Positions 1 through 64,000 of a stretch of 64,000 bases of DNA are shown here, piece after piece. The stretch is from Mumia xiangluensis (GTDB taxonomy: Bacteria; Actinomycetota; Actinomycetes; Propionibacteriales; Nocardioidaceae). Numbering within the stretch: position 1 is the stretch's first letter; each line of letters starts with the position of its first letter. Where the stretch lies: NCBI RefSeq assembly GCF_010994095.1, contig NZ_WJYO01000001.1, forward strand, positions 1,240,001-1,304,000. Direction: 5' to 3'. Position numbers and translations under genes: made by a program. The notes under the pieces are model-generated. The model was not told the origin of the DNA, ran no database searches, and was given only the letters and a program-made list of their open reading frames with translations.

Positions 1-1
1 G

Positions 2-199
2 TCCGTGTACGTCCAGGCGGGCCTGCTCGATCCCGACGACTCGGTCACCGGCGGCGGCGTCGAAGCCGCCATCGCAGCCGACCCCCGCCTCGAGGACCCG
101 CAACGGCGCGCCCTGCTCGAGATCTACCGCTCTTTCGTCGGTGAGGCGCCCCCGGCGCCGACCGACGCCGAACACCTAGAGAAGGAGGCTTCATCATGA
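2..199 (+). CDS. C-terminal end of a protein, probably an HTH transcriptional regulator (5' part outside the window)
   Basis: An open frame runs in from the left edge and stops at a TGA that overlaps the next start codon by 4 bp (ATGA). Only about 65 residues are visible, ending in an acidic tail after a short helix containing [11 protein letters not shown]. That helix resembles the C-terminal end of the XRE-type regulators often found just before HbhA-like genes in actinobacteria, but the DNA-binding part lies outside the window, so the family call is an inference. The overlap suggests translational coupling to the next gene. Confidence 0.5.
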
Positions 200-891
200 G
201 CATCCAGGACAGCATCACCAAGACCATCACCGGACTCCCCGCCACGGCCACGGCGCTCGTGGGCCAGGCGCAGGCCACCGCGACCGCGCTCGTCGGCCAG
301 CTCGCCGAGCTCGACCTCGACGACCTCCAGAAGAAGGTCGAGGCCGACGCGAAGGCGCTCCCCGGCCAGGCCACCGCGCTGTACGCCGATGTCGTCAATC
401 GCGTGAAGGGCATCGACGTCGACGACCTCTTCGACGGCCTCGAGGAGAAGATCGAGGGCAAGCTCGAGGACATCGCCGAGGACGTCAAGGAGCTCGTCGT
501 CATGCTGGCCGCGGTCGCGCGGAACGCCGCGACCGATGTGGCGGCGTCGTCGCCCCTGGCGAAGAAGGCCCCGGCCAAGAAGGCGCCGGTGAAGAAGGCG
601 TCTGCCGACGCTGCGCCGACCGCTCCGACCGCTCCGACCGCTCCGGCGGCCAAGAAGGCCCCGGCGAAGAAGGCCCCGGCCAAGAAGACCACCGCCAAGA
701 AGGCTGCGCCGGCCGCGAAGAAGGCCCCGGTCAAGAAGACGACCGCCAAGAAGGCTGCGCCTGCTGCTCCGGCGGCGAAGAAGGCGACCGCCAAGAAGGC
801 TGCTCCGGCAGCGAAGAAGGCCCCGGCCAAGAAGGCGGCGACCGAGACGGCTCCCGTCGATAAGCCTGCGCCGTCCTCCGACGCCAGCTGA
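196..891 (+). CDS. HbhA-like / histone-like Lys-Ala-Pro-rich protein
   Basis: This 231-residue protein has two parts. Residues 1 to about 115 are predicted to be almost wholly helical and amphipathic (repeated acidic/Leu patterns such as [20 protein letters not shown]), as in heparin-binding hemagglutinin HbhA. Residues 118-231 consist of repeated [10 protein letters not shown] units, like the C-terminal tails of HbhA and of the mycobacterial histone-like proteins. Such tails bind polyanions: DNA, heparan sulfate or cell-wall polymers. The start is the ATG overlapping the upstream stop, with GAAGGAGG just upstream as ribosome binding site. The tail is low complexity and easily changes length by slippage. 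Whether it works on the nucleoid or at the envelope cannot be told from sequence; no signal peptide is seen. Confidence 0.75.
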
Positions 892-953
892 CTCCCGCGG
901 GCTCGGTCGACGAGCATGCATCGACGAGCACCGTCAGGACCTGTCTCTCGGGA

Positions 954-959
954 TAGGCT
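954..959 (+). promoter_or_regulatory. -10 hexamer TAGGCT of a leaderless promoter
   Basis: TAGGCT lies 6 nt before the GTG at 966, so transcription would begin at or next to the start codon. There is no Shine-Dalgarno sequence. This supports the GTG as the true start of the DUF2516 gene. Confidence 0.6.
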
Positions 960-965
960 CTGACG

Positions 966-1253
966 GTGTTCGTTCTCTTTACCGTGCAGTCGCTCGTCGA
1001 GGCACTGATCACGCTGCTGATGGTGGGCGCGAAGGCGTTCGCGATGATCGACGCCGTCTCGCGCACCCCGCAGGCCTTCGTGGCCGCCGACAAGCAGACG
1101 AAGCCGTTCTGGCTCATCGTGCTCGGGCTGTCCCTGGTGGCGAACCTTCTCATCTGGTACCCGCTCAGCATCCTCAACCTCGCAGGCATCGTCGCGGCGC
1201 TCGTCTACCTCGCGGACGCGCGGCCGGCGCTGCAGCAGGTCAGCGGGCGGTGA
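966..1253 (+). CDS. DUF2516 family small membrane protein
   Basis: This 95-residue protein has two or three hydrophobic segments (about residues 2-25, 45-65 and 67-82) and ends LADARPALQQVSGR. The sequence and length fit the DUF2516 family, an actinobacterial inner-membrane family of unknown function. The start is a GTG placed 6 nt after a TAGGCT hexamer and lacks a ribosome binding site. Its stop overlaps the start of the next membrane-protein gene by 4 bp (GTGA), so the two form a coupled pair. No function can be stated beyond membrane location. Confidence 0.8.
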   Translation: MFVLFTVQSLVEALITLLMVGAKAFAMIDAVSRTPQAFVAADKQTKPFWLIVLGLSLVANLLIWYPLSILNLAGIVAALVYLADARPALQQVSGR

Positions 1254-1609
1254 CCGCGCAGCGACCTTCGCCGGAGTCCCCGCCGCAGCACGTCGGGCCT
1301 CTCGATCTCCTCGCGTTCACCTGCGAGCTCGCCGCCCTGGTCCTGCTCGCGCTCGCCGGGTGGTCCCTGGGGGACGGCTGGTGGCGCGGGTTGGTGCTTG
1401 CTGCCGCGCTGGTCGGCGTGGCCGTCTGGTTCTGGGGTCGCTGGCTCGCCCCGACCTCGCCCCGCCGTGTCGCGATGCCGCGGCGGCTCGTGGTGAAGGC
1501 CGGCTTCTACGTGGCCGTCGCCGTCGTCGGTGCTCTCGCCGGCTACGCGGTGTGGGCGGCCGTGCTCGTCGTCGTGGCAGTGACCACGTCCGCGGTGCGC
1601 CGCGACTGA
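1250..1609 (+). CDS. YrdB-family (DUF2568) membrane protein
   Basis: This 119-residue protein has four predicted membrane segments (about residues 20-40, 42-60, 83-100 and 100-115). The motif SPRRVAMPRRLVVKAGFY before the third segment is typical of the YrdB/DUF2568 family. It starts at a GTG overlapping the stop of the DUF2516 gene (GTGA), which points to translational coupling in a two-gene operon. The family has no known biochemical role. Confidence 0.75.
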   Translation: MTAQRPSPESPPQHVGPLDLLAFTCELAALVLLALAGWSLGDGWWRGLVLAAALVGVAVWFWGRWLAPTSPRRVAMPRRLVVKAGFYVAVAVVGALAGYAVWAAVLVVVAVTTSAVRRD

Positions 1610-1674
1610 CCGCGGTCGACACGCCGTACGCAACTCGTCGAACGTCTGTTCGATCGCTGGCGTAGGGTCGGACC

Positions 1675-2304
1675 ATGTCCGTGACATTCCAGGGGTCGCT
1701 GTTCGACTCCTCCGACGAGCCCGCGCTCGGTCCGCTGGCCGGCCACGTCGTTCGCCACGAGCTGTCGGCCGGGGCCTGGATCGACGTCCGGCCGCGGTGG
1801 ATCGACGGCGCCGACGACCTCTTCGCCCACCTGCACGACACCGTCGCGTGGCGTGCGGACGAGCGCGAGATGTACGAGCGGGTGGTGGCCGTTCCGCGTC
1901 TGCTCGCGTGGTTCGGGGAGCGCGCTGCGTGGCCGCACGCGGTCCTCGACGAGGCTCGGGAGCGGCTCGGCGACCACTACGAGCCTGAGCTCGGGGAGCG
2001 GTTCGTGACGGCAGGGCTGTGCCTCTACCGCGACGGACGTGACTCGGTCGCCTGGCACGGTGACCGCATCGGGCGGGGCCGCTCCGAGAACACGATGGTG
2101 GCCATCGTGTCGCTGGGCTCGCCGCGCCGGCTCGCCCTGCGTCCGCGTGGCGGCGGGGCGTCCCTGTCGTTCACGCTCGGCTCCGGCGACCTGCTCGTGA
2201 TGGGCGGCACCTGCCAGCGCACGTGGGAGCACGCGATCCCCAAGACCGCGAAGCCCGTCGGCCCGAGGATTAGCGTGCAGCTGCGCCCTCGCGGCGTCCT
2301 GTAG
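1675..2304 (+). CDS. alkB: AlkB-type Fe(II)/2-oxoglutarate dioxygenase (alkylation repair)
   Basis: This 209-residue protein has the AlkB double-stranded beta-helix signature: H128-G-D130 in VAWHGDRIG, H186 in EHAIPK, and R198 in PRISVQLR. These are the iron ligands and the 2-oxoglutarate-binding arginine. AlkB enzymes oxidatively remove methyl groups from 1-methyladenine and 3-methylcytosine in DNA or RNA, releasing formaldehyde. The length matches bacterial AlkB homologues. A TAGGGT hexamer at 1663-1668 lies 6 nt before the ATG, so the gene is probably read from a leaderless mRNA. It is followed by the first copy of the 57-bp palindrome. Substrate preference is not deducible. Confidence 0.88.
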   Translation: MSVTFQGSLFDSSDEPALGPLAGHVVRHELSAGAWIDVRPRWIDGADDLFAHLHDTVAWRADEREMYERVVAVPRLLAWFGERAAWPHAVLDEARERLGDHYEPELGERFVTAGLCLYRDGRDSVAWHGDRIGRGRSENTMVAIVSLGSPRRLALRPRGGGASLSFTLGSGDLLVMGGTCQRTWEHAIPKTAKPVGPRISVQLRPRGVL

Positions 2305-2314
2305 GCGTCCCCGC

Positions 2315-2371
2315 GCGTTGGTGCCCTAGTGGTCACGTCAGCGTTCCGGGTGACCACGGACGGACCAACGC
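2315..2371. repeat. 57-bp palindromic element, copy 1
   Basis: The element is an imperfect inverted repeat built as 8-6-9-11-9-6-8: block GCGTTGGT, six variable bases, block GTGGTCACG, an 11-base centre, block GGTGACCAC, six variable bases, block ACCAACGC. Copies 2 (3408-3464) and 3 (3850-3906) have exactly the same length and spacing. It lies between alkB and the nuclease-fold gene. The conserved blocks with free bases between them suggest a protein-bound or structured-RNA element rather than a plain terminator. Confidence 0.85.
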
Positions 2372-2472
2372 GTACGCCCGTTGGCGTGGGGAAGGTTGTC
2401 CCCCGCCAAGGGATATCCACAAGGCCGTACGGGTGACCTCCGCGATGGTCGTCGGTCGGGTGGGATGGGCGC

Positions 2473-3408
2473 ATGCCGGCGCCGCGACCGATCCCGCAAG
2501 AACTCAGCTGCGGCCCTTTCACCGCCGCCCAGGCTGACTCGCTCGGAGTCTCCGCGACGATGCTTAGCGGCAGGCGCTTCATCCGCCTGTTCCCGAGGGT
2601 CTGGGTCACTGCCGCGCACGAGATGTCGGAGCGGGACCGGGTGAGCGCCGCCCGGCTGTCCCTGCCGGAGGGCGCGCAGCCGAGTCACAGCACGCGGTTG
2701 CGTCTCCTCGGGTACGACGACCTAGCGGAGCTGCCGTACCACTTCGTGATCGACCGCGACCAGAAGATCGTCAGCGACCACATCCGGCTCCATCGGACGA
2801 TCCTGATGCCGTCGACCGACGCAGACGGTGTGACGCCGGCAGCAGCGTTCGTCCAGAGCTGCGAGACGATGCGCCTGATCGACCTGATCAAGATCGGCGA
2901 CTGGCTCCTGCACGAGGGTCACGCCTCCCTCGACGAGATCGGGCAGATCCTCGTGGAGCAGTCCTGGCGCCCGGGTGCCTCGCAGTGCGAGATCGTCCTC
3001 CCGCTGCTCGACGCGCGCTCCCGCTCGCCGAAGGAGAGCGAGGTGCGCGCGATCCTGAGCGTCGTCGGTCTGCCGCTCCCGGACGTCAACGTCGACCTCG
3101 TGGTGAAGGGCCGGTGGCTGGGCTGCGTCGACCTGCTCTATCTCACCTGGTTGTACGTCGTCGAGTACGAGGGACGGCAGCACGCGTTCGACACCGCCCA
3201 GTTCAACGGCGACATCGGACGCTACGGCCGCTTCCGGCGCAACGACGTCACCTACCTGCAGGTGACCCAGGAGAAGCTTGCGCGCCCGCGTGCTCTGGTG
3301 CGTGAGGTGCACGCCGATCTGGTCGCGCTCGGGTACGAAGGGCCACCGCCCGTGTTCGGACGCGACTATCGCGCCTTGTTCCGCAAGATCCGCTCCCGTC
3401 GCCCGTAG
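2473..3408 (+). CDS. Putative PD-(D/E)XK nuclease-fold protein (AbiEi/DUF559-like architecture)
   Basis: This 311-residue protein resembles a common actinobacterial family with an N-terminal winged-helix-like part (about residues 10-60; FTAAQADSLGVSATML, then RLFPRVWV) and a C-terminal domain like DUF559/Vsr endonuclease folds. The likely active-site strands are VDLLYLTWLYVVEYEG (about residues 217-232), giving D...E-x-E spacing, followed by a basic helix and the LQVTQEKLARP end typical of the fold. Related proteins are annotated as type IV toxin-antitoxin AbiEi-like antitoxins or as DUF559 proteins; no partner toxin lies beside it. The ATG at 2473 is 6 nt after a weak TGGGAT hexamer. The gene is framed on both sides by copies 1 and 2 of the 57-bp palindrome, and its stop codon lies inside copy 2. 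Function is an inference. Confidence 0.65.
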   Translation: MPAPRPIPQELSCGPFTAAQADSLGVSATMLSGRRFIRLFPRVWVTAAHEMSERDRVSAARLSLPEGAQPSHSTRLRLLGYDDLAELPYHFVIDRDQKIVSDHIRLHRTILMPSTDADGVTPAAAFVQSCETMRLIDLIKIGDWLLHEGHASLDEIGQILVEQSWRPGASQCEIVLPLLDARSRSPKESEVRAILSVVGLPLPDVNVDLVVKGRWLGCVDLLYLTWLYVVEYEGRQHAFDTAQFNGDIGRYGRFRRNDVTYLQVTQEKLARPRALVREVHADLVALGYEGPPPVFGRDYRALFRKIRSRRP

Positions 3409-3464
3409 CGTCGGTGCGCCTGTGGTCACCGGCCCGCCATGGGTGACCACGCTGGGACCGACGC
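3408..3464. repeat. 57-bp palindromic element, copy 2
   Basis: It has the same 8-6-9-11-9-6-8 layout as copy 1: GCGTCGGT, six bases, GTGGTCACC, eleven bases, GGTGACCAC, six bases, ACCGACGC. The first base is the last base of the stop codon of the preceding gene. The element ends 27 bp before the DUF2200 start codon, so it could affect both the end of one transcript and the start of the next. Confidence 0.85.
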
Positions 3465-3491
3465 GTGGGCGGGTCGCTTACGCTCAGGAGC

Positions 3492-3833
3492 ATGAGCCGG
3501 ATCTTCACCACCAGCGTCGCGTCGGTCTATCCCCACTACGTCAACAAGGTGGAGCGCAAGGGCCGTACGAAGGCCGAGCTCGACCAGGTCATCGAGTGGC
3601 TGACCGGCTTCGACGACACCGCGCTGAAGGGGCACCTCGAGGCAGAGACGTCGTTCGAGGACTTCTTCGCCGACGCCCGGCTCAACCCGCACGCGTCGCT
3701 GATCAAGGGCGTGGTGTGCGGGGTGCGCGTCGAGGAGGTCGAGGACCCGCTGATGCAGAAGATCCGCTACCTGGACAAGCTCGTCGACGAGCTGGCGAAG
3801 GGGAAGGCGATGGAGAAGGTCCTGCGGGCGTAG
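3492..3833 (+). CDS. DUF2200 family protein
   Basis: This 113-residue protein matches the DUF2200 family over its whole length: it opens [28 protein letters not shown], has GFDD near residue 47 and ends [23 protein letters not shown]. The family is widespread, cytosolic and uncharacterised. The ATG at 3492 was chosen because AGGAG lies 5 nt upstream; an in-frame GTG at 3465 lacks such a site. The gene sits between copies 2 and 3 of the 57-bp palindrome. Confidence 0.85.
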
Positions 3834-3849
3834 GCACGCTCTCCAGCGC

Positions 3850-3906
3850 ACGTCGGTGCCTGAGTGGTCACCCGCGACCGGCGGGTGACCACTCAGCGAC
3901 CAACGT
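3850..3906. repeat. 57-bp palindromic element, copy 3 (best-preserved arms)
   Basis: The layout is ACGTCGGT, six bases, GTGGTCACC, eleven bases, GGTGACCAC, six bases, ACCAACGT, with spacing identical to copies 1 and 2. Counting one flanking base pair on each side, the arms are 27 nt with 24 matches around a 5-nt loop, so an RNA copy would fold into a long hairpin. It lies between the convergent DUF2200 and typA genes, where it could act as a two-way transcription terminator. Confidence 0.85.
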
Positions 3907-3917
3907 GGAGGGCGGCG

Positions 3918-5792
<1,875 letters not shown>

Positions 5793-5856
5793 GCGCGTGC
5801 GGCGGTCCTTGCGTGGGAGAGGCGCCGGACGGTACGCACGGCGCAGAGCGTCCTCC

Positions 5857-5862
5857 ATCCTA
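5857..5862 (-). promoter_or_regulatory. Probable -10 hexamer (TAGGAT) for typA
   Basis: Read on the minus strand this is TAGGAT, about 65 nt before the typA start. Unlike most promoters in the window it would give a real 5' leader rather than a leaderless transcript. No convincing -35 was identified. Confidence 0.4.
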
Positions 5863-6014
5863 CCGGTCAGGACGCGATGGGCCCGTTCGTGCGGCGCATG
5901 TGACGTGGGTCTCGCGTTCGCTGACGGCATATTGCGGTGACATCTGTCGGTGGATGGGGTCATGGTGGACGGTGGGCACCAGGGGGGTGCCGAGCAGGCA
6001 GGAAGGCTGGCCTC

Positions 6015-7568
6015 ATGGCCGACACACAGCAGACTTCTCAGCACCCGGAGTACCCGGACGAGATCGACGCCGCCGTACTCAAGATCGCCGGCGTGGTCAT
6101 CCTCGGCGTGATCATGTCGATCCTCGACATCACGGTCGTCAACGTCGCGCTCCCGACGTTCCAGGAGGAGTTCGGCTCGGCGGCGGACCCGCTCGCGTAC
6201 TCCCACGTGGCGTGGACCGTCACTGCCTACACGCTGGCACTCGCGACCGTCATCCCGTTGACCGGATGGGCAGCGGACCGCTTCGGCACCAAACGGCTCT
6301 TCATCGTGGCGATCGCCCTGTTCACCGCCGGGTCGGTGCTGTGCGCGACCGCGGAGAGCATCAACACGCTGATCGCCTACCGGGTCCTGCAGGGTCTCGG
6401 CGGCGGCATGATCATGCCGCTCGGCATGACGATCATGACCCGCGCGGCAGGCCCGAAGCGGATGGGCCGCCTGATGGCGGTGATGGGGATCCCGATGCTG
6501 CTCGGCCCGATCATGGGCCCGATCATCGGTGGCTGGCTGATCGAGGACGCCAGCTGGCACTGGATCTTCCTGATCAACCTGCCGATCGGCATCGCGACGA
6601 TCGTCTACGCGTGGCTCGCGCTCCCCGGCGACCGTCCGGAGCCTTCGGAGTCGTTCGACTTCCTCGGGATGCTGCTGCTGTCCCCGGGCCTGGCGCTGTT
6701 CCTCTTCGGTGTCTCCTCGATCCCCGAGAAGGGGACGCTCGCCGATCCGCGGGTGTGGGTCTCGATGCTCGTCGGCGGGGTGCTGATGCTCGCCTTCGTC
6801 TGGCACTCGTTCCGCCCCGAGCACCCGTTGCTCGACCTGCGACTGTTCCGCAACCGTGACATCGCCCTCGCGGTGATCATCATGTTCCTGTTCGTGTCAG
6901 CGTTCTTCGGCAGCCTGCTGCTCGTCCCGACCTACTTCCAGCAGGTCCGCGGCGAGTCGACGCTCGATGCCGGCCTCCTGATGGCAGCGCAGGGCATCGG
7001 TGCCATGGTCACGATGCCGATCGCCGGCAGGTTGGTGGACCACGTCCCGATCGGCCGCATCGTCCCGTTCGGAATTCTCGGCATCGTGGTCGGCATGCTG
7101 CCGCTGACGCAGCTCACCGCGACGACCAGCTACTGGACGATCGAGATCGCGCTGTTCGTGATGGGCCTCGGGATGGGCGCGACGATGATGCCGATGTTCA
7201 CGTCGGCGCTGCGGTCGCTGCGGCCGCACGAGATCGCGCGCGGCACCACGCTGATCAACATCAACCAGCAGATCGCGTCGTCGGTCGGCGTCGCCGTGAT
7301 GTCGGTGCTGCTGACGAACTGGCTGCCGGCGGAGAGGCTCTGGTACGCGGTGGTCGGGAGCTGGCAGCAGCGGGAGATCATCCCGCAGATCGGCGGACAG
7401 GACGTCGTGGACGGGTTGCTCGCCGATGCGGCACAGGCGTTCGCGAACACGTTCTGGGTGGCGCTCGTGCTCATGCTCCTCACGCTCATCCCGGTGGCGA
7501 TGCTGCCGCGGCGCCAGGAGGAGGTGCCCGAGGACACGGAGGTCGCAGCCCCGCCGCCCATGCACTGA
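6015..7568 (+). CDS. DHA2-family multidrug:proton antiporter (MFS, EmrB/QacA type)
   Basis: This 517-residue protein has about fourteen hydrophobic segments and the DHA2 signature LDITVVNVALP in the first helix (about residues 37-47). The motif-A-like loop GWAADRFGTKR and the motif-C-like region GPIMGPIIGGWL typical of antiporters are also present. It would export lipophilic compounds in exchange for protons across the inner membrane. The substrate cannot be read from sequence. I chose the ATG at 6015 (MADTQQTSQHP); further in-frame sequence upstream looks non-coding. AGGAAGG lies about 8 nt upstream. The C-terminus is acidic and cytoplasmic. No regulator gene is adjacent. Confidence 0.88.
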   Translation: MADTQQTSQHPEYPDEIDAAVLKIAGVVILGVIMSILDITVVNVALPTFQEEFGSAADPLAYSHVAWTVTAYTLALATVIPLTGWAADRFGTKRLFIVAIALFTAGSVLCATAESINTLIAYRVLQGLGGGMIMPLGMTIMTRAAGPKRMGRLMAVMGIPMLLGPIMGPIIGGWLIEDASWHWIFLINLPIGIATIVYAWLALPGDRPEPSESFDFLGMLLLSPGLALFLFGVSSIPEKGTLADPRVWVSMLVGGVLMLAFVWHSFRPEHPLLDLRLFRNRDIALAVIIMFLFVSAFFGSLLLVPTYFQQVRGESTLDAGLLMAAQGIGAMVTMPIAGRLVDHVPIGRIVPFGILGIVVGMLPLTQLTATTSYWTIEIALFVMGLGMGATMMPMFTSALRSLRPHEIARGTTLININQQIASSVGVAVMSVLLTNWLPAERLWYAVVGSWQQREIIPQIGGQDVVDGLLADAAQAFANTFWVALVLMLLTLIPVAMLPRRQEEVPEDTEVAAPPPMH

Positions 7569-7604
7569 GCGGCTACTCGGCCCGTGCGGGCCTCGCCGCC
7601 GGCG

Positions 7605-8363
7605 TCAGTCGCGGGCGACCTTCCACGGTGCGGCCTGCGCGATCGGCTTGACCACCATGAGGTCGATGTTGACGTGCTGCGGGCGGGTGACCATCCAGCT
7701 GATCGCGTCCGCGATGTCGTCAGCGGTGAGCGGTTCTGCCACTCCGCTGTACACGGCCTCGGCCCGCGTCTGGTCGCCACCGAACCGGACGAGCGAGAAC
7801 TCGTCGGTCTGCACCATCCCCGGTGCGATCTCGGTGACCCGGACGGGCTCGCCGTTGAGCTCGAGGCGCAGGGTCTCGGTGATCATCGCGACGCCGTGCT
7901 TGGCGGCGGTGTAGCCGGCACCACCCTCGTACGCGAGGTGACCTGCGATGGAGCCTACGTTGAGGACCGTGCCGGCCCCGCTCGCCCGCAGTGCGGGGAG
8001 GAGGGCCTTCGTGACGCGCAGGGTGCCGATGACGTTGGAGTCGTACATCTGCTGCCAGGCCGCCGGGTCGGTCTGCTCGATCGGCTCCTGACCGACGGCG
8101 CCGCCGGCGTTGTTGACGAGGACCGCGACCTCGGGACCGGCCGCGGCGGCGAGCCCGTCGACGGAGGTCTGGTCGGTCACGTCGCACACGACGGCGGTGC
8201 CGCCGATCTCCGCAGCAATGGCCTCGACGCGGTCCGCGCGGCGGGCGGCGCAGACCACGTGGAAGCCATCGGCCGCGAGGCGGCGCGCGGTGGCGGCGCC
8301 GATGCCGCTGCTGGCTCCGGTCACCACGGCCGTACGCCGGATGTTGTCAGTGGGCTCGTGCAT
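7605..8363 (-). CDS. Short-chain dehydrogenase/reductase (classical SDR)
   Basis: This 252-residue protein has the full set of classical SDR motifs: TGASSGIG for the cofactor (residues 15-22), NNAG (84-87), catalytic Ser138 in VGSIAG, and Y151-x3-K155 in YTAAKHG. The arginine-containing strand AARRADR after beta-2 suggests NADP(H) preference. It opens [14 protein letters not shown]; in-frame codons further upstream are not conserved-looking. It resembles the YdfG/serine-type 3-hydroxyacid dehydrogenases, but the substrate is not determined. It is transcribed toward the drug exporter and shares no obvious operon. Confidence 0.85.
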
Positions 8364-8433
8364 GCTGTCGATGCTGTCACGACGCCTGCTGCGCACCCGT
8401 AGGTGGTCCCGGTCACGTTCTGGAGCGCCTGCC

Positions 8434-8439
8434 TAGGAT
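8434..8439 (+). promoter_or_regulatory. -10 hexamer TAGGAT that fixes the mshA start
   Basis: TAGGAT ends 7 nt before an in-frame GTG (8447). The upstream ATG at 8438 overlaps the hexamer itself and could not be in the transcript. This favours the GTG as the true start of mshA. Confidence 0.65.
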
Positions 8440-8446
8440 GGACGCC

Positions 8447-9733
8447 GTGATCTCCCCCGACGTGCGCCGCATCGCCATGCTCTCCGCGCACACGTCCCCG
8501 CTCGAGCAGCCCGGCAACGGGGATGCCGGCGGGATGAACGTGTACGTGCTTGAGCTTGCGCGACGTCTTGCTGCGCGCTCGGTCGAGGTCGAGATCTTCA
8601 CGCGCGCCACCTCCTCGGAGCAGCCCTCGATCGTGGAGGCGCTGCCCGGGGTCCTCGTCCGCCACGTGCCCGCCGGGCCGTTCGAGGGCCTCGGCAAGGA
8701 GGATCTCCCGGCGCAGATGTGCACGTTCGTCCGTGACGTGCTCCGTGCGGAGGCCGCGCGTCCCGTCGGATGGTTCGATGCGGTCCACTCGCACTACTGG
8801 CTCTCCGGCCAGGTCGGGCAGGTAGCCGCGGACCGGTGGGGCGTGCCGCTGGTCCACTCCATGCACACGATGGCGAAGGTCAAGAACGCGAACCTCGCCG
8901 CGGGCGACGCCGCCGAGCCGGCCGGTCGCGTCGCTGGCGAGCAGGAGCTGGTCGAGGTCGCCGACAGGCTCATCGCCAACACCGCCGACGAGGCCGCCCA
9001 GCTGGTCGGCCTCTACGGCGCCGATCCTGATCGTGTCGACGTGGTCCACCCCGGTGTGGACCTCGACCGCTTTCGTCCGAGCGACCAGTGCGCTGCCCGA
9101 GCAGCGCTCGGCCTTCCGCTCGACGCCGACGTCATCCTGTTCGCCGGTCGCATCCAGCCGCTCAAGGCTCCGGACGTGGTTCTCGAGGCTGCGGCGCAGC
9201 TGATGGCGGGCGCCCGTCGCGACCGTACGGTGGTGGCCGTGGTCGGTGGCCCGTCGGGCAGTGGTCTCGACCGCCCGACCGCGCTGGTCGAGCTCGCCGC
9301 CTCCCTGGGCATCTCGGACCGGGTCCGGTTCGTCCCGCCGGTGGCGCAGGACCGCCTCGCGCTCTGGTACGCCGCCGCGTCGATCGTGTGCGTCCCGTCC
9401 TACAACGAGTCGTTCGGGCTGGTCGCCCTCGAGGCGCAGGCCTGCGGTACGCCGGTGGTGGCGGCGAAGGTGGGCGGCCTCGCCACGGCGGTCCACGACG
9501 GCGTGACGGGGATGCTCGTCGACGGGCACGACCCTGCCGACTACGCCGCGGCGTTCGCGCAGGTCCTCGACCAGCCCGGCCTGCACGCGTCGATGCGCAC
9601 CGCCGCGGTGTGCCACGCCGGGCGCTTCGGGTGGGACGCGACCGCCGAGCGTACGCTCGCCGTGTACGAGAGAGCGGTCGCCGAGGAGGCGATCGCCGCG
9701 GTGCGCTCGCTCCCGACCGCAGTCGGGCAGTAG
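8447..9733 (+). CDS. mshA: D-inositol-3-phosphate glycosyltransferase (mycothiol biosynthesis)
   Basis: This 428-residue GT-B, family GT4 enzyme joins N-acetylglucosamine from UDP-GlcNAc to 1L-myo-inositol 1-phosphate, the first step of mycothiol synthesis. Visible features are the N-terminal [24 protein letters not shown] (HTSP and the GDAGGMNVY loop are MshA hallmarks), [11 protein letters not shown], the [12 protein letters not shown] strand that begins the second domain, and the E-x7-E motif ESFGLVALE. The GTG at 8447 is chosen over the in-frame ATG at 8438 because the latter overlaps the -10 hexamer. The stop codon lies inside a 30-bp tandem duplication. The YbjN gene follows, a neighbour common to actinobacterial mshA. 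Confidence 0.93.
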
Positions 9734-9771
9734 CCCAGAGGCCCGACCGCGGTCGGGCAGTAGCCCAGAGG
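9712..9771 (+). repeat. 30-bp perfect-length tandem duplication spanning the mshA stop codon
   Basis: Units 9712-9741 and 9742-9771 differ at one base (A or G in the tenth position). Each carries the last codons of mshA including its TAG, and the second unit leads into the AGAGGAGG ribosome binding site of the next gene. The duplication leaves the mshA product unchanged but moves the next gene 30 bp away. Confidence 0.9.
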
Positions 9772-9779
9772 AGGTCGTC

Positions 9780-10310
9780 GTGGCACGTGCACTTGTCGAC
9801 GAGGGCGGGGAGCCGTGGTCGGCCGCTGCTGCCATCCGGAGCGCGCTCTCTGCCGCCGAGCTCGAGCACGTCGAGTTCCGGCCGGGCGTCTTCGAGGTGA
9901 CGATCCCCGGGACGCGCAAGCTGCAGACGACGTGCCGTCTCGAGGTCGGTGACCACGCGCTGGGGATCCACGCCTTCGTCGCGCGGCGCCCCGACGAGAA
10001 CCACGAGGCCGTCTATCGCTGGCTCCTCGAGCGCAACCTGCGGATGTACGCGGTGTCGTTCGCGGTCGACAGCGCGGGCGACATCTATCTCGACGGCCGG
10101 ATGCCGCTGCACGCGGTCACTGAGGACGAGGTCGACCGCATCTTGGGGTCGGTGCTGACGTATGCGGACGACTCGTTCAACACGATCCTCGAGCTCGGGT
10201 TCGCGACCTCCATCCGCAAGGAGTGGGAGTGGCGGATCTCGCGCGGGGAGTCGACCCGCAACCTCGAGGCGTTCCGTCATCTCCTGAACAAGGAGTCAAC
10301 TCAAGGTTGA
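9780..10310 (+). CDS. YbjN domain-containing protein
   Basis: This 176-residue protein has the YbjN fold signature: VEFRPGVFEVTIPGTRKLQTTCRLEVGDHALGIHAFVARRPDENHEAVYRWLLERN, then YAVSFAVDSAGDIYLDGRMPL. YbjN proteins are small alpha/beta proteins related to type III secretion chaperones; their role in actinobacteria is not established. The start is a GTG with AGAGGAGG 7 nt upstream, inside the second unit of a tandem duplication. It is immediately downstream of mshA and probably cotranscribed with it. Its stop codon lies inside the upstream operator of the next gene. Confidence 0.85.
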   Translation: MARALVDEGGEPWSAAAAIRSALSAAELEHVEFRPGVFEVTIPGTRKLQTTCRLEVGDHALGIHAFVARRPDENHEAVYRWLLERNLRMYAVSFAVDSAGDIYLDGRMPLHAVTEDEVDRILGSVLTYADDSFNTILELGFATSIRKEWEWRISRGESTRNLEAFRHLLNKESTQG

Positions 10311-10339
10311 CGGGTCGTCATCGTCAACCTAAGGTTGAC
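10295..10339 (+). promoter_or_regulatory. Two 17-bp operators lying on the -35 and -10 of the HTH/Clp-N gene
   Basis: The downstream site, GTCAACCTAAGGTTGAC (10323-10339), is a perfect palindrome around a central A. The upstream site, GTCAACTCAAGGTTGAC (10295-10311), matches it at 15 of 17 positions. The likely promoter is TTGACG (10307-10312), 17 bp, TAAGGT (10330-10335), with the ATG 6 nt after the -10. The upstream operator therefore covers the -35 and the downstream one the -10; their centres are 28 bp apart. A repressor bound to both would fully block the promoter. The adjacent HTH protein is the obvious candidate. Confidence 0.8.
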
Positions 10340-10341
10340 GC

Positions 10342-11058
10342 ATGACCGAGACCCCGCGTACGCAGCTCCCCCTCCGACTCGACGACCTCATCGACGCCGT
10401 CAAGAAGGGGTACGACGACCCGCTCGACCAGCTCGCGAGCGCAGTCGTCGCGTCCGAGGCTCTGGGGGAGATGGCCGACAGTCTCATCGGCCACTTCGTC
10501 GACCAGGCCCGCCGAACCGGAGCCTCGTGGTCCCAGATCGGCCAGAGCATGGGCGTCACCAAGCAGGCCGCGCAGAAGCGATTCGTCGCGAAGCCGCGCG
10601 AGCCCGAGCAGTCCGCCCCCGACCCGGCCGGCGGGTTCAGCCAGTTCACCGCCGAGGCGCGGCAGGTGGTCGTCGGTTCCCAGGAGGAGGCGCACGCAGC
10701 CGGCCACGACCACATCCGCCCTGCCCACCTCGCTCTCGGCCTGCTCCGCCAGTCCGACGCGACGGCGACGCAGGTGCTCACCGCGCAGGCTGACGCCGAC
10801 GCGCTCCGGAACGCACTCGTGGCGACGCTGCCAGAACCGGTCGCCGTGGTGCCTGCGCTGATCCCGTTCGACGACGGCGCACGCCGCGCGCTCGAGGCGA
10901 CCTTCGCCCACGCCCAGCGGCTCGACGCCGCCCAGGTCGGGACCGAGCACGTTCTCCTGGCCCTCCTCGACGACGCCGCCGTCGCCGACGCCCTCGCGAC
11001 CGCCGGGGCGGATCCGGCGGCGGTCGACGCGCTCCTTCGGACGAGCGCGGCGCGCTGA
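10342..11058 (+). CDS. HTH protein with two Clp-N-type repeats (probable autoregulator)
   Basis: This 238-residue protein has an N-terminal helical part with a helix-turn-helix (about residues 52-76; SWSQIGQSMGVTKQAAQKRF). Two Clp-N-like repeats follow, at about residues 95-160 (FTAEARQVVVGSQEEAHAAGHDHIRPAHLALGLL) and 170-238 (ALEATFAHAQRLDAAQVGTEHVLLALL). Clp-N repeats are the adaptor and substrate-contacting part of ClpC/ClpB, but no AAA module is present. Such HTH/Clp-N proteins are common in actinobacteria; they may sense protein-quality state, which is an inference. Two palindromic operators lie exactly over its promoter, and the start is leaderless (TAAGGT, 6 nt, ATG), so self-repression is likely. 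Confidence 0.85.
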   Translation: MTETPRTQLPLRLDDLIDAVKKGYDDPLDQLASAVVASEALGEMADSLIGHFVDQARRTGASWSQIGQSMGVTKQAAQKRFVAKPREPEQSAPDPAGGFSQFTAEARQVVVGSQEEAHAAGHDHIRPAHLALGLLRQSDATATQVLTAQADADALRNALVATLPEPVAVVPALIPFDDGARRALEATFAHAQRLDAAQVGTEHVLLALLDDAAVADALATAGADPAAVDALLRTSAAR

Positions 11059-11059
11059 C

Positions 11060-12076
11060 TCAGCCTCGGACGCGGGCGAGGATCCGGCCCTCCGTCTCGG
11101 CGTCGATCCCGAGCGGTCCGCGCTCCGGGTGGGGTGGAGCGCCCGCGCCCTCGTCCTCCAGCCACGACCACGTGTCGGAGACGGTCTCCTCCAGGGGACG
11201 GCACCGAAGGCCCGCTGCTCGAGCGGCCGACGTGTCGCCCTCGTGGAGGCCGGCGAGGTCGCCGGTCGGCGGAACCCAGATCGGCAGGTCGCTCCATCCC
11301 GTCACGCCCTCTGCGGCGAGCACCTCGGGCGACGCCCACACCAGCCTGGCGTCAGCACCGGTCGCGCTGATGCACGCCGCGAGCAGAGCGCCGATCGTCG
11401 TGTGCCCGGGTGCGCTCACCGCGTCGTACGTGCCGCCTCCGGCACCACCTCGTACGGCGAGCTCGGCCCGGTCGAGCATCCATCCGGCGAGGTCGCGGCC
11501 GTCGACGTACTGCAGCGGGCGCCCCGGCGGACCCGGCGCGATCACGTCGCCGCCGCCGGCGACGCGGCGCAGCCACCAGGGAAGGCGGCCGACGACCTCG
11601 TACGGGCCGATCACGAGTCCGGCGCGGGCGACGAGGGCACGTTCGTCGTACGCGTCGAGGACGGCGATCTCGGCGCCGCGCTTGGCCGCCGCGTAGTCGT
11701 CGGCCGAACGGCTGTCCGGATCGCCGTCGACCACCGGGGCGCTCTCGTCCGCACCAGGACGGATCGGCCAGGTGTACACCGAGCGACTCGACACGTAACC
11801 GTAGTGCGCGACCCGGTCGCTCAGCAGGCGTGCCGAGTCACGGACCACCGCAGGTTCCTCGGACCAGGTGTCGAGCACCGCGTCCCAGGTGTCGCCGCCG
11901 AGGACCTGGGTGAGCGCGGGGTGGTCACGTCGGTCGGCGAACCGCCCGTCGACGCCGGAGGCCGGCGTGCCGCTGGTCCCGCGCGTCACGGTGGTCACGT
12001 CGTGACCGCGAGCGAGGGCGATCTCGACGGCCGCGCGGCCGACGTGGTGGGTTCCGCCGAGGACGAGGAGGCGCAT
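11060..12076 (-). CDS. NAD(P)-dependent epimerase/dehydratase-like reductase (extended SDR)
   Basis: This 338-residue protein begins [33 protein letters not shown], a Rossmann nucleotide-binding motif of the G-x-x-x-x-G type. It has YVSSRSVY at the catalytic Ser/Tyr region and YAAAKRGAE as a Y-x3-K-like motif. The C-terminal half ([17 protein letters not shown], then [15 protein letters not shown]) is typical of reductases annotated NAD-dependent epimerase/dehydratase in actinobacteria. Substrate unknown. The ATG was chosen at the start of the Rossmann strand, with GAGGA a few bases upstream. It converges on the HTH/Clp-N gene with only 1 bp between the two stop codons. Confidence 0.82.
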
Positions 12077-12142
12077 GTCCTCACCCTCCTGGCGCCGCGT
12101 CTCGCCCACAAGGCCTTCTGCTCGGGGCGGAACCGGCGTGGT

Positions 12143-12148
12143 TAGGCT
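12143..12148 (+). promoter_or_regulatory. -10 hexamer TAGGCT, leaderless promoter of gpmA
   Basis: TAGGCT is followed by 7 nt and then the ATG of gpmA, with no Shine-Dalgarno sequence in between. It sits in the 79-bp gap between the divergent reductase and gpmA starts. Confidence 0.6.
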
Positions 12149-12155
12149 GAGCGGC

Positions 12156-12905
12156 ATGAGCACGTACAACCTCGTCCTCCTCCGCCACGGCGAGAGCGAC
12201 TGGAACCAGAAGAACCTCTTCACCGGATGGGTCGACGTCGACCTCACCGCGAAGGGCGAGGCCGAGGCCGCTGCCGCCGCGCCGCTGCTCGCCGACGCCG
12301 GACTGCTCCCGGACGTCGTGCACACCTCGCTCCTGCGCCGCGCCATCCGTACGGCGCAGATCGCGCTCGACGGCATCGACCGCCACTGGATCCCGGTCCG
12401 CCGCTCCTGGCGGCTCAATGAGCGCCACTACGGTGCGCTCCAGGGCAAGGACAAGAAGGCCACCCTCGAGGAGTACGGCGAGGAGCAGTTCATGCAGTGG
12501 CGACGCTCGTACGACGTGCCGCCGCCGCCGCTGGACGCCGACTCCGAGTTCAGCCAGTTCAACGACGTCCGGTACGCCGACCTCCCGCCGGAGGTGCGCC
12601 CCCGTACGGAGGCACTGGCGAACGTGCTCGACCGCTTCCTCCCGTACTGGTACGACGCGATCGTCCCCGACCTGCGTGTCGGCCGTACGGTCCTCGTCGC
12701 TGCGCACGGCAACTCGCTGCGCGCCCTCGTGAAGCACCTCGACGGCATGTCCGAGGAGGCTGTCGTCGGGCTCAACATCCCCACCGGCATGCCGCTGCAC
12801 TACGAGCTCGACGACGCGCTGCGCCCCGTGACGCCGGGCGGGCGCTACCTCGATCCAGAGGCTGCGCGCGCTGCCGCGGAGGCCGTCGCGAACCAGGGGC
12901 GCTGA
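12156..12905 (+). CDS. gpmA: 2,3-bisphosphoglycerate-dependent phosphoglycerate mutase
   Basis: This 249-residue enzyme interconverts 3- and 2-phosphoglycerate in glycolysis. The phosphoacceptor motif LRHGESDWN carries His11; the [15 protein letters not shown] stretch, RHYGALQG and the second catalytic histidine in [15 protein letters not shown] are all present. The length is the standard 249. It has a leaderless start 7 nt after TAGGCT. The upstream in-frame region back to 12075 is antisense to the reductase gene and does not look like part of the enzyme. In many actinobacteria gpmA lies near the phoU/senX3/regX3 block, as it does here. Confidence 0.96.
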
Positions 12906-12917
12906 CACCTGAGCCCG

Positions 12918-13718
12918 GTGGAGATGGCGCTCGTCCTCCTCGCGGGGGTCGGCGCCGGCGTCATCAACACGATCGTCGGGTCGGGCACGCTGATCACGTT
13001 CCCCACGCTGGTCGCGTTCGGCGTGCCACCCGTCACGGCGACGATGAGCAACGCCGTGGGGCTCGTGCCGGGCAACATCAGCGGGTCGTTCGGCTACCGG
13101 CGCGAGCTGGCCGGCCAGGGGTTCCTGGTGAAGCGGCTGCTCCCGGCGTCGCTGCTCGGCTCCCTGGTCGGTGCGTACCTCCTGCTCCACCTGCCGGAGG
13201 ACGCCTTCATCGCCGTCGTGCCGGTCCTGCTGGTGCTCGCGCTGATCCTGGTCGTGGTGCAGCCGCCGCTCCAGAAGTGGCTCAACGCGCGCCGCGAGGC
13301 GAGCGGGGCCGCGGCCGTCACCCTCGACACGATGAGCGCCCCGCGGAGCGCGGCGCTGCTCGCGACGGTGTTCCTCTGCGGGATCTACGGCGGCTACTTC
13401 GCCGCTGCGCAGGGGATCCTGCTCATGGGCATCCTCGGGCTGCTCGTCCCGCTGGCGCTCCAGCGGATGAACGCGCTCAAGAACGTCCTCGTCCTGGGCG
13501 TCAACGTGGTCTCCGCGACGACGTACGTCGTGGTCGCCACCTGGGGCGGTGGCGCCCATGAGCTGGACTGGACCGCCGTCGGCCTGGTCGCGGTCGGCTC
13601 GCTGATCGGCGGGGCCGTCGGCGCGGGCATCGGTCGCCGACTGCCGCCGCTGCTCCTGCGGGCCTGCATCCTCGTCCTGGGCCTGATCGCGCTGTACACC
13701 ATCCTCGGGATGCGCTGA
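12918..13718 (+). CDS. TauE/SafE family sulfite/organosulfonate exporter-like membrane protein
   Basis: This 266-residue protein has eight predicted membrane segments in two halves. Each half begins with the family's glycine-rich motif: AGVGAGVINTIVGSGTLITFP near the N-terminus and FLCGIYGGYFAAAQGILLM near residue 155. TauE/SafE proteins are thought to move sulfite, sulfoacetate or other anions across the membrane; specificity is unknown here. The start used is a GTG 12 bp after the gpmA stop; an ATG two codons later is equally possible. The short gap suggests cotranscription with gpmA. Confidence 0.85.
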   Translation: MEMALVLLAGVGAGVINTIVGSGTLITFPTLVAFGVPPVTATMSNAVGLVPGNISGSFGYRRELAGQGFLVKRLLPASLLGSLVGAYLLLHLPEDAFIAVVPVLLVLALILVVVQPPLQKWLNARREASGAAAVTLDTMSAPRSAALLATVFLCGIYGGYFAAAQGILLMGILGLLVPLALQRMNALKNVLVLGVNVVSATTYVVVATWGGGAHELDWTAVGLVAVGSLIGGAVGAGIGRRLPPLLLRACILVLGLIALYTILGMR

Positions 13719-13744
13719 GCCCGGACCGCCGCCCTGGCGGGGCG

Positions 13745-14392
13745 TCAGACGTGCGGGACCTCGCCGGTGACCTGGTAGAACACCCGCCGTGCGATCGAGA
13801 CCGCGTGGTCGCCCGTGCGCTCGTAGTAGCGCGCGAGGAGGGCGACGTCGACCGCGGCCTCGACGCCGCCGGTCCAGCTGTCGCCGAGCAGCCGGTGGAA
13901 CATCGTGCGGTAGAGGCCGTCCATCTCGTCGTCGGCCGACAGCAGCGCGGCGGCCGCGTCGAGGTCATGGGTGCCGAGCACGATGGCGACGGACTCGAGC
14001 ATCCCGCCGGCGACGCGCGCCATCTCTGCGACCGTCGGCCGGGCCGCATCCGGGACAGCCGGGTCAGGCATGCGCATGCGGGCGAGCTTGGCGATGTGGA
14101 CGGCGAGGTCGCCGATCCGCTCGAGGTCGCCGGCGATCCGGAGCCCGGCGACCACGCGCCGAAGGTCCGTCGCCACGGGCTGCTGGGTCGCGATCAGCGA
14201 GATCGCGTCACTCTCGCACGACTCCCGCGCGGCGTCGATCACGGCATCGCCGCTGATCACCATCTCCGCCGCACCGAGGTCTCCGTCGAGCAGCGCGGCG
14301 GACGCGCGCGCGAGCGAGAACCGCACCGCCGTCGTCATCGCCACGAGGTCGGCGTCGAGGGCATCAAGCTGGTCATCGTAGAACTCGCGCAT
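13745..14392 (-). CDS. phoU: Phosphate signalling accessory protein PhoU
   Basis: This 215-residue all-helical protein carries two copies of the PhoU metal-binding motif: ERIGDLAVHIAK in the first half and ERTGDHAVSIAR in the second. PhoU links the Pst phosphate transporter with the PhoR/SenX3 kinase and dampens the phosphate-starvation response. It opens MREFYDDQLDALDADL, as in actinobacterial homologues. On the minus strand TAGGGT lies 6 nt before the ATG, so a leaderless start is likely. It is divergent from senX3, with PHO-box-like repeats in the gap, which matches the Streptomyces phoU-phoRP arrangement. Confidence 0.95.
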   Translation of the reverse strand: MREFYDDQLDALDADLVAMTTAVRFSLARASAALLDGDLGAAEMVISGDAVIDAARESCESDAISLIATQQPVATDLRRVVAGLRIAGDLERIGDLAVHIAKLARMRMPDPAVPDAARPTVAEMARVAGGMLESVAIVLGTHDLDAAAALLSADDEMDGLYRTMFHRLLGDSWTGGVEAAVDVALLARYYERTGDHAVSIARRVFYQVTGEVPHV

Positions 14393-14413
14393 GCTAGGAC
14401 CCTAGAGAGCCTG

Positions 14414-14452
14414 GGTGAATGCCGCCCGACCTGCGGTGAACGGGTGGTGAAC
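14414..14452. promoter_or_regulatory. PHO-box-like direct repeats between phoU and senX3
   Basis: Two identical heptamers GGTGAAC lie at 14435-14441 and 14446-14452, exactly 11 bp apart. A degenerate GGTGAAT lies at 14414-14420. The 11-bp periodicity and the GTGAAC/GTTCAC core match the PHO boxes bound by PhoP in Streptomyces and RegX3 in mycobacteria. The site is between the divergent phoU and senX3-regX3 genes, so the response regulator probably controls its own operon and phoU. Confidence 0.75.
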
Positions 14453-14524
14453 TCTGGGGGAATGGGCGCTTGTCCGTCGCCGGAGAATTCGGGCGGCGCG
14501 TCGCGGCGTGCGTACGATCGAGGT

Positions 14525-15724
14525 GTGGATCCGAACATCGCGTTCGCGTTCGGCATCGCGCTCGGCCTGCTCATCGGGGCGTGCGTGGTGTGGGCGTGGC
14601 GCTACAGCGAGCGTCAGCAGGAGGACATTCCTGCGCGCCCAGACCCCGAAGTGCCGCCCGGCGCCGAAGCCGTCCTCGCGGTGCTGCGCTCGTCCGCCGT
14701 CATCGTCGACGCAGCCGATCGCGTCGTGAAGGCCTCCGCGCCGGCACACGTGATGGGCCTCCTCCAGGACACGCGCCTGGAGCACCCCACGCTGCGCGAC
14801 CTGGTGCACCAGGTACGCCGTGACGGTCAGGTGCGCGAGCAGGAGATCGGCCTCGGGTTCGGTCGGGGTGGCCAGCGCCACGTCCTCGTGCGGGTCGCCC
14901 CGCTGACCTCGCGCCTCGTGCTCGTCCTCGTGGAGGACCGCACCTCCGAGCGCCGGGTCGAGATGATCCGCCGCGACTTCGTGGCCAACGTGAGCCACGA
15001 GCTCAAGACCCCGGTGGGTGCCTTGAACCTCCTTGCCGAGGCTGTGGGCGAGGCACGCGACGACCCCGAGGCGGTCGTACGCTTCAGCGGCCGGATGAAG
15101 CGCGAGGGTGCGCGACTCACCCGCCTGGTCCAGCAGATCATCGAGCTCTCCAGGCTCCAGGCCGACTCGCTGGTCGACGAGCCTCAGGAGGTCGACGTCG
15201 CGGGGCTCATCGCGACCGCCGCAGAGCGCAACGCGGTGGACGCCGAGGTGCGCGGGATCGAGGTGACGACGCGCTCCGACGACCAGATGTACGTCCTCGG
15301 CGACTCCGAGCAGCTCTTGCAGGCCGTCAACAACCTCGTCGAGAACGCCATCGCGTACTCCGAGGTCGGCACCAGCGTCACCGTCGACGCGGCGCGCGTC
15401 GACGACATGGTCCGCATCGCCGTCCGCGATCAGGGCATCGGCATCGCCCAGGCAGAGATCGACCGCATCTTCGAGCGCTTCTACCGGGTCGACCCGGCCC
15501 GTGCACGCAGCACCGGCGGCACCGGGCTCGGCCTGTCGATCGTCAAGCACGTCGCCGCGAGCCACGCCGGGTCGGTCGAGGTCTGGAGCGAGCCCGGCCA
15601 GGGATCGTCGTTCACCCTGGTCCTGCCGGCCGCCGCGCGGACCCACGACCCCGACGACTTCGAGACTCTCCAACCCGCCCCGCCGACGGTCCCATCCGTC
15701 CACGCCCAGGAGGCCCGATCGTGA
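14525..15724 (+). CDS. senX3: Phosphate-responsive sensor histidine kinase SenX3 (PhoR type)
   Basis: This 399-residue protein has one N-terminal membrane helix (about residues 3-25; FAFGIALGLLIGACVVWAW). It continues with a PAS-like region (about 48-135), a HisKA domain with phosphoacceptor His158 in NVSHELKTPVG, and an HATPase domain with N box NNLVENAIAYS, G1 DQGIGI, F box FERFYR and G2 GTGLGLSIVKH. It autophosphorylates and controls RegX3 according to phosphate supply. The GTG at 14525 lies 6 nt after TACGAT (14513-14518), a leaderless start; earlier in-frame sequence is antisense to phoU. It overlaps regX3 by 4 bp. Confidence 0.94.
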   Translation: MDPNIAFAFGIALGLLIGACVVWAWRYSERQQEDIPARPDPEVPPGAEAVLAVLRSSAVIVDAADRVVKASAPAHVMGLLQDTRLEHPTLRDLVHQVRRDGQVREQEIGLGFGRGGQRHVLVRVAPLTSRLVLVLVEDRTSERRVEMIRRDFVANVSHELKTPVGALNLLAEAVGEARDDPEAVVRFSGRMKREGARLTRLVQQIIELSRLQADSLVDEPQEVDVAGLIATAAERNAVDAEVRGIEVTTRSDDQMYVLGDSEQLLQAVNNLVENAIAYSEVGTSVTVDAARVDDMVRIAVRDQGIGIAQAEIDRIFERFYRVDPARARSTGGTGLGLSIVKHVAASHAGSVEVWSEPGQGSSFTLVLPAAARTHDPDDFETLQPAPPTVPSVHAQEARS

Positions 15725-16401
15725 CCCGTGTACTCGTCGTCGAGGACGAGGAGAGCTACATCGACGCGCTCTCCTACGTGCTGCGCAAGGAGGGGTTCGA
15801 GGTGGCGATCGCCACCGACGGGCACGCCGCGCTCGAGGAGTTCGACCGCAGCGGCGCCGACATCGTCCTGCTCGACCTCATGCTGCCCGGGATCAGCGGG
15901 ACCGAGGTGTGCCGCAAGCTCCGGTCGTCGTCCTCGGTGCCGGTCATCATGGTCAGCGCCAAGGACTCCGAGGTCGACAAGGTCGTGGGCCTGGAGCTCG
16001 GGGCCGACGACTACGTCACCAAGCCGTACAGCCCGCGCGAGCTGGTCGCCCGCATCCGGGCGGTTCTGCGCCGCGGCGCCGACAACGCGGTCGCCGACGA
16101 CTCCGCGCTCGAGGTCGGACGCGTCCGGATGGACGTCGACCGCCACGTCGTCACGGTCGCAGGCGACGAGGTACGCCTCCCGCTGAAGGAGTTCGAGCTG
16201 CTGGAGCTCTTCCTCCGCAACGTCGGCCGGGTCCTCACCCGCGGGCAGCTCATCGACCGTGTCTGGGGCTCGGACTACGTCGGTGACACCAAGACGCTGG
16301 ACGTCCACGTGAAGCGTCTGCGCGCCAAGATCGAGCAGGACCCCGCACGTCCGACCACGCTCGTGACGGTCCGCGGGCTCGGATACAAGTACGACGCGTA
16401 G
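15721..16401 (+). CDS. regX3: OmpR-family response regulator RegX3 (PhoP type)
   Basis: This 226-residue protein has an N-terminal receiver domain (acidic pocket EDE at residues 8-10, phosphoacceptor Asp52 in LLDLMLPG, conserved lysine in [15 protein letters not shown]). The C-terminal winged helix of the OmpR/PhoB class shows [27 protein letters not shown] and [14 protein letters not shown]. It is the partner of SenX3 and activates phosphate-uptake genes through PHO boxes such as the one at 14414-14452. It starts at a GTG overlapping the senX3 stop (GTGA), so the two are translationally coupled. A repeat array begins just after its stop. Confidence 0.95.
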
Positions 16402-16402
16402 G

Positions 16403-16505
16403 TCTCGATCGCTTCGCGCCTCGACCGGCGGGGATCCGTGCGCCTCGACCAGCGGAGTCCGCGTGTCTCGACCAGCGGGGATCCGTGCGCCTCGACCAGC
16501 GGGCC
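16403..16505. repeat. Intergenic repeat array (CTCGACCAGCGG family)
   Basis: Four units each begin CTCGACCRGCGG: 16420-16443, 16444-16466, 16467-16490 and a partial 16491-16505. They are 23-24 bp long and lie directly head to tail with no spacers, preceded by a GTCTCGAT...GCG cap. Read on the other strand the core is CCGCTGGTCGAG, the same family as the array at 43391-43495 (CCGCTGGTTGAG). Such arrays are common intergenic repeats in this group of actinobacteria. It fills the gap between regX3 and nfo and ends at the nfo -10 hexamer. Confidence 0.8.
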
Positions 16506-16506
16506 C

Positions 16507-16512
16507 TAGGCT
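16507..16512 (+). promoter_or_regulatory. -10 hexamer TAGGCT upstream of the MRLIA mini-ORF and nfo
   Basis: TAGGCT ends 6 nt before the ATG at 16519, the usual spacing for a leaderless start in this window. That ATG is not in the nfo frame; it opens a five-codon reading frame that overlaps the nfo start. Confidence 0.6.
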
Positions 16513-16518
16513 GGCGGG

Positions 16519-16536
16519 ATGAGGCTGATCGCATGA
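16519..16536 (+). CDS. Five-codon leaderless mini-ORF coupled to nfo
   Basis: The reading frame encodes M-R-L-I-A and stops at TGA (16534-16536), which overlaps the nfo ATG in the arrangement ATGA. Its ATG is the one at the leaderless distance from TAGGCT. A ribosome that starts here would stop on top of the nfo start codon and could reinitiate. nfo itself has no Shine-Dalgarno sequence, which makes coupling through this mini-ORF plausible. Too short for any protein function of its own. Confidence 0.45.
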
Positions 16537-17330
16537 AGACCCGGATCGGGACCCACGTCGACCAGGAGAAGCCCTTCGACGACGTCGAGCGTGTCGGGGC
16601 GGACGTCGCCCAGCTCTTCCTGGGCAACCCGCAGAGCTGGAAGTGGCCGAAGTACGAGTACGCCGGTGGTGCGGACGGGCTCCGTGACGACGCCGCGGCC
16701 CGGGACCTGCCGCTCTACGTGCACGCCCCGTACCTCCTCAACGTGGCGAGTCTGAACAACCGGGTCCGCATCCCGAGCCGCAAGCTCGTCCAGAACGCGG
16801 TCGACGGTGCGCACGCGATCGGCGCGCAGGGGGTGATCCTCCACGGCGGCTACGTCGACTCGGAGGACGACCTCGACAAGGGCTTCGACAACTGGCGCAA
16901 GGCGGTCGAGGCCATCGACGCCAAGGTCCCGGTCCTCCTCGAGAACACCGCAGGAGGCGACTTCTCGATGGCGCGACGGTTCGAGCGGATCGAGCGGACC
17001 TGGGAGGCCATCCAGGCAGGGGGCGGAGGCGACGCGTGGGGCTTCTGCCTCGACACCTGTCACGCCTGGGCGGGCGGCATCGAGCTGGAAGGGATCGTCG
17101 ACCGGATCACGGCCGTGACCGGCCGCATCGACCTCGTGCACTGCAACAACAGCCGGGACGCCTTCGGCTCCGGCGCGGACCGGCACGCTCACCTCACCGA
17201 GGGGACCATCCCGCCGGCGCAGCTGGTCGAGATCGTCGCAGCGGCCGGCGCACCGGTGATCATCGAGACGCACGCCGACGACAAGACCGGCGACGACATC
17301 GCGTGGCTGCGGGACCAGCTGGGCCAGTAG
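16533..17330 (+). CDS. nfo: Deoxyribonuclease IV / AP endonuclease
   Basis: This 265-residue TIM-barrel protein belongs to the Nfo/AP endonuclease family 2. It cuts DNA 5' of abasic sites during base excision repair, using three zinc ions. Visible metal-ligand motifs are [52 protein letters not shown] and IETHADD. It begins MKTRIGTHV, the usual first strand; the frame runs further upstream into the repeat array, which is not coding. It has no ribosome binding site; the mini-ORF just upstream probably delivers ribosomes. Confidence 0.92.
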
Positions 17331-17366
17331 TCCCCAGGGTGACGGCCCGCGAAACGCGCGGTCGAG

Positions 17367-17963
17367 TCAGTTCGACGAGGGCTCTGCGGTGGTGTCGCCC
17401 TCGTCCGAGTGGGTCTCCGCGTCACCCTCAGCGGCCTCGTCCTCGGCCGTGACGTCGCCGGTCGTCTCCTCGCTGCCTGCGGGCTTCGCGACGGCGTCGT
17501 ACATCGGGGTGCGCGTGACGATCGGCAGCGGGAACTGGACCTGCCCGGCGTTGGCGAAGGTGAACGTCGCGGTCACGAACTGGCCAGCGAAGAGCTCTTC
17601 GCCGCTGATGACCACCGACGGCTTGAGGCCGAGCGTGTAGAGCCGGCGGATCGGGAGCGCGACAGCGTCGTCGAAAGTGACCTCCACCGGCGTGCCTGCG
17701 CGGGTCATGACCTCGACGCCGACGAGGCGGTCGGTCTGGAGCGCCTGGTTGACGAGGCCGGCGGACAGTGTCGCCGAGCCGTCCTCGTTCTTCACGAAGA
17801 GTGCGTTGAGGATGTCGACGTCGCCGGAGCGGTCGTTGCTGCCGATCCCCGCCTGGTAGATCGCGCTGGTCTGTGCGTTGAAGCCGGTGCCGCAGCCCGT
17901 GACGAGGACGGCGATGGCGCCGACGATGACAGCGACGAGAGCACGGCGGGAGCGAGAGAGCAC
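17367..17963 (-). CDS. lpqE: LpqE-like lipoprotein
   Basis: This 198-residue exported protein has a basic N-terminus, a hydrophobic stretch and the lipobox VTGC, so it should be lipid-anchored to the outer face of the membrane at the cysteine near residue 24. The body ([23 protein letters not shown], then [19 protein letters not shown]) and the acidic low-complexity tail fit the LpqE family. LpqE (Rv3584) is the neighbour of carD in Mycobacterium tuberculosis, as here. A ribosome binding site AGAAAGGG lies upstream. The exact role is unknown. It is divergent from carD across a 252-bp gap. Confidence 0.8.
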
Positions 17964-18215
17964 AGCCCGACCCTTTCTTCTGAGATCACCTGGTCACCCG
18001 GACGCACGCGAAGCGATCGGCTTCGGCATGCGGGTGACGCCCAACAGCGTATCTGCGGACTGCGTGGAGCGTGCGACGAGGTCGTCCTTGCGCCCGCGGG
18101 TGCCACTCAGATCGGACTTTGTCAAGTCACGATTTGGCCCCTGACCTGCATAAACGATAAAGGACACTCTTGTGGGCCGTGTTATCCTAGTCACCTAAGA
18201 AAGGGCAATGGACAT

Positions 18216-18701
18216 ATGACTTTCACTGTTGGCGAAACGGTTGTCTACCCCAATCACGGTGCGGCGGTCATCGAGGACATCGAAGTCCGGACGATCAAGG
18301 GTGAGGAACGCCAGTACCTCGTCCTCCGCATCGTCGCCCAGAACGACCTGGTCGTACGCGTGCCGGCGTGCAACCTCGATCTGGTCGGTGTGCGTGACGT
18401 GGTGGACAAGGACGGGCTGGACCGGGTCTTCGGGGTGCTGCGGGCCGAGCACACGGAGGAGCCGACCAACTGGTCGCGACGCTACAAGGCAAACCTCGAG
18501 AAGCTGCACTCGGGTGACGTGATGAAGGTGGCGGAGGTCGTCCGCGATCTCTGGCGCCGCGAGCGTGACCGCGGTCTGTCCGCGGGCGAGAAGCGGATGC
18601 TGGCCAAGGCACGCCAGATCCTGGTGTCCGAGCTCGCGCTCGCCGAGAACACCAACGAGGACAAGGCTGAGACGCTGCTCGACGAGGTGTTGGCGTCCTG
18701 A
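18216..18701 (+). CDS. carD: RNA polymerase-binding transcription factor CarD
   Basis: This 161-residue protein has the N-terminal Tudor-like RNAP-interaction domain ([23 protein letters not shown]) and a C-terminal helical DNA-binding domain ([37 protein letters not shown], with the tryptophan that wedges into the upstream edge of the bubble). CarD binds the polymerase beta subunit and stabilises open complexes, notably at rRNA promoters. The ATG at 18216 is preceded by AAGAAAGGG about 9 nt upstream, so unlike most genes here it has a leader. A TATCCT hexamer (18183-18188) is a possible -10. It is followed by a strong hairpin terminator. Confidence 0.96.
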
Positions 18702-18725
18702 CCCCCTCGTAGTCCCAGGACTATC

Positions 18726-18759
18726 GACGCCGCCCCCGGTCTCCACCGGGGGCGGCGTC
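18726..18759 (+). terminator. Strong hairpin terminator after carD
   Basis: Perfect 15-bp stem (18726-18740 with 18745-18759) around the loop CTCC, followed 13 nt later by a T-rich run (GGTTTTGTTTTC). It begins 24 bp after the carD stop and ends well before nirD, so carD is probably monocistronic. Confidence 0.85.
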
Positions 18760-18834
18760 GTCGTACGCGGTTTTGTTTTCCCCTCTGTTTCGTGCCGTAA
18801 CCGCACCGAAACGCGTGCTGCTTACGGTCGCGGC

Positions 18835-19188
18835 ATGGCGACGTCGAGCGGGGTGGCGACCTGGGTCAAGGTGTGCGACGCGGGTGAGCTCGTCGTGGGC
18901 ATCGGGGTCTCCGCCCTGGTCCGGGGCAAGCAGGTTGCGCTGTTCAAGACCGGCGAGCGAGAGCTGCACGCGGTCGGCAACCGAGATCCGTACTCCGGCA
19001 CTCAGACGATGGCCCGCGGACTCGTCGTCCAGCGGGACGGTCAGACCCTGCTCGCGACGCCGACCGGGCGTGAGCTGTTCGACTTCGCGACCGGCCAGTG
19101 CGTCGACGACCCGATGACGAGGATCGCGACCTACCCGGTGCGCGTCGTCAACGGCTTCGTCGAGGTCCGCATCACCGTCCGGGGCTGA
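18835..19188 (+). CDS. nirD: Assimilatory nitrite reductase small subunit NirD-like (orphan)
   Basis: This 117-residue protein has the Rieske-like fold of Nir[67 protein letters not shown]. It lacks the two C-x-H motifs of true Rieske clusters, as NirD proteins do. NirD normally works with NirB in NADH-dependent nitrite reduction, but no nirB is in the window. It sits between carD and ispF where ispD is often found. Leaderless start: TACGGT (18823-18828), 6 nt, ATG. It converges on ispF and overlaps it by 17 bp. Confidence 0.82.
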
Positions 19189-19675
19189 CCGGCAGCGGCA
19201 GCACCAGCGCCGTCGCGATCGCCGCCGCACCTTCTCCGCGGCCCGTGAGGCCCAGGCCGTCGGTCGTCGTCCCCGAGACCGTCACCGGTGCCCGGACCGC
19301 GTCCGTGAGGACGCGCTCGGCCTCCTCGCGGCGGGTGCCGATCTTCGGACGGTTGCCGATCAGCTGGACGGCCACGTTGCCGATCTCGAATCCCGCCTCC
19401 CGCACACGGCGAGCGGTCTCGACCAGGAACGCGACGCCCGACGCGCCCGACCACTGGGGGTCCGCGGTGCCGTAGTTGCTGCCGAGGTCGCCCAGTCCGG
19501 CGGCCGAGAGGAGGGCGTCGCAGGCCGCGTGCGCGACGACGTCGGCGTCGGAGTGCCCGGCGAGGCCCGCAGGCTCGTCGGGCCACAGCAGCCCCGCGCA
19601 CCACATCGGTCGTCCGGGGTCGTACGCGTGGACGTCGGTGCCGGTGCCGACGCGGGGGATCGGAGAGGGGGCCAT
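19172..19675 (-). CDS. ispF: 2-C-methyl-D-erythritol 2,4-cyclodiphosphate synthase
   Basis: This 167-residue enzyme makes the cyclic diphosphate intermediate of the MEP isoprenoid pathway. Zinc ligands are in GTDVHAY (D14, H16) and the [10 protein letters not shown] motif; the C-terminal signature [13 protein letters not shown] with its glutamate is intact. Length is standard. It is transcribed opposite to carD and nirD, unlike the collinear carD-ispD-ispF order of mycobacteria, and no ispD is present. Its 3' end overlaps nirD by 17 bp. Confidence 0.94.
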
Positions 19676-19694
19676 GCCCTCATCATCGCGTGGG

Positions 19695-19913
19695 TCAGTC
19701 GCCCGCGAGCACCTCGGCGGCCGACACGGTGCGGTGGCGGTCCTGGATGACGTCGGCCAGCCGGCGGATCTCGTCCTCGCCGAGCTCGACGCCGACCTCG
19801 TCGGCGCCGCGCCGCAGCTCGTCCTCGACGGTGCCTTCCGTGGCGCCGTCCTGCCAGGAGCTCACCCGGTCGACGATGGTCTGGATGGCGGTGATCCTGT
19901 CCTGTTCGTTCAT
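19695..19913 (-). CDS. Small hypothetical protein
   Basis: This 72-residue acidic protein begins [24 protein letters not shown] and contains two predicted helices with the pattern [17 protein letters not shown] do not recognise a family. It lies 19 bp upstream of ispF on the same strand and is probably cotranscribed with it. Base composition is like that of its neighbours. No membrane segment or signal peptide. Confidence 0.55.
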
Positions 19914-19962
19914 GCCGTCCCGTTACCCAGCAAGGCCCGCGGCATGCCCGGTGGCCGCCACG

Positions 19963-21204
19963 TCACCAATGGTGGCCCGGCAGGACGGGAAGCGACCTGC
20001 CGGTCCGGATGACGTACGCCGTGCCGCCGCTCCCCGTGCGCCAGGCCCGCTCGAACTGGGCTCGGGAGTACACCCGGCGGACGGTGCTGGGCCTCGGGGC
20101 AGCCGGATCGTTGACGATCACGTTGCCCGCGGCGGTGAAGCCGCGGATCACCAGGAGGTGGCCCGCTGTCGACCGGATCGGCGCTCCGGAGAGCCCGCCT
20201 GGTCCGAAGCGGACCGAGGCGACCAGCGGGATCCCTGCCTTCACGAACGCCTCGGCTTCTCGGAGGGAGGCCAGACGTGTCACGAAGGCGTCGGCGCCGC
20301 GGCTGCCGGCGTACGCGGTGTTGAAGCCCCAGTTGCCGGTGCCGCCGTAGCGGGTGTCGTACGTCCGGCGGGCCCCGTGGACGACGTAGCGCTGCTTGAT
20401 GCCCTTGCGGACCCACGCGTACTGGCCCTTGGTCGGACCTTTGCCGAGGCTGCGCAGGACCATCGTCGTCGACGTGGGCGAGCACCAGGCGGCCCCGCCG
20501 CCGTCGTAGCGGGGGTACTGACGTCGGTGCAGCATCTGCGAGTAGCGGGGCACCGCCAGCTCGACGGTGCGCGTCATCGTCGTCGCCGACGTGGGGCGCG
20601 ACGTCCTGGCGGCGACCGAGGCGACCGCGCCGACGGACAACAGCCGTGGCTTGGTGGTCGTCCCCTTCGGCCGCAGCAGCGTCACCCGGACCTGCCAGGC
20701 TGCGATCCGGCGGGAGCCGTTCGCGCGGACCGTGTCCGTCACGACCCGTGCGACGTCGTCGGCCTGCGTGGCGCCGGACGACCGGCGGACCACCGTCTCC
20801 TTCTCGGCCCAGCGCGCGAGTGTGTCCCAGCTGCCGGTCCGCCCGCCGGTGTCACGGACCCGGACGGACACGACCACGACCGACCTGCCCGGGGTACGGG
20901 CGTTCCAGGACGGGACGACCTCGTCCGCGCCGAACCCGGTCGCAGCCCACGGTGACGTCCAGCGCGCCTTCTCGTACGACCGACCGGCGATCGTCGTGCG
21001 TCCCGCGGCGCGGCCGAACCGTACGGCGCCGGCCGAGACCGTCGTCCCGGCGGAGGTGCCGGCCGCGAGCTGGGCCGTGCTGGTCCAGCGCTGCGAGGCG
21101 ATGCGGGTGGTGGCGGCCTCCGCCGGCGCAGCGAACGCGCCGACGAGCGCCCCCGAGACGACGAGGGCGAGGACCACGCGGGTTCGAGCCGGGAGGTCGC
21201 GCAT
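19963..21204 (-). CDS. Secreted C39-like cysteine peptidase
   Basis: This 413-residue protein has a signal peptide (residues 1 to about 31, cleavage after AEA). A beta-rich region follows (about 32-210; GRSYEKARWTSPW, SWNARTPGRSVVVVSVRVR), then a C39-like peptidase domain (about 215-405). The probable catalytic residues are Cys in GGAAWCSPTSTTM, His in STAGHLLVIRGF and Asp in VNDPAAP. Such exported C39-like proteins are common in actinobacteria; substrates are unknown, and there is no bacteriocin transporter nearby. Leaderless start: on the minus strand TAGCAT is 6 nt before the ATG. Divergent from cysS. Confidence 0.82.
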   Translation of the reverse strand: MRDLPARTRVVLALVVSGALVGAFAAPAEAATTRIASQRWTSTAQLAAGTSAGTTVSAGAVRFGRAAGRTTIAGRSYEKARWTSPWAATGFGADEVVPSWNARTPGRSVVVVSVRVRDTGGRTGSWDTLARWAEKETVVRRSSGATQADDVARVVTDTVRANGSRRIAAWQVRVTLLRPKGTTTKPRLLSVGAVASVAARTSRPTSATTMTRTVELAVPRYSQMLHRRQYPRYDGGGAAWCSPTSTTMVLRSLGKGPTKGQYAWVRKGIKQRYVVHGARRTYDTRYGGTGNWGFNTAYAGSRGADAFVTRLASLREAEAFVKAGIPLVASVRFGPGGLSGAPIRSTAGHLLVIRGFTAAGNVIVNDPAAPRPSTVRRVYSRAQFERAWRTGSGGTAYVIRTGRSLPVLPGHHW

Positions 21205-21210
21205 TGATCG

Positions 21211-21243
21211 ATGCTAAGTCGGATCGGCCAGAGCCACTACCCT
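21211..21243. promoter_or_regulatory. Back-to-back leaderless -10 hexamers of the peptidase and cysS genes
   Basis: On the minus strand TAGCAT (21216 to 21211) stands 6 nt before the peptidase ATG. On the plus strand TACCCT (21238-21243) stands 7 nt before the cysS GTG. The whole divergent control region is therefore only 46 bp, and the two polymerases must compete for overlapping DNA. Confidence 0.5.
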
Positions 21244-21250
21244 GGTCAGC

Positions 21251-22708
21251 GTGACCCTGCGCCTCTACGACTCCGCGACGACGCGGACAGAGCCCTTCGT
21301 GCCCCTCGTCGACGGACGAGTAGGCATCTACCACTGTGGGCTGACCGTGCAGGGTCCGCCGCACCTGGGTCACATCCGCAAGGAGGTCGTCTTCGACGTC
21401 CTGCGGCGGTGGCTGACCCAGCAGGGCTACGAGGTGACGCTCGTCGCCAATGTCACCGACATCGAGGACAAGATCCTCGCGAAGGGTGCCGAGGAGGGCC
21501 GCCCGTGGTGGTCGGTCGCCTACGCGAACGAGCGCGCGCTCCACGCCGCGTACGACGTGCTGGGCTGCCTGCCACCGACGTACGAGCCGCGCGCCACCGG
21601 GCACGTGCCCGAGATCCTCGAGCTCGTCGCGACGCTGATCGACCGCGGGCACGCCTACGCGGCGCCCGACGGCTCCGGGGACGTCTACTTCGACGTCCGC
21701 TCGTGGGCCGACTACGGCGAGCTGTCGAACCAGAAGGTCGACGACATGCGGGACGCCGAGGACGCTGATCCGCGTGGCAAGCGCGACCCGCGCGACTTCG
21801 CGCTGTGGAAGGGCCACAAGGAGGGGGAGCCGGAGACGGCGTCGTGGCCCTCGCCCTGGGGGCGCGGCCGACCCGGCTGGCACATCGAGTGCTCGGCGAT
21901 GGCCACCAAGTACCTCGGCACGGAGTTCGACATCCACGGCGGTGGCATCGACCTGCGGTTCCCGCACCACGAGAACGAGCTCGCCCAGGCGCGTGCGGCC
22001 GGGATGCCGTTCGCCCGCTCCTGGATGCACAACCAGCTGGTGCGCATCGGCGGCGAGAAGATGAGCAAGTCCGTCGGCAACTCGCTTCTCGTCAGCGAGG
22101 TCGTCCGGCGGTTCCGGCCGATCGACGTGCGCTACTACCTGGTCGCGGCGCACTACCGCTCGGTGATCGACTACACGGAGGAGTCGCTCGCGGAGGCGGC
22201 GACGACGTACCAGCGCATCGAGGGTTTCGTCCGCCGCGCGACCGAGGCGACCGGCGCAGCCACCGACCTCGTCGAGCTCGGTGGTGGGGTGACGCCGGGG
22301 TTCGCCGCAGCCATGGACGACGACCTGGCCGTGCCGACCGCGCTGGCGCAGATCCAGGAGCTCGTCCGCGAGGGCAACAAGCAGCTCGCCGCTGGTGAGA
22401 GCGAGCGTTTTGCCCTGGTCAGCACACTTGCTTCTGTACGGCGCATGCTGGACGTTCTCGGGCTCGACCCGTACGCCGCCCAGTGGGCCGAGACCTCCGA
22501 GGGGTCCGGCGCCGAACGGAAGGCGCTCGGGACCTTGATCGACGCGCTGCTCGAGCAGCGCACGGCAGCAAGGGCCGAGAAGGACTTCGCCACCGCGGAC
22601 CGCGTCCGCGACCAGCTGAAGGCAGCTGGGGTCGAGGTCGAGGACACCCCTGCAGGACCGCGATGGTCGGTCGGCGGGGACGACGTGAACAAGGGACGAG
22701 AGACCTGA
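21251..22708 (+). CDS. cysS: Cysteinyl-tRNA synthetase
   Basis: This 485-residue class I synthetase has Cys29 (zinc ligand, YHCGLT), the HLGH variant of the HIGH motif at residues 38-41, further zinc ligands in HIECSAMA and FPHHENE, KMSKS at 270-274, and a C-terminal anticodon-binding domain. It charges tRNA-Cys in the cytosol. I considered the mycothiol paralogue MshC, but the length and the tail fit CysS. It starts at a GTG 7 nt after TACCCT with no ribosome binding site. Its TGA overlaps the rlmB ATG by one base (TGATG). Confidence 0.95.
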
Positions 22709-23649
22709 TGGCCGGGAACAGCCAGCGCCGCGGCGCGATCAACAAGAGCAAGAAGGGCGCGTCGGTCGGGACCGGCGGCCACCGGCGCCGTGGGCTCGAG
22801 GGCAAGGGACCGACGCCGAAGGCCGAGGAGCGCCCGAACCACAAGAAGTACAAGATGGCGAAGGCAGCTGAGAAGCGCCGCCCGTCCGCGCCCCGCAAGC
22901 GCGGTGACGAGGGCGAGTGGGCGGCCGGTCGCAACTCCGTGCTCGAGGTGCTGCGCGCGGACGTGCCGGTCTCCACGCTCTACATCGCGGAGGGCATCGA
23001 CCGGGACGACCGCGTCCGCGAGATCCTGTCGATCGCCGTCGACCGCCGCCTGTCGGTCCTCGATGCGACCAAGCAGGAGCTCGACCGGTTTACCGACAGC
23101 GCGGTGCACCAGGGCGTCGCGGCCAAGCTGCCGCCGTACGAGTACGCCCACCCGGACGACCTGCTGGTCGCCGCACAGGACGCCGGTCAGGTGCCGCTGA
23201 TCGTGGTCGTCGACAGCATCACCGATCCGCGCAACCTCGGGGCGATCATCCGCAGCGCATCCGGCTTCGGTGCCCACGGCGTCGTCATCCCGGAGCGCCG
23301 CGCGGCCGGCATGACCGCGTCGGCGTGGAAGACGTCGGCCGGTGCTGCCGCGCGCGTGCCGGTGGCGCGTGCCACGAACCTCACGCGCCAGCTCAAGGCG
23401 TACGCCGACGAGGGCCTGATGGTCGTCGGGCTCGCCGCCGACGGTGAGGTGTCGCTGCCGGACCTCGACCTCGCTGACGGTCCGCTCGTGCTCGTCGTCG
23501 GCAGCGAGGGCAAGGGGCTGTCGCGACTCGTCGCAGAGACCTGCGACCAGCTGGTGTCGATCCCGATGGCGTCGTCGCTGGAGTCGCTCAATGCCGGGGT
23601 CGCAGCGGGCATCGCGCTGTACGCGATCGACCAGAAACGGCAGGCGTAG
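22708..23649 (+). CDS. rlmB: 23S rRNA 2'-O-ribose methyltransferase RlmB (SpoU/TrmH family)
   Basis: This 313-residue protein has a lysine-rich N-terminal extension of about 70 residues (QRRGAINKSKKG), a SpoU substrate-binding domain (EWAAGRNSVLEVLRADVPVSTLYIAEG) and a knotted SPOUT methylase domain. Its three motifs are all present: DSITDPRNLGAIIRSASGFG, VVGSEGKGL and IPMASSLESLNAGVAAGIALY. It probably methylates the 2'-O of a conserved guanosine in 23S rRNA. It is coupled to cysS by a TGATG overlap, as in mycobacteria where Rv3579c follows cysS. Confidence 0.93.
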   Translation: MAGNSQRRGAINKSKKGASVGTGGHRRRGLEGKGPTPKAEERPNHKKYKMAKAAEKRRPSAPRKRGDEGEWAAGRNSVLEVLRADVPVSTLYIAEGIDRDDRVREILSIAVDRRLSVLDATKQELDRFTDSAVHQGVAAKLPPYEYAHPDDLLVAAQDAGQVPLIVVVDSITDPRNLGAIIRSASGFGAHGVVIPERRAAGMTASAWKTSAGAAARVPVARATNLTRQLKAYADEGLMVVGLAADGEVSLPDLDLADGPLVLVVGSEGKGLSRLVAETCDQLVSIPMASSLESLNAGVAAGIALYAIDQKRQA

Positions 23650-23705
23650 CCCGCCCGGTCCTCTCGCGATCGGTTCGAGGCGGCCCGGACGCCTAGGTTG
23701 GCCAG

Positions 23706-26234
23706 ATGACAGCTGAGCTGACCCTGGGTGCCGAAGAAGAGCTCCACCTCGTCGACCTCGAGCGCCGGACGCTGTCCGCGTCGGCGCCGCAGCTGCTGTC
23801 GCGGCTGCCGAGCGAGAGCTTCTCGGCCGAGCTCCAGCGCTCCACGGTGGAGACGAACACCGAGGTGGTGACGTCGCTGTCCGGCCTGCGCGACGAGATC
23901 CTGCGGCTGCGGCGGCAGCTCATCGACGTCGCCGGCGCCGAGGGGCTGGGCGTCGCAGCGGTCGGCACCGCCGCGCGCTCGGCGTACGGGGACGACTTCG
24001 AGCTCACCGCGACCGGTCGTTTCGGCCGCATGCACGACCAGTACAGGCTGCTGGTGGACGAGCAGCTCATCTGCGGCACGCAGGTCCACGTCGGGGTCTC
24101 CGACCGGGACCTCGCCGTCGAGATCGCGCAGCGCGTCACACGTGACCTCCCGATCCTGCTGGCGCTGTCGGCGAGCTCGCCGTACTGGAACGAGGAGGAC
24201 ACCGGCTACGCGAGCATGCGGACGATGATCTGGCAGCGCTGGCCCAGCACGGGGAGCCTGCCCGTGCTCGCATCGGCCGACGCGTACGACGAGCTGGTCG
24301 CCGACCTCGTGCGCACCGGCGTGATCGCCGACGCGAAGATGGCGTACTTCGACGTCCGCCCGTCGTCCCACGCGCCCACCCTCGAGCTGCGGGTCTGCGA
24401 CGCCTGCCCGGTCGTCGACGACGCCGTGCTGGTCGCCGGGATCTTCCGAGCGCTGGTGCGCGAGGCCGAGCAGGAGATCGAGCGCGGGGCGCCGTTCGCC
24501 CCGATGTCCGGTCCGCTGCACCGCGCGGCGACCTGGCAGGCAGCACGCAACGGCCTGGCGGGGAAGCTGCTCACTCCGGTCGTCCATCCCGAGCCGGTTC
24601 CCGCCGCCGACGCCGTGCGGGCGCTCATCGCTCGTCTGCGACCCCAGCTCGAGGATCTCGGGGACTTCCGGGAGGTTGCCGAGCTCGCGGAGGACACCCT
24701 CGCGCGGGGCAGCTCCGCCGATCGGCAGCGGGCTGCCTTCGCCGAACGGGGTCGGCTCGACGACGTGATGGACCTCGTCGTCGAGGAGACCCACGGCCCG
24801 CCCGGGGGCAAGCCGCCCCACGTCCCGGCGCTCCGTACGTACCCTGCTCGGGCCGGCGACGAGGCGATCGGACTGGGGGCACGACCCCGAGCCGCCTACG
24901 AGGACGTCATCGCACGACTGCGGGAGCTCGACCCGGCTGAGCTGGCCGACGCCGAGGCGCGACGGGACGCCTGGGCCGAGCGCGAGGGGCTCATCGTGAC
25001 GGTCAAGGGCGACACGGGACGGTTCGACGTCGACCTCGTGCCCCGGGTCGTCAACGCGCACGAGTGGGCGGAGCTCAGCGCCGGCCTGGAGCAGCGAGCC
25101 AGAGCGCTCGAGTGCTTCCTCCAGGACGTGTACGGCCCGGCGCAGGTGGTCAAGGACGGCATCGTCACTGAGTCCGACCTGGTCACGTGCCCCGGCTGGA
25201 GCGACGACGGGAAGCGGCTCCCCCACGACGTGGTGCGGGCACCGGTCATGGGCTTCGACCTCGTCCGCGACGAGCGCGGCGAGTGGCGGGTACTGGAGGA
25301 CAACCTCCGCAACCCGAGCGGCCTCGCGTTCGCCGTCGCCGCACGCGAGATGCTCGACGAGGTCCTCCCCGACCTGCCGCGACCTGCCGGGCTCGTCGAT
25401 CCGCGAGCCTCGTTGCCCGTGCTGGGCGAGACCCTGCGACGTTGTGCCGGCGAGGACGGCACCGGAGCGCTGGCCCTGCTGTCGAGCGGGCCGTCGAGCA
25501 TCTCGTGGTACGAGCACCGGCGGCTCGCGGACGCCGCCGGGCTGGACCTCGTGGTCGCGGCGGACCTGGTCGTCGAGGACGGGCGGGTGCGGCTCGTCGC
25601 GGACGGCCGCCCGCTCGACGCCCTCTACGTCCGGCTCGACGAGACGCTGGTCGAGCTGCGGACCGACGACGGGCATCCTCTCGGCAAGGAGATCCTCGAC
25701 GTGGCCGCCGCCGGCGGGGTGCTCCTTGCCAACGCCCCGGGCAACGGGGTCGCCGACGACAAGGCGACCTACCGCGTGGTGCCCGAGCTGATCGCGTACT
25801 ACCTGGATGAGCGCCCGCTCCTCGACTCCGTCCCGACCTACCGCACCGACGACGAGACCGAGCGTCGCATCGTCCTCGACCGGATCGACGAGCTCGTGAC
25901 GAAGCCGGTCGGCGGGCACGGTGGGCACGGTGTCCTCGTCGGGCCACTGGCGTCGACCGCCGAGATCGCCGACCGCCGTCGAGCGATCCGGGAGGACACC
26001 GGTGGCTGGGTCGCTCAGGAGACGGTCTCGCTCAGCTCGCACCCCACCTTCGACGGGACGACGTTGCAGCCGCGGCGCGTGGACCTGCGGATCTTCGTGC
26101 ACGTCACCGGCACGGGACCGGACCAGGTCCGTGCACTCCCGGTCGGTCTGACCCGGGTTGCCGGGCCGGGCAGCCTCATCGTCAACAGCACGCAGGGCGG
26201 CGGCGGGAAGGACACCTGGATCGTCGCGGACTGA
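23706..26234 (+). CDS. Fused GCS2 carboxylate-amine ligase and circularly permuted ATP-grasp ligase
   Basis: This 842-residue protein has two catalytic modules. Residues 5 to about 300 are a GCS2/YbdK glutamate-cysteine-ligase-like domain (LGAEEELHLVDLERRTLS, STVETNTEVVTSL, CGTQVHVGV, ELRVCDACP). Residues about 395-840 are a circularly permuted ATP-grasp (formerly DUF404/DUF407): CPGWSDDGKR, WRVLEDNLRNPSGLAF, NAPGNGVADDKATY, KPVGGHGGHGVLVGP, RRVDLRIFV and a final STQGGGGKDTWIV. Both activate carboxylates with ATP and form amide bonds, so it may make or extend a small peptide; the product is unknown. The alpha-E and transglutaminase genes that often accompany this ATP-grasp are absent. Leaderless start: TAGGTT, 6 nt, ATG. 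Confidence 0.85.
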   Translation: MTAELTLGAEEELHLVDLERRTLSASAPQLLSRLPSESFSAELQRSTVETNTEVVTSLSGLRDEILRLRRQLIDVAGAEGLGVAAVGTAARSAYGDDFELTATGRFGRMHDQYRLLVDEQLICGTQVHVGVSDRDLAVEIAQRVTRDLPILLALSASSPYWNEEDTGYASMRTMIWQRWPSTGSLPVLASADAYDELVADLVRTGVIADAKMAYFDVRPSSHAPTLELRVCDACPVVDDAVLVAGIFRALVREAEQEIERGAPFAPMSGPLHRAATWQAARNGLAGKLLTPVVHPEPVPAADAVRALIARLRPQLEDLGDFREVAELAEDTLARGSSADRQRAAFAERGRLDDVMDLVVEETHGPPGGKPPHVPALRTYPARAGDEAIGLGARPRAAYEDVIARLRELDPAELADAEARRDAWAEREGLIVTVKGDTGRFDVDLVPRVVNAHEWAELSAGLEQRARALECFLQDVYGPAQVVKDGIVTESDLVTCPGWSDDGKRLPHDVVRAPVMGFDLVRDERGEWRVLEDNLRNPSGLAFAVAAREMLDEVLPDLPRPAGLVDPRASLPVLGETLRRCAGEDGTGALALLSSGPSSISWYEHRRLADAAGLDLVVAADLVVEDGRVRLVADGRPLDALYVRLDETLVELRTDDGHPLGKEILDVAAAGGVLLANAPGNGVADDKATYRVVPELIAYYLDERPLLDSVPTYRTDDETERRIVLDRIDELVTKPVGGHGGHGVLVGPLASTAEIADRRRAIREDTGGWVAQETVSLSSHPTFDGTTLQPRRVDLRIFVHVTGTGPDQVRALPVGLTRVAGPGSLIVNSTQGGGGKDTWIVAD

Positions 26235-26254
26235 CGGCGACGACTCGCATCCAC

Positions 26255-26295
26255 GACGTGCAGTTCCGACCGTCGTCAGGTCGGACCTGCACGTC
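26255..26295. terminator. Bidirectional hairpin terminator
   Basis: The arms 26255-26271 and 26279-26295 pair at 16 of 17 positions around a 7-nt loop. It lies between the converging ligase gene and the membrane-protein gene at 26301, so it can stop transcription from both sides. It has no pronounced T-run. Confidence 0.7.
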
Positions 26296-26300
26296 TTGCG

Positions 26301-27188
26301 TCAGGCGCGGCGGATTTGCGAAGCGGCCGTGCCGAGGAGGACAGCCGCGAGCAGCGGAAAGACCAGATAGCCAAGCGTGATCCCGTAGCCGCCCAGCCCG
26401 GGGAACACCCCGAACACCCCATCGGTCCGGGTGACGGCCGCAACGGTGAGATCACCCGCTTTCGTCACCACGACCACCCACGCAGCCAGGAGTGCGGCTG
26501 CGGCGGTGAGGGGGCCGGCGACCGAGATGCGCGCGGAAGCCGCCACGAGGAGTATCAGGACTGCGGCAACGACCGCCCAGCCGAGGCTGGCATCGAGCAG
26601 AGCGAGCTCTCTGCCGAGGGCTGACCCCCACGAGATCTCCTCGTGGCGGTTGGCCAGGCATCGATCGAGTGCCAGCATCGTGCCCCCGGCGAGGAACGGC
26701 GCCGCGAGTGCCGTCAGCAGCGATGCCCCGGTCGTTCTGCTCCGGGGCCATCCGCCTGGCGCGACGGCGGCCGCGCTCCCGAGAAGCACGGCAACGATCA
26801 CGGGGCCTGAAGCAAAGCCGACATCAAGGAGGTGGCCGAAGGCGTCGTCCCACAGAAGTGGCTCGAGGGAATCGCCGACGCGGCCCACCGAGTCCGGGAA
26901 GAGGGCTAAGGCCGTCCAGGTCGCAGCCACGCCAGCAGCGGCCGAGAGCGGAGCCGTGGGCGACCAGCGCGCGGACCAGGCGACTGCCCCCAGGAGTGCG
27001 GCCGTGGCCCAGACGATCATGCTGGAACGAGGATCGATGACCGCCCGGCGCTCCACGATGTCGGGTCCGTCGAGGATGTCGCGAAGATGGAGGAGGCTCG
27101 CCGCGTCGACGAGTGGCAGGGTCATCAGACCGACGAGGCCTGCGAGCACCGCCAGCGTCACGACTCGGTACGACCGGGTGTCACTCAA
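26301..27188 (-). CDS. Hypothetical polytopic membrane protein
   Basis: This 295-residue protein has seven or eight predicted membrane segments (for example about residues 9-28, 58-75, 80-100, 125-148, 155-175, 205-225, 228-248 and 270-290). I recognise no family. Its last segment ends LLAAVLLGTAASQIRRA, strikingly like the end of the protein at 27735-28340 (VAALLLGTAIASAGRRRR), which suggests common ancestry. It is the third gene of a three-gene unit; its start overlaps the preceding stop by 4 bp. Function unknown. Confidence 0.65.
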   Translation of the reverse strand: MSDTRSYRVVTLAVLAGLVGLMTLPLVDAASLLHLRDILDGPDIVERRAVIDPRSSMIVWATAALLGAVAWSARWSPTAPLSAAAGVAATWTALALFPDSVGRVGDSLEPLLWDDAFGHLLDVGFASGPVIVAVLLGSAAAVAPGGWPRSRTTGASLLTALAAPFLAGGTMLALDRCLANRHEEISWGSALGRELALLDASLGWAVVAAVLILLVAASARISVAGPLTAAAALLAAWVVVVTKAGDLTVAAVTRTDGVFGVFPGLGGYGITLGYLVFPLLAAVLLGTAASQIRRA

Positions 27189-27724
27189 CGTCCCTCCTCC
27201 CGCCGCGCCGCACGGCGCGCGGCCTCACCAACGAGGCATCCGACCGCGGCCGTGACGCCGAGGACGACGAGCAGGCCTGGTCTCCCGTGGACGGTGTCCA
27301 CCACAGCCTGGCAGAGGACAAGCAGGCCGATCACTACGGAGGCGCCGGTCCAAAGGAGCCTCCGTCGCGACGGAGGAGGGGCGTCCGAGCCGTCGGCGCT
27401 GACCTCCCGTGCCAGGCTCACCTCCCGCTCTACCGACTCGTGTCGGACGCGGAGCTGGAGCATTCGGGCCGCATTCCACGACTCGCCCAGCTGGCCGTGC
27501 TCCGCGATCACTCGAGCGCTGTGGCCGTCGCCGAGGTTGAGGGTGACGGGCGCACAGGTCGAACCACCGGACGTCGCCTGTACGACGTACGTCCCTGGCG
27601 CGAGTGTGACCCGGACCCGCTCGCCCGGACGCAGGCGCGCTACGGCGACGTCGTCGAGCCGCATGGTCTTACGTAGCAGGAACCCCGCGTCGCCCGGGCT
27701 GCGCGCCAGGAGCAGCGTCGCCAT
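27185..27724 (-). CDS. Hypothetical protein with beta-rich N-terminus and two C-terminal membrane helices
   Basis: This 179-residue protein begins with a predicted beta-sandwich of about 95 residues (LLRKTMRLDDVAVARLRPGERVRVTLAPGTYVVQAT). A charged helix follows (QLRVRHESVEREVSLAREV), and then two membrane segments (about residues 127-145 and 149-168). The pattern GERVRVTLAPGTYVVQA resembles domains that bind small ligands at the membrane, but no family is assigned. It is the middle gene of the three-gene membrane unit, with 10 bp to the upstream gene and a 4-bp overlap with the downstream one. Confidence 0.6.
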   Translation of the reverse strand: MATLLLARSPGDAGFLLRKTMRLDDVAVARLRPGERVRVTLAPGTYVVQATSGGSTCAPVTLNLGDGHSARVIAEHGQLGESWNAARMLQLRVRHESVEREVSLAREVSADGSDAPPPSRRRLLWTGASVVIGLLVLCQAVVDTVHGRPGLLVVLGVTAAVGCLVGEAARRAARREEGR

Positions 27725-27734
27725 CGGTCCTGCT

Positions 27735-28340
27735 CTACCGTCGGCGCCGGCCGGCAGACGCGATCGCCGTGCCGAGGAGGAGCGCGGCGACGGTCGGGAA
27801 GAGGACGATCCCGTAGAACGGCACGTTCACGAGCGCGTAGTTGTAGACCACGTCCCAGTCACGGATCTCCATGCCCGCGCGGACGATGTCGTTGCGGAAG
27901 GCGACGACGGCGACGGCGGGAAGGGCGCCGTACAGGACGGCCGCGATCGCCGGCCCGACCGGTGACAACCGCCCGGCCGCGGCGACCAGGAGGAGCAGCA
28001 GAGCGCCGATGGCGATCACCGCGAAGGGCCAGAGCGCACGGTCGTTCGCGTCACGGAACTGGTTGAGCTCCAACCAGTAGCGCCCGAACGCCCAGTCGAA
28101 GCCGAGGTACGCCAGCGGCGGCAGGACGAGTCCCGCGAACAGGCTGACGACGTGGCGTGCGGCGCCTCCGGACGACGACTCGTCGACCTTCGGGATCCCG
28201 TACGGCGGGGTGGAGTCGGAAGGGTACGGACGCTGCTCCGGCGGGCCCGCGTGCTGCGGTGGAGGCGTCGTGGCGTACGTGCTGGTGGGGGAGTCGTACG
28301 AGGTGCTGCGTGGCTCGGGGGTGTCGCCGGGATGCGTCAT
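27735..28340 (-). CDS. Hypothetical membrane protein with Pro-rich N-terminus
   Basis: This 201-residue protein has a Pro/Ser/Thr-rich cytoplasmic N-terminus of about 58 residues (including two TPP motifs). Four predicted membrane segments follow, at about residues 62-82, 102-122, 128-148 and 172-195. No family recognised. It ends VAALLLGTAIASAGRRRR, like the third gene of the unit. It probably heads the unit 28340 to 26301, and is divergent from the ABC transporter at 28409. Confidence 0.6.
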   Translation of the reverse strand: MTHPGDTPEPRSTSYDSPTSTYATTPPPQHAGPPEQRPYPSDSTPPYGIPKVDESSSGGAARHVVSLFAGLVLPPLAYLGFDWAFGRYWLELNQFRDANDRALWPFAVIAIGALLLLLVAAAGRLSPVGPAIAAVLYGALPAVAVVAFRNDIVRAGMEIRDWDVVYNYALVNVPFYGIVLFPTVAALLLGTAIASAGRRRR

Positions 28341-28408
28341 GACCGGTGAGCGTAGTGGCCTCAGGGGGCGCGGCGCTGACGGCGGCGGGTCCGATAGCGT
28401 GGGGAGGG

Positions 28409-29328
<920 letters not shown>

Positions 29329-29332
<4 letters not shown>

Positions 29333-30129
29333 AGGCCGCGCTGACCTCGGAGCTGCGCAAGTGGACCTCCACTCGACTGTGGTGGGTCCTTCTTCTCGTG
29401 ATGGCCGCCTACATGGCGTTCCTCGCCGTGGTGATGGCGTTCTCGGTCACGATCGAGCCCGGCGATGCGGGCGCGGGCGCCACGATCCTCCACGGCACGG
29501 ACGCGGCGCTGACCGTCTACACCCTCGGCAACGCGCTCGGCTACGTCTTCCCGCTGCTCGCGGGTGCGATCGCGATGACATCGGAGTTCCGCTACCAGAC
29601 GATCACGCCTGCGCTGCTCGCCGATCCGCGGCGCAGCGTCTTCCTCGGGGCCAAGCTGCTGTCGGCCACGGTGATCGGCCTGGCGTTCGGGCTCGTCGGC
29701 ACGCTGTCGAGCGTCGCCGCCGGTGCGCCGATCCTGAGCTGGCGCGGCGACGGCGCCTACCTCGGCAGCAGCGACGTCCTCGTGCCGGTCGCGCTGTCGG
29801 TGGTCGCTCTGGCGATCTGGGCGTTCGTCGGGGTCGGTGTCGGCACACTCATCACGAACCAGGTGGCGGCGATCGTCGTCGTGCTCGCGTTCACGCAGTT
29901 CGTCGAGCCGATCGTCCGCCTCGGGCTGAGTGCGGTCGACGCGCTCGAAGGCGTGGCGAAGTTCCTTCCGGGCGCGGCGTCGGAGGCGCTCGTCGGTGCC
30001 AGCACGTACGCGTCGCTGGGCATGTCGGACCTGCTCGGCCGGGTGCCGGGTGCGCTGGTCTTCCTCGCGTACGGCCTGGTGCTCGCGCTGATCGGCCGGT
30101 TCACGACACTCCGACGCGACATCACCTGA
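29329..30129 (+). CDS. ABC-2-type transporter permease
   Basis: This 266-residue protein has six predicted membrane segments and begins MKAALTSELRKWTSTRLWW, the amphipathic start typical of ABC-2 permeases that pair with DrrA-like ATPases. The first large loop lies after the first helix; the motif GAIAMTSEFRYQTI corresponds to the conserved coupling region. It forms an export complex in the inner membrane with the ATPase encoded just upstream, with which it is translationally coupled. Substrate not deducible. Confidence 0.87.
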
Positions 30130-30234
30130 CGGACCCGCGGGAGCGGCCACCAGCGGCGTACCGTCGGGGAATGGGGAGGGGCGGCCCGCCGTTGAGTGCG
30201 GTGAACCCCCGACGCCCCCGAGGAGGTGCGCCAG

Positions 30235-30651
30235 ATGACCGAGGACTTCCGTCCCCTGATCCTGAAGCCGATCTTCAACGACGCGATGATCGCCGAGATG
30301 TCGCTGTACGACCGGTTCCGTCGCGCTGAGGAGATGCTCGCGCAGCGGCACCCGGGGGACGCGATCAAGATGCTCAAGGGCGTCGTCGAGCAGGAGCCGA
30401 ACAACGCGGCGGCCTGGGAGCTGTTGGGACGCGCCTACTTCGCCGCTGCGCTGCTGCGCCCGGCCGAGGACGCGTTCCGCCGGCTCATCGAGCTCGAGCC
30501 GACCAGCGGGTGGGCCCACGTCGCCCTGGGGCTGGCGCTGGACAGGCAGTCGCGCCACCGCGAGGGCGCTGTCTACCACCGGATGGCGTCGGCGCTCACT
30601 CCCGACCAGGACAGGCGTCCCCGCCTCGTCCCGGCGGACGAGCCGCGCTGA
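30235..30651 (+). CDS. Tetratricopeptide-repeat protein
   Basis: This 138-residue protein has about three TPR units: RFRRAEEMLAQRHPGDAIKMLKGVVEQEP, AAAWELLGRAYFAAALLRPAEDAFRRLIELEP and GWAHVALGLALDRQSRHREGAVYHRMASALTP. TPR proteins are protein-binding scaffolds; the partner is unknown. The ATG at 30235 was chosen because GAGGAGG lies 8-9 nt upstream; the in-frame GTG at 30226 overlaps that site. The stop is 23 bp from the converging panE stop. Confidence 0.82.
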   Translation: MTEDFRPLILKPIFNDAMIAEMSLYDRFRRAEEMLAQRHPGDAIKMLKGVVEQEPNNAAAWELLGRAYFAAALLRPAEDAFRRLIELEPTSGWAHVALGLALDRQSRHREGAVYHRMASALTPDQDRRPRLVPADEPR

Positions 30652-30674
30652 CGGCGAGCAACGCAGTCGGACGC

Positions 30675-31691
30675 CTAGCGTCCTGATGCCGTACGGAGGT
30701 CCGCGAGCAGGTCGTCACCCGACCAGGCTCGCGGACCTCCTGCTTCTGCGGCACGGATCAGCGCAACGAGCCGTGCGTTGACCGGCGCCGTGCGGCCGAG
30801 CGACTGCGCGAGGCGTACGACCTCGCCGTTGATCCAGTCGATCTCCGTGGTGCGCCCGGCCTCGAGGTCCTCCCACATGGACGATCGCGCGACGGGATCG
30901 ATCGCGAGCGTCTTGCCGGCCACCGCCGCGTACACGCGGTCGGGCATCACCAGCAGGCGCGGGATGAGACCAGGCGGTAGCGGTGTCACACGGGCGATGC
31001 TGGCGTCCGCCGCCCGGAACGTCTCGTATGCCTCGCGCTGGGCGAGCGCGAGACAGCGCCGGTACGCGCGCTGGGACAGCTCTGCTTTGAGCGGGATGCC
31101 GGCGAGCGCGTTGATCGCGTTGTTGAGGTTGAGCAGGAGCTTCGCGCGGAGGACGGCACCCATGTCGTCGCGCCGCTTCAGCGGAAGGCCCGCCGCGGCG
31201 AAGGCTGACTCGTACGGCGCCAGGTGCGCGTCGTCCTGCACCTCGATCGCGCCCTCGGAGCCCTGGTGGAACGCGCCCCCGCCGAGATTGACGACGTTGA
31301 ACGGGACCATGCCCGCGAGCACCGTCCGTCCGGGGAGTGCGGCGCCGAGCACGTCGGCGTTGCTGAGCCCGTTCTGGAGACTGACGACGACCGCGTCGTC
31401 GCGCAGCACCGGCGCAAGCGTCGCGGCGACCTGCTCGGTTGCTGCAGACTTCACCGTGACGAGGACGAGGTCGGCGTCGTGGACCGCGCCAGGACCGTCG
31501 CGGTCCACGACGAACGGCGCGTCCGCGCGTACGTCGGCGCCGAGGTAGTCGGTCAGGCGAAGACCGCCGTCGCCGATCGTCGCCCGCACCCGCTCTCGCC
31601 CCACGAGGACGACGTCCGCTCCCGCGGCGGCGAGCCGCCCGCCGACGTAGCAGCCGATGCTGCCGGCTCCGTACACGCAGATTCGAGGCAC
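30675..31691 (-). CDS. panE: 2-dehydropantoate 2-reductase (ketopantoate reductase family)
   Basis: This 338-residue protein has the N-terminal NADPH motif VYGAGSIGCYVGG (GAGSIG at residues 8-13), LVTVKSAATEQ, LQNGLSNADVLG, the catalytic-lysine region LRAKLLLNLNNAINAL and the C-terminal ApbA domain with SSMWEDLEAGRTTEIDWINGEVV. It would reduce ketopantoate to pantoate for coenzyme A synthesis; some members of the family act on other 2-keto acids. It starts at a GTG 6 nt after TATCGT on the minus strand (leaderless). No other pantothenate gene is adjacent. Confidence 0.88.
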   Translation of the reverse strand: MPRICVYGAGSIGCYVGGRLAAAGADVVLVGRERVRATIGDGGLRLTDYLGADVRADAPFVVDRDGPGAVHDADLVLVTVKSAATEQVAATLAPVLRDDAVVVSLQNGLSNADVLGAALPGRTVLAGMVPFNVVNLGGGAFHQGSEGAIEVQDDAHLAPYESAFAAAGLPLKRRDDMGAVLRAKLLLNLNNAINALAGIPLKAELSQRAYRRCLALAQREAYETFRAADASIARVTPLPPGLIPRLLVMPDRVYAAVAGKTLAIDPVARSSMWEDLEAGRTTEIDWINGEVVRLAQSLGRTAPVNARLVALIRAAEAGGPRAWSGDDLLADLRTASGR

Positions 31692-31803
31692 CGCCGCACG
31701 ATAGCCCAGCGGCCGTCGCCGAGGGGCGGTCGTCTGAAAGTCGGGGCCTCAGCCGGAGGCCTCAAGGGATCATCGAGGCACGTGGACACCTGGGGGAGGT
31801 GCC

Positions 31804-34551
31804 GTGTCGCTGTTCCTGTATCGCCTCGGCGGGCTGATCGCTGCCCGACGTGGCACCGTCGTCGCCGCGTGGTTCCTCGTGATCGTGACCGTGATGGGCA
31901 CGTCGGCCGCGCTGGGAGACCAGTACGACGACGCGTTCTCCGTCCCGGGCACGCAGTCGCAGGAGGGGCAGGACTTGCTCGCCGACAGGTTCGGGCAGAC
32001 CGGGACGAGCGGGCAGCTCCTCGTGACGGCGACCGCCGGCAAGATCACCGACTCCGCGCCGTCCACAGACGTCGCGGAGATCGTCGAGGCCGTCGGCAAG
32101 GTGCCCGGCGTCGCCGTCAGCAATCCGCTCACTGCCACCGACCCGGTGGTGTCGCAGGACCAGACCGCGACCCTCGCGTCGATCCGCTTCGACGACAAGG
32201 TCCCGTCGGAGTCCACCCTCGGTGCGGTCGAACGCGCCGCAGAGCCTCCGTCGTCCGCCGTCACGACCTCGGTCGGCGGCGACGCGTACAAGCCCGATGC
32301 CGAGCCGAGCCGCGTGCCGGAGCTGATCGGCCTGTTCATCTCCTTCGTGATCCTCGCGGTCACGTTCGGCTCGCTGCTCGCGGCCGGGATGCCGGTGGTC
32401 ACGTCGTTGTTCGGCGTCCTGGTGACGCTGAGCACCGTCGTCATCGCGTCGTGGCTCACGACCGTGTCGAGCACGGCGCCCACGCTCGCGGAGATGCTCG
32501 GGCTCGCCGTCGGCATCGACTACGCGCTGTTCATCCTGTCGCGCCATCGGCGGCACCTCGCCGAGGGACTCGACCCTCCTGAGGCGATGCGGCGCGCGAT
32601 GGCGACCGCCGGCAGTGCCGTGGTCTTCGCCGGCGCGACGGTGATCATCGCCCTGACCGGCCTGGCCGTCGCCCGGATCCCGGTGCTCACCGTGATGGGG
32701 GTCGCCGCCGCGCTGGCGGTCGCGGTCGCGGTGACCCTCGCCCTCACCCTGCTCCCCGCGATCGCGCTGCTGTTCGGTGAGCGGCTCCGCCCGCGTCAGA
32801 AGCGGTCGCGCCGGAGGCAGGCGACGCGGCAGGAGTCGGCAGGGACTCCGTTCTCGGCCCGTTGGGTCGCGGCGACCACGCGCTTCCCTGCGGTGACGAT
32901 CCTGGTCGTGCTCGTGCTGCTGATCCTCGCCGCACGGCCCGCGAGCGAGCTGGAGCTCGCCCTCCCCGACAACAGCACCGCGCCGCCCTCGTCGGCGGCG
33001 CGCGAGACGTACGACGACATCACCGCGACCTTCGGCGAGGGCTACAACGCCCCGTTGTCGGTCACCGCCGACGTCATCACGAGCTCCGATCCCACCGACA
33101 CCGTGAACGACCTGGCAGCTGCCATCGCGAAGGTGCCGGACGTCGTCGACATCACGCTCGCCACCCCGAACGAGGGGGGTGACACCGCGCTCATCCAGGT
33201 CATCCCGTCGGCGGGGCAGACCGCGCCGTCGACGAAGGCGCTGGTGGAGACGCTCCGCGCGATGTCGCCGGGGTGGGAGAAGCAGCTCGGCGTCGGCGAC
33301 ATCATGGTCACGGGTCAGACCGCGATCAACATCGACGTCTCCGACCGGCTCGCAGCCGCGCTGCTGCCGTTCGCGGTGATCGTCATCGGACTCTCGCTGC
33401 TGCTGCTGATGGTCGTGTTCCGGTCGATCGCCGTGCCGCTCAAGGCAACGGTCGGCTACCTCCTGTCGGTCGGTGCTGCGCTGGGCGCGGTGGTCGTCGT
33501 CTTCCAGTGGGGGTGGCTCGGCGGTCTCGGGGAGGAGACCGGGCCGGTCGTCAGCTTCATGCCGATCTTCGTGATGGGCGTCCTGTTCGGACTGGCGATG
33601 GACTACGAGATGTTCCTCGTCAGCGCGATGCGGGAGGAGTACGTCCGTGCGGGCGACCCGCAGCGGGCCGTGCGCGTCGGCTTCGTCTCCTCGGCACGTG
33701 TCGTCACCGCGGCCGCGCTGATCATGGGGACGGTCTTCATCGCGTTCATCCCGGGCGGGTCGTCGACGATCAAGCCGATCGCGCTCGGCCTGGCCGTCGG
33801 CGTGTTCGTCGATGCGTTCGTGGTGCGGATGACGCTGGTCCCGGCGGTGATGGTGCTGCTCGGACGGCGTGCCTGGTGGCTCCCGGCGGTGTTGGACCGC
33901 TCCATCCCGGACGTCGACGTCGAGGGTGCCGTCCTGCACCGCAAGATCGCGTTCCAGGAGTGGGAGTCCGAGCACGGCGAGGTCGCCGTGCTCGCCCGGG
34001 ACCTGGTCGTGCGCGAGGGTGACGTGCCCGTCGAGATCACCGCCCGACCCGGGGAGGTCCACCGGCTCGCGCTGCCGGCGAGCAACGACGCCGAGGCGCT
34101 CGCGTACGTCCTCACCGGGCGCAGCGTGGCGCACAGCGGGATCCTCGTCGTCGACGGCCTCCTCCTGCCCGAGCAGCGGGAGGCTGTGAGCCGGTCCTCG
34201 ACCGGCGTACGGGTGGGTGCGGGCCGCACGGACGTCCACGTCGACGAGCTGCTGCGGGACCGCGCGCGGGTGGTCACCGCCTCGCGGCGCGGACGACGCG
34301 AGTTCGTCGCCCGCGCGACGGACGCGGTCGGTGCGCTCGGGGGCGACGGCAGCGGCGTTGACGGCGCAGGCGTCGATGCTGCGACGGCGGTCGCAGCAGG
34401 TGCGCGCCTCGTCGTGCTTCACGCCCGCAACGGTGACGCCGCCTCGACCGCGCAGGCAGACGTCGACGCGCTCGCCGCAGCGCTCGCCGAGCAGGGCGCG
34501 ACCGTCATCGTCACCGTTCCTCAGGAGACCGGGAGGCTGTCCGATGGCTAG
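31804..34551 (+). CDS. MMPL-family RND transporter with a degenerate ABC-ATPase-like C-terminal domain
   Basis: This 915-residue protein has the MMPL layout to about residue 690. There are two halves, each with a periplasmic domain and a helix bundle, and proton-relay aspartates in LGLAVGIDYALFILSRHRRH and LFGLAMDYEMFLVSAMREEY. Residues about 730-910 resemble an ABC ATPase that has lost its active site: RPGEVHRLALPASNDAEAL stands where a Walker A G-x4-GKT should be, SGILVVDGLLLPEQ follows, and ARLVVLHARNGD replaces Walker B. It begins at a GTG with GGGAGG upstream and overlaps the next gene by 8 bp. The pair probably exports lipid-like or peptide substrates; this is an inference. Confidence 0.85.
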   Translation: MSLFLYRLGGLIAARRGTVVAAWFLVIVTVMGTSAALGDQYDDAFSVPGTQSQEGQDLLADRFGQTGTSGQLLVTATAGKITDSAPSTDVAEIVEAVGKVPGVAVSNPLTATDPVVSQDQTATLASIRFDDKVPSESTLGAVERAAEPPSSAVTTSVGGDAYKPDAEPSRVPELIGLFISFVILAVTFGSLLAAGMPVVTSLFGVLVTLSTVVIASWLTTVSSTAPTLAEMLGLAVGIDYALFILSRHRRHLAEGLDPPEAMRRAMATAGSAVVFAGATVIIALTGLAVARIPVLTVMGVAAALAVAVAVTLALTLLPAIALLFGERLRPRQKRSRRRQATRQESAGTPFSARWVAATTRFPAVTILVVLVLLILAARPASELELALPDNSTAPPSSAARETYDDITATFGEGYNAPLSVTADVITSSDPTDTVNDLAAAIAKVPDVVDITLATPNEGGDTALIQVIPSAGQTAPSTKALVETLRAMSPGWEKQLGVGDIMVTGQTAINIDVSDRLAAALLPFAVIVIGLSLLLLMVVFRSIAVPLKATVGYLLSVGAALGAVVVVFQWGWLGGLGEETGPVVSFMPIFVMGVLFGLAMDYEMFLVSAMREEYVRAGDPQRAVRVGFVSSARVVTAAALIMGTVFIAFIPGGSSTIKPIALGLAVGVFVDAFVVRMTLVPAVMVLLGRRAWWLPAVLDRSIPDVDVEGAVLHRKIAFQEWESEHGEVAVLARDLVVREGDVPVEITARPGEVHRLALPASNDAEALAYVLTGRSVAHSGILVVDGLLLPEQREAVSRSSTGVRVGAGRTDVHVDELLRDRARVVTASRRGRREFVARATDAVGALGGDGSGVDGAGVDAATAVAAGARLVVLHARNGDAASTAQADVDALAAALAEQGATVIVTVPQETGRLSDG

Positions 34552-36646
34552 CACCGCAACTGGCACCGCAGCAGGCAACGACGGCGTACGCCGTGGCTGG
34601 CGCCGAGCCCTGATCGTCGGGGTCCTGCTCCCGCTGGTCTCGGCGGCGGTCGTGATCTGGTCGGTCGCCGACCGCGAGGAGAAGCTGGACACGGTCCCCG
34701 TGGCGGTCGTCAACAACGACAAGATCATCAGCGACCCGCAGCCGATGGCGGCGGGACGCGCGCTGACGGCGTCACTGACCGACTCGACCACCACGGACCC
34801 GAACCTCGATTGGACCCTCACCGACGCCGACGACGCTGCGGACGGGCTGCGAGACGGCGACTACTACGCCGTCCTGACGATCCCCGAGGACTTCTCGAGC
34901 GCGATCCTCTCGTCGGGGACCTCGAGCCCGACGCAGGGTCAGCTGACGCTCGAGAGCAACGCCGCAGCGAGCACCACCGTCCCGTACCTGAGCGCACAGA
35001 TCGCCGGCGCCGCCGCGATGTCGCTCAGCAACCAGACGACGCAGGGCTATCTGAAGAACGTCTACGCGGGGTTCAACCAGATCGCGTCGTCGAACCAGAA
35101 GGCAGCCTCCAGCGCGGCGCAGCTCGCCGACGGTACGGCGGAGCTGGCCACGGGTGCGGCGTCCCTCGACGACGGTGTGGACAGCCTCGCCAGCGGGCTG
35201 GATGAGCTCGCGACGGGTGCGGACGAGCTGAGCCAGGCGACGGACGCGCTCGTCGTAGGCGCGGACGGGCTCGCCACGGGCGCCGGCGGAGTGGCGACCG
35301 GCGCACGCGAGCTCGACGAAGGCACGTCGGCGCTGGCGCGCAGCAGCGGGAGACTGAGCAGCGCGAGCACGAGACTGTCGACCGCCTCCGGAACGGTCGC
35401 GAGGGGCGCCTCCGGCCTCGCGAAGGGCGACGCGCGCCTGGCTGCGCGTGCGAAGACGCTCGCCCGGGACCTGCGGACGCTCCGGCGCGACTGCCGGGCC
35501 GCGGGAGGCTCGGTGGAGCTCTGCCTGCGCCTCGGCCGGGTCAGGGACAGCGCGATCGCGCTCGCGGCGGGTACTGCGATCTCCGAGCGCGCGGCGGAGC
35601 GCCTCGCCGGGGCCACCGCCGACACGGCGCGCGGTGCGAAGGGACTGGCGCGCGGCAACGCGGGACTGGCAGGGGGTGCTCGCTCGCTCGATGCAGCCGC
35701 CGGGACGCTGACGGACGGTGCGCGCGAGGTCGCGACCGGCGCCACGTCCCTCGCTGACGGCACTGACGAGGTCGCGGTCGCCGCTGGGTCTCTGGCCGAC
35801 GGGACTGACGAGGTCGCGACGGACGCAGCCCCTCTCGTCGAGGGGGCAGCGACGCTGTCCAGCAGCGCCGAGCAGGTCGACTCGGGCGCCCAGTCCTTGA
35901 GCAGCGGCCTGGCCAAGGGGGCTGCAGAGTCTCCGACCTACTCGACCGCGCAGCAGGACGCCCTCGCGACTGTCGTGAGCCAGCCCGTCGTGCTGGGGAG
36001 CTCGGTCGAGCACACCGAGCACGGCAACGGTTGGCTGCTCGCCGCGGTGCTGGGTGCGGTGCTGTGGCTGTCCGCGCTGGTGGCGTCGATGGGGGTGCAA
36101 CGGGAGCGGATCCGCAGCCTGGCGATGATGCCGGTCTCGTCGCGCCGCATCGCGTGGTCCTTCGCGCTGCCGGTGCTCGGGCTGGCGGCGCTGCAGGCCG
36201 TGGCGGTGATGGCCGCGGTTCTGCTCTTCTACCCGAGCGTCGACGCACTCGTCCCGCTGACGCTGCTGAACCTGCTGGCGGCCGTGACGTTCTCGCTCGT
36301 CGCCGTCGCGCTGCGGCTCGCCTTCGGGGGCGCGGGCGTGGCGGCGTACGTGGTGCTCCTGCTCGTACAGCTCGCCGCGCTCGCCATCGTCGTACCGCTC
36401 GAGACGGCACCCGGCCTGCTCCGCACCCTCAACGGGCTGATGCCCCTGAGCGCGTTCACCAACGGCGCCACGCAGCTGGTCGCCGGAGGTGCCGTCACGT
36501 CGATGGTCGGCGTCGTCGCGGTGCTCGTCCTGTGGGCGTTGGTCGCCGTCGCCGTCGCGGTGTCAGCCGTGAAGCGCCGACGCCGGCTCCCGTTGACGGC
36601 CCGGACGAGCGAGCCCTCGCCCGAGCCGGAGGCCGCGGCTCACTGA
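34544..36646 (+). CDS. YhgE/Pip-family ABC-2-like membrane protein
   Basis: This 700-residue protein has one N-terminal membrane helix (about residues 22-42). A large extracytoplasmic part follows, with a long run of heptad/undecad-like repeats such as LADGTAELATGAASLDDG (about residues 190-460). The C-terminal ABC-2-like block has about five helices (about 490-685). This is the YhgE/Pip layout, related to phage-infection proteins and ESX/type VII-associated EsaA; the function in actinobacteria is unknown. It is read from an ATG inside the end of the MMPL gene, so the two are translationally coupled and probably form one complex. Confidence 0.85.
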   Translation: MASTATGTAAGNDGVRRGWRRALIVGVLLPLVSAAVVIWSVADREEKLDTVPVAVVNNDKIISDPQPMAAGRALTASLTDSTTTDPNLDWTLTDADDAADGLRDGDYYAVLTIPEDFSSAILSSGTSSPTQGQLTLESNAAASTTVPYLSAQIAGAAAMSLSNQTTQGYLKNVYAGFNQIASSNQKAASSAAQLADGTAELATGAASLDDGVDSLASGLDELATGADELSQATDALVVGADGLATGAGGVATGARELDEGTSALARSSGRLSSASTRLSTASGTVARGASGLAKGDARLAARAKTLARDLRTLRRDCRAAGGSVELCLRLGRVRDSAIALAAGTAISERAAERLAGATADTARGAKGLARGNAGLAGGARSLDAAAGTLTDGAREVATGATSLADGTDEVAVAAGSLADGTDEVATDAAPLVEGAATLSSSAEQVDSGAQSLSSGLAKGAAESPTYSTAQQDALATVVSQPVVLGSSVEHTEHGNGWLLAAVLGAVLWLSALVASMGVQRERIRSLAMMPVSSRRIAWSFALPVLGLAALQAVAVMAAVLLFYPSVDALVPLTLLNLLAAVTFSLVAVALRLAFGGAGVAAYVVLLLVQLAALAIVVPLETAPGLLRTLNGLMPLSAFTNGATQLVAGGAVTSMVGVVAVLVLWALVAVAVAVSAVKRRRRLPLTARTSEPSPEPEAAAH

Positions 36647-37779
36647 CCGCCGCGCGTGCCCAGCGCCGTACGGGCGACATCGACCACGAGGCGATCCCAC
36701 GAGTCGTCGAGGTCGCGTCCCGTCAGGTCGCGGACGCGGCGCAGGCGGTGCCGGACCGACTGCGGGTGCAGGGAGAGCGCAGCGGCGGCCTCGGTCGCGC
36801 GACCGTGGTCGAGGTAGGCGGCGAGCCCGTCGAGCAGGTGCGCCTGCGCAGGCTCGAGCAGCGGACCGAGCGCTGCGGCGGGAAGGTCCGATCCCGCCTC
36901 AGGATCGGTGCCGGCCAGCAGCGCGACCAGGAGCACGTCCGCGAGCCCGAGCGGACCACTACGCGCGTACGCCCGGGCCGGGGCGTGGTCGTACGCTCCG
37001 GTCGCGAGCCGGTAGGCCCTCGGGAGCTGGGCGACGGTGAGGTCGTCGAGCACGACCCGCCCACCCGTCGAAGGCGGGAGCAAGCCCTCCGTGAGGTGTG
37101 CGGTGTGCGAGGCGCTCGCGTGGGTGAGGTGGAAGGGCCGAGGATGAGACGGGGACTCGGTCCGGGGCACGGGCGTCGGTGTTGCGGACGGTGCCGTGAG
37201 GGTGAGGACGAGGCGGCTCGGGATCGTGATGCCGAGCCGGGTCGATCGGTCGGCGAGGGCGGCGCGAGAGGTCTGGCGCCCGGCGAGCAGGTCGGCGGCC
37301 AGTGTCGCGAGCACACGGTCGCGGTCCTCACGCAGGTGCGCGGAGGCCTCCTCGTAGCCGGCGAACAACGCCTCCGAGAGCTCGTCCACGCCGACGAGCA
37401 TCGTCCGGTTCAGTGCGGCGACGTCGGTGACGTCGAGCGTCCCGGCCCCGAGCTCGACGATCAGGTCGGCGGACTCGACCGCAGCGATCCGGTACGCGCG
37501 AAGGATCGCCGGGAGCGGCCTGCCGTCCGTCGCGCGCGCGGCACCGATCCCGCGGAAACGGCGCAGGTCCGATGCGGTCATCGACGACTCGTCGACCCAC
37601 ATCTCGACCGTGCGCTGCAGCGCCCAGGACGCGATCGCGGCGATCTCGTCGCGCTGGGTCGGGCTGACGTGCGCGTACGCCGGGATCTCCCGGAGCACGA
37701 CACCGATCACGCGTGCGGTCACCTGGTCGGCGTCGCGCGCCACCGCTCGCTGCACGGCCAGCCGCTGTCTCGTACCCAT
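36640..37779 (-). CDS. PucR/CdaR-type transcriptional regulator
   Basis: This 379-residue protein has an N-terminal helical sensor part (AIASWALQRTVEMWVDESSMTASDLRRFRGIGAARA, as in RsbT-like/GGDEF-less PucR proteins) and a C-terminal PucR HTH (about residues 320-370; YLDHGRATEAAAALSLHPQSVRHRLRRVRDLTG). Such regulators respond to metabolites and often control the divergent gene, here a flavoprotein dehydrogenase. The ATG giving MGTRQRLAVQRAV was chosen; the open frame further upstream is antisense to the dehydrogenase. An 8-bp-arm inverted repeat lies 6 bp upstream of its start. It converges on the YhgE gene with a 7-bp overlap. Confidence 0.82.
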   Translation of the reverse strand: MGTRQRLAVQRAVARDADQVTARVIGVVLREIPAYAHVSPTQRDEIAAIASWALQRTVEMWVDESSMTASDLRRFRGIGAARATDGRPLPAILRAYRIAAVESADLIVELGAGTLDVTDVAALNRTMLVGVDELSEALFAGYEEASAHLREDRDRVLATLAADLLAGRQTSRAALADRSTRLGITIPSRLVLTLTAPSATPTPVPRTESPSHPRPFHLTHASASHTAHLTEGLLPPSTGGRVVLDDLTVAQLPRAYRLATGAYDHAPARAYARSGPLGLADVLLVALLAGTDPEAGSDLPAAALGPLLEPAQAHLLDGLAAYLDHGRATEAAAALSLHPQSVRHRLRRVRDLTGRDLDDSWDRLVVDVARTALGTRGGQ

Positions 37780-37784
37780 GGCGC

Positions 37785-37805
37785 CATTGTCACTCACTGA
37801 CAATG
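37785..37805. promoter_or_regulatory. Inverted repeat, probable operator of the PucR regulator
   Basis: Perfect arms CATTGTCA (37785-37792) and TGACAATG (37798-37805) are separated by 5 bp. The site lies in the 88-bp gap between the regulator start and the divergent dehydrogenase start, where the regulator could control both genes. Confidence 0.55.
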
Positions 37806-37867
37806 AGCATGCGCACTGGACGCGGTGATCGTTGTCACGACGCGAGCGCGCCGCGACGATGGCACGC

Positions 37868-39520
37868 ATGGATGCAGATGTGATCGTCGTCGGAGCGGGG
37901 CTCGCCGGCCTCGCGGCCACCGCAGAGCTCGTCGACGCCGGGAAGAGGGTCGTCCTCGTCGACCAGGAGTCCGAGGCGAACCTCGGCGGGCAGGCGTTCT
38001 GGTCGTTCGGCGGCCTGTTCTTCGTCGACTCGCCCGAGCAGCGACGCATGGGCATCAAGGACTCGTACGACCTCGCCCTCCAGGACTGGATGGGCAACGC
38101 CGGCTTCGACCGGCCCGAGGACGAGTGGCCCCGCAAGTGGGCGGAGGCGTACGTCGACTTCGCCGCCGGCGAGAAGCGTGCGTGGCTGCGCGAGCAGGGG
38201 CTGAAGCTCTTCCCGATCGTCGGGTGGGCCGAGCGTGGCGGGTACGGCGCGATCGGCCCGGGCAACTCGGTCCCGCGCTTCCACATCACCTGGGGGACGG
38301 GCCCCGGCATCGTCGAGGTGTTCGAGCGACGGGTGCGCGAGGGTGTGGCCAAGGGTCTGGTGACGTTCCGGTTCCGGCACCGTGTCGACGGGCTGACCGT
38401 GACCGACGGTGCTGTGACCGGCGTGACCGGCGCTGTGCTGGCGCCCGACGCGTCACCGCGCGGTGTCGCCTCGAACCGCACGGTCGACGGCGACTTCGCA
38501 CTCTCCGCGCAGGCGGTGATCGTCACCTCCGGCGGCATCGGCGGCAACCACGACCTCGTGCGCAAGACCTGGCCCGAGGACCGGCTCGGCACGCCGCCGA
38601 AGGACATGCTGACCGGCGTCCCCGCGTACGTGGACGGACGCATGCAGCAGATCGCGATCGACTCCGGCGCGCACATGATCAACCCGGACCGCGGCTGGCA
38701 CTACGTCGAGGGCATCCAGAACTGGGACCCGATCTGGCCCGGGCACGGCATCCGCATCCTGCCGGGGCCGTCGTCGCTGTGGTTCGACGCGCGCGGCAAC
38801 CGGCTCCCCGGGCCGCTGTACCCGGGGTTCGACACCCTCGGCACGCTCGAGCACCTGCGCACCACCGGCCACGACCACAGCTGGTTCGTGCTGACGCAGA
38901 AGATCATCGAGAAGGAGTTCGCGCTGTCGGGCTCGGAGCAGAACCCCGACCTGACCGGCCGGGACTGGAAGCAGGTTCTCGGTCGCGTGAAGCCGGGTGC
39001 GCCGGCGCCGGTGGAGGCGTTCAAGCAGCGTGGTGAGGACTTCGTCGTCGCCGACACGCTCGAGGAGCTCGTCGCCGGGATGAACAAGCTCACCCCCGAG
39101 GCGCCGCTCGACCTGGAGGCGCTGCGGACGCAGATCGAGGCACGGGACCGCGAGATCGACAACCCGTTCTCGAAGGACATGCAGGTCGTCGCGCTGCGCG
39201 GCGCGAGGTCGTACCGGGGTGACAAGCTCATCCGTACGGCGTCGCCGCACCGTTTCCTCGACCCCAAGGCCGGTCCGCTCATCGCGGTGCGTCTGCGGGT
39301 GATCACGCGCAAGACGCTCGGCGGGCTCGAGACGAACCTCGACGCGGCGGTCATGCGCGAGGACGGCTCGGTGTTCGACGGGCTGTACGCCGCGGGCGAG
39401 GTCGCCGGGTTCGGTGGCGGCGGCGTGCACGGCTACCGCGCGCTCGAGGGCACGTTCCTCGGCGGCTGCATCTTCTCCGGCCGCACCGCCGGTCGCGCAG
39501 CAGCTCAGGCGGTCGGCTGA
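37868..39520 (+). CDS. FAD-binding dehydrogenase (COG3573 / 3-ketosteroid-dehydrogenase-like)
   Basis: This 550-residue flavoprotein begins MDADVIVVGAGLAGLAATAELVDAGKRVVLVDQE, the FAD-binding G-x-G-x-x-G strand with its terminal acidic residue. Further motifs are NLGGQAFWSFGGLF, VTSGGIGGNHDL and the C-terminal LYAAGEVAGFGGGGVHGYRALEGTFLGGCIFSGRTAGR. The family is related to fumarate reductases and 3-ketosteroid dehydrogenases; the substrate is unknown. The ATG at 37868 is 7 nt after GACGAT; an ATG three codons earlier overlaps that hexamer. Likely controlled by the divergent PucR protein. Confidence 0.87.
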   Translation: MDADVIVVGAGLAGLAATAELVDAGKRVVLVDQESEANLGGQAFWSFGGLFFVDSPEQRRMGIKDSYDLALQDWMGNAGFDRPEDEWPRKWAEAYVDFAAGEKRAWLREQGLKLFPIVGWAERGGYGAIGPGNSVPRFHITWGTGPGIVEVFERRVREGVAKGLVTFRFRHRVDGLTVTDGAVTGVTGAVLAPDASPRGVASNRTVDGDFALSAQAVIVTSGGIGGNHDLVRKTWPEDRLGTPPKDMLTGVPAYVDGRMQQIAIDSGAHMINPDRGWHYVEGIQNWDPIWPGHGIRILPGPSSLWFDARGNRLPGPLYPGFDTLGTLEHLRTTGHDHSWFVLTQKIIEKEFALSGSEQNPDLTGRDWKQVLGRVKPGAPAPVEAFKQRGEDFVVADTLEELVAGMNKLTPEAPLDLEALRTQIEARDREIDNPFSKDMQVVALRGARSYRGDKLIRTASPHRFLDPKAGPLIAVRLRVITRKTLGGLETNLDAAVMREDGSVFDGLYAAGEVAGFGGGGVHGYRALEGTFLGGCIFSGRTAGRAAAQAVG

Positions 39521-39560
39521 TCGACCGGGCCGCCGTCCCGTCCCCTCCCCTTCACTGGGC

Positions 39561-40775
39561 TCAAGGGGTTCCCGCGGCGGCCCGCAGGGTCGCGACCTGG
39601 TGGGGGAGCTGCGTACGCAGGTAGTCCTCGGCCGACGCGAAGAGGTCGACCTCGTGCCCCGCGTTCTGCGACAGGTGCCAGCGATGCACGAGCACGTCGT
39701 GGAAGAACTGCGCCGGCTCGACGATGTCCCGGTCGGCAGGCGGGATCATCGCGGCGAGCCGTTCCCAGACCTCGGTGAGCCACCGGTGCGCGACGACCAT
39801 CGAGTTCTCGTTCTGCAGCTCGTGGGCGCTGGCGAACGCGTCGAGGTCGTTGAGGAGCCGCCGCGCCTGCGCCTCTTCGAGGTCCAGGCCGGTGAGCCCC
39901 TGCAGCCGTCGCGCGTGGTGGTCGGGCTCGACGATGCGCGGCTGGATGCGGACGCTGTCGCCGTCGAAGTCGGTCACGATGTCGAGCTCGCCGACGTCGA
40001 AACCGAGGTCGTTGAGCTGCTCGATCCGCTGCTCGATGCGCCACATCTCGGCGGTCGAGAACTCCTCGACGCCGGTGAGCGCGTCCCACAGCGCGTCGTA
40101 CCGCTCGATCACGTGGTCGACCAGCTCCAGCGGCTCGATCGTGGGAGCGAGCAGCTCTGCGGCCTGCAGGTCGAGGAGCTCCCCGAACACGTTCGTACGG
40201 ACGAGGTCGAGGTCCTCGCCGCGTTGTCCCGGCGACAGCGTCTCGTGCAGGGCGCCGGTCTCGGCATCGACGAGGTACGCGGCGAACTCGTCGGCGCTGC
40301 GACGGAACAGTGTGTTGGACAGCGAGCAGTCGCCCCAGAAGAAGCCGTTGATGTGGAGCCGTACGAGGAGCACGACCATCGCGTCGACGACGGCCTCGAG
40401 GGTGTTGTCGGACAGCGGGTGCTCGAACAGCGACCGGTACGGCAGCGAGCGCGGCAGGTGGCGCGTGACGATCGCCGAGGGGAGCTCGGCGCCGGCGCGG
40501 GTCGTACGACCGGTGACGTACGCGACGGGCTCGACCGCCGGGAGGTCGAGGCGCCGCAGGTCGCGCAGCAGCGTGTACTCGCGGCGCGCGTAGTGCTCGG
40601 TGGTCTCCTTGACCACCACGACGACACCGTCGATCCGCACGAACCGCACGACGTGCCGGTGGATGCCTCGCGGGAGTGAGACGTCGAGCTCGTCCGGCCA
40701 CTCCTCGAGCGGCAGGTGCCACGGGAGCGTGACGAGTCCGCTGCGCGGGCGCGCGGAGACCAGCGTGATCGGCAT
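39561..40775 (-). CDS. DUF4032 protein with kinase-like (Kdo/WaaP-type) N-terminal domain
   Basis: This 404-residue protein begins MPITLVSARPRSGLVTLPWHLPLEEWPDEL. It contains a lipopolysaccharide-kinase-like core: VVVVKETTEHYARREYTLLRDL (phosphate-binding lysine and glutamate), LVRLHINGFFWGDCSLSNTLFRR (H-x-D-like catalytic loop, here GDCSLSN) and AYLVDAETG (metal-binding D-x-E-like). The second half (about residues 210-400) matches DUF4032. It may phosphorylate a sugar or lipid, but activity is unproven. The frame is open far upstream on the opposite strand of other genes; the chosen ATG fits the family start. Confidence 0.82.
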   Translation of the reverse strand: MPITLVSARPRSGLVTLPWHLPLEEWPDELDVSLPRGIHRHVVRFVRIDGVVVVVKETTEHYARREYTLLRDLRRLDLPAVEPVAYVTGRTTRAGAELPSAIVTRHLPRSLPYRSLFEHPLSDNTLEAVVDAMVVLLVRLHINGFFWGDCSLSNTLFRRSADEFAAYLVDAETGALHETLSPGQRGEDLDLVRTNVFGELLDLQAAELLAPTIEPLELVDHVIERYDALWDALTGVEEFSTAEMWRIEQRIEQLNDLGFDVGELDIVTDFDGDSVRIQPRIVEPDHHARRLQGLTGLDLEEAQARRLLNDLDAFASAHELQNENSMVVAHRWLTEVWERLAAMIPPADRDIVEPAQFFHDVLVHRWHLSQNAGHEVDLFASAEDYLRTQLPHQVATLRAAAGTP

Positions 40776-40819
40776 GCGCCCAGCCTCGCACCTCCCGGAC
40801 CTCCCGGCCGAGGATGCGG

Positions 40820-42145
40820 CTACTCGCCGAGGACGCGGTCCAGGTAGGCGTTGCGGAACGTACGGTGCGGGTCGAGACGGTCGCATACGGCGCGGAAGTC
40901 GTCGAAGCGCGCGTACCGCGTCCGGAGGGCGTCTGCGTCGAGCGTGTGGAGCTTGCCCCAGTGGGGGCGGCCCTCGTGCTCGCCGAAGATCGCCTCGATG
41001 CCCTCGAAGTAGCGGCGGTAGTCCATCTGGTGGAACTGGTGGACGGCGACGTACGCGTTCTCGCGGTCGTGCCCCGTGGACAGCCAGATGTCGTCCGGTG
41101 CCGCGAACCGCACCTCGATCGGAAACGACACCGTCTCGTCGGAGGCGTTGATCCACGCGTCGATCCCGCGCATCACGGTCGGCAGTGCGGCGCGCGGGAT
41201 CGCGTACTCCATCTCCCGGAACCGGACGCGACGCGGCGAGATGAAGACCTCGTACGACCAGTCGGTGTACTCGCGGGCCGACAGTGCGCGGCCCGAGATC
41301 GCGTTGAGCCGCGGGACCCAGCCGCGCTGGTGCTTGGCGATCCGGTTGACGACCTCGAACAGGCCGTTCGACAGCACCTCGTCGTCGAGCAGGAATCGCG
41401 CCTTCGACAGCGGCTTGCGCTCCGTGCCGTCGGAGACGCGGTTGTTGCGCTTGACCAGGGCACGGTCGGTGTGCGGGAACCAGTAGAACTCGAAGTGGTC
41501 GTTGTCGTCGACGAGGGAGTCGAGCTGCTCGATGACGTCGGGGAGCAGCATCGGCTCCTCGCGGGCGTGCAGCAGGAACGACGGGACGCACGCGAACGTC
41601 AGCGACGTGACGATGCCGAGCGCACCGAGCCCGACCCGTGCGGCGCCGAACAGGTCGGCGTCGTCGGGAGTGACGGTGAGGACCGTGCCGTCGCCGGTAA
41701 CGATCTCGAGGCCGACGATCGCGCCGGCGATGCCGGTGAGGCGGGCGCCGGTGCCGTGCGTGCCCGTCGACGTCGCGCCGGACATCGACTGCGGGTCGAC
41801 GTCACCCATGTTGGGCAGCGCGAGCCCGAGCGCGTGCAGCGCGGGGTTGAGGTCGCGCAGGCGCATGCCGGCGCCGACCGTGACGTGGCCGGTCTCGCGG
41901 TCGACGTGCTGGATGCCCGTGATGTGGTCCATGCGGATCATCACGCCGTCGGTGGCCGCGATCGAGGTGAAGGAGTGCCCGGCGCCGACGGCCTTGACGT
42001 GCTGGCCGTTCGCAGCGGCGGAGCGTACGACGTCAGCCACCTCGGCGGTCGACCGCGGGTGGGCGATCGCAACCGGGTCGGCGCTCGCGCAACGGCCCCA
42101 GTTGGTCCACTGGCCCGTGGCGACGTGGGACGTGGTCGTGGTCAT
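40820..42145 (-). CDS. FAD-linked sugar-lactone oxidase (D-arabinono-1,4-lactone oxidase family)
   Basis: This 441-residue protein has an FAD-binding PCMH domain (about residues 15-185; VKAVGAGHSFTSIAATDGVMIRM, GDVDPQSMSGATSTGTHGTG) and a C-terminal ALO domain ending with RPHWGKLHTLDADAL and DPHRTFRNAYLDRVL. The usual flavinylation histidine is replaced by the GHS motif pattern seen in L-gulono/L-galactono/D-arabinono-lactone oxidases. It oxidises a sugar lactone or alditol with oxygen. It overlaps the upstream PLP-enzyme gene by 4 bp and is cotranscribed with it. Confidence 0.88.
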   Translation of the reverse strand: MTTTTSHVATGQWTNWGRCASADPVAIAHPRSTAEVADVVRSAAANGQHVKAVGAGHSFTSIAATDGVMIRMDHITGIQHVDRETGHVTVGAGMRLRDLNPALHALGLALPNMGDVDPQSMSGATSTGTHGTGARLTGIAGAIVGLEIVTGDGTVLTVTPDDADLFGAARVGLGALGIVTSLTFACVPSFLLHAREEPMLLPDVIEQLDSLVDDNDHFEFYWFPHTDRALVKRNNRVSDGTERKPLSKARFLLDDEVLSNGLFEVVNRIAKHQRGWVPRLNAISGRALSAREYTDWSYEVFISPRRVRFREMEYAIPRAALPTVMRGIDAWINASDETVSFPIEVRFAAPDDIWLSTGHDRENAYVAVHQFHQMDYRRYFEGIEAIFGEHEGRPHWGKLHTLDADALRTRYARFDDFRAVCDRLDPHRTFRNAYLDRVLGE

Positions 42146-43338
42146 CCGAAGTTCTTCCCTTCGCCGCGGTACGTCGGAAGCGTCTCGACAGTCGCCACGC
42201 CGCCGGGCGACTCCTCGGTGTGGACGAGGTGGACGGCGTCGAACCGCTCGCACATCTCTCCCGCCTTGGCGTGCCGCATGAAGACACGGTCGCCGATGCG
42301 CAGCGCCCGCGCGACCCGTCCGCGTACGGGGGTCTGGACCTCGCCCGCACCCTCGGTGCCGATGAGCGACAGTCCCTGCGGCCAGACGGGAGTCGCGAGG
42401 CGGCTCTTGCCTGCGGCGCCTGAGGCGGCGTACCCGCCGGAGAAGAGGGTGGCGATCTCCGGCGTCGGCTTGCGGACGACCGACAGCGCGTAGAACGCGG
42501 CAGGGGTCGACTCGAACGCGTCGTAGCCGTCGAACAGCGTCGGCATGAAGAGACCCGACCCGGCGGTGAGCTCGGTGATGTTGGGGTCCTCGCGCATGAC
42601 CTCGAGGCTTCCCGTGCCGCCGGCGTTGACGAGTCGGAGGTCGGTGACCTGCCGTGTGGCCTCGACGATGCGGGCACGTCGTTCGACGATGTCGGCGAGC
42701 GACCGCGTCTTCACCAGGCGGATCGCCGGCGAGCTGTCAGGCATCCCCGCGATCTGCGCGTCGTAGAACATCAGGCCGACGAGCTCGAACCCCGGTCGGG
42801 CCGCGACCTCGCGGGCGAGCGCGATCGCGTCGTCCGGGCTGTGCACGGGGGAGCGGCGTACGCCGAGGTGCACACCGCGCACCGGGCGCAGGGAGGAGTC
42901 GACGTCGATGCAGATCCGGATCGGCGGGTGGTCGGTGCCGACGATGGAGTCGATGTAGGCGAGGTGCGCGAGCGAGTCGACCATCAGGGTGATCGAGGCT
43001 GCGCGGTGGTCCTTGGCGACGAGGTCGCGGAGTGCGGCACGCGACGCTGTCGGGTAGGCGAGCAGCAGGTCCGTGTGGCCCTGGTCGGCGAGCCAGACGG
43101 ACTCAGCGAGGCTATACGTCATCGCGCCCTGGAACTCGTCACGCGCCAGCGTGCGCTCGAGGATCTCGCGAACCCGCACGGACTTGGAGGCGACGCGGAT
43201 CGGCACTCCGCCGGCACGGCGTGCGAGCTCGTCGGCGTTGTGCGCGAGCGCGGCCCCGTCCACCACCGCGTACGGGGTGTCGAGGTCGCGTGTCAGGCGC
43301 TCCAGGCGCTCCATGTTGGGCAGTTGTCCAATAGCCAC
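42142..43338 (-). CDS. PLP-dependent amino acid deaminase/aldolase (alanine-racemase-like fold, D-threonine-aldolase family)
   Basis: This 398-residue protein has a fold-type III PLP barrel: YAVVDGAALAHNADELARRAGGVPIRVASKSVRVREILER, with the PLP lysine in VASKS. Other barrel strands are RICIDVDSSLR and NAGGTGSLEVMRED. The C-terminal beta domain carries FSGGYAASGAAGKSR and GDRVFMRHAKAGE. Members act on D-threonine, D-serine or related hydroxy amino acids; specificity is open. The GTG at 43338 lies 7 nt after CATACT; an ATG eight codons later is an alternative. This pair with a lactone oxidase is common in actinobacteria. Confidence 0.85.
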   Translation of the reverse strand: MAIGQLPNMERLERLTRDLDTPYAVVDGAALAHNADELARRAGGVPIRVASKSVRVREILERTLARDEFQGAMTYSLAESVWLADQGHTDLLLAYPTASRAALRDLVAKDHRAASITLMVDSLAHLAYIDSIVGTDHPPIRICIDVDSSLRPVRGVHLGVRRSPVHSPDDAIALAREVAARPGFELVGLMFYDAQIAGMPDSSPAIRLVKTRSLADIVERRARIVEATRQVTDLRLVNAGGTGSLEVMREDPNITELTAGSGLFMPTLFDGYDAFESTPAAFYALSVVRKPTPEIATLFSGGYAASGAAGKSRLATPVWPQGLSLIGTEGAGEVQTPVRGRVARALRIGDRVFMRHAKAGEMCERFDAVHLVHTEESPGGVATVETLPTYRGEGKNFG

Positions 43339-43374
43339 AATCCCCAGTATGGGACAGAAATGTGGTTTTGGACA
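43325..43374. promoter_or_regulatory. Inverted repeat over the start region of the PLP-enzyme operon
   Basis: TGTCCAATAGCCACA (43325-43339) and TGTGGTTTTGGACA (43361-43374) form imperfect inverted arms (TGTCCAA...CCACA) 21 bp apart. The minus-strand -10-like CATACT lies between them. A repressor could bind both arms and close the promoter. No regulator gene is next to it. Confidence 0.4.
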
Positions 43375-43390
43375 CCCGACTAAGAAGAAT

Positions 43391-43495
43391 CGGTTGAGCG
43401 AGCGTGCGCCGGGGTCCGCTGGTTGAGCGAGCGCGCCGGGTCCGCTGGTTGCGAGGGAGGTCCCCGCTGGTTGAGCGAGCCTGCGAGTCGAAACC
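43391..43495. repeat. Intergenic repeat array (CCGCTGGTTGAG family)
   Basis: Four units each begin CGGTTGAG or CTGGTTG, with the motif CTGGTTGAGCGAGC repeated and a final TCGAAACC cap: units start near 43391, 43419, 43445 and 43467. It shares the core CCGCTGGTYGAG and a TCGARACC-type cap with the array at 16403-16505, which lies in the opposite orientation. It ends 1 bp before the stop codon of the DUF3618 gene. Confidence 0.8.
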
Positions 43496-43496
43496 G

Positions 43497-43757
43497 CTAG
43501 TCGTGCACGCGGCTCCAGACCATCGCCGCGACGAGCGCCGCGACTCCGGCGACGAGGACGGCCGCCAGCTGCGGCTTGTCCTTCGCGTTCTGCTTCGCGT
43601 ACTCGACCCGCTTCTTCGCCTCGCCCTTCACCTCGTCCAGCCGCTGCCGCGCCTGCTTCTTGACGTCGAGGCGGTCCGACAGCTCCTCGACGGTGCGGCC
43701 GAGCTCCTCACGGGCTTCCTCGATGTCACGCTGGATCTCGCTGGGATCAGTGCTCAT
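43497..43757 (-). CDS. DUF3618 family protein
   Basis: This 86-residue protein begins MSTDPSEIQRDIEEAREELGRTVEELSDRLDVKKQARQ, the DUF3618 signature. It ends in one membrane helix (about residues 62-80) and a short tail. Proteins of this family are small actinobacterial membrane-anchored coiled coils of unknown function, usually encoded beside a holin-like protein as here. It overlaps that upstream gene by 11 bp. Confidence 0.85.
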   Translation of the reverse strand: MSTDPSEIQRDIEEAREELGRTVEELSDRLDVKKQARQRLDEVKGEAKKRVEYAKQNAKDKPQLAAVLVAGVAALVAAMVWSRVHD

Positions 43758-44157
43758 GGCTGCGTGCCTCCTTCACCTCGGCGATATCCGCCTTGACGTT
43801 CTCGACCGTGTGCTCCGGCACCGGCGGGACGGCTTTCTGCACCTGCTTCTTGCCGGCGACTGCCAGCACGGCGGCGATGGCGAACAGCACGACGGCGACG
43901 ATCAGTGCAGCGAGCCACGTGTCCATCACCAGGGCGAGGGCCGCGATGATGGCAGCGAACAGCGCGCCGAGGCCGTACAGGGCGAGCAGGCCTGCTCCGC
44001 CGAGCTCGCCGACGCCGATGCCGGCCCGCTTGCCCTTCTGTGTGAGCTCGGCCTGCGCGAGCCGGAGCTCGTCGCGGACCAAGCGGGACGTCTGCGTCGA
44101 CATGTCTCGCACGAGGTCGGCGATCGACTCGTCGGACCGCGATTGGGGTTGTGTCAT
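43747..44157 (-). CDS. Phage-holin-family (DUF1469) membrane protein
   Basis: This 136-residue protein begins MTQPQSRSDESIADLVRDMSTQTSRLVRDELRLAQAELTQKGKRAGIGVGELGGAG, the signature of the DUF1469/'putative actinobacterial holin-X' family. Two membrane helices follow (about residues 55-77 and 81-103) and then a charged tail. Despite the name this is a housekeeping-type gene pair with DUF3618 in many actinobacteria, not evidence of a prophage. Function unknown. The ATG giving MTQP was chosen; it is the conserved start. Confidence 0.83.
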   Translation of the reverse strand: MTQPQSRSDESIADLVRDMSTQTSRLVRDELRLAQAELTQKGKRAGIGVGELGGAGLLALYGLGALFAAIIAALALVMDTWLAALIVAVVLFAIAAVLAVAGKKQVQKAVPPVPEHTVENVKADIAEVKEARSHEH

Positions 44158-44225
44158 CGTGCGCTCCCTCTGTCGGGTACGCCGCACTGGTGCCCGTCCT
44201 CACACCGACCATGCGTGCGGGCGCA

Positions 44226-44231
44226 TAGGCT
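44226..44231 (+). promoter_or_regulatory. -10 hexamer TAGGCT, leaderless promoter of the DUF4203-like gene
   Basis: TAGGCT is followed by 7 nt and then the ATG at 44239, with no ribosome binding site between. Confidence 0.55.
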
Positions 44232-44238
44232 CGTCGCC

Positions 44239-44865
44239 ATGGACAGTGGGATGAGTGACGGTGTGCTCGGTGTTCTCTTGCTCCTGGTCGGGGTGGTCCT
44301 GCTGTTCTGGGGCGGCGCCGCGCTGCGGGTGCTGATCGCGCTGTTCGGCGCGTGGGTCGGGTTCTTCCTCGGTGCCGAGCTCGTCCAGGCGCAGGTCGGG
44401 GGTCCGCTGTTCGGGACGTTCTGGGGTTGGGTCGCTGCCGTCGTGGGCGCGATCGTGGTCGGCCTCATCGCGTACCTCTGGTACTGGTTCGGCGTCGTGA
44501 TCGGCGTCGCGGCCATGGGGTACGTCGTCGGTGTCGTGACCGCCGGCCTGTTCGGCGCTGACACCGGATGGGTCCCGACGACGGTTGGCCTCGTCTTCGC
44601 TGCCCTGCTCACCATCCTGGCGGTCGTCACCCACTTCCCAGCGCTGCTGCTGGTCCTCGCCAGCGCGTACGCGGGCGCCGGCCTGGTCGTCACCGCCGTC
44701 ATGCTCTTCACCGGTGAGGTCGACGGACGGCAGCTCGAGCGCGCGTGGACCATCGCCGACCCGACCTGGCTCTGGTACGGCGCCACGATCGTCCTCTTCG
44801 TCATCGGCCTGCTCGTCCAGCTCGGGAGCACCTCGCGGCGTCAGCAGTCACCCGTCGGCGGCTAG
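44239..44865 (+). CDS. DUF4203/TMEM198-like multi-pass membrane protein
   Basis: This 208-residue protein has seven predicted membrane segments beginning at about residues 10, 32, 60, 82, 113, 135 and 180. The glycine-rich helices (FGAWVGFFLGAEL, GFVGVVTAGLFG-like region) resemble the DUF4203 domain also found in TMEM198 and TM7SF3 proteins. Function in bacteria is unknown. The start is leaderless. It is the last chromosomal-backbone gene before the tRNA and the integrated island. Confidence 0.7.
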   Translation: MDSGMSDGVLGVLLLLVGVVLLFWGGAALRVLIALFGAWVGFFLGAELVQAQVGGPLFGTFWGWVAAVVGAIVVGLIAYLWYWFGVVIGVAAMGYVVGVVTAGLFGADTGWVPTTVGLVFAALLTILAVVTHFPALLLVLASAYAGAGLVVTAVMLFTGEVDGRQLERAWTIADPTWLWYGATIVLFVIGLLVQLGSTSRRQQSPVGG

Positions 44866-44898
44866 GATGGGCGCGGCTCCGCGTCGTACGGGGGCTAT

Positions 44899-44974
44899 GC
44901 CGGTGTAGCTCAGTTGGTAGAGCGCCTCACTTGTAATGAGGATGTCGCGGGTTCGACTCCTGTCACCGGCTCCA
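44899..44974 (+). tRNA. tRNA-Thr (anticodon TGT)
   Basis: The 76-nt gene folds as a complete cloverleaf. The acceptor arms GCCGGTG and CACCGGC pair; the D arm contains AGCTCAGTTGGTAGAGC; the anticodon stem CCTCA/TGAGG encloses the loop CTTGTAA with anticodon TGT (threonine); the T arm contains GGGTTCGACTCC. The 3' CCA is encoded. An integrase gene begins 98 bp downstream, so this tRNA is the likely attachment site of the island that follows. Confidence 0.96.
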
Positions 44975-45072
44975 TGTATCGCCGCAGGTCAGCGATGGTC
45001 TTCGGGCCGCCGCTGCTTGCTGAACGGCCGGAGATTCCGGCTCGATTAGCCAAACCGTTAGCCAAAGTCATC

Positions 45073-46215
45073 TCAGCGTCCTCCAGTCAGGTGTTCGATC
45101 AGGGTGGCCGCTTCGTCCAGCAGTCGAGCATCGACGTGGGTGTAGGTGTCGAGCGTGAGGCTGATCTGCGAGTGGCCGAGAAGCTCCATCACCACGCGCG
45201 CCGGAACCCCTCGTTCGAGCATCAGGCTGGCGGTGGTGTGCCGCAGGTCGTGGAGCCGGACCTTGCGGAGGCCGCTCTTCGCGAGGATCGCCTGGAATGA
45301 GCGGTAGTCGTTGCTGCGCTCGATCGGTGTGCCGATATGAGTCGTGAAGACGAGGTTCAGTGCGTTGCCCTGCCAGAGGTCCAGCGCCTTCGCACGCTCG
45401 ACCTCCTGCTTCTCGCGGCGCTGCGTCAGGGCGTCGACGACACCCAATGGCATGGGGAGCGTTCGAAGCGACCGTTTCGTCTTCGGCGCAACCAGCCGGG
45501 CCAAGCCGTCGATCTTCTGAAGCGCACCACTGACGGTGAGTCGCTTCGTGTCGAGATCGATGTCGTCCCAACGAAGGCCGAGCGCTTCCCCCTGACGGAG
45601 CCCGAGGAGAAGGCCGATCAACCAGCGCGCCTCCAACCGATCGCCCTCAACGGCGCGGCGGAACCGCTCGGCCTCTTCTCGAGTGAGGGGATGGATCTGC
45701 GCGCGCGTCATCGCCGGCGGATCGACCATCTGAGCGGGGTTGGTCGATATCAGACCCCAACGGACCGCGATCGTGAGGCTCCGCCGGATCATCGCGTGCA
45801 GTCGGCGGATGCTCGCGGGCGAGAGGTCAGATCGCTTCTCCTGATACAGGGCCGACAGGTGGTGAGGGCGCAGCACGTCGAGCCGCATTCGTCCCAGCGT
45901 CGGGATGACGTGAAGTCGGGCTTCCTGCTCGTAGCGCCGAAGCGTCGTGGGGCGCACGGTCGTCGCGGCGACCTCGGCGAGGTAGCGCTCCATCCACTGC
46001 GCGACCGTTGGTGTGCGCTCAGTGCTGACCCGGCCGTCGTGCGCTTGGCGCGCGAGGTCGCGGAGCTCGGCGACGACCTGTTTGCGCGTGTCGTGGGTGA
46101 CGACCTTGCGGCGGCGGGTGCCGTCGACCCACCCGACGTCGATCGCGCCGCGCCAACGGCCGTCGGTCAGTCGGTAGATCGATCCGTCGCCGCGTCCGCG
46201 CCGCTTTTCAGGCAC
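45073..46215 (-). CDS. Tyrosine recombinase (phage/ICE-type integrase)
   Basis: This 380-residue integrase has an N-terminal arm-binding part (RGDGSIYRLTDGRWRGAIDVG), a SAM-like core-binding domain (about residues 70-165) and a catalytic domain. All catalytic residues are visible: Arg207 in GLRQGEALGLRW, Lys in the APKTKRS beta-hairpin, His322-x-x-Arg325 in LHDLRHT, His348 in LLGHSQ and the nucleophile Tyr358 in LDTYTHV. The gene looks intact. It lies with its 3' end toward tRNA-Thr, the usual position for an element integrated there. It overlaps the next small gene by 8 bp. Confidence 0.95.
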   Translation of the reverse strand: MPEKRRGRGDGSIYRLTDGRWRGAIDVGWVDGTRRRKVVTHDTRKQVVAELRDLARQAHDGRVSTERTPTVAQWMERYLAEVAATTVRPTTLRRYEQEARLHVIPTLGRMRLDVLRPHHLSALYQEKRSDLSPASIRRLHAMIRRSLTIAVRWGLISTNPAQMVDPPAMTRAQIHPLTREEAERFRRAVEGDRLEARWLIGLLLGLRQGEALGLRWDDIDLDTKRLTVSGALQKIDGLARLVAPKTKRSLRTLPMPLGVVDALTQRREKQEVERAKALDLWQGNALNLVFTTHIGTPIERSNDYRSFQAILAKSGLRKVRLHDLRHTTASLMLERGVPARVVMELLGHSQISLTLDTYTHVDARLLDEAATLIEHLTGGR

Positions 46216-46456
46216 TCTCGCTCACCCAGCTCGCGTCATCCCACCGAGTCAGGACGATCGGCAGCGTGACCGTGGCGCCGTCGGCGTGACCGCCGAGCGT
46301 CGGGAGCGTTGGCGCGGCGAACACAGCCGTCTCTAAGATGTCGCGGCAGTGCCGACGACAGAGTCGCTGCGATACGCCGGCAAGGTCGACGATCTGCACG
46401 AGCGGTGCCCGGAAGCAACCTTCGCGGTCACAGACCGGCGGCGGCGTGCGGGGCAT
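46208..46456 (-). CDS. Small Cys-rich hypothetical protein between int and the AlpA-like gene
   Basis: This 82-residue protein (MPRTPPPVCDREGCFRAPLVQ...) has four cysteines in the pattern C-x4-C, then LCRRHC (C-x3-C), which could hold a zinc ion. I recognise no family. The ATG at 46456 lies inside the end of the AlpA-like gene, giving a 29-bp overlap, and its stop overlaps the integrase start. Its place between the two genes suggests one operon and a role with integration or excision, which is an inference. Confidence 0.5.
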   Translation of the reverse strand: MPRTPPPVCDREGCFRAPLVQIVDLAGVSQRLCRRHCRDILETAVFAAPTLPTLGGHADGATVTLPIVLTRWDDASWVSESA

Positions 46457-46646
46457 CGTCAGCGTCCAGGTGAACGGGGGCGGCGTTGTCGTCGATGAAC
46501 TTCTCGAGCGCCGCCAACGGGATGCGCCGAAGTGCTCCAATCTGGACGTAGCCGAGCTTGCCGGCGCTCATCAGCTCGTATAGCTTCGTGCGTCCGATGC
46601 CGAGCTGTTCGGCCGCTTCGACCGGCCGCAGCAGGAGTGAAGTCAT
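46428..46646 (-). CDS. AlpA/excisionase-family DNA-binding protein (HTH_17)
   Basis: This 72-residue protein begins MTSLLLRPVEAAEQLGIGRTKLYELMSAGKLGYVQIGALRRIPLAALEKFIDD, the MerR-like winged helix of the excisionase family (DNA-binding helix IGRTKLYELMSAG, wing VQIGALRRIP). Such proteins steer tyrosine recombinases toward excision or regulate the element. GGAGG lies 5 nt before the ATG. It is upstream of the integrase on the same strand. Confidence 0.88.
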   Translation of the reverse strand: MTSLLLRPVEAAEQLGIGRTKLYELMSAGKLGYVQIGALRRIPLAALEKFIDDNAAPVHLDADDAPHAAAGL

Positions 46647-46844
46647 GACGTCCTCCGTCCGTCGAGGTTCACTCCAGGATCGAATGCCAGGCGTGTTCTT
46701 CGGAAGACGACTCTTGTTGACGGGGGTGGGCGCAACGCCTGTTCACGAGCCGCCGGTCGGCCTCTAGCCCCAAGGCCGGTCGCAGGGCGAGTCGATTGCG
46801 GCGGTTAGACGATGACGGTGGGCGCGTCATGGCGGTACGAACGA

Positions 46845-47213
46845 TCACGCGTCGCGATCGAGCGCCTTCAGCAATGCCGTCGCATCCGCCCAGATCTGCG
46901 ACCTCAACTCCTCGAGCAGATCATTGTCCCGACTCTCGGTCGCCCTGCCACCCTGGGCGTCGGGTGGATGCAGGTACACGTCGTTGAAACTGCCCATCCC
47001 GCCGTATGCCTGCAGCAGGCGGGTCAGACCATGCGCGTCATGGGCCTCGATCTCGCGGCGAACACTGTCCATCCAATCCGACCAGTGACGCTCGCCGTAC
47101 CTCATGAGCAGCTTGCAGGTGGACTTCAGGTCGACCATGAGCCGGTCGTACCGCTCGTCTGCCTCGCGCTCCTGCACATCCCGACCGTAGTGGGTGCGGC
47201 AGCTCATCGGCAC
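46845..47213 (-). CDS. Hypothetical cytosolic protein (possibly DUF6966-like)
   Basis: This protein of up to 122 residues contains LKSTCKLLMRYGERHWSDWMDSVRREIEAHDAHGLTRLLQAYGGMGSFNDVYLHP and ends with LLEELRSQIWADATALLKAL. The GGMGSFND motif reminds me of the DUF6966 family of small proteins of unknown function, but I cannot verify this. The start is uncertain: a GTG at 47213, an ATG at 47207 or an ATG at 47138 are possible. It is followed at a distance by the AlpA-like gene on the same strand. Confidence 0.6.
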   Translation of the reverse strand: MPMSCRTHYGRDVQEREADERYDRLMVDLKSTCKLLMRYGERHWSDWMDSVRREIEAHDAHGLTRLLQAYGGMGSFNDVYLHPPDAQGGRATESRDNDLLEELRSQIWADATALLKALDRDA

Positions 47214-47246
47214 GAGCGCGCGGACCGCGGCAGGGGAGTGCGTTCG

Positions 47247-47579
47247 TCAGACGACGGGATCGACGAATTCAACGTGGAAGTACCCCACCTCGCGGCGGCC
47301 CTCGGTGAGAACGATGACGTCACCATCTGTCACCCGGTGCGGCGGCACGTTGTCCGCGACCAGCCATGCTGCGTCGGCGGGCGAGCGCCAAGCCTTCCGG
47401 TCCTGCACCCTAAGGACGATGGACGCCAATCCGGTGGTTGCGTTTGCCGGAGGCACGAATCCCGTAGCCGCATAGTCCTGGTCAGGAGGTGTCGGCGGTG
47501 GCCCCGTGTCGCGGCCGCCCTGCTCGCGGGTAAGCCACACCACATTCCCGTGGAAGGGCAACGGGCTGTCGATGCGCAC
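47247..47579 (-). CDS. Hypothetical protein resembling an EF-Tu C-terminal beta-barrel
   Basis: This 110-residue protein begins MRIDSPLPFHGNVVWLTREQGGRDTGPPPTPPDQDYAATGFVPP and ends LTEGRREVGYFHVEFVDPVV. The order (T-x-E-x-GGR-x-x-P, a Y-A-x-x-G-F strand, then a GD-x-I-x-L-x-EGRREVG strand) resembles stand-alone copies of EF-Tu domain 3 that are sometimes found in actinobacterial accessory regions. This is pattern recognition, not proof. The start is a GTG. It lies 33 bp upstream of the preceding small gene and may share its transcript. Confidence 0.5.
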   Translation of the reverse strand: MRIDSPLPFHGNVVWLTREQGGRDTGPPPTPPDQDYAATGFVPPANATTGLASIVLRVQDRKAWRSPADAAWLVADNVPPHRVTDGDVIVLTEGRREVGYFHVEFVDPVV

Positions 47580-47759
47580 GTAGGCGACTCTGCCCTAATG
47601 CGAGTCCCCGTCGCGCGCTCATCGGCAGATCATGCGTCTCCGCGCGCATGGACCGCGATGGTTCGAGGTGGCGCTTCGCGGCGGTTAGACACACTCATTT
47701 GCGCCACGGATCGCGGGATCACCGGGCGTCACCTGGCCGGTCGCAGTGTTCTGCCCCGC

Positions 47760-47993
47760 GTGACCGCGCGCCGATTTGCTCGGACGCCCACTTGGGCGCT
47801 CATCATCACCGAAGCCGCTATGGGTCTGGCCCTGATCATCTTCGCGGCGTTGGATGCAGCCGACATTGATGGGGCCAGCGACGGACTGCTCGCCGTCGGA
47901 ATGGGAACGGTAGGCGGGCTTGCAGTCGGTCTGGCGGCTGGCATGAGCAGACACCTGTTGTCGACACGTGCTGGCGTCGACAAGACCGCCTGA
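47760..47993 (+). CDS. Small two-helix membrane protein
   Basis: This 77-residue protein has two predicted membrane helices (WALIITEAAMGLALIIFAAL and GLLAVGMGTVGGLAVGLAAGM) joined by a short acidic loop, and ends with a polar tail (STRAGVDKTA). The frame is open well upstream, but that part is antisense to other genes and not membrane-like. The GTG at 47760 is the nearest sensible start; there is no clear ribosome binding site. No family recognised. Confidence 0.45.
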   Translation: MTARRFARTPTWALIITEAAMGLALIIFAALDAADIDGASDGLLAVGMGTVGGLAVGLAAGMSRHLLSTRAGVDKTA

Positions 47994-48183
47994 CAACCGC
48001 TCAGCGGACTGAGCGTGCGTTTCGATGTTCACCGATACTCGGCGTAAAGACGCACTGTATTGGCATCGGCGTGCGCTCTGGTGCTCGCGCCGAGTTGTCG
48101 GTTGCAGAGCTTCGGACTGATGAGGGTGACATGTCCGGGGTGTTGTCTATCTGGGACGTCCGACCGAAGGTTGGTACCCACGC

Positions 48184-48213
48184 TTACTGGGTGGTGTGAA
48201 ACAGGGTTACGAT
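48184..48213 (+). promoter_or_regulatory. Possible promoter of the large secreted-protein gene
   Basis: TTACTG (48184-48189), 18 bp, TACGAT (48208-48213) fits a sigma-A-type promoter. It gives a leader of about 22 nt that contains GGAG 6 nt before the ATG at 48242. Confidence 0.4.
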
Positions 48214-48241
48214 CTGCCGACTCACTTCCCCGGAGACTCCC

Positions 48242-51200
48242 ATGACGCGCACGCTCATCGCCAGGCTGTTGCTCGGCGTCCTTCTCGTCCTCGCCCCAGT
48301 CGGCCTCGCCTCGCCGCCCGCACAGGCGGCAGCACCGACGGGTGCCCTCGCGGGCACCGTCGTCTCACCGGCGGGTCCCCTCACGGATACCGTCTGGGTG
48401 TCGATCTACGCGTGGGAAGAGGAGACCTCGACCTGGCGCCACGACGGCCTGTACCGGTCCACCAATCCGACGTTCACGGTCTCCGGCCTTGCGCCGGGGT
48501 CGTACAAGATCCGCGTGGGTCCGACCGCTGAGCGGACCGGCCTGTTGTCGACGTTCCATCCGAACGCGCTCACCGTTGAGGACGGCGAGACAGTCGACGT
48601 CGTCGCCGGAGAGACGACGCAGCTGGGCACCACGACGTTACGGGTCGGGGGGACGATCTCCGGGACAGTCACGCTGCCCGACGGCGTCAGCGCAGACGCA
48701 CGGGTGTTCGCCTCCGCGTCGCGGCGAAACGCCGACGGCGAGACCGAGCCGGCGGGATCCGCCGAGATTGACAGGTCGACCGGTCGCTACACGATTGTCG
48801 GCCTCACCGACGGCCACTACATCGTCCAGTTCGGGTCGAACGAGTACCCAATCAGTCACCAGTACTACGACCGCGTCTACACCAAGGAAATGGCAAGGCC
48901 CATCGCCGTGACCGACGCCGAGGCCGTGGACGGGATCGACGGGGCGCTCGTCTTCTACACCTCGATCAGCGGCACAGTGACCGACCACTACGGCGACCCC
49001 GCAGCAGCCAACGTTGTTCTCTACCGTTGGGAGCCATCGCTCGAGCGATGGCGCATCCACTCACGAGTCAAGTCGAAATCCGACACCGGACGGTACAGCC
49101 TGAGCACGCAATGGGTCCAGGAGGGCGAGTACCGGATCGGGTTCGAACCCGCCGACACCACCCTTGCCGGGGAGTTCAACGGGGACGCCGCAACGTTCGG
49201 TGAAGCGAACCCGATCGTCGTCGCGGGCCCCGAACGCATCACAGGGATCGACGCCAGGCTCGAGCCCGGGCTCCAGGTCGCAGGGACAGTGCGCGGCCCA
49301 GACGGTGCGCCCGCCCGCGCCTCGGTGCGCGCACTCGTGCTGGATCCGACCACCGCCACCTGGAAGCCAGACAGGACCTCGGAGACCAGTGCGGTCGACG
49401 GTCGCTACCGCGTCCGCGGACTGCGCCGCGGCCAGTACAAGGTTGAGTTCGTCCCGCAAGACGAGGGCCTTCGAACGGAGTACCTCGACGACAGGTTCTC
49501 CGTTGCCGACGCCGACGAGCTCGATCTTGAGGCGTCGCTGTCGGACGTCGACGCCGACCTCGACGTCGACCGGACTGAGGGCACGATCCGTGGAACCGTC
49601 ACCGGAAGCGTCGGGCGCGAATTCGTCGGGGTCGTGAAGGCGTTCGCACCGACCGACGAGGCATCGTCCCCGTCGGCGACGACGCGCCTCACCCGCGACG
49701 GCACCTACGCCCTGCGGGGCCTCGCGCCCGGCACCTACCGGGTCCAGTTCGACGCCGACCCGTCGTCCGGACTGGTCGACGAGTTCTACGACGACGTCTC
49801 GACATTGGTGGCCGCAGCACCGGTCGACGTCGCCGCCGACCAAGACACGGGTGCCGTCGACGGTGTGCTCGCCGCAGATACGACGAGCGGCGTGCGCGGC
49901 ACGATCACCAGCACGGGCGGCTTCCCGGTATCCGCCGGCGTGATCGCCTACCTACGGACAAGCTCGTACTCGCAACAGGCAGTCGGTTCGGCGAGAACCG
50001 ATCCGGCGACAGGTGAGTACGTCCTGTGGGGGCTGCCTGCGGGAACCTACGAGTTCGACGTCCACCCCGACGACCAGCGACTATACGGCCGCTCGTACGG
50101 CGCCCCCCACGAGTCCTCCGACGGAGTCGAGGTCGAGCTCGCTGCCGAGTCGCAGCTGACCGGGATCGATGTCACCGTCGACTGCGGTGGCGGCCGACCG
50201 TGCGTCGGCACGCCAGAGCTGTCGGGAACCACCCGCGTCGGCGAGACGCTCTCGGTCGATCCTGGATCGTGGCTGCCGTCGACCACACAGCTCCGGTACA
50301 CCTGGTCGTACGGAACGGGCTCGCCCCTTCCGGGTGCGTCCGGCCCTTCGTACACGCTGCGTCCGCAGGACGTCGGAAAGCGGATCTGGGTCCGCGTCAC
50401 CGGGACGTACGACGGCAAGGAAGCCTCGACCAACGCCATCACACGAACGACTATCGAGGCCGCAACCCTGCCCGCCGGCCACGTCAACCTCACCGGAGAC
50501 ACGATCGTCGGCGGAACGCTCAAGGCCGTGCCGACCGGCTGGTCACCGGACGACGTCACCTTCAGCTACGTCTGGTCTCGCGACGGCGTGACCGTCGACG
50601 GGGTCGGCGGGGCGACGTACCCGCTGAAGGCGGCAGACTTCGGTGCGACGATCTCGGTGCAGGTACACGCGGTCGCGCTCGGCTATGTCGCCCGGTCCGC
50701 GACGTCGCCGGCGTCGGCGCCCGTGCGGGCCGGCGTCGTGCGCGCCGGGACGGTGGCAATGACGGGGAAGGCTCGGTACGGCGAGGTGCTCGCCGCACGC
50801 ACCGGTGCCGGGTGGACGACAGGGACCACTGTCACCTACCAGTGGCTTCGCGATGGCGCGCCGATTCCCGGCGCGACGCGTGCGGCGTACCGTCTGGGTG
50901 CTGCAGACGTCGGACGACACGTCGCCGTCCGTGCAACAGGGGTGATGGCCGGGCATCGTGGCGCGAGCGCGACATCGGCTTCGACCGTAAAGGTCATCTC
51001 GGCGTCGACCCTCGCTGCCCGTGCTGTCGGGGCGAAGCGCCGCGTCATCATCTCCGTCCGTGTGCGCGCGGCAGGCACCGTGGCCACGGGCACGGTACGC
51101 GTACGCATCGATGGTCGGCAGAAGGTCGTGCGGTTGACGAATGGTGCCGCGACGGTGAGGTTTCGGCAGGTTCGGCCCGGCCGGCGGACGGTGCGGATCG

Positions 51201-51262
51201 TCTACGCCGGTGACGGCGTCGCCACACCAGCTACCGCCAAGCGGAGGGTGCGGATCCGGTGA
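48242..51262 (+). CDS. Large secreted protein with carboxypeptidase-regulatory-like and Ig-like repeats
   Basis: This 1006-residue protein has a signal peptide (about residues 1-30, cleavage after AQA). Six or so carboxypeptidase-regulatory-like/Cna-B-type repeats run to about residue 640; each has a G-x-I-x-GTVT start and an L-x-PG-x-Y-x-V/I-x-F end, for example LAPGSYKIRV, LRRGQYKVEF and LAPGTYRVQF. Three Ig-like repeats of the YTWSYG/YVWSRDG/YQWLRDG type (about 655-930) and a final Ig-like domain (GTVRVRIDGRQK to IVYAGDG) follow. There is no LPXTG anchor or enzyme domain. It probably acts at the cell surface, perhaps in adhesion; that is an inference. Such proteins are common as island cargo. 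Confidence 0.82.
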   Translation: MTRTLIARLLLGVLLVLAPVGLASPPAQAAAPTGALAGTVVSPAGPLTDTVWVSIYAWEEETSTWRHDGLYRSTNPTFTVSGLAPGSYKIRVGPTAERTGLLSTFHPNALTVEDGETVDVVAGETTQLGTTTLRVGGTISGTVTLPDGVSADARVFASASRRNADGETEPAGSAEIDRSTGRYTIVGLTDGHYIVQFGSNEYPISHQYYDRVYTKEMARPIAVTDAEAVDGIDGALVFYTSISGTVTDHYGDPAAANVVLYRWEPSLERWRIHSRVKSKSDTGRYSLSTQWVQEGEYRIGFEPADTTLAGEFNGDAATFGEANPIVVAGPERITGIDARLEPGLQVAGTVRGPDGAPARASVRALVLDPTTATWKPDRTSETSAVDGRYRVRGLRRGQYKVEFVPQDEGLRTEYLDDRFSVADADELDLEASLSDVDADLDVDRTEGTIRGTVTGSVGREFVGVVKAFAPTDEASSPSATTRLTRDGTYALRGLAPGTYRVQFDADPSSGLVDEFYDDVSTLVAAAPVDVAADQDTGAVDGVLAADTTSGVRGTITSTGGFPVSAGVIAYLRTSSYSQQAVGSARTDPATGEYVLWGLPAGTYEFDVHPDDQRLYGRSYGAPHESSDGVEVELAAESQLTGIDVTVDCGGGRPCVGTPELSGTTRVGETLSVDPGSWLPSTTQLRYTWSYGTGSPLPGASGPSYTLRPQDVGKRIWVRVTGTYDGKEASTNAITRTTIEAATLPAGHVNLTGDTIVGGTLKAVPTGWSPDDVTFSYVWSRDGVTVDGVGGATYPLKAADFGATISVQVHAVALGYVARSATSPASAPVRAGVVRAGTVAMTGKARYGEVLAARTGAGWTTGTTVTYQWLRDGAPIPGATRAAYRLGAADVGRHVAVRATGVMAGHRGASATSASTVKVISASTLAARAVGAKRRVIISVRVRAAGTVATGTVRVRIDGRQKVVRLTNGAATVRFRQVRPGRRTVRIVYAGDGVATPATAKRRVRIR

Positions 51263-51703
51263 CGACCGAGCTGCTCCCGACGCGGGTGGCCGCTGGAGGG
51301 ACGCCAACGGTGGACGACGAGGCGCAGCGTGTCGAGCGTCGTCTTGCGGACGACTCCCACCGACCGAGTGCCCCGACCGTTTGACGCAACTCCGCTACTG
51401 GCACCGCTTGGACGTGCCACATCCTGGCCTTGTGACAGCCCGCCGGTTGAGCACGATGTGCGTTCCCGAACAGCTGCTTCAGCGTTCCCGATCGATCCGG
51501 CCCCGCCGGAACTAAAGGTCCGTGTCGGCGACGCTCGGCCCACACGCGCGCTGGCGGTGGATCCCCGGATCCACGGCCGGGAACGACGTGCGGGCGCTGT
51601 CGGTCGCCCCGCCGCGTCATATGCGGCGGTTGAGGTAGGCAAGCCACAGGCCTTACGTGGCGATAGGCGTCGGGGTTGGTCCGTGGAATGAAATCCTCGT
51701 CCT
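51263..51703. other. 441-bp stretch without a supported gene
   Basis: Open frames exist on both strands but none has a plausible start, coding pattern or recognisable product. No hairpin terminator or repeat stands out. It may be worn DNA of the island. Confidence 0.4.
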
Positions 51704-51913
51704 ATGGACGAGGATCCGCCGGAAGCGCCTGAGATCGACGACGACACCGTGCGCGGCCTGGTCGACTGGCTTGAGGCTACGGCGCGCTGGTTGTCGGAGG
51801 AACATGTCGTAGCTCAGACCTACGGCCACGAGATTTCGGGCGAATCGCTCGAGAATCTGCGTCTGTACGAAGACGCTGCATTGTTGTTTCGCGAGACGTA
51901 CGACCTGCCCTGA
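51704..51913 (+). CDS. Small acidic hypothetical protein
   Basis: This 69-residue protein begins MDEDPPEAPEIDDDTVRGLVDWLEATARWLSEEHVVAQTYGHEISGESLENLRLYEDAALLFRETYDLP. It is strongly acidic and predicted to be helical. No family recognised. There is no clear ribosome binding site; the regular amphipathic pattern is the main reason to accept it. It lies 120 bp before the next unknown gene and could form a unit with it. Confidence 0.45.
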   Translation: MDEDPPEAPEIDDDTVRGLVDWLEATARWLSEEHVVAQTYGHEISGESLENLRLYEDAALLFRETYDLP

Positions 51914-52033
51914 CCAACCACGTTCGTCTGCTGCCGAATCGGGCAGACGCGGCGCATTGACGCAAGCCGCGATAGCGGGGCCTCTCGTTGCACCACCGCG
52001 CGGACGCCACATTCGCTGGTGCATGATCTGCCC

Positions 52034-52828
52034 ATGGCGGTGCTCAACTATGTCTGGTTCTGGCCAAACGGTGGTCCGGTCGGGCGGCCTTGGGGCGACG
52101 GCGGGGACGTAACGGAAGACGCGTTCGCGCGCACGTCGCGTCGAGTCACCGAGCGATACAGCGAAGCGCTGGGCAGCTTCGACATCCAGGCTCGGCGTTC
52201 GGCAGTTCAGATGTTCGTCAGTCCCGCGGACACGGCCTCGTCCGTTGTCGTCGATGTCCACCTCACCCCTGTTGGTGACGAGACCGTGCGCGCGCACGTC
52301 CCGACGCAGGTCGCCACGTTCTCCTCGCAGGATCGGGCGCGTGTCGTGCTGGAGGTCGTCGATGCGTCCATGCGCGCTATCGGCGCCGCACGTGGGTGGC
52401 CCCTGCAGGCCCTGGAGCAGGCAAAGCAACACGTCCTGGACCACCACATGGGCTTCGAGATGACCGGTGCATGGAAGATGGACCGGGCTCGGCGACTACG
52501 AGCTCGTCCTGTCGCTCGAGTCGCCGATGATGGGTGGAGCGAACTCTGTTTCGAGGTCGCGCCCGCACGCGCGGAGGGTTCGCTGGGATTCACGCAGGCG
52601 CTGAAGTCTCCGTCGAACTCACTTCCCAAATTCAAGCGCGGCGCAGCGACCGAGTTCCGGTGGGCAAGCGAATCGACTATCGAGCGCCCCGATGACTGGC
52701 AGCCGCGCTACGGGAAGGCGTGGGGACCGGTCGAGGTATTCGAGACCAGCAACCTGCACGCGTGGCCGATCAAACTCGACCCCGTTCCGGCCCACTCGCC
52801 CCTGCCGGTCGAGCTGCGGTCGCGTTAG
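52034..52828 (+). CDS. Hypothetical protein
   Basis: This 264-residue protein begins MAVLNYVWFWPNGGPVGRPWGDGGDVTEDAFARTSRRVTERY. A region of alternating strands follows (AVQMFVSPADTASSVVVDVHLTPVG), then a helix RARVVLEVVDASMRAIGAARGW. It ends with a section containing FRWASESTIERPDDWQPRYGKAWGPVEVFETS. I do not recognise the family. The ATG at 52034 lies 6 nt after CATGAT, a leaderless layout; an in-frame GTG at 52019 overlaps that region. No signal peptide or membrane helix. A GC-rich hairpin (52830-52852) follows. Confidence 0.55.
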   Translation: MAVLNYVWFWPNGGPVGRPWGDGGDVTEDAFARTSRRVTERYSEALGSFDIQARRSAVQMFVSPADTASSVVVDVHLTPVGDETVRAHVPTQVATFSSQDRARVVLEVVDASMRAIGAARGWPLQALEQAKQHVLDHHMGFEMTGAWKMDRARRLRARPVARVADDGWSELCFEVAPARAEGSLGFTQALKSPSNSLPKFKRGAATEFRWASESTIERPDDWQPRYGKAWGPVEVFETSNLHAWPIKLDPVPAHSPLPVELRSR

Positions 52829-52829
52829 T

Positions 52830-52852
52830 CCGCCGGCGAGCGGCTTCGGCGG
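52830..52852 (+). terminator. Short GC hairpin after the hypothetical gene
   Basis: CCGCCG (52830-52835) pairs with CGGCGG (52847-52852) around an 11-nt loop. It starts 2 bp after the stop codon. It lacks a T-run, so it is only a possible terminator. Confidence 0.3.
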
Positions 52853-52940
52853 AGGCGCCCGGCAGGCGACGGAATGACGTACTCATTGCGGCAGATCCCG
52901 GGGTTCCGGCCGCACTCCGTCTAGCTGGGTCGTCACTGGT

Positions 52941-53222
52941 CTAGCGTTGTCCACGGCCCCAGTCTCCGAGCGTGCGGATCGCCTCACGGAGGTCGAGCCC
53001 GCGCTCGGTGAGCGAGTAGGCCCGGGTGTTGTGTCGCAGGGGTATGCGCGTCAGGACGCCGGCCGCTTCGAGCTCACGCAGGCGGGTGGCGAGAATGTTT
53101 GTCGGCACTCCTAATTCGCGTTGAAGGTCGCCGTACCGTTGCGGCCCGTCGAGCAGCCTTTCAACGATGAGCAGTGCCCACCGTGCGCCGACGATCTCCA
53201 GGGCCGCGGCGAGGTCGCTCAC
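52941..53222 (-). CDS. HxlR-family transcriptional regulator
   Basis: This 93-residue winged-helix protein contains ALEIVGARWALLIVERLLDGPQRYGDLQRELGVPTNILATRLRELEAAGVLTRIPLRHNTRAYSLTERGLDLREAIRTLGDWG, the complete HxlR pattern (W-x-L-I-x-x-LL-G-x-x-R-x-x-DL). It lacks the N-terminal sensing cysteine typical of redox-sensing members. It starts at a GTG overlapping the stop of the VOC gene (GTGA). It very likely binds the inverted repeat at 53632-53650 upstream of that gene and controls the two-gene operon. Confidence 0.9.
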   Translation of the reverse strand: MSDLAAALEIVGARWALLIVERLLDGPQRYGDLQRELGVPTNILATRLRELEAAGVLTRIPLRHNTRAYSLTERGLDLREAIRTLGDWGRGQR

Positions 53223-53623
53223 GCGGTCGGGTCGGTGTCCGGCTTCATCCAGAACGGCGAGTAGTGGTAGCCGTCGGGGTCGTCGAACTGGCGCTGGTAC
53301 ATGAAGGGGTAGTCGTCGGTCTCGCCGATCCGGCCGCCAGCAGCACCGGCGCGCTCGACGAGCTCGTCGACCGCCTCCCGGCTTCCGAGGTCGAACGAGA
53401 CGGTGACCTTCGAAGGGGTGCCAGGTCCGCCGATGAGCTCCTCGACGCCGCCGACACTGGCGTACATCTCGTGGCTGCCGAGCATGACGTACTGCTCGGG
53501 CGCGATCGCGAAGCACGACACATTGTGGTCGGACATCTCTGTGTTCAAGGTCCAGCCGAGGGCCGTGTAGAAGACGGTCGCGCGCTCGACGCTGTCGACT
53601 GGACAGGTGATGAAGAGGCTCAT
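53219..53623 (-). CDS. VOC-family (glyoxalase-like) protein
   Basis: This 134-residue protein begins MSLFITCPVDSVERATVFYTALGWTLNTEMSDHNVSCFAIAPEQYVMLGS. It has two beta-alpha-beta-beta-beta halves and ends DDPDGYHYSPFWMKPD, the vicinal-oxygen-chelate fold as in the PhnB/YaeR-like group. It could be a small-molecule binding, resistance or dioxygenase-type protein; the metal ligands are not all clear. It is in an operon with the HxlR regulator, the usual arrangement for a regulated detoxification gene. The ATG chosen is 7 nt after the minus-strand hexamer AAGTAT. Confidence 0.82.
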   Translation of the reverse strand: MSLFITCPVDSVERATVFYTALGWTLNTEMSDHNVSCFAIAPEQYVMLGSHEMYASVGGVEELIGGPGTPSKVTVSFDLGSREAVDELVERAGAAGGRIGETDDYPFMYQRQFDDPDGYHYSPFWMKPDTDPTA

Positions 53624-53631
53624 ATATGGGA

Positions 53632-53650
53632 TACTTGCAAAATACAAGTA
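53632..53650. promoter_or_regulatory. HxlR-type operator of the VOC-hxlR operon
   Basis: TACTTGCAAAATACAAGTA is an inverted repeat with arms TACTTG and CAAGTA, 7 bp apart. This is the TACTT...AAGTA form known for HxlR-family operators. It overlaps the minus-strand -10-like hexamer AAGTAT and sits 9 bp before the VOC start codon, so binding would repress the operon. Confidence 0.75.
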
Positions 53651-53874
53651 GGCCGTCAAGGCGCTTGCGCACGGGGCGGCACGTCCCGCGGTCGATGCGG
53701 GGACGATCCGTCTCGGCAGCGCAATGCTGCCACTCGGGTCGCGCCCCCGGACGAATGAGCTGCAGACCCTCGCTGGTGGGCGTTCCGGCGAGGGCCAGTC
53801 GGGGTCGGACGTGTCCGCAACGCGGCGCAAAGACGCACCCGTAAAGACTGCACAACCGCGGCGTTGGACCGCAT

Positions 53875-54441
53875 CTACGATCCGCTCGTTTCATGCGATT
53901 GAGTCAGAGTCGTGAGGCGATGCTCAGAGTCGTCGGCGGGCGTGCCCGCATCGAGCCCGTTCTCGTCCAGCGCGTTGAAGATATGAAGGCCCGGCCCAGT
54001 CGTCCCGAACCAGAGACCACCGGCAAGCCAAACGCGAGACGGCAGACCCGGCCGGTCCAGGCGCTCCGTCTGGAACAAGTGCTCGGTCACCGCCACTGCG
54101 TGAACGGACATGCCGACGTTGGACTCCAAAGCCGGGTGCGCTGCTCGACGCCACTCCAACAGCCACTCGACCCATGCACGCGGGCGAACCCTCGTGTCGA
54201 TGGAGTCCCACGTGACCGAGAGGTCATCGAACTTCTGCCAGCACACCTCAAGCTGCCCCCTGCCATCGAACGACAGCACGACCGGCAGGTCGGCGAACCA
54301 CTCGTCGTGCTCCAAGTTCCAGACCACCCACGCGTCCGTGATGGTCCTGCCGACAAGGTCCCGAAGCGCCGGGGACTGCTTTTGAACCTGCTCCGATGCC
54401 GGTAGCCAATCCGGCTGCCATCCCGACACATCGACGCTCAT
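53875..54441 (-). CDS. Hypothetical protein of the island
   Basis: This 188-residue protein begins MSVDVSGWQPDWLPASEQVQKQSPALRDLVGRTITDAWVVWNLEHDEWFADLPVVLSFDGRGQLEVCWQKFDDLSVTWDSIDTRVRP. The alternating strand pattern (DAWVVWNLE, PVVLSFDGRGQLEVCW, RVWLAGGLWFGTTGPGLHIFNALDENGL) looks like that of small immunity-type or SMI1-like proteins, but I cannot assign a family. No secretion signal. Leaderless layout: GACGAT, 6 nt, ATG on the minus strand. It is 251 bp upstream of the VOC gene. Confidence 0.55.
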   Translation of the reverse strand: MSVDVSGWQPDWLPASEQVQKQSPALRDLVGRTITDAWVVWNLEHDEWFADLPVVLSFDGRGQLEVCWQKFDDLSVTWDSIDTRVRPRAWVEWLLEWRRAAHPALESNVGMSVHAVAVTEHLFQTERLDRPGLPSRVWLAGGLWFGTTGPGLHIFNALDENGLDAGTPADDSEHRLTTLTQSHETSGS

Positions 54442-54619
54442 GCGCCCATCGTCTCAGCGCAGCGATGTGCGCACTATCCAGCTTCACTGGCGAGTCGACC
54501 GAACCCGTTATGAGCGCCTGGCCACAGTTTCACATTTGGCGCGCCTGAACGTCTGGGCAGAGTTGACGATAGGAACCACAGTCTGACGGGACTGCTGCAC
54601 GATCAGGTGACAGGTTGGG

Positions 54620-55254
54620 TTAGGCAGCCAGTACGGCTGGTGTGGTCTTGATGGTCTCGTACTCGACGGGCGTGAGGCGGCCCAGGGTCGGGCCACGGCG
54701 TTGTCGAGCGCGGCCACCGCCAGCCGCGACTTCATCCTCGAGTCGATCGAGTAGCCCACGATCCGGTTGGAGTAGACGTCCTTGACCGCGCACAGGTAGA
54801 GCTTGCCCTCACCGGTCCAGTGCTCGGTGATGTCGGACAACCAGACCTCGTTCGGGCCGGTCGCGGTGAACTCGTGCCGCACCCGCCCCTTCGCGTCGCT
54901 GACGGCGAGCAGGTCGTCGTGCACTGGCGGCCCCGGCCGGCCTGCCTTGCCGCGCTTGGGTTTGCCGAACACGCTCCACCACCCGTTGGTCGAGCAGATC
55001 CGCCACGCGGTCCGCTCGGCCATCACCTGACCGGCGTCACGGGCCTCGTCGAGCAGATACCGGTAGCCGAACTCCGGATCATCGCGGTGGGCGTCGAACA
55101 GCGCGTTCGCCCGATACGCCTCGGCGAGGTCGGCGTCGGTCACCGGCGTCTTGCGCCACCGGTAGTAGGGCTGGCGGGCCAGCTTCAGCACCCGGCACGT
55201 CACCGCGACGGGGATCCCGTCGGCGGCCAGCTCGCGGACGAGCGGGTACATCAT
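54620..55254 (-). pseudogene. IS3 orfB transposase with internal deletion and frameshift
   Basis: The frame starts MMYPLVRELAADGIPVAVTCRVLKLARQPYYRWRKTP and continues through the HTH_21 region and the first DDE catalytic aspartate (WLSDITEHW) to SRLAVAALDNAVA. There it jumps, near 54685-54692, directly to the last 21 residues of a normal OrfB (LGRLTPVEYETIKTTPAVLAA) in another frame, ending at TAA 54620-54622. About 100 residues that carry the second aspartate and the glutamate are missing. The raw open frame runs on to 54508 in nonsense sequence. Confidence 0.85.
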
Positions 55255-55553
55255 TTTCCCGGCAGATTCGCCTGCGACAGATACGCCGCCGCCCGCCGCA
55301 GCACTTCGTTCTCCTGCTCCAGCAGCCGGATCCGCTTCTTCGCCTCCCGCAGCTCGGCGTTCTCCGCAGACGTCGTCCCGGGCTTAATCCCGTCCTCGAC
55401 ATCGGCGGCCTTCAGCCAGTTCGTCAGACACGACTCGCTGATCCCGAAGTCGGCCGCGATCTGCTTCAGATGCACGCCCTCCTCGCGGTTACGGGCAACC
55501 CGCACGACATCGTCGCGGAACTCCTTGGGATACGGCTTGGGCACAGTGCACAT
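55251..55553 (-). CDS. IS3 orfA (HTH transposase subunit)
   Basis: This 100-residue protein begins MCTVPKPYPKEFRDDVVRVARNREEGVHLKQIAADFGISESCLTNWLKAADVEDG, the transposase_8 HTH. It ends with a leucine-zipper-like helix (AELREAKKRIRLLEQENEVLRRAAAYL). It is intact and overlaps orfB by 4 bp (ATGA), the site where OrfAB is normally made by frameshifting. With orfB broken it could at most act as a DNA-binding inhibitor. Confidence 0.88.
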   Translation of the reverse strand: MCTVPKPYPKEFRDDVVRVARNREEGVHLKQIAADFGISESCLTNWLKAADVEDGIKPGTTSAENAELREAKKRIRLLEQENEVLRRAAAYLSQANLPGK

Positions 55554-55616
55554 CCTTCCAGCAGCACCTCTCGGCACCACAGATCAGATGTCACCTACCC
55601 GTGCAGCAGTCCCAAG

Positions 55617-55866
55617 CCCTCGACCGGGACCGTCGGGGACAGCTTCGACCTCAACGGGCTCTACAAGACCGAGCTGACCCGCCGACGAGGGGCCATCGCG
55701 CATGATCGCGCAGGTCGGACTCGCCGCGCTGGAATACGTGTGGTGGTGGAACAACCAGCGCCTCCACCGCGAGCTCAACATGATGACCCCGCTCGAGGTG
55801 GAGGCGGCGTACTACGCTGCCCAAGAATCAAGCCAGCCAGCACTCGCTGGCCAAGGGAACGCATAG
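55617..55866 (+). pseudogene. Decayed C-terminal fragment of another IS3 transposase
   Basis: On the plus strand one frame gives STGTVGDSFDLNGLYKTELTRRRG. A second frame, after an indel near 55695, gives AQVGLAALEYVWWWNNQRLHRELNMMTPLEVEAAYYAAQ. Both match the end of IS3-family OrfB proteins. The usual SDNALAE stretch is missing between GDSFD and LNGLYKTE. The fragment starts 3 bp after the right inverted repeat of the other element and is oriented opposite to it, so the two come from separate insertions or a rearrangement. Confidence 0.8.
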
Positions 55867-55917
55867 AACGAAACCCAGTGCGATTCACTCCACGCTTGTA
55901 ACCCAACTACGACTTGT

Positions 55918-56445
55918 CTACTCCGTCCAGGAGGTGAGGTCCTGCACCTGACGCTTGAGCTCAGATGACTCACCATCGATCGCCTGCAGCTGAGCGAGAG
56001 CCTGCAGTGTGGCCTGGCGGCCTGCCTCGTCGATGTGTCCGGTTAACCGCAGCAGCGTGAAGCCAGCGGACTGTACCGCTACCGCGTCATCGAGCTCGTT
56101 GGTCGCGAGGAACTCGGCTGGGTCGTCTTCAAGGACGTCAGCGACCGTGGAGTCCGGGCTCAGCTCACCACGGCGTTCGTCCCAAATCGCCAGCATGTCC
56201 CAACCCTCGTCGGATCCGAACGGAGTGAGGTCGTTGGAGACTTCCTCATAGATGGGGTCGGTGAAGTGGGCAGCAAACGCCGGTGCGGGCTTCGGCAGTC
56301 CTGAATCATCGGTCGTCGTGGTTCCTTCGCTCGCGGCGTCGGGGTCGGTCGCAATCTCGGGGGAGTCGCCGCATCCGGAGGTGGTGGCCAGCGTGAGTAC
56401 CATCGCGGCGATCGCTGCCCACCGCATCCCGCGGCTTCTTTTCAT
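55918..56445 (-). CDS. Putative lipoprotein
   Basis: This 175-residue exported protein has a basic N-terminus (MKRSRGMRW), a hydrophobic helix and the lipobox TSGC at about residue 25. A Thr/Asp-rich linker follows, then a mostly helical acidic body (FAAHFTDPIYEEVSNDLTPFGSDEGWDMLAIWDERRGELSPDSTVADVLE) that ends with a coiled-coil-like helix. No family recognised. AAAGGA lies 7 nt upstream of the ATG. Confidence 0.65.
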   Translation of the reverse strand: MKRSRGMRWAAIAAMVLTLATTSGCGDSPEIATDPDAASEGTTTTDDSGLPKPAPAFAAHFTDPIYEEVSNDLTPFGSDEGWDMLAIWDERRGELSPDSTVADVLEDDPAEFLATNELDDAVAVQSAGFTLLRLTGHIDEAGRQATLQALAQLQAIDGESSELKRQVQDLTSWTE

Positions 56446-56660
56446 TGACTATCCTTTGCTCGGCTTCGAGGCAGTAGTCCCGCATGGTGACGCGGTCTTG
56501 CGGCTTCAGTGGCGTGGGCCCAGCCCTCGCCGTCGTGTGAACGCAGTGTCGCCTCAGCGACCGTGGTGGTAGAAGTTTCAGGGTTGGGATCTCCGTTCGC
56601 ATGCGACGCCGGGCGATGGTCTGCGGCGACGCGTTTGCCGTCCGGGAATCGGTGGCGAGG

Positions 56661-58184
56661 TCAGCGGCGAGGTACTCGGAACCGCCAGTTGGCGCTCTCT
56701 GCGACCGCGTCGGCGTGGACGACGATCCTGCACCATTGCGTCTTGGACTTGCTGCGCACGGAGTAGATCAGCGTGCTGCGGTACGACTTCCTCTGGATCG
56801 CCTTCCAGGTGCCGTTGCTTCGGCGGACGTACAGGGTCGCCTTCCCGTTCGGCGGGGCCGTGCAGATGACGAGGGTCCGCTTCGGGCCTGCGTGCCGTTC
56901 GCAGCCGATGTGGCGTTTGAGCTTCTGGACGGCGATGGTGTTCGACGTCGACGGGGCGAGATAGCTGGACGCTGGCGTGTACGCCCGGTAGTCGCCTGGC
57001 CCGACTGGGGCGGAGCTGAACGTTGCGGTGGGGTTGTGGGCCGCGACGCGGGTCGTGGCCACGGTCCGCCAGGTGCTGGTGCCGCGGGGCCGGAACTGAA
57101 GCTGGACGGGGGTGCCGACGGGGACGGCCACACCGGTTGTGAACTCGACGGTCGCTTCGAACACGCTGTTGGTGCCGAAACGGGTCGACGGCCACCCGCG
57201 CAGGGTCGTGCGGGTCGGGTCGGCCGGCGACGGCACGGTGAAAGTCGCTTCGGCTGGGGTGTAGCGGGAGTTGCCGGCATAGCGGATGGTGACGGTCTTG
57301 GTGCCTGTGCCGATGTCGAGCGGCGCCTGCGACTCCCACGGGCCCATCTCGATGGTGCGGGTCCGGCCGTCGACGGTGACGTCGAGCGCGTACGGCCATC
57401 CCAGCCCGGAGTAGCCGATGTTGACGGTGCCAACCATGAGCTCGGCGACGATCGTGAGCTTCCCCTGGGCGGCACGTCCGCTGGGATTGCGGAACTTGGT
57501 GACCGATCGACGGTCGGCAGCGACGAAGGTGCGGCTGCTGGTTCCTGGGGCGTAGTTCTCGTCGCCGGCGTAGTGGAAGGTGAACGTGTCGCCGAGCTTC
57601 GCGGGGGTGTCGAGACGCCACGCGCCGTAGTCGTTGAGCTCGGGTGTGGCGACGACGACGCCGTTGCGGCGGACTTCGACATGCCCGGTCGGTGTTGTTT
57701 CAGGGATGTCTGCGTACCAGCCCAGCGTGGTGCTGGTGCTGTAGATGCCTGTGGTCGGGTCGAAGTTGTCCCAGGACGGGTTCATCCACGGAGCCTCGGG
57801 CGCGTAGTCGTCGGTCTCACTGTCCTCAGCTGGGAGGTAGGAGTCGTTTCCGACAAAGACGGCACGGATCGTGTGCCGTCCTGTTCCGACGTGGAGTTTC
57901 TGCATGAACCCTCGAGCGCCGGTGCGGGAGGTGACCTCTCCGCTCCACTTCACCTGGTCGTCGACATAGAGCTCGACGGTGCCGGCGGTCTCCGCGTAGT
58001 AGTCGCCCGGGTGGATGAAACCGGAGACCTTCGCCCACGCGCCGTGGGTGAGGACGGTGATCGAGAATTGCTGGAGCGTGGCCCGCTGCGGGGGCTCGTC
58101 GGCTGCTGTGGCGGCCGGCGGCGTCGCCAGGAACAGGACGACGGCGGCCGCGAGCATGCCGAGCCGCGAGATCAGGTGATTCAC
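56661..58184 (-). CDS. Secreted protein with Ig-like repeats
   Basis: This protein of about 507 residues has a signal peptide (VNHLISRLGMLAAAVVLFLATPPAATA, cleavage near residue 27). Three to four beta-sandwich repeats follow, each with the Big_3_5-like pattern T-x-T-F/V-x-Y-x-GD/N-x-x-Y-x-P: RAVFVGNDSYLPAEDS, FHYAGDENYAPGTSS and IRYAGNSRYTPAEAT. A Cys-containing C-terminal domain (CERHAGPKRTLVICTAPPNGKATLYVRRSNGTWK) ends the protein. I chose the GTG at 58184; a GTG at 58193 or a TTG at 58223 are alternatives. There is no cell-wall anchor. With the 1006-residue protein it forms the main surface-type cargo of the island. Confidence 0.72.
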   Translation of the reverse strand: MNHLISRLGMLAAAVVLFLATPPAATAADEPPQRATLQQFSITVLTHGAWAKVSGFIHPGDYYAETAGTVELYVDDQVKWSGEVTSRTGARGFMQKLHVGTGRHTIRAVFVGNDSYLPAEDSETDDYAPEAPWMNPSWDNFDPTTGIYSTSTTLGWYADIPETTPTGHVEVRRNGVVVATPELNDYGAWRLDTPAKLGDTFTFHYAGDENYAPGTSSRTFVAADRRSVTKFRNPSGRAAQGKLTIVAELMVGTVNIGYSGLGWPYALDVTVDGRTRTIEMGPWESQAPLDIGTGTKTVTIRYAGNSRYTPAEATFTVPSPADPTRTTLRGWPSTRFGTNSVFEATVEFTTGVAVPVGTPVQLQFRPRGTSTWRTVATTRVAAHNPTATFSSAPVGPGDYRAYTPASSYLAPSTSNTIAVQKLKRHIGCERHAGPKRTLVICTAPPNGKATLYVRRSNGTWKAIQRKSYRSTLIYSVRSKSKTQWCRIVVHADAVAESANWRFRVPRR

Positions 58185-58637
58185 GCAGGACACTCTGACG
58201 GATGAGGCCCGTCGCAGGACCAAAGGGGCGGATTCGATGCGAAACCGTAGCCTCCAGCGCGGTCCATGCCTGCAGGCAGTTCAACGTCGACCTACAGCTC
58301 CCCAGGCATGGTGGACTCGACGGAGCAGGAGCCGCTCTGGCTAGGTGACGTTCCCGGTCCTCACCGCTGCCGGGCACGCTGGGGAGGTCCATGGCCCGGC
58401 TGAGGGGTACTCGAATCGCCGCAAGCCGAGACCCGACGTCCGATTACGACGCGCGGTGACAACTTCGCCACGAGCGGGAGGCTCCGGCGAAGTACGACCG
58501 GCAATTTGCTTCGACGCCGTTGAGGATGTGTCGCACGCCCCCGTGGCGGCCGCCTGGGAAGGCCTCACCGTGCCCGTTCAATCACTACCTACGCCACCTC
58601 GGGTAAGTCGCCCGAACTTTAGCACCTTGGATACCAG
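58185..58637. other. 453-bp stretch without a supported gene
   Basis: Short overlapping open frames on both strands (for example 58345-58686) have no plausible product or start site. It separates the secreted-protein gene from the relaxase fragment, and no clear terminator or repeat is visible. Confidence 0.4.
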
Positions 58638-59820
58638 TCATGGCGAGGCTGATTGTGGAGTCCATCGGATCGTTGGGTGCTGGTAGAGCCCGCGGCGCCG
58701 GTCGGTCGGTCGCGATGACGTTGGAGAGCCGAACCGTTGTCGGCGATGGACCTGGGTGGCCGATTGTTCAGCGATGCTGCGGCTGATGGCGTGAGCGATG
58801 ATGACGCGGGGGTCGTCCCGAACTGCTGGGGGACGTTCGGCGTCGATGCTGAGCTCGTGATTGGTGGGGACGTAGATGTGAGTCCGTGCGCGTGCGCGGG
58901 TCATGGCGACGTAAAGAGATTCACGGGTAGCGGTGTCGTCGACGAGGACGTGGGCCGTGTCGACGGTGATGCCCTGTGCGCGGTGCGCGGTGACGGCGTA
59001 GCCGAGTTGGACGTGGTCGGAGACGTATCCGGCGGGAAGCTCGACGGTTTCGCCGGAGCGTGTGACGGTGAGCGTTCCGCCGACGGTTGTCGTGGTGACG
59101 GTCCAGTGATCGCCGTTCCTGACGAAGCCGCCGCGGGTCGTTCGAATCGCGCGATCGTTTCGCCGGGTGATGACGATGTCTCCTTCGCTGGCATGGGTTC
59201 CGTCATGCAGGTGCACTTGATCGGTTCCGTCGACTGCCCCGGTATGGATCCGCGCCGTGCGTGCGGTCGTGTTGAGCGCGCGGGCGTCCGCCTCGGTGCT
59301 GGTGATGATGACGCTTGCGAGCCCGCCCGTGGTGTCGTGGTCCCAGGCCTTGTAGGCGAGTTCGAGTAGGTGGGGTCCGCTGCCGGTGGTGATGCGGCCG
59401 TTGTCTTCGTAGTAGTGGAGGCCGTTGGAATCGCCGTGGCGGATCTTGAGGGTGGCGGCCGCTTCGTCGGGGTCGTGGAAGCGGTGGAGGGTGTCGAGTT
59501 CGGGTCCACCGATGTCGTCGACGAGGAGGCGGAAGGCACCGCCGGTTTCGACGGCGGACAGTTGGTAGGGGTCACCGAGGAGACGGACGACCGCGCCTGA
59601 CGTGTTGGCGTGCTGGGTGAGCCAGTCGAGGCGTGCGGTGCCGGCAAGGCTGGCCTCGTCGACGAGCACGAGGTCACCCGGGCGCAGCCGTGCCCAATCG
59701 TCGTCGGCCGTCGATTCGGTGGTGAGGTGTTGGAACTTGTGGAGGTTCTCGGCACGGCAGCCGAGCTCGTCGGCAAGGACTTGCGCGGCAGTCGCCGACG
59801 GAGCGAGCGGGATGGCCCAA
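58638..59820 (-). pseudogene. 5'-truncated MobF/TraA relaxase-helicase
   Basis: About 394 residues of a RecD2/TraA-type helicase are in frame: LAPSATAAQVLADELGCRAENLHKF, Walker B LVLVDEASLAG, motif III LLGDPYQLSAVETGGAF, motif V GYAVTAHRAQGITVDTAHVLVD and motif VI ESLYVAMTRARARTHIYV. The relaxase domain, the Walker A motif and everything before them are missing; upstream of about 59820 the frame is unrelated. This is the worn remainder of a conjugative-transfer gene and shows that the island, or a plasmid within it, was once mobilizable. Confidence 0.8.
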
Positions 59821-59921
59821 GCCGTTGACCAAAGGCACTCGGAGGCTCTCCGGGGAGGCCAAGGGTCGGGCCCGGGGCGTTCCCCGATCTGACCGGGCGA
59901 GCCGTCCCCGAAGATCGGTAG

Positions 59922-61091
59922 ATGACGACTCCTCATGTGCACACCCGACGCCGTCGCGTAGGGGCGGCGCTCGCTGTCACCGCCGCAATCGCCCTCACCA
60001 CCGCGATGGCCACGAGCGCGGGGGCGTCCACGGACGATCGCGCCGACCCTTCGTCCAGCGCGATGCAAGCCCGGGTCGACGACGTACGAGATGCCGGTGC
60101 CGTGGGTGTCCTTGCACAGGTGCGCCACGGACGGGCCGTGTGGAAGAGCACGAGCGGTGTGTCCGCGATCGGCGGACATCGCCCCGTGTCGCCGCAGAGC
60201 CGATATCGCGCGGGCAGCATCACCAAGACGTTCTTGTCGACTGTCGTCCTTCAGCTGGTCGCAGAGGGCCGGATCGGGTTGGACGACCCGGTCGAGGACT
60301 GGCTGCCGGGAACCATCCCAGGCGGGGACGAGATCGCCGTGCGGCACCTGCTCGGTCACACCAGCGGCCTCGCTGACTACCGGCGAACGCTCTCGCTTCC
60401 GCCGAGTCAACAGTTCATCGCCAATCGCTGGCGGACATGGACGGCCGCCGAGCTCGTGCAGCGTGCCGCGGCACTCCCTCGGGACTTCGATCCGCCCGGC
60501 TCACGCTTCGCGTACTCCAACACCAACTACACCCTGCTCGGCATGATCGTCGAGGCGGCGACGGGGCGTTCGTACGGTCACGAGATCACCGAGCGTCTGA
60601 TCCGCCCCCTCCACCTGACACGGACCTCGATGCCCGGGACCAACCCGAGCATCCTCGGCCCGAGTCTTCGCGGGTATGCGCCGCTCCAGCCCGATCCCAC
60701 ATCCGATCGTCTGGTGCTGGTCGACTTCACCGCGGTGAACCCATCGTTGTTCGGCGCCGGTGGTGAGCTGATCTCCACCAACGCGGATCTCGAGCGCTTC
60801 TTCTCCGCGCTGCTGGGCGGGCGCCTCCTCACGCCCGAGCTCCTCGACGCCATGCTGACACCGAGCGTGACCGGCGGGCGCTACGGGCTGGGTCTCACCT
60901 GGCGCGAAACCGCGTGCGGCGTGCGGGTCTACGGCCATGACGGGGATGTGGTGTCGTACCAGGCGTACTCGTTCACCACGCTGGACCAGCAGCATCGGGC
61001 CACGATCGCCCTCACGCCGGACTTCAGCGGCGATCCGGACGACGCCGTCGATGCGTTCTTCGACGAAGCGTTCTGCGGTTCGCCGTCCTAG
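59922..61091 (+). CDS. Secreted serine hydrolase (beta-lactamase / D-Ala-D-Ala carboxypeptidase-like)
   Basis: This 389-residue protein has a signal peptide (twin-arginine-like HTRRRRVGAALAV, cleavage near ASA/GAS at about residue 35) and a class C beta-lactamase-type fold. Catalytic motifs are S99-I-T-K102, Y198-S-N200 and the HDGD triad in VYGHDGDVV, with the typical LLGHTSGLADY loop between. Such proteins act on peptidoglycan peptides or small esters; resistance activity cannot be inferred. It begins about 100 bp from the end of the relaxase fragment, probably just outside the island. Confidence 0.88.
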   Translation: MTTPHVHTRRRRVGAALAVTAAIALTTAMATSAGASTDDRADPSSSAMQARVDDVRDAGAVGVLAQVRHGRAVWKSTSGVSAIGGHRPVSPQSRYRAGSITKTFLSTVVLQLVAEGRIGLDDPVEDWLPGTIPGGDEIAVRHLLGHTSGLADYRRTLSLPPSQQFIANRWRTWTAAELVQRAAALPRDFDPPGSRFAYSNTNYTLLGMIVEAATGRSYGHEITERLIRPLHLTRTSMPGTNPSILGPSLRGYAPLQPDPTSDRLVLVDFTAVNPSLFGAGGELISTNADLERFFSALLGGRLLTPELLDAMLTPSVTGGRYGLGLTWRETACGVRVYGHDGDVVSYQAYSFTTLDQQHRATIALTPDFSGDPDDAVDAFFDEAFCGSPS

Positions 61092-61278
61092 CGCCGCATC
61101 CCCAGTGGGACGCGAACCTCGAGCTTCGCAACCTGATGTCGCATCGGCGGCTGCGCACTCCGCGTGGATGCCTGAAGTACGACGTGCGGGTGCGAGTGCC
61201 GCGTTTCTCGCGAGAATTGAAGGGTCACGCCTCGTGGGCGTGGCGTCCACCCGCACTTCGAGCCCTCCCAGGAGAACC

Positions 61279-62103
61279 ATGCCCACGCTGACCACCACCG
61301 ATGGTGTCGAGATCTTCTACAAAGACTGGGGCAGCGGTCAGCCGATCGTCTTCAGCCACGGCTGGCCCCTGTCGTCCGACGACTGGGATTCCCAGATGAT
61401 GTTCTTCCTCGACCAGGGCTTCCGCGTGGTCGCCCACGACCGCCGCGGGCACGGCCGGTCGGAGCAGGTGGCGACGGGCCACGACATGGACCACTACGCC
61501 GACGACCTCGCGGCCGTCGTACAGCACCTCGACCTCCGCGACTCCATCCACGTCGGTCACTCCACCGGCGGTGGGGAGGTGGTGCACTACCTCGCTCGCC
61601 ACGGACAGGACCGCGCCAGCAAGGCCGTCCTGGTGAGCGCCGTCCCGCCGATCATGGTCAAGACCGAGAACAACCCGGGCGGACTGCCGAAGGAGTTCTT
61701 CGACGGCGTCCAGCACGAGGTCGCCACCCGACGGTCGGACTTCTTCCGCGAGTTCGCCGAGGGCCCCTTCTACGGCTACAACCGCCCTGACGCCGAGCCC
61801 AAGGAGGGCATCATCGCCAACTGGTGGCGCCAGGGGATGCAGGGTGGCGCCAAGGCCCACTACGACGGTGTGGTCGCCTTCTCGCAGACCGACTTCACCG
61901 CTGACCTGCGGGCCGTGACCCTCCCGACGCTCGTCCTGCACGGCGAGGACGACCAGGTCGTGCCGATCGCCGACTCCGCGGAGCTCTCGGCGAAGATCCT
62001 CCCCAACGGCACGTTGAAGACGTACCCGGGATTCCCGCACGGCATGCCCACCACCCACGCCAGCGTCATCAACGCAGACATCCTGGAGTTCATCCAGGCA
62101 TGA
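61279..62103 (+). CDS. Alpha/beta hydrolase, non-heme chloroperoxidase type
   Basis: This 274-residue protein begins MPTLTTTDGVEIFYKDWGSGQPIVFSHGWPLSSDDWDSQMMFFLDQGFRVVAHDRRGHGRSEQ. The nucleophile is Ser95 in VGHSTGGGE, the acid is Asp in LHGEDDQVVP, and the histidine is in FPHGMPTTHA. The length and opening are those of cofactor-free chloroperoxidases (CPO-F/CPO-L), which are esterases with perhydrolase side activity. AGGAG lies 5 nt before the ATG. The frame further upstream is non-coding. Confidence 0.9.
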   Translation: MPTLTTTDGVEIFYKDWGSGQPIVFSHGWPLSSDDWDSQMMFFLDQGFRVVAHDRRGHGRSEQVATGHDMDHYADDLAAVVQHLDLRDSIHVGHSTGGGEVVHYLARHGQDRASKAVLVSAVPPIMVKTENNPGGLPKEFFDGVQHEVATRRSDFFREFAEGPFYGYNRPDAEPKEGIIANWWRQGMQGGAKAHYDGVVAFSQTDFTADLRAVTLPTLVLHGEDDQVVPIADSAELSAKILPNGTLKTYPGFPHGMPTTHASVINADILEFIQA

Positions 62104-62268
62104 CCAGCGGCGGCGGTCGGTCCATCCGCGGAGGACCGACCGCCGGACGCGCTAGGCCGACCCGGCTCGCGGCGGCTGGAGGCGGTTGGTCGCCCACGCG
62201 ACCGGGACGGGTCCGGGAACTCCGGGAATCGGCGTCCGTCAACTTGCCCGCGGTGCGACAGTGTTCGC

Positions 62269-63021
62269 GTGAACTTCGACCAGCCGCCGGTGGTACGCGT
62301 GTCGACGAACCCGAGTGCCCCGCCGCCCGATGATTGGTCTGTCGAGATTCCGGCTGTGCGGCAGCTCCTTGGCGATGGCCTCAGGCTCGCGTCAGGCGTG
62401 ACGTTCCTGGTTGGAGAGAACGGATCGGGCAAGTCGACGATCGTGGAGGCGATCGCGGTCGCGTACGGGCTCTCTCCGGAGGGAGGGACCGCCTTCGGTC
62501 ACCATCAGACGAGGAGCACCGAGTCGGTTCTGCATCGATCACTGTACCTGCAGCGGGGCATCGGGTCGGGGCGGTGGGGGTTCTTCCTGCGTGCAGAGAC
62601 GATGCACGGCTGGTACACGTTTCTCGAGGAGAACCCGAGCCGCCACGATCCGGACTTCCATGCGATGAGTCACGGCGAGTCATTCCTCGCGGTGCTTGAG
62701 GCACGTTTCGACTCCCCAGGCTTCTACGTGCTCGACGAGCCCGAGGCGGCGCTTTCGTTTGCGTCGACGCTCGGACTGATGGCACGTCTTGACGCCCTCG
62801 CTCGCTCGGGCGCGCAGATCGTCTGTGCAACTCACTCGCCCGTCCTTGCCTCGCTCCCGGGTGCGCGAATCCTCGAGGTCGGGCCCTGGGGTCTCAGGGA
62901 TGCTCACTGGGAGGATCTCGAGCTCGTGCGACATTGGCGCGCGTACCTCGAGCAACCCGAGCGCTACCTCCGGCACCTCCTTGAGGTCGACACCAAGAAC
63001 CGGCACGGGGCCAATGGTTGA
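62269..63021 (+). CDS. AAA family ATPase (ABC-like, YncK/COG3910 type)
   Basis: This 250-residue protein has Walker A GENGSGKST (residues 49-57) in VTFLVGENGSGKSTIVEAIAVAYGL, a signature-like MSHGESFLAVLEARF, Walker B FYVLDEPEAALSF and a switch histidine in IVCATHSPVLASLPGA. It is a stand-alone SMC/RecF-like ATPase of the COG3910 group, often annotated AAA family ATPase. Members are commonly orphan genes of unknown role, though some relatives belong to antiphage systems; no partner nuclease is next to it. It starts at a GTG 6 nt after GACAGT. Confidence 0.85.
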   Translation: MNFDQPPVVRVSTNPSAPPPDDWSVEIPAVRQLLGDGLRLASGVTFLVGENGSGKSTIVEAIAVAYGLSPEGGTAFGHHQTRSTESVLHRSLYLQRGIGSGRWGFFLRAETMHGWYTFLEENPSRHDPDFHAMSHGESFLAVLEARFDSPGFYVLDEPEAALSFASTLGLMARLDALARSGAQIVCATHSPVLASLPGARILEVGPWGLRDAHWEDLELVRHWRAYLEQPERYLRHLLEVDTKNRHGANG

Positions 63022-63094
63022 GCGAGGCCTTCGCCGACGACCCGCTGTGGTCGATCCAGGCGAGCGTCGAGCTCGGTGAGGTCACCGGTGGTGA

Positions 63095-64000
63095 TCACCG
63101 CAGCGCGGCGAAGAAGGCGCGGACGTCGTCGACGAGCAGCGACGGCTCCTCCCACGCTGCGAAGTGCCCGCCGCGGTCAACATCGACCCAACGCACGATC
63201 GAGTGCTCCGTCTCGGCGTAGCGGCGGATGCCTACGTCGCCGGCGAAGACGATGACGCCGGTCGGAACGCCGCTCCGCGGAAGTGGATCTCCCCAGCTCT
63301 CCGCACTTGCGTATCCGACGTACGCCGACGAGGCAGCCGTGTCGGTGAGCCAGTACAGCATCACGTTCGTGAGCAGGCGATCCGTGCCGAGGACCTCGTG
63401 CGGGAGCGTCTCACGCGGGTACGTCCACTCGCGGAGCTTGTCGACGATCCACGCGAGCTGCCCGACCGGGGAGTCGGAGAGCCCCGCCGCGAGCGCTGAC
63501 GGACGCGTCGACTGGATCGCGATGTAGCCGAACTGCTCCTGCATGAACTCGCCCACCCTGCGTACGCGATCGCGCTCGAGGTCTGTGAGGCTCGCAAGCT
63601 CATCGTCGTCGAGCGGTCCCGTCGGGACGCCGATGTTGCCGTTCAGGTGCACGCCCAGAACGGTGCTGCCGGGACTGCCATCACTCCCGGTCACCCGCGC
63701 CACCGCCGGCGAGACGCCCGCCCCGATGTCGCCGCCCTGGACGCCGTACCGGTCGTAACCGAGCCGGCGCATCAGCTCCGCCCACGTCCGGGCGATCCGC
63801 GTCTCGTCCCAGCCGGCGTCGTTCACCGGACCGGAGAAGCCGAACCCAGGCAGGCTCGGGATCACGACGTCGAACGCGGGCGCCGCCTCATCGCCGGACG
63901 TCGCGGGCTCGGTGAGCGGGCCGATGACGTCGAGGAACTCCACCACCGAGCCTGGCCAGCCGTGGGTCATGAGCAACGGAAGCGCTCCGGACTCCGATGA
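63095..64000 (-). CDS. Epoxide hydrolase (microsomal type), 5' end outside the window
   Basis: At least 302 residues of an alpha/beta hydrolase are visible; the N-terminal EHN domain lies beyond the right edge. Features are the oxyanion motif MTHGWPGSVVEFL, the nucleophile Asp in YGVQGGDIGAGVSP, the lid segment, NVMLYWLTDTAASS and the catalytic His in RGGHFAAWEEP. It would open epoxides to diols; natural substrates of bacterial members are not known. Its stop lies 74 bp from the converging ATPase stop. Confidence 0.88.
   Translation of the reverse strand, partial: SSESGALPLLMTHGWPGSVVEFLDVIGPLTEPATSGDEAAPAFDVVIPSLPGFGFSGPVNDAGWDETRIARTWAELMRRLGYDRYGVQGGDIGAGVSPAVARVTGSDGSPGSTVLGVHLNGNIGVPTGPLDDDELASLTDLERDRVRRVGEFMQEQFGYIAIQSTRPSALAAGLSDSPVGQLAWIVDKLREWTYPRETLPHEVLGTDRLLTNVMLYWLTDTAASSAYVGYASAESWGDPLPRSGVPTGVIVFAGDVGIRRYAETEHSIVRWVDVDRGGHFAAWEEPSLLVDDVRAFFAALR

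What the first reader, a model, noticed from the sequence alone, without database searches (positions are those of the whole stretch)
2315..3906. Three 57-bp palindromes with identical 8-6-9-11-9-6-8 architecture around two small genes
Copies at 2315-2371, 3408-3464 and 3850-3906 have exactly the same length and internal spacing. Outer blocks RYGTYGGT and inner blocks GTGGTCACS are kept in both arms, while the six bases between them and the 11-base centre vary freely. That pattern fits a protein-binding or recombination element, or a structured RNA, under selection at fixed positions, rather than a plain terminator hairpin. All copies lie within 1.6 kb and none was seen elsewhere in the 64 kb. 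Possible roles: a REP-like element, operators of one regulon, or ends of a small mobile unit.
Basis: seen in the sequence. Interest (0 to 1): 0.72.

Follow-up and report, generated by a model that had tools for sequence, protein, structure and literature searches.

The report
Dispersed palindromes paired with AbiEi-like nuclease
The three palindromes belong to families of 57-bp sites scattered behind genes in two related groups of bacteria, and their layout and neighbours suggest they are the DNA targets of a nuclease whose gene lies between two of them, a kind of repeat-plus-enzyme system we could not find described.

Summary
In detail: three 57-bp sites, exact layout, none in shuffles. They are 3 of 16 copies in this Mumia genome; M. 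quercus has 17. The frame YGGT-N11-CAC-N13-GTG-N11-ACCR recurs in a second Nocardioidaceae genus, up to 22 per genome, with inner words that differ between lineages; shifted by one base it is near background. The gene between the first two sites (orf2, 2473-3408) explains the layout. Its predicted structure joins an AbiEi-like antitoxin region (residues 3-180) to a Vsr/I-Bth0305I homing-endonuclease domain (184-288). Published AbiEi proteins bind pairs of 23-bp inverted repeats, 3 or 13 bp apart; these sites are 23-11-23. Thirteen orf2 homologues in ten genomes all have site arms beside them, 8 with full sites of this frame on both sides. Best reading: two AbiEi domains grip the arms and the nuclease domains meet over the centre, fixed in length, free in sequence. 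Shown: family, layout, linkage, predicted folds, arm conservation. Inferred: binding, cleavage, upkeep. Against a one-enzyme-one-word model: in G124 neither orf2 found carries the word of the dispersed copies. Most copies follow stop codons, so a terminator role is possible. It resembles REPIN/RAYT without RAYT.

The parts
2315..2371 (.). Element E1: two 23-bp inverted arms, 11-bp centre; 10 bp after the alkB-like stop and 101 bp before orf2
3408..3464 (.). Element E2; its first base is the last base of the orf2 stop codon
3850..3906 (.). Element E3 between DUF2200 gene and convergent typA; orthologous copies in G002 and G004
2473..3408 (+). orf2: 311-aa predicted AbiEi-EDxHD (Vsr-like) nuclease, bracketed by E1 and E2
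2479..3012 (+). part of orf2 for residues 3-180: AbiEi-like region, predicted to bind one 23-bp arm
3022..3336 (+). part of orf2 for residues 184-288: Vsr / I-Bth0305I-like nuclease domain; E188, D220, E231, E233, H237, D247 invariant in 13 of 13 homologues
1675..2304 (+). alkB-like 2OG-Fe(II) oxygenase gene, left neighbour of the orf2 home locus
3492..3833 (+). DUF2200 gene between orf2 and typA (not an AbiEii toxin)
3918..5792 (-). typA/bipA-like GTPase gene, right neighbour of the home locus (name recalled from its sequence, no call names it)
   Evidence: coordinates and homologues

Best explanation
The palindromes are bipartite target sites of the protein encoded by orf2. One AbiEi domain binds each 23-bp arm (outer block YGGTG plus a lineage-specific inner word); the two inverted monomers place their EDxHD/Vsr-type nuclease domains over the 11-bp centre, which must keep its length but not its sequence, and nick or cut it. 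A site about 76-148 bp upstream of orf2 would also give AbiEi-style autoregulation, and one at its stop codon ends the unit. Breaks in solitary sites, repaired from other copies, would homogenise the family, so protein and sites drift together between lineages; occasional end-joining leaves half-sites. Shown: the site family, its fixed layout and lineage words; orf2 bracketed by site arms; predicted folds; invariant candidate active-site residues; arms conserved while centres change. Inferred: binding, cutting, repair-driven upkeep. Open: how new sites arise behind stop codons.
For: Copies and control: 16 in G000, 17 in G004, 2 in G002, reversed-pattern control 0. Frame across two genera: 140 sites in 54 genomes, 27 of 54 with a match, reversed control 3; the frame shifted by one base gives 36 sites in the 51 shared genomes, at most 3 in any of them. 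The 13 genomes with 4 or more sites hold 122, against 7 for the shifted frame (G129 22 versus 0, G130 20 versus 2, G003 15 versus 1). Linkage: six orf2 homologues found by DNA similarity to the window, without reference to sites, all have a full-length site next to them; three element pairs 1087-1099 bp apart were predicted to hold orf2 and 3 of 3 do. Folds. AbiEi binds 23-bp inverted repeats with 3- or 13-bp gaps (PMC7319586, passages and section 14); I-Bth0305I dimerises on a target of nearly 60 bp (PMC3943268, passages). Ten homologous site pairs: inner blocks 168/180 identical, outer 139/160, centre 55/110 against 0.335 for unrelated pairs. Identity of residues 1-110 tracks the inner word better than that of the nuclease domain (12 proteins r 0.58, p 1e-4, versus 0.36, p 0.06). 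Family A copy number tracks orf2 at this locus: intact in G000 (16) and G004 (17), broken in G002 (2-3), absent there in G005 and G001 (0). dN/dS 0.16-0.24 in four pairs.
Confidence: 0.6

Rival explanations
1. RNA hairpin terminators (or 3-prime stabilisers) of a shared type that spread as repeats; orf2 is a bystander.
For: 30 of 36 family A copies lie within 30 bp of a stop codon (counted); 46 of 82 elsewhere. At some orthologous 3-prime ends relatives have other strong hairpins (read). RNA folds at -29 to -54 kcal/mol, z -2.4 to -10.3 for the five strands folded, of four sites. Covariation score of the whole hairpin reached by 0 of 500 shuffles.
Against: Fixed centre length and conserved sequence are not needed for a terminator; no hairpin with T-run found at the three sites; arm position 5 is not a Watson-Crick pair in 18 of 35 copies, G-U 9, A-C 8, other 1, and on the sense strand of tandem copies G-U 14 versus A-C 9; does not explain orf2 bracketing or lineage words.
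Confidence: 0.15
2. A cut-and-paste transposon: site-orf2-site excises by cuts in both centres and inserts into other sites; solitary sites are scars or targets.
For: Bracketing of orf2; near-identical copies at different loci: G000 window 2315 and C1:879243 54/57 with 10/11 in the centre and unlike flanks; G004 C7:504524 and C1:165450 53/57. Homologues also occur at places other than the home locus (no alkB or typA beside those of G125, G129 and the paralogues).
Against: In both genera orf2 sits between alkB and typA (G000, G003, G004, G123, G124; typA side only in G127), so it is largely inherited. No target duplications seen at the six loci compared, where flanks were too diverged to align.
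Confidence: 0.15
3. Orf2 is a sequence-specific DNA-binding protein with a dead or unused nuclease: the sites are roadblocks or operators kept for the host.
For: AbiEi proteins are repressors (PMC7319586, passages); sites at gene ends could block transcription from both sides.
Against: E188, D220, E231, E233, H237 and D247 invariant in 13 of 13; few sites at divergent promoters.
Confidence: 0.1

Closest known systems
REP/REPIN repeats with RAYT (TnpA-REP) transposase
   Same: Dispersed extragenic inverted doublets with variable spacer; single gene bracketed by repeats (PMC3733652 and PMC3116915, passages)
   Different: Enzyme is AbiEi plus Vsr-like nuclease, not a Y1 transposase (PF01797 in 0 of 6 Mumia genomes); at most 22 copies per genome here against usually over 100 (abstract of PMC2817692 in the listing); double-strand bipartite layout
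Type IV AbiE toxin-antitoxin: AbiEi of S. agalactiae, Rv2827c of M. tuberculosis
   Same: AbiEi-like fold; pairs of 23-bp inverted repeats, gaps 3 and 13 bp there, 11 bp here (PMC7319586, passages and section 14)
   Different: No AbiEii toxin next to orf2 in the window; fused nuclease; sites scattered behind genes instead of in the own promoter
EDxHD homing endonuclease I-Bth0305I
   Same: Catalytic domain fold; dimer on a target of nearly 60 bp (PMC3943268, passages)
   Different: Not in an intron; targets are many dispersed palindromes that also bracket the gene; different DNA-binding part
MTES_1575-type Vsr REase domain (PMC3710099, passages)
   Same: Weak Pfam similarity (3 of 11 members, best E 0.026)
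   Different: There part of a very large multi-domain protein; no repeat partner in the two passages seen

Membership tests
REP/REPIN-RAYT | dispersed extragenic palindromic doublets | tested here: met
REP/REPIN-RAYT | REP-associated Y1 transposase in the genome | tested here: not met
   PF01797 in 0 of 6 Mumia genomes; control rings in 5 of 14; genus g20 not tested
REP/REPIN-RAYT | GTAG or CGTC tag at one end | tested here: not met
   read from the base counts: no GTAG end; CGTC at arm positions 2-5 needs C at position 5, present in 21 of 70 arms
AbiE type IV toxin-antitoxin | AbiEi antitoxin fold | tested here: met
AbiE type IV toxin-antitoxin | DUF1814 toxin gene beside it | tested here: not met
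   window only: neighbours are alkB-like and DUF2200; neighbours of the other homologues not scanned
AbiE type IV toxin-antitoxin | binds two 23-bp inverted repeats a few bp apart | not testable with these tools
   layout matches (23-11-23); binding needs an experiment
EDxHD homing endonucleases | Vsr-like catalytic domain | tested here: met
EDxHD homing endonucleases | conserved E, D, H, D residues | tested here: inconclusive
   E188, D220, H237, D247 in 13 of 13; equating them with the motif is my inference, no residue alignment to I-Bth0305I was seen
EDxHD homing endonucleases | site-specific cleavage and homing | not testable with these tools
   no biochemistry possible
Intrinsic terminators | hairpin followed by U-tract | tested here: not met
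   (window 1-8000): no terminator-like hit at the three sites
MITE / insertion sequence | target site duplication at empty-site comparison | tested here: inconclusive
   flanks too diverged to align at the sites

The most novel reading that the evidence does not exclude
A hitherto undescribed class of genome-resident system: a natural FokI-fusion-like nuclease (AbiEi DNA-reader plus homing-nuclease domain) that lives with a population of its own bipartite cut sites spread behind host genes, keeps them uniform by break and repair, and re-writes its recognition word in step with them from species to species, in place, at one inherited locus.
Probability: 0.45. Interest if true: 0.93.

Novelty: categorically new. 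Interest (0 to 1): 0.86.

Why it matters
Repeat families with a dedicated enzyme are known mainly as REP/RAYT. A second, unrelated solution built from an antitoxin DNA-reader and a homing nuclease would show how such populations arise and persist, would give a function to a group of actinobacterial proteins that Pfam does not name, and makes protein-site co-evolution directly testable, because related species carry the same gene at the same locus with different words. It also offers long-target nucleases whose specificity is written in short exchangeable words.

Tried and rejected
RAYT-driven REPs: rejected, no Y1 transposase in six Mumia genomes. Plain terminators: no U-tract and layout too strict; kept as a possible second role. 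RNA structure as main cause: sense-strand G-U versus A-C 14 to 9 is not decisive. Rfam: only a tRNA in the window. Regulon operators: positions wrong. Homologues of orf2 on plasmids, phages (tblastn, E up to 1e-5) and viral contigs (two peptide patterns): none. PDB sequence search with the profile: no match up to E 1. Pfam and NCBIfam: nothing above cut-off. Joint alignment of families A and B by MAFFT put false gaps in, so the covariance model was built from 28 family A copies alone; of the 36 loci these were left out of it: L001, L003, L031, L032, L043 and three L033 copies (371011, 371094, 372510). Most CM hits outside Mumia and g20 (genera g7, g14) look like coding chance matches (by eye). 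One search also holds chance matches: 8 of the 27 one-per-genome loci it gave have arms that do not pair (L133-L136, L138, L139, L141, L146; by eye), and its listing is cut, so the sites of G003, G136, G138, G144, G153 and G157 were not seen as rows. G118/G129 identity step at a site was not used: the right flank may just be a very conserved gene. Literature for an AbiEi-nuclease fusion with palindromes: searches listed nothing that describes it; only the listings were seen (15 of 20,017; 12 of 12; 12 of 74; 9 of 9; 8 of 39; 15 of 63), and passages or sections of the papers cited; the held library lacks most subscription journals and the I-Bth0305I paper itself.

Errors of mine: one search used N12 where N11 was meant; kept as a shifted-frame control. 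The typA query was in a wrong frame; repeated correctly. My notes say 33 of 36 near stops; the count is 30 of 36 within 30 bp. A draft of this report gave 23 of 24 spacings and eight genomes; recounted, they are 27 of 28 and ten. Sums and site readings done by eye from printed outputs: 140, 36, 122 and 7 sites, 27 of 28, 34 of 35 half-sites, the G005 sites, the G123 damaged site and the G124 sites.

Full report
OBSERVATION. Each is two 23-bp inverted arms around an 11-bp centre.

HOW MANY AND WHERE. The genome (G000) has 16 copies at up to 3 mismatches, the reversed-pattern control none. Of 118 genomes searched, own included, three matched: G000, G004 with 17 and G002 with 2; the other three of the genus (G001, G003, G005) and the 112 of other genera had none. 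With a wide range of gaps allowed between inner blocks, 27 of 28 distinct sites have 13 and one has 14 (counted). By a simple codon-usage gene caller, 30 of 36 copies (G000, G004, G002) lie within 30 bp of a stop codon: 15 convergent, 15 tandem, 2 divergent, 4 other.

WHAT IS CONSERVED. Over 35 copies the arm reads GCGTYGGTGCSTSAGTGGTCACS; the centre has no consensus. Complementarity between arms clearly beyond shuffles exists at positions 12-14 (24, 2, 3 of 2000), weakly at 24 (46 of 2000); position 5 pairs in 17 of 35. On a 28-copy alignment the whole-structure covariation score is reached by 0 of 500 shuffles. So there is a hairpin signal near the inner block, but the outer block behaves as two separate half-sites. 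Of half-sites with up to 1 mismatch in G004, 34 of 35 listed lie in full elements; G002 has one perfect half-site without partner (C1:1435252).

A SUPERFAMILY. A covariance model of family A over 341 family genomes matched 22. Besides family A it gave hits of exactly 57 bp with the same layout and other blocks: L120 and L100 in G001, L099, L101 and L104 in genus g20 (g20 is unnamed in these tools). G003 has CGGTG-N4-GTGACGGATR-N11-mirror (5 exact cores, 13 apart where 5-33 were allowed). The generic frame YGGT-N11-CAC-N13-GTG-N11-ACCR then gave 140 sites in 54 genomes (27 with a match), up to 22 per genome, reversed control 3. By mistake I had first run it with N12: 36 sites in the 51 shared genomes, at most 3 in one. 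In the 13 genomes with 4 or more sites the contrast is 122 to 7 (these were picked by the first count). Matches in genomes with one or two are partly chance: 8 of the 27 one-per-genome loci have arms that do not pair (by eye). Inner words differ between lineages: GTGGTCAC in G000/G004, GCGTCCAC in G123/G124/G126 and most of G127, GGTCCCAC/AGTCCCAC in G125, TCACGCAC/TCCCGCAC and kin in most of G129/G130, GCCGTCAC in the single fetched sites of G001/G144/G153; G127 and G129 have a second word. Of 82 such sites in fetched loci, 46 lie within 30 bp of a stop, 64 within 60 bp, 6 are divergent and 3 called inside genes.

THE GENE BETWEEN. Pairs of sites 1087-1099 bp apart in G125, G127 and G129 mirrored the window's E1-orf2-E2 (1093 bp), so I predicted an orf2 homologue inside each (note). 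All three hold one (44-50% identity). Six further homologues had come from DNA similarity to the window alone: G004 home, G003 home, and paralogues in G004, G002, G003 and G005. All six have a full site beside them: both sides in G003 home, G002, G003 paralogue and G005 (58-bp versions with a 12-base centre, read); three tandem sites upstream in G004 home; downstream only in the G004 paralogue, whose upstream region is poly-G/poly-C with Ns. G123 has a site upstream and one damaged in its centre downstream. A seventh similar stretch in G002 (L162) is a fragment and has no site within the span scanned. A 400-kb stretch of G124, placed by synteny, held two more homologues, one at the same alkB-orf2-typA place. 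By eye, the home copy is bracketed by arms with the word GTCGCCC (the upstream site in the exact 57-bp frame, the downstream one irregular), the other by arms 28 bp apart; my script, which asked for CAC, found neither. So 13 of 13 homologues in ten genomes have site arms beside them, 8 with full sites of this frame on both sides (G005 with 58 bp), but in G124 not the word of its dispersed family. Conversely, none of the loci fetched around dispersed sites of G118, G124, G126, G130, G144, G153 and G001 holds an orf2 within about 1.5 kb.

WHY THE LAYOUT FITS. AbiEi binds two 23-bp inverted repeats 3 bp apart, Rv2827c pairs of 23-bp repeats 13 bp apart (PMC7319586, passages and section 14). I-Bth0305I dimerises on nearly 60 bp (PMC3943268, passages). 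A fused protein should then want two 23-bp repeats with a spacer in which two nuclease domains meet: fixed in length, free in sequence. That is the element. In ten homologous site pairs inner blocks are 168/180 identical, outer 139/160, six-base stretches 87/120, centres 55/110 (unrelated pairs 0.335), all 57 bp. Limits: the pairs were found by fixed-length patterns, two sites are used twice, and three pairs (L014/L039, L031/L035, L163/L172) share only one flank. Identity of residues 1-110 between proteins follows similarity of words (12 proteins r 0.58, p 1e-4; 10 after dropping near-copies r 0.44, p 0.009; 9 r 0.28, p 0.10); residues 110-180 do as well (0.57, 0.44, 0.39), the nuclease domain less (0.36, 0.18, 0.02). 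At one inherited locus G000/G004 and G003 carry the same gene with different words on the flanking sites.

TRACES. In G002 most of orf2 is gone: an element arm (15 bases) runs straight into the last 40 or so codons; TGAG occurs both in such arms and at that place of the G000 gene; a second site there keeps only its outer left part. G123's downstream site lacks its centre (by eye). These fit breaks in centres with end-joining, or ordinary deletion at palindromes. Family A counts follow orf2 at this locus in the few genomes available (G000 16, G004 17; G002 2-3, remnant; G005 and G001 0, none there), though G001 has one CM hit with a GTGGTCACC block. G000 sites 2315 and C1:879243 share 54 of 57 bases with unlike flanks, so sites do get copied as units; how is open.

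VERDICT. Linkage of site family and protein family: very likely. Binding: likely. Cutting and repair-driven upkeep: plausible, untested. Possible second use as terminators, since some relatives have other hairpins at the same 3-prime ends.

Noticed in passing
G000:C1:105085, 713857, 1027963, 1076312; L095; L086: A second palindrome family GAAGCCACG-N28-CGTGGCTTC, always 28 apart where 5-33 were allowed: 4 copies in G000, 1 in G004, 1 in G005 (there at the typA 3-prime end). Its 28-bp gap equals that of the arms read beside the second G124 orf2 paralogue.
   Followed up: partly
L158 about 1230-1480: Upstream of the second G004 orf2 the assembly is poly-G/poly-C with Ns, where a palindrome would be expected.
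   Followed up: no
L170 and L209: Between G118 and G129 identity steps from about 85% left of the site to about 98% right of it; recombination or a very conserved gene.
   Followed up: partly
L033 2999-3221: Three tandem 83-bp repeats, each with one element, behind alkB in G004.
   Followed up: partly
L062, L064, L066 (orthologues of the L016 locus): Long hairpins such as GATGCGTTCCGACCA-N5-mirror at the same 3-prime end in G001 and G005, a different one in G002 (by eye).
   Followed up: no
L090: In G003 one family B site is followed by a near copy of its left flank and arm, as if units form arrays.
   Followed up: no
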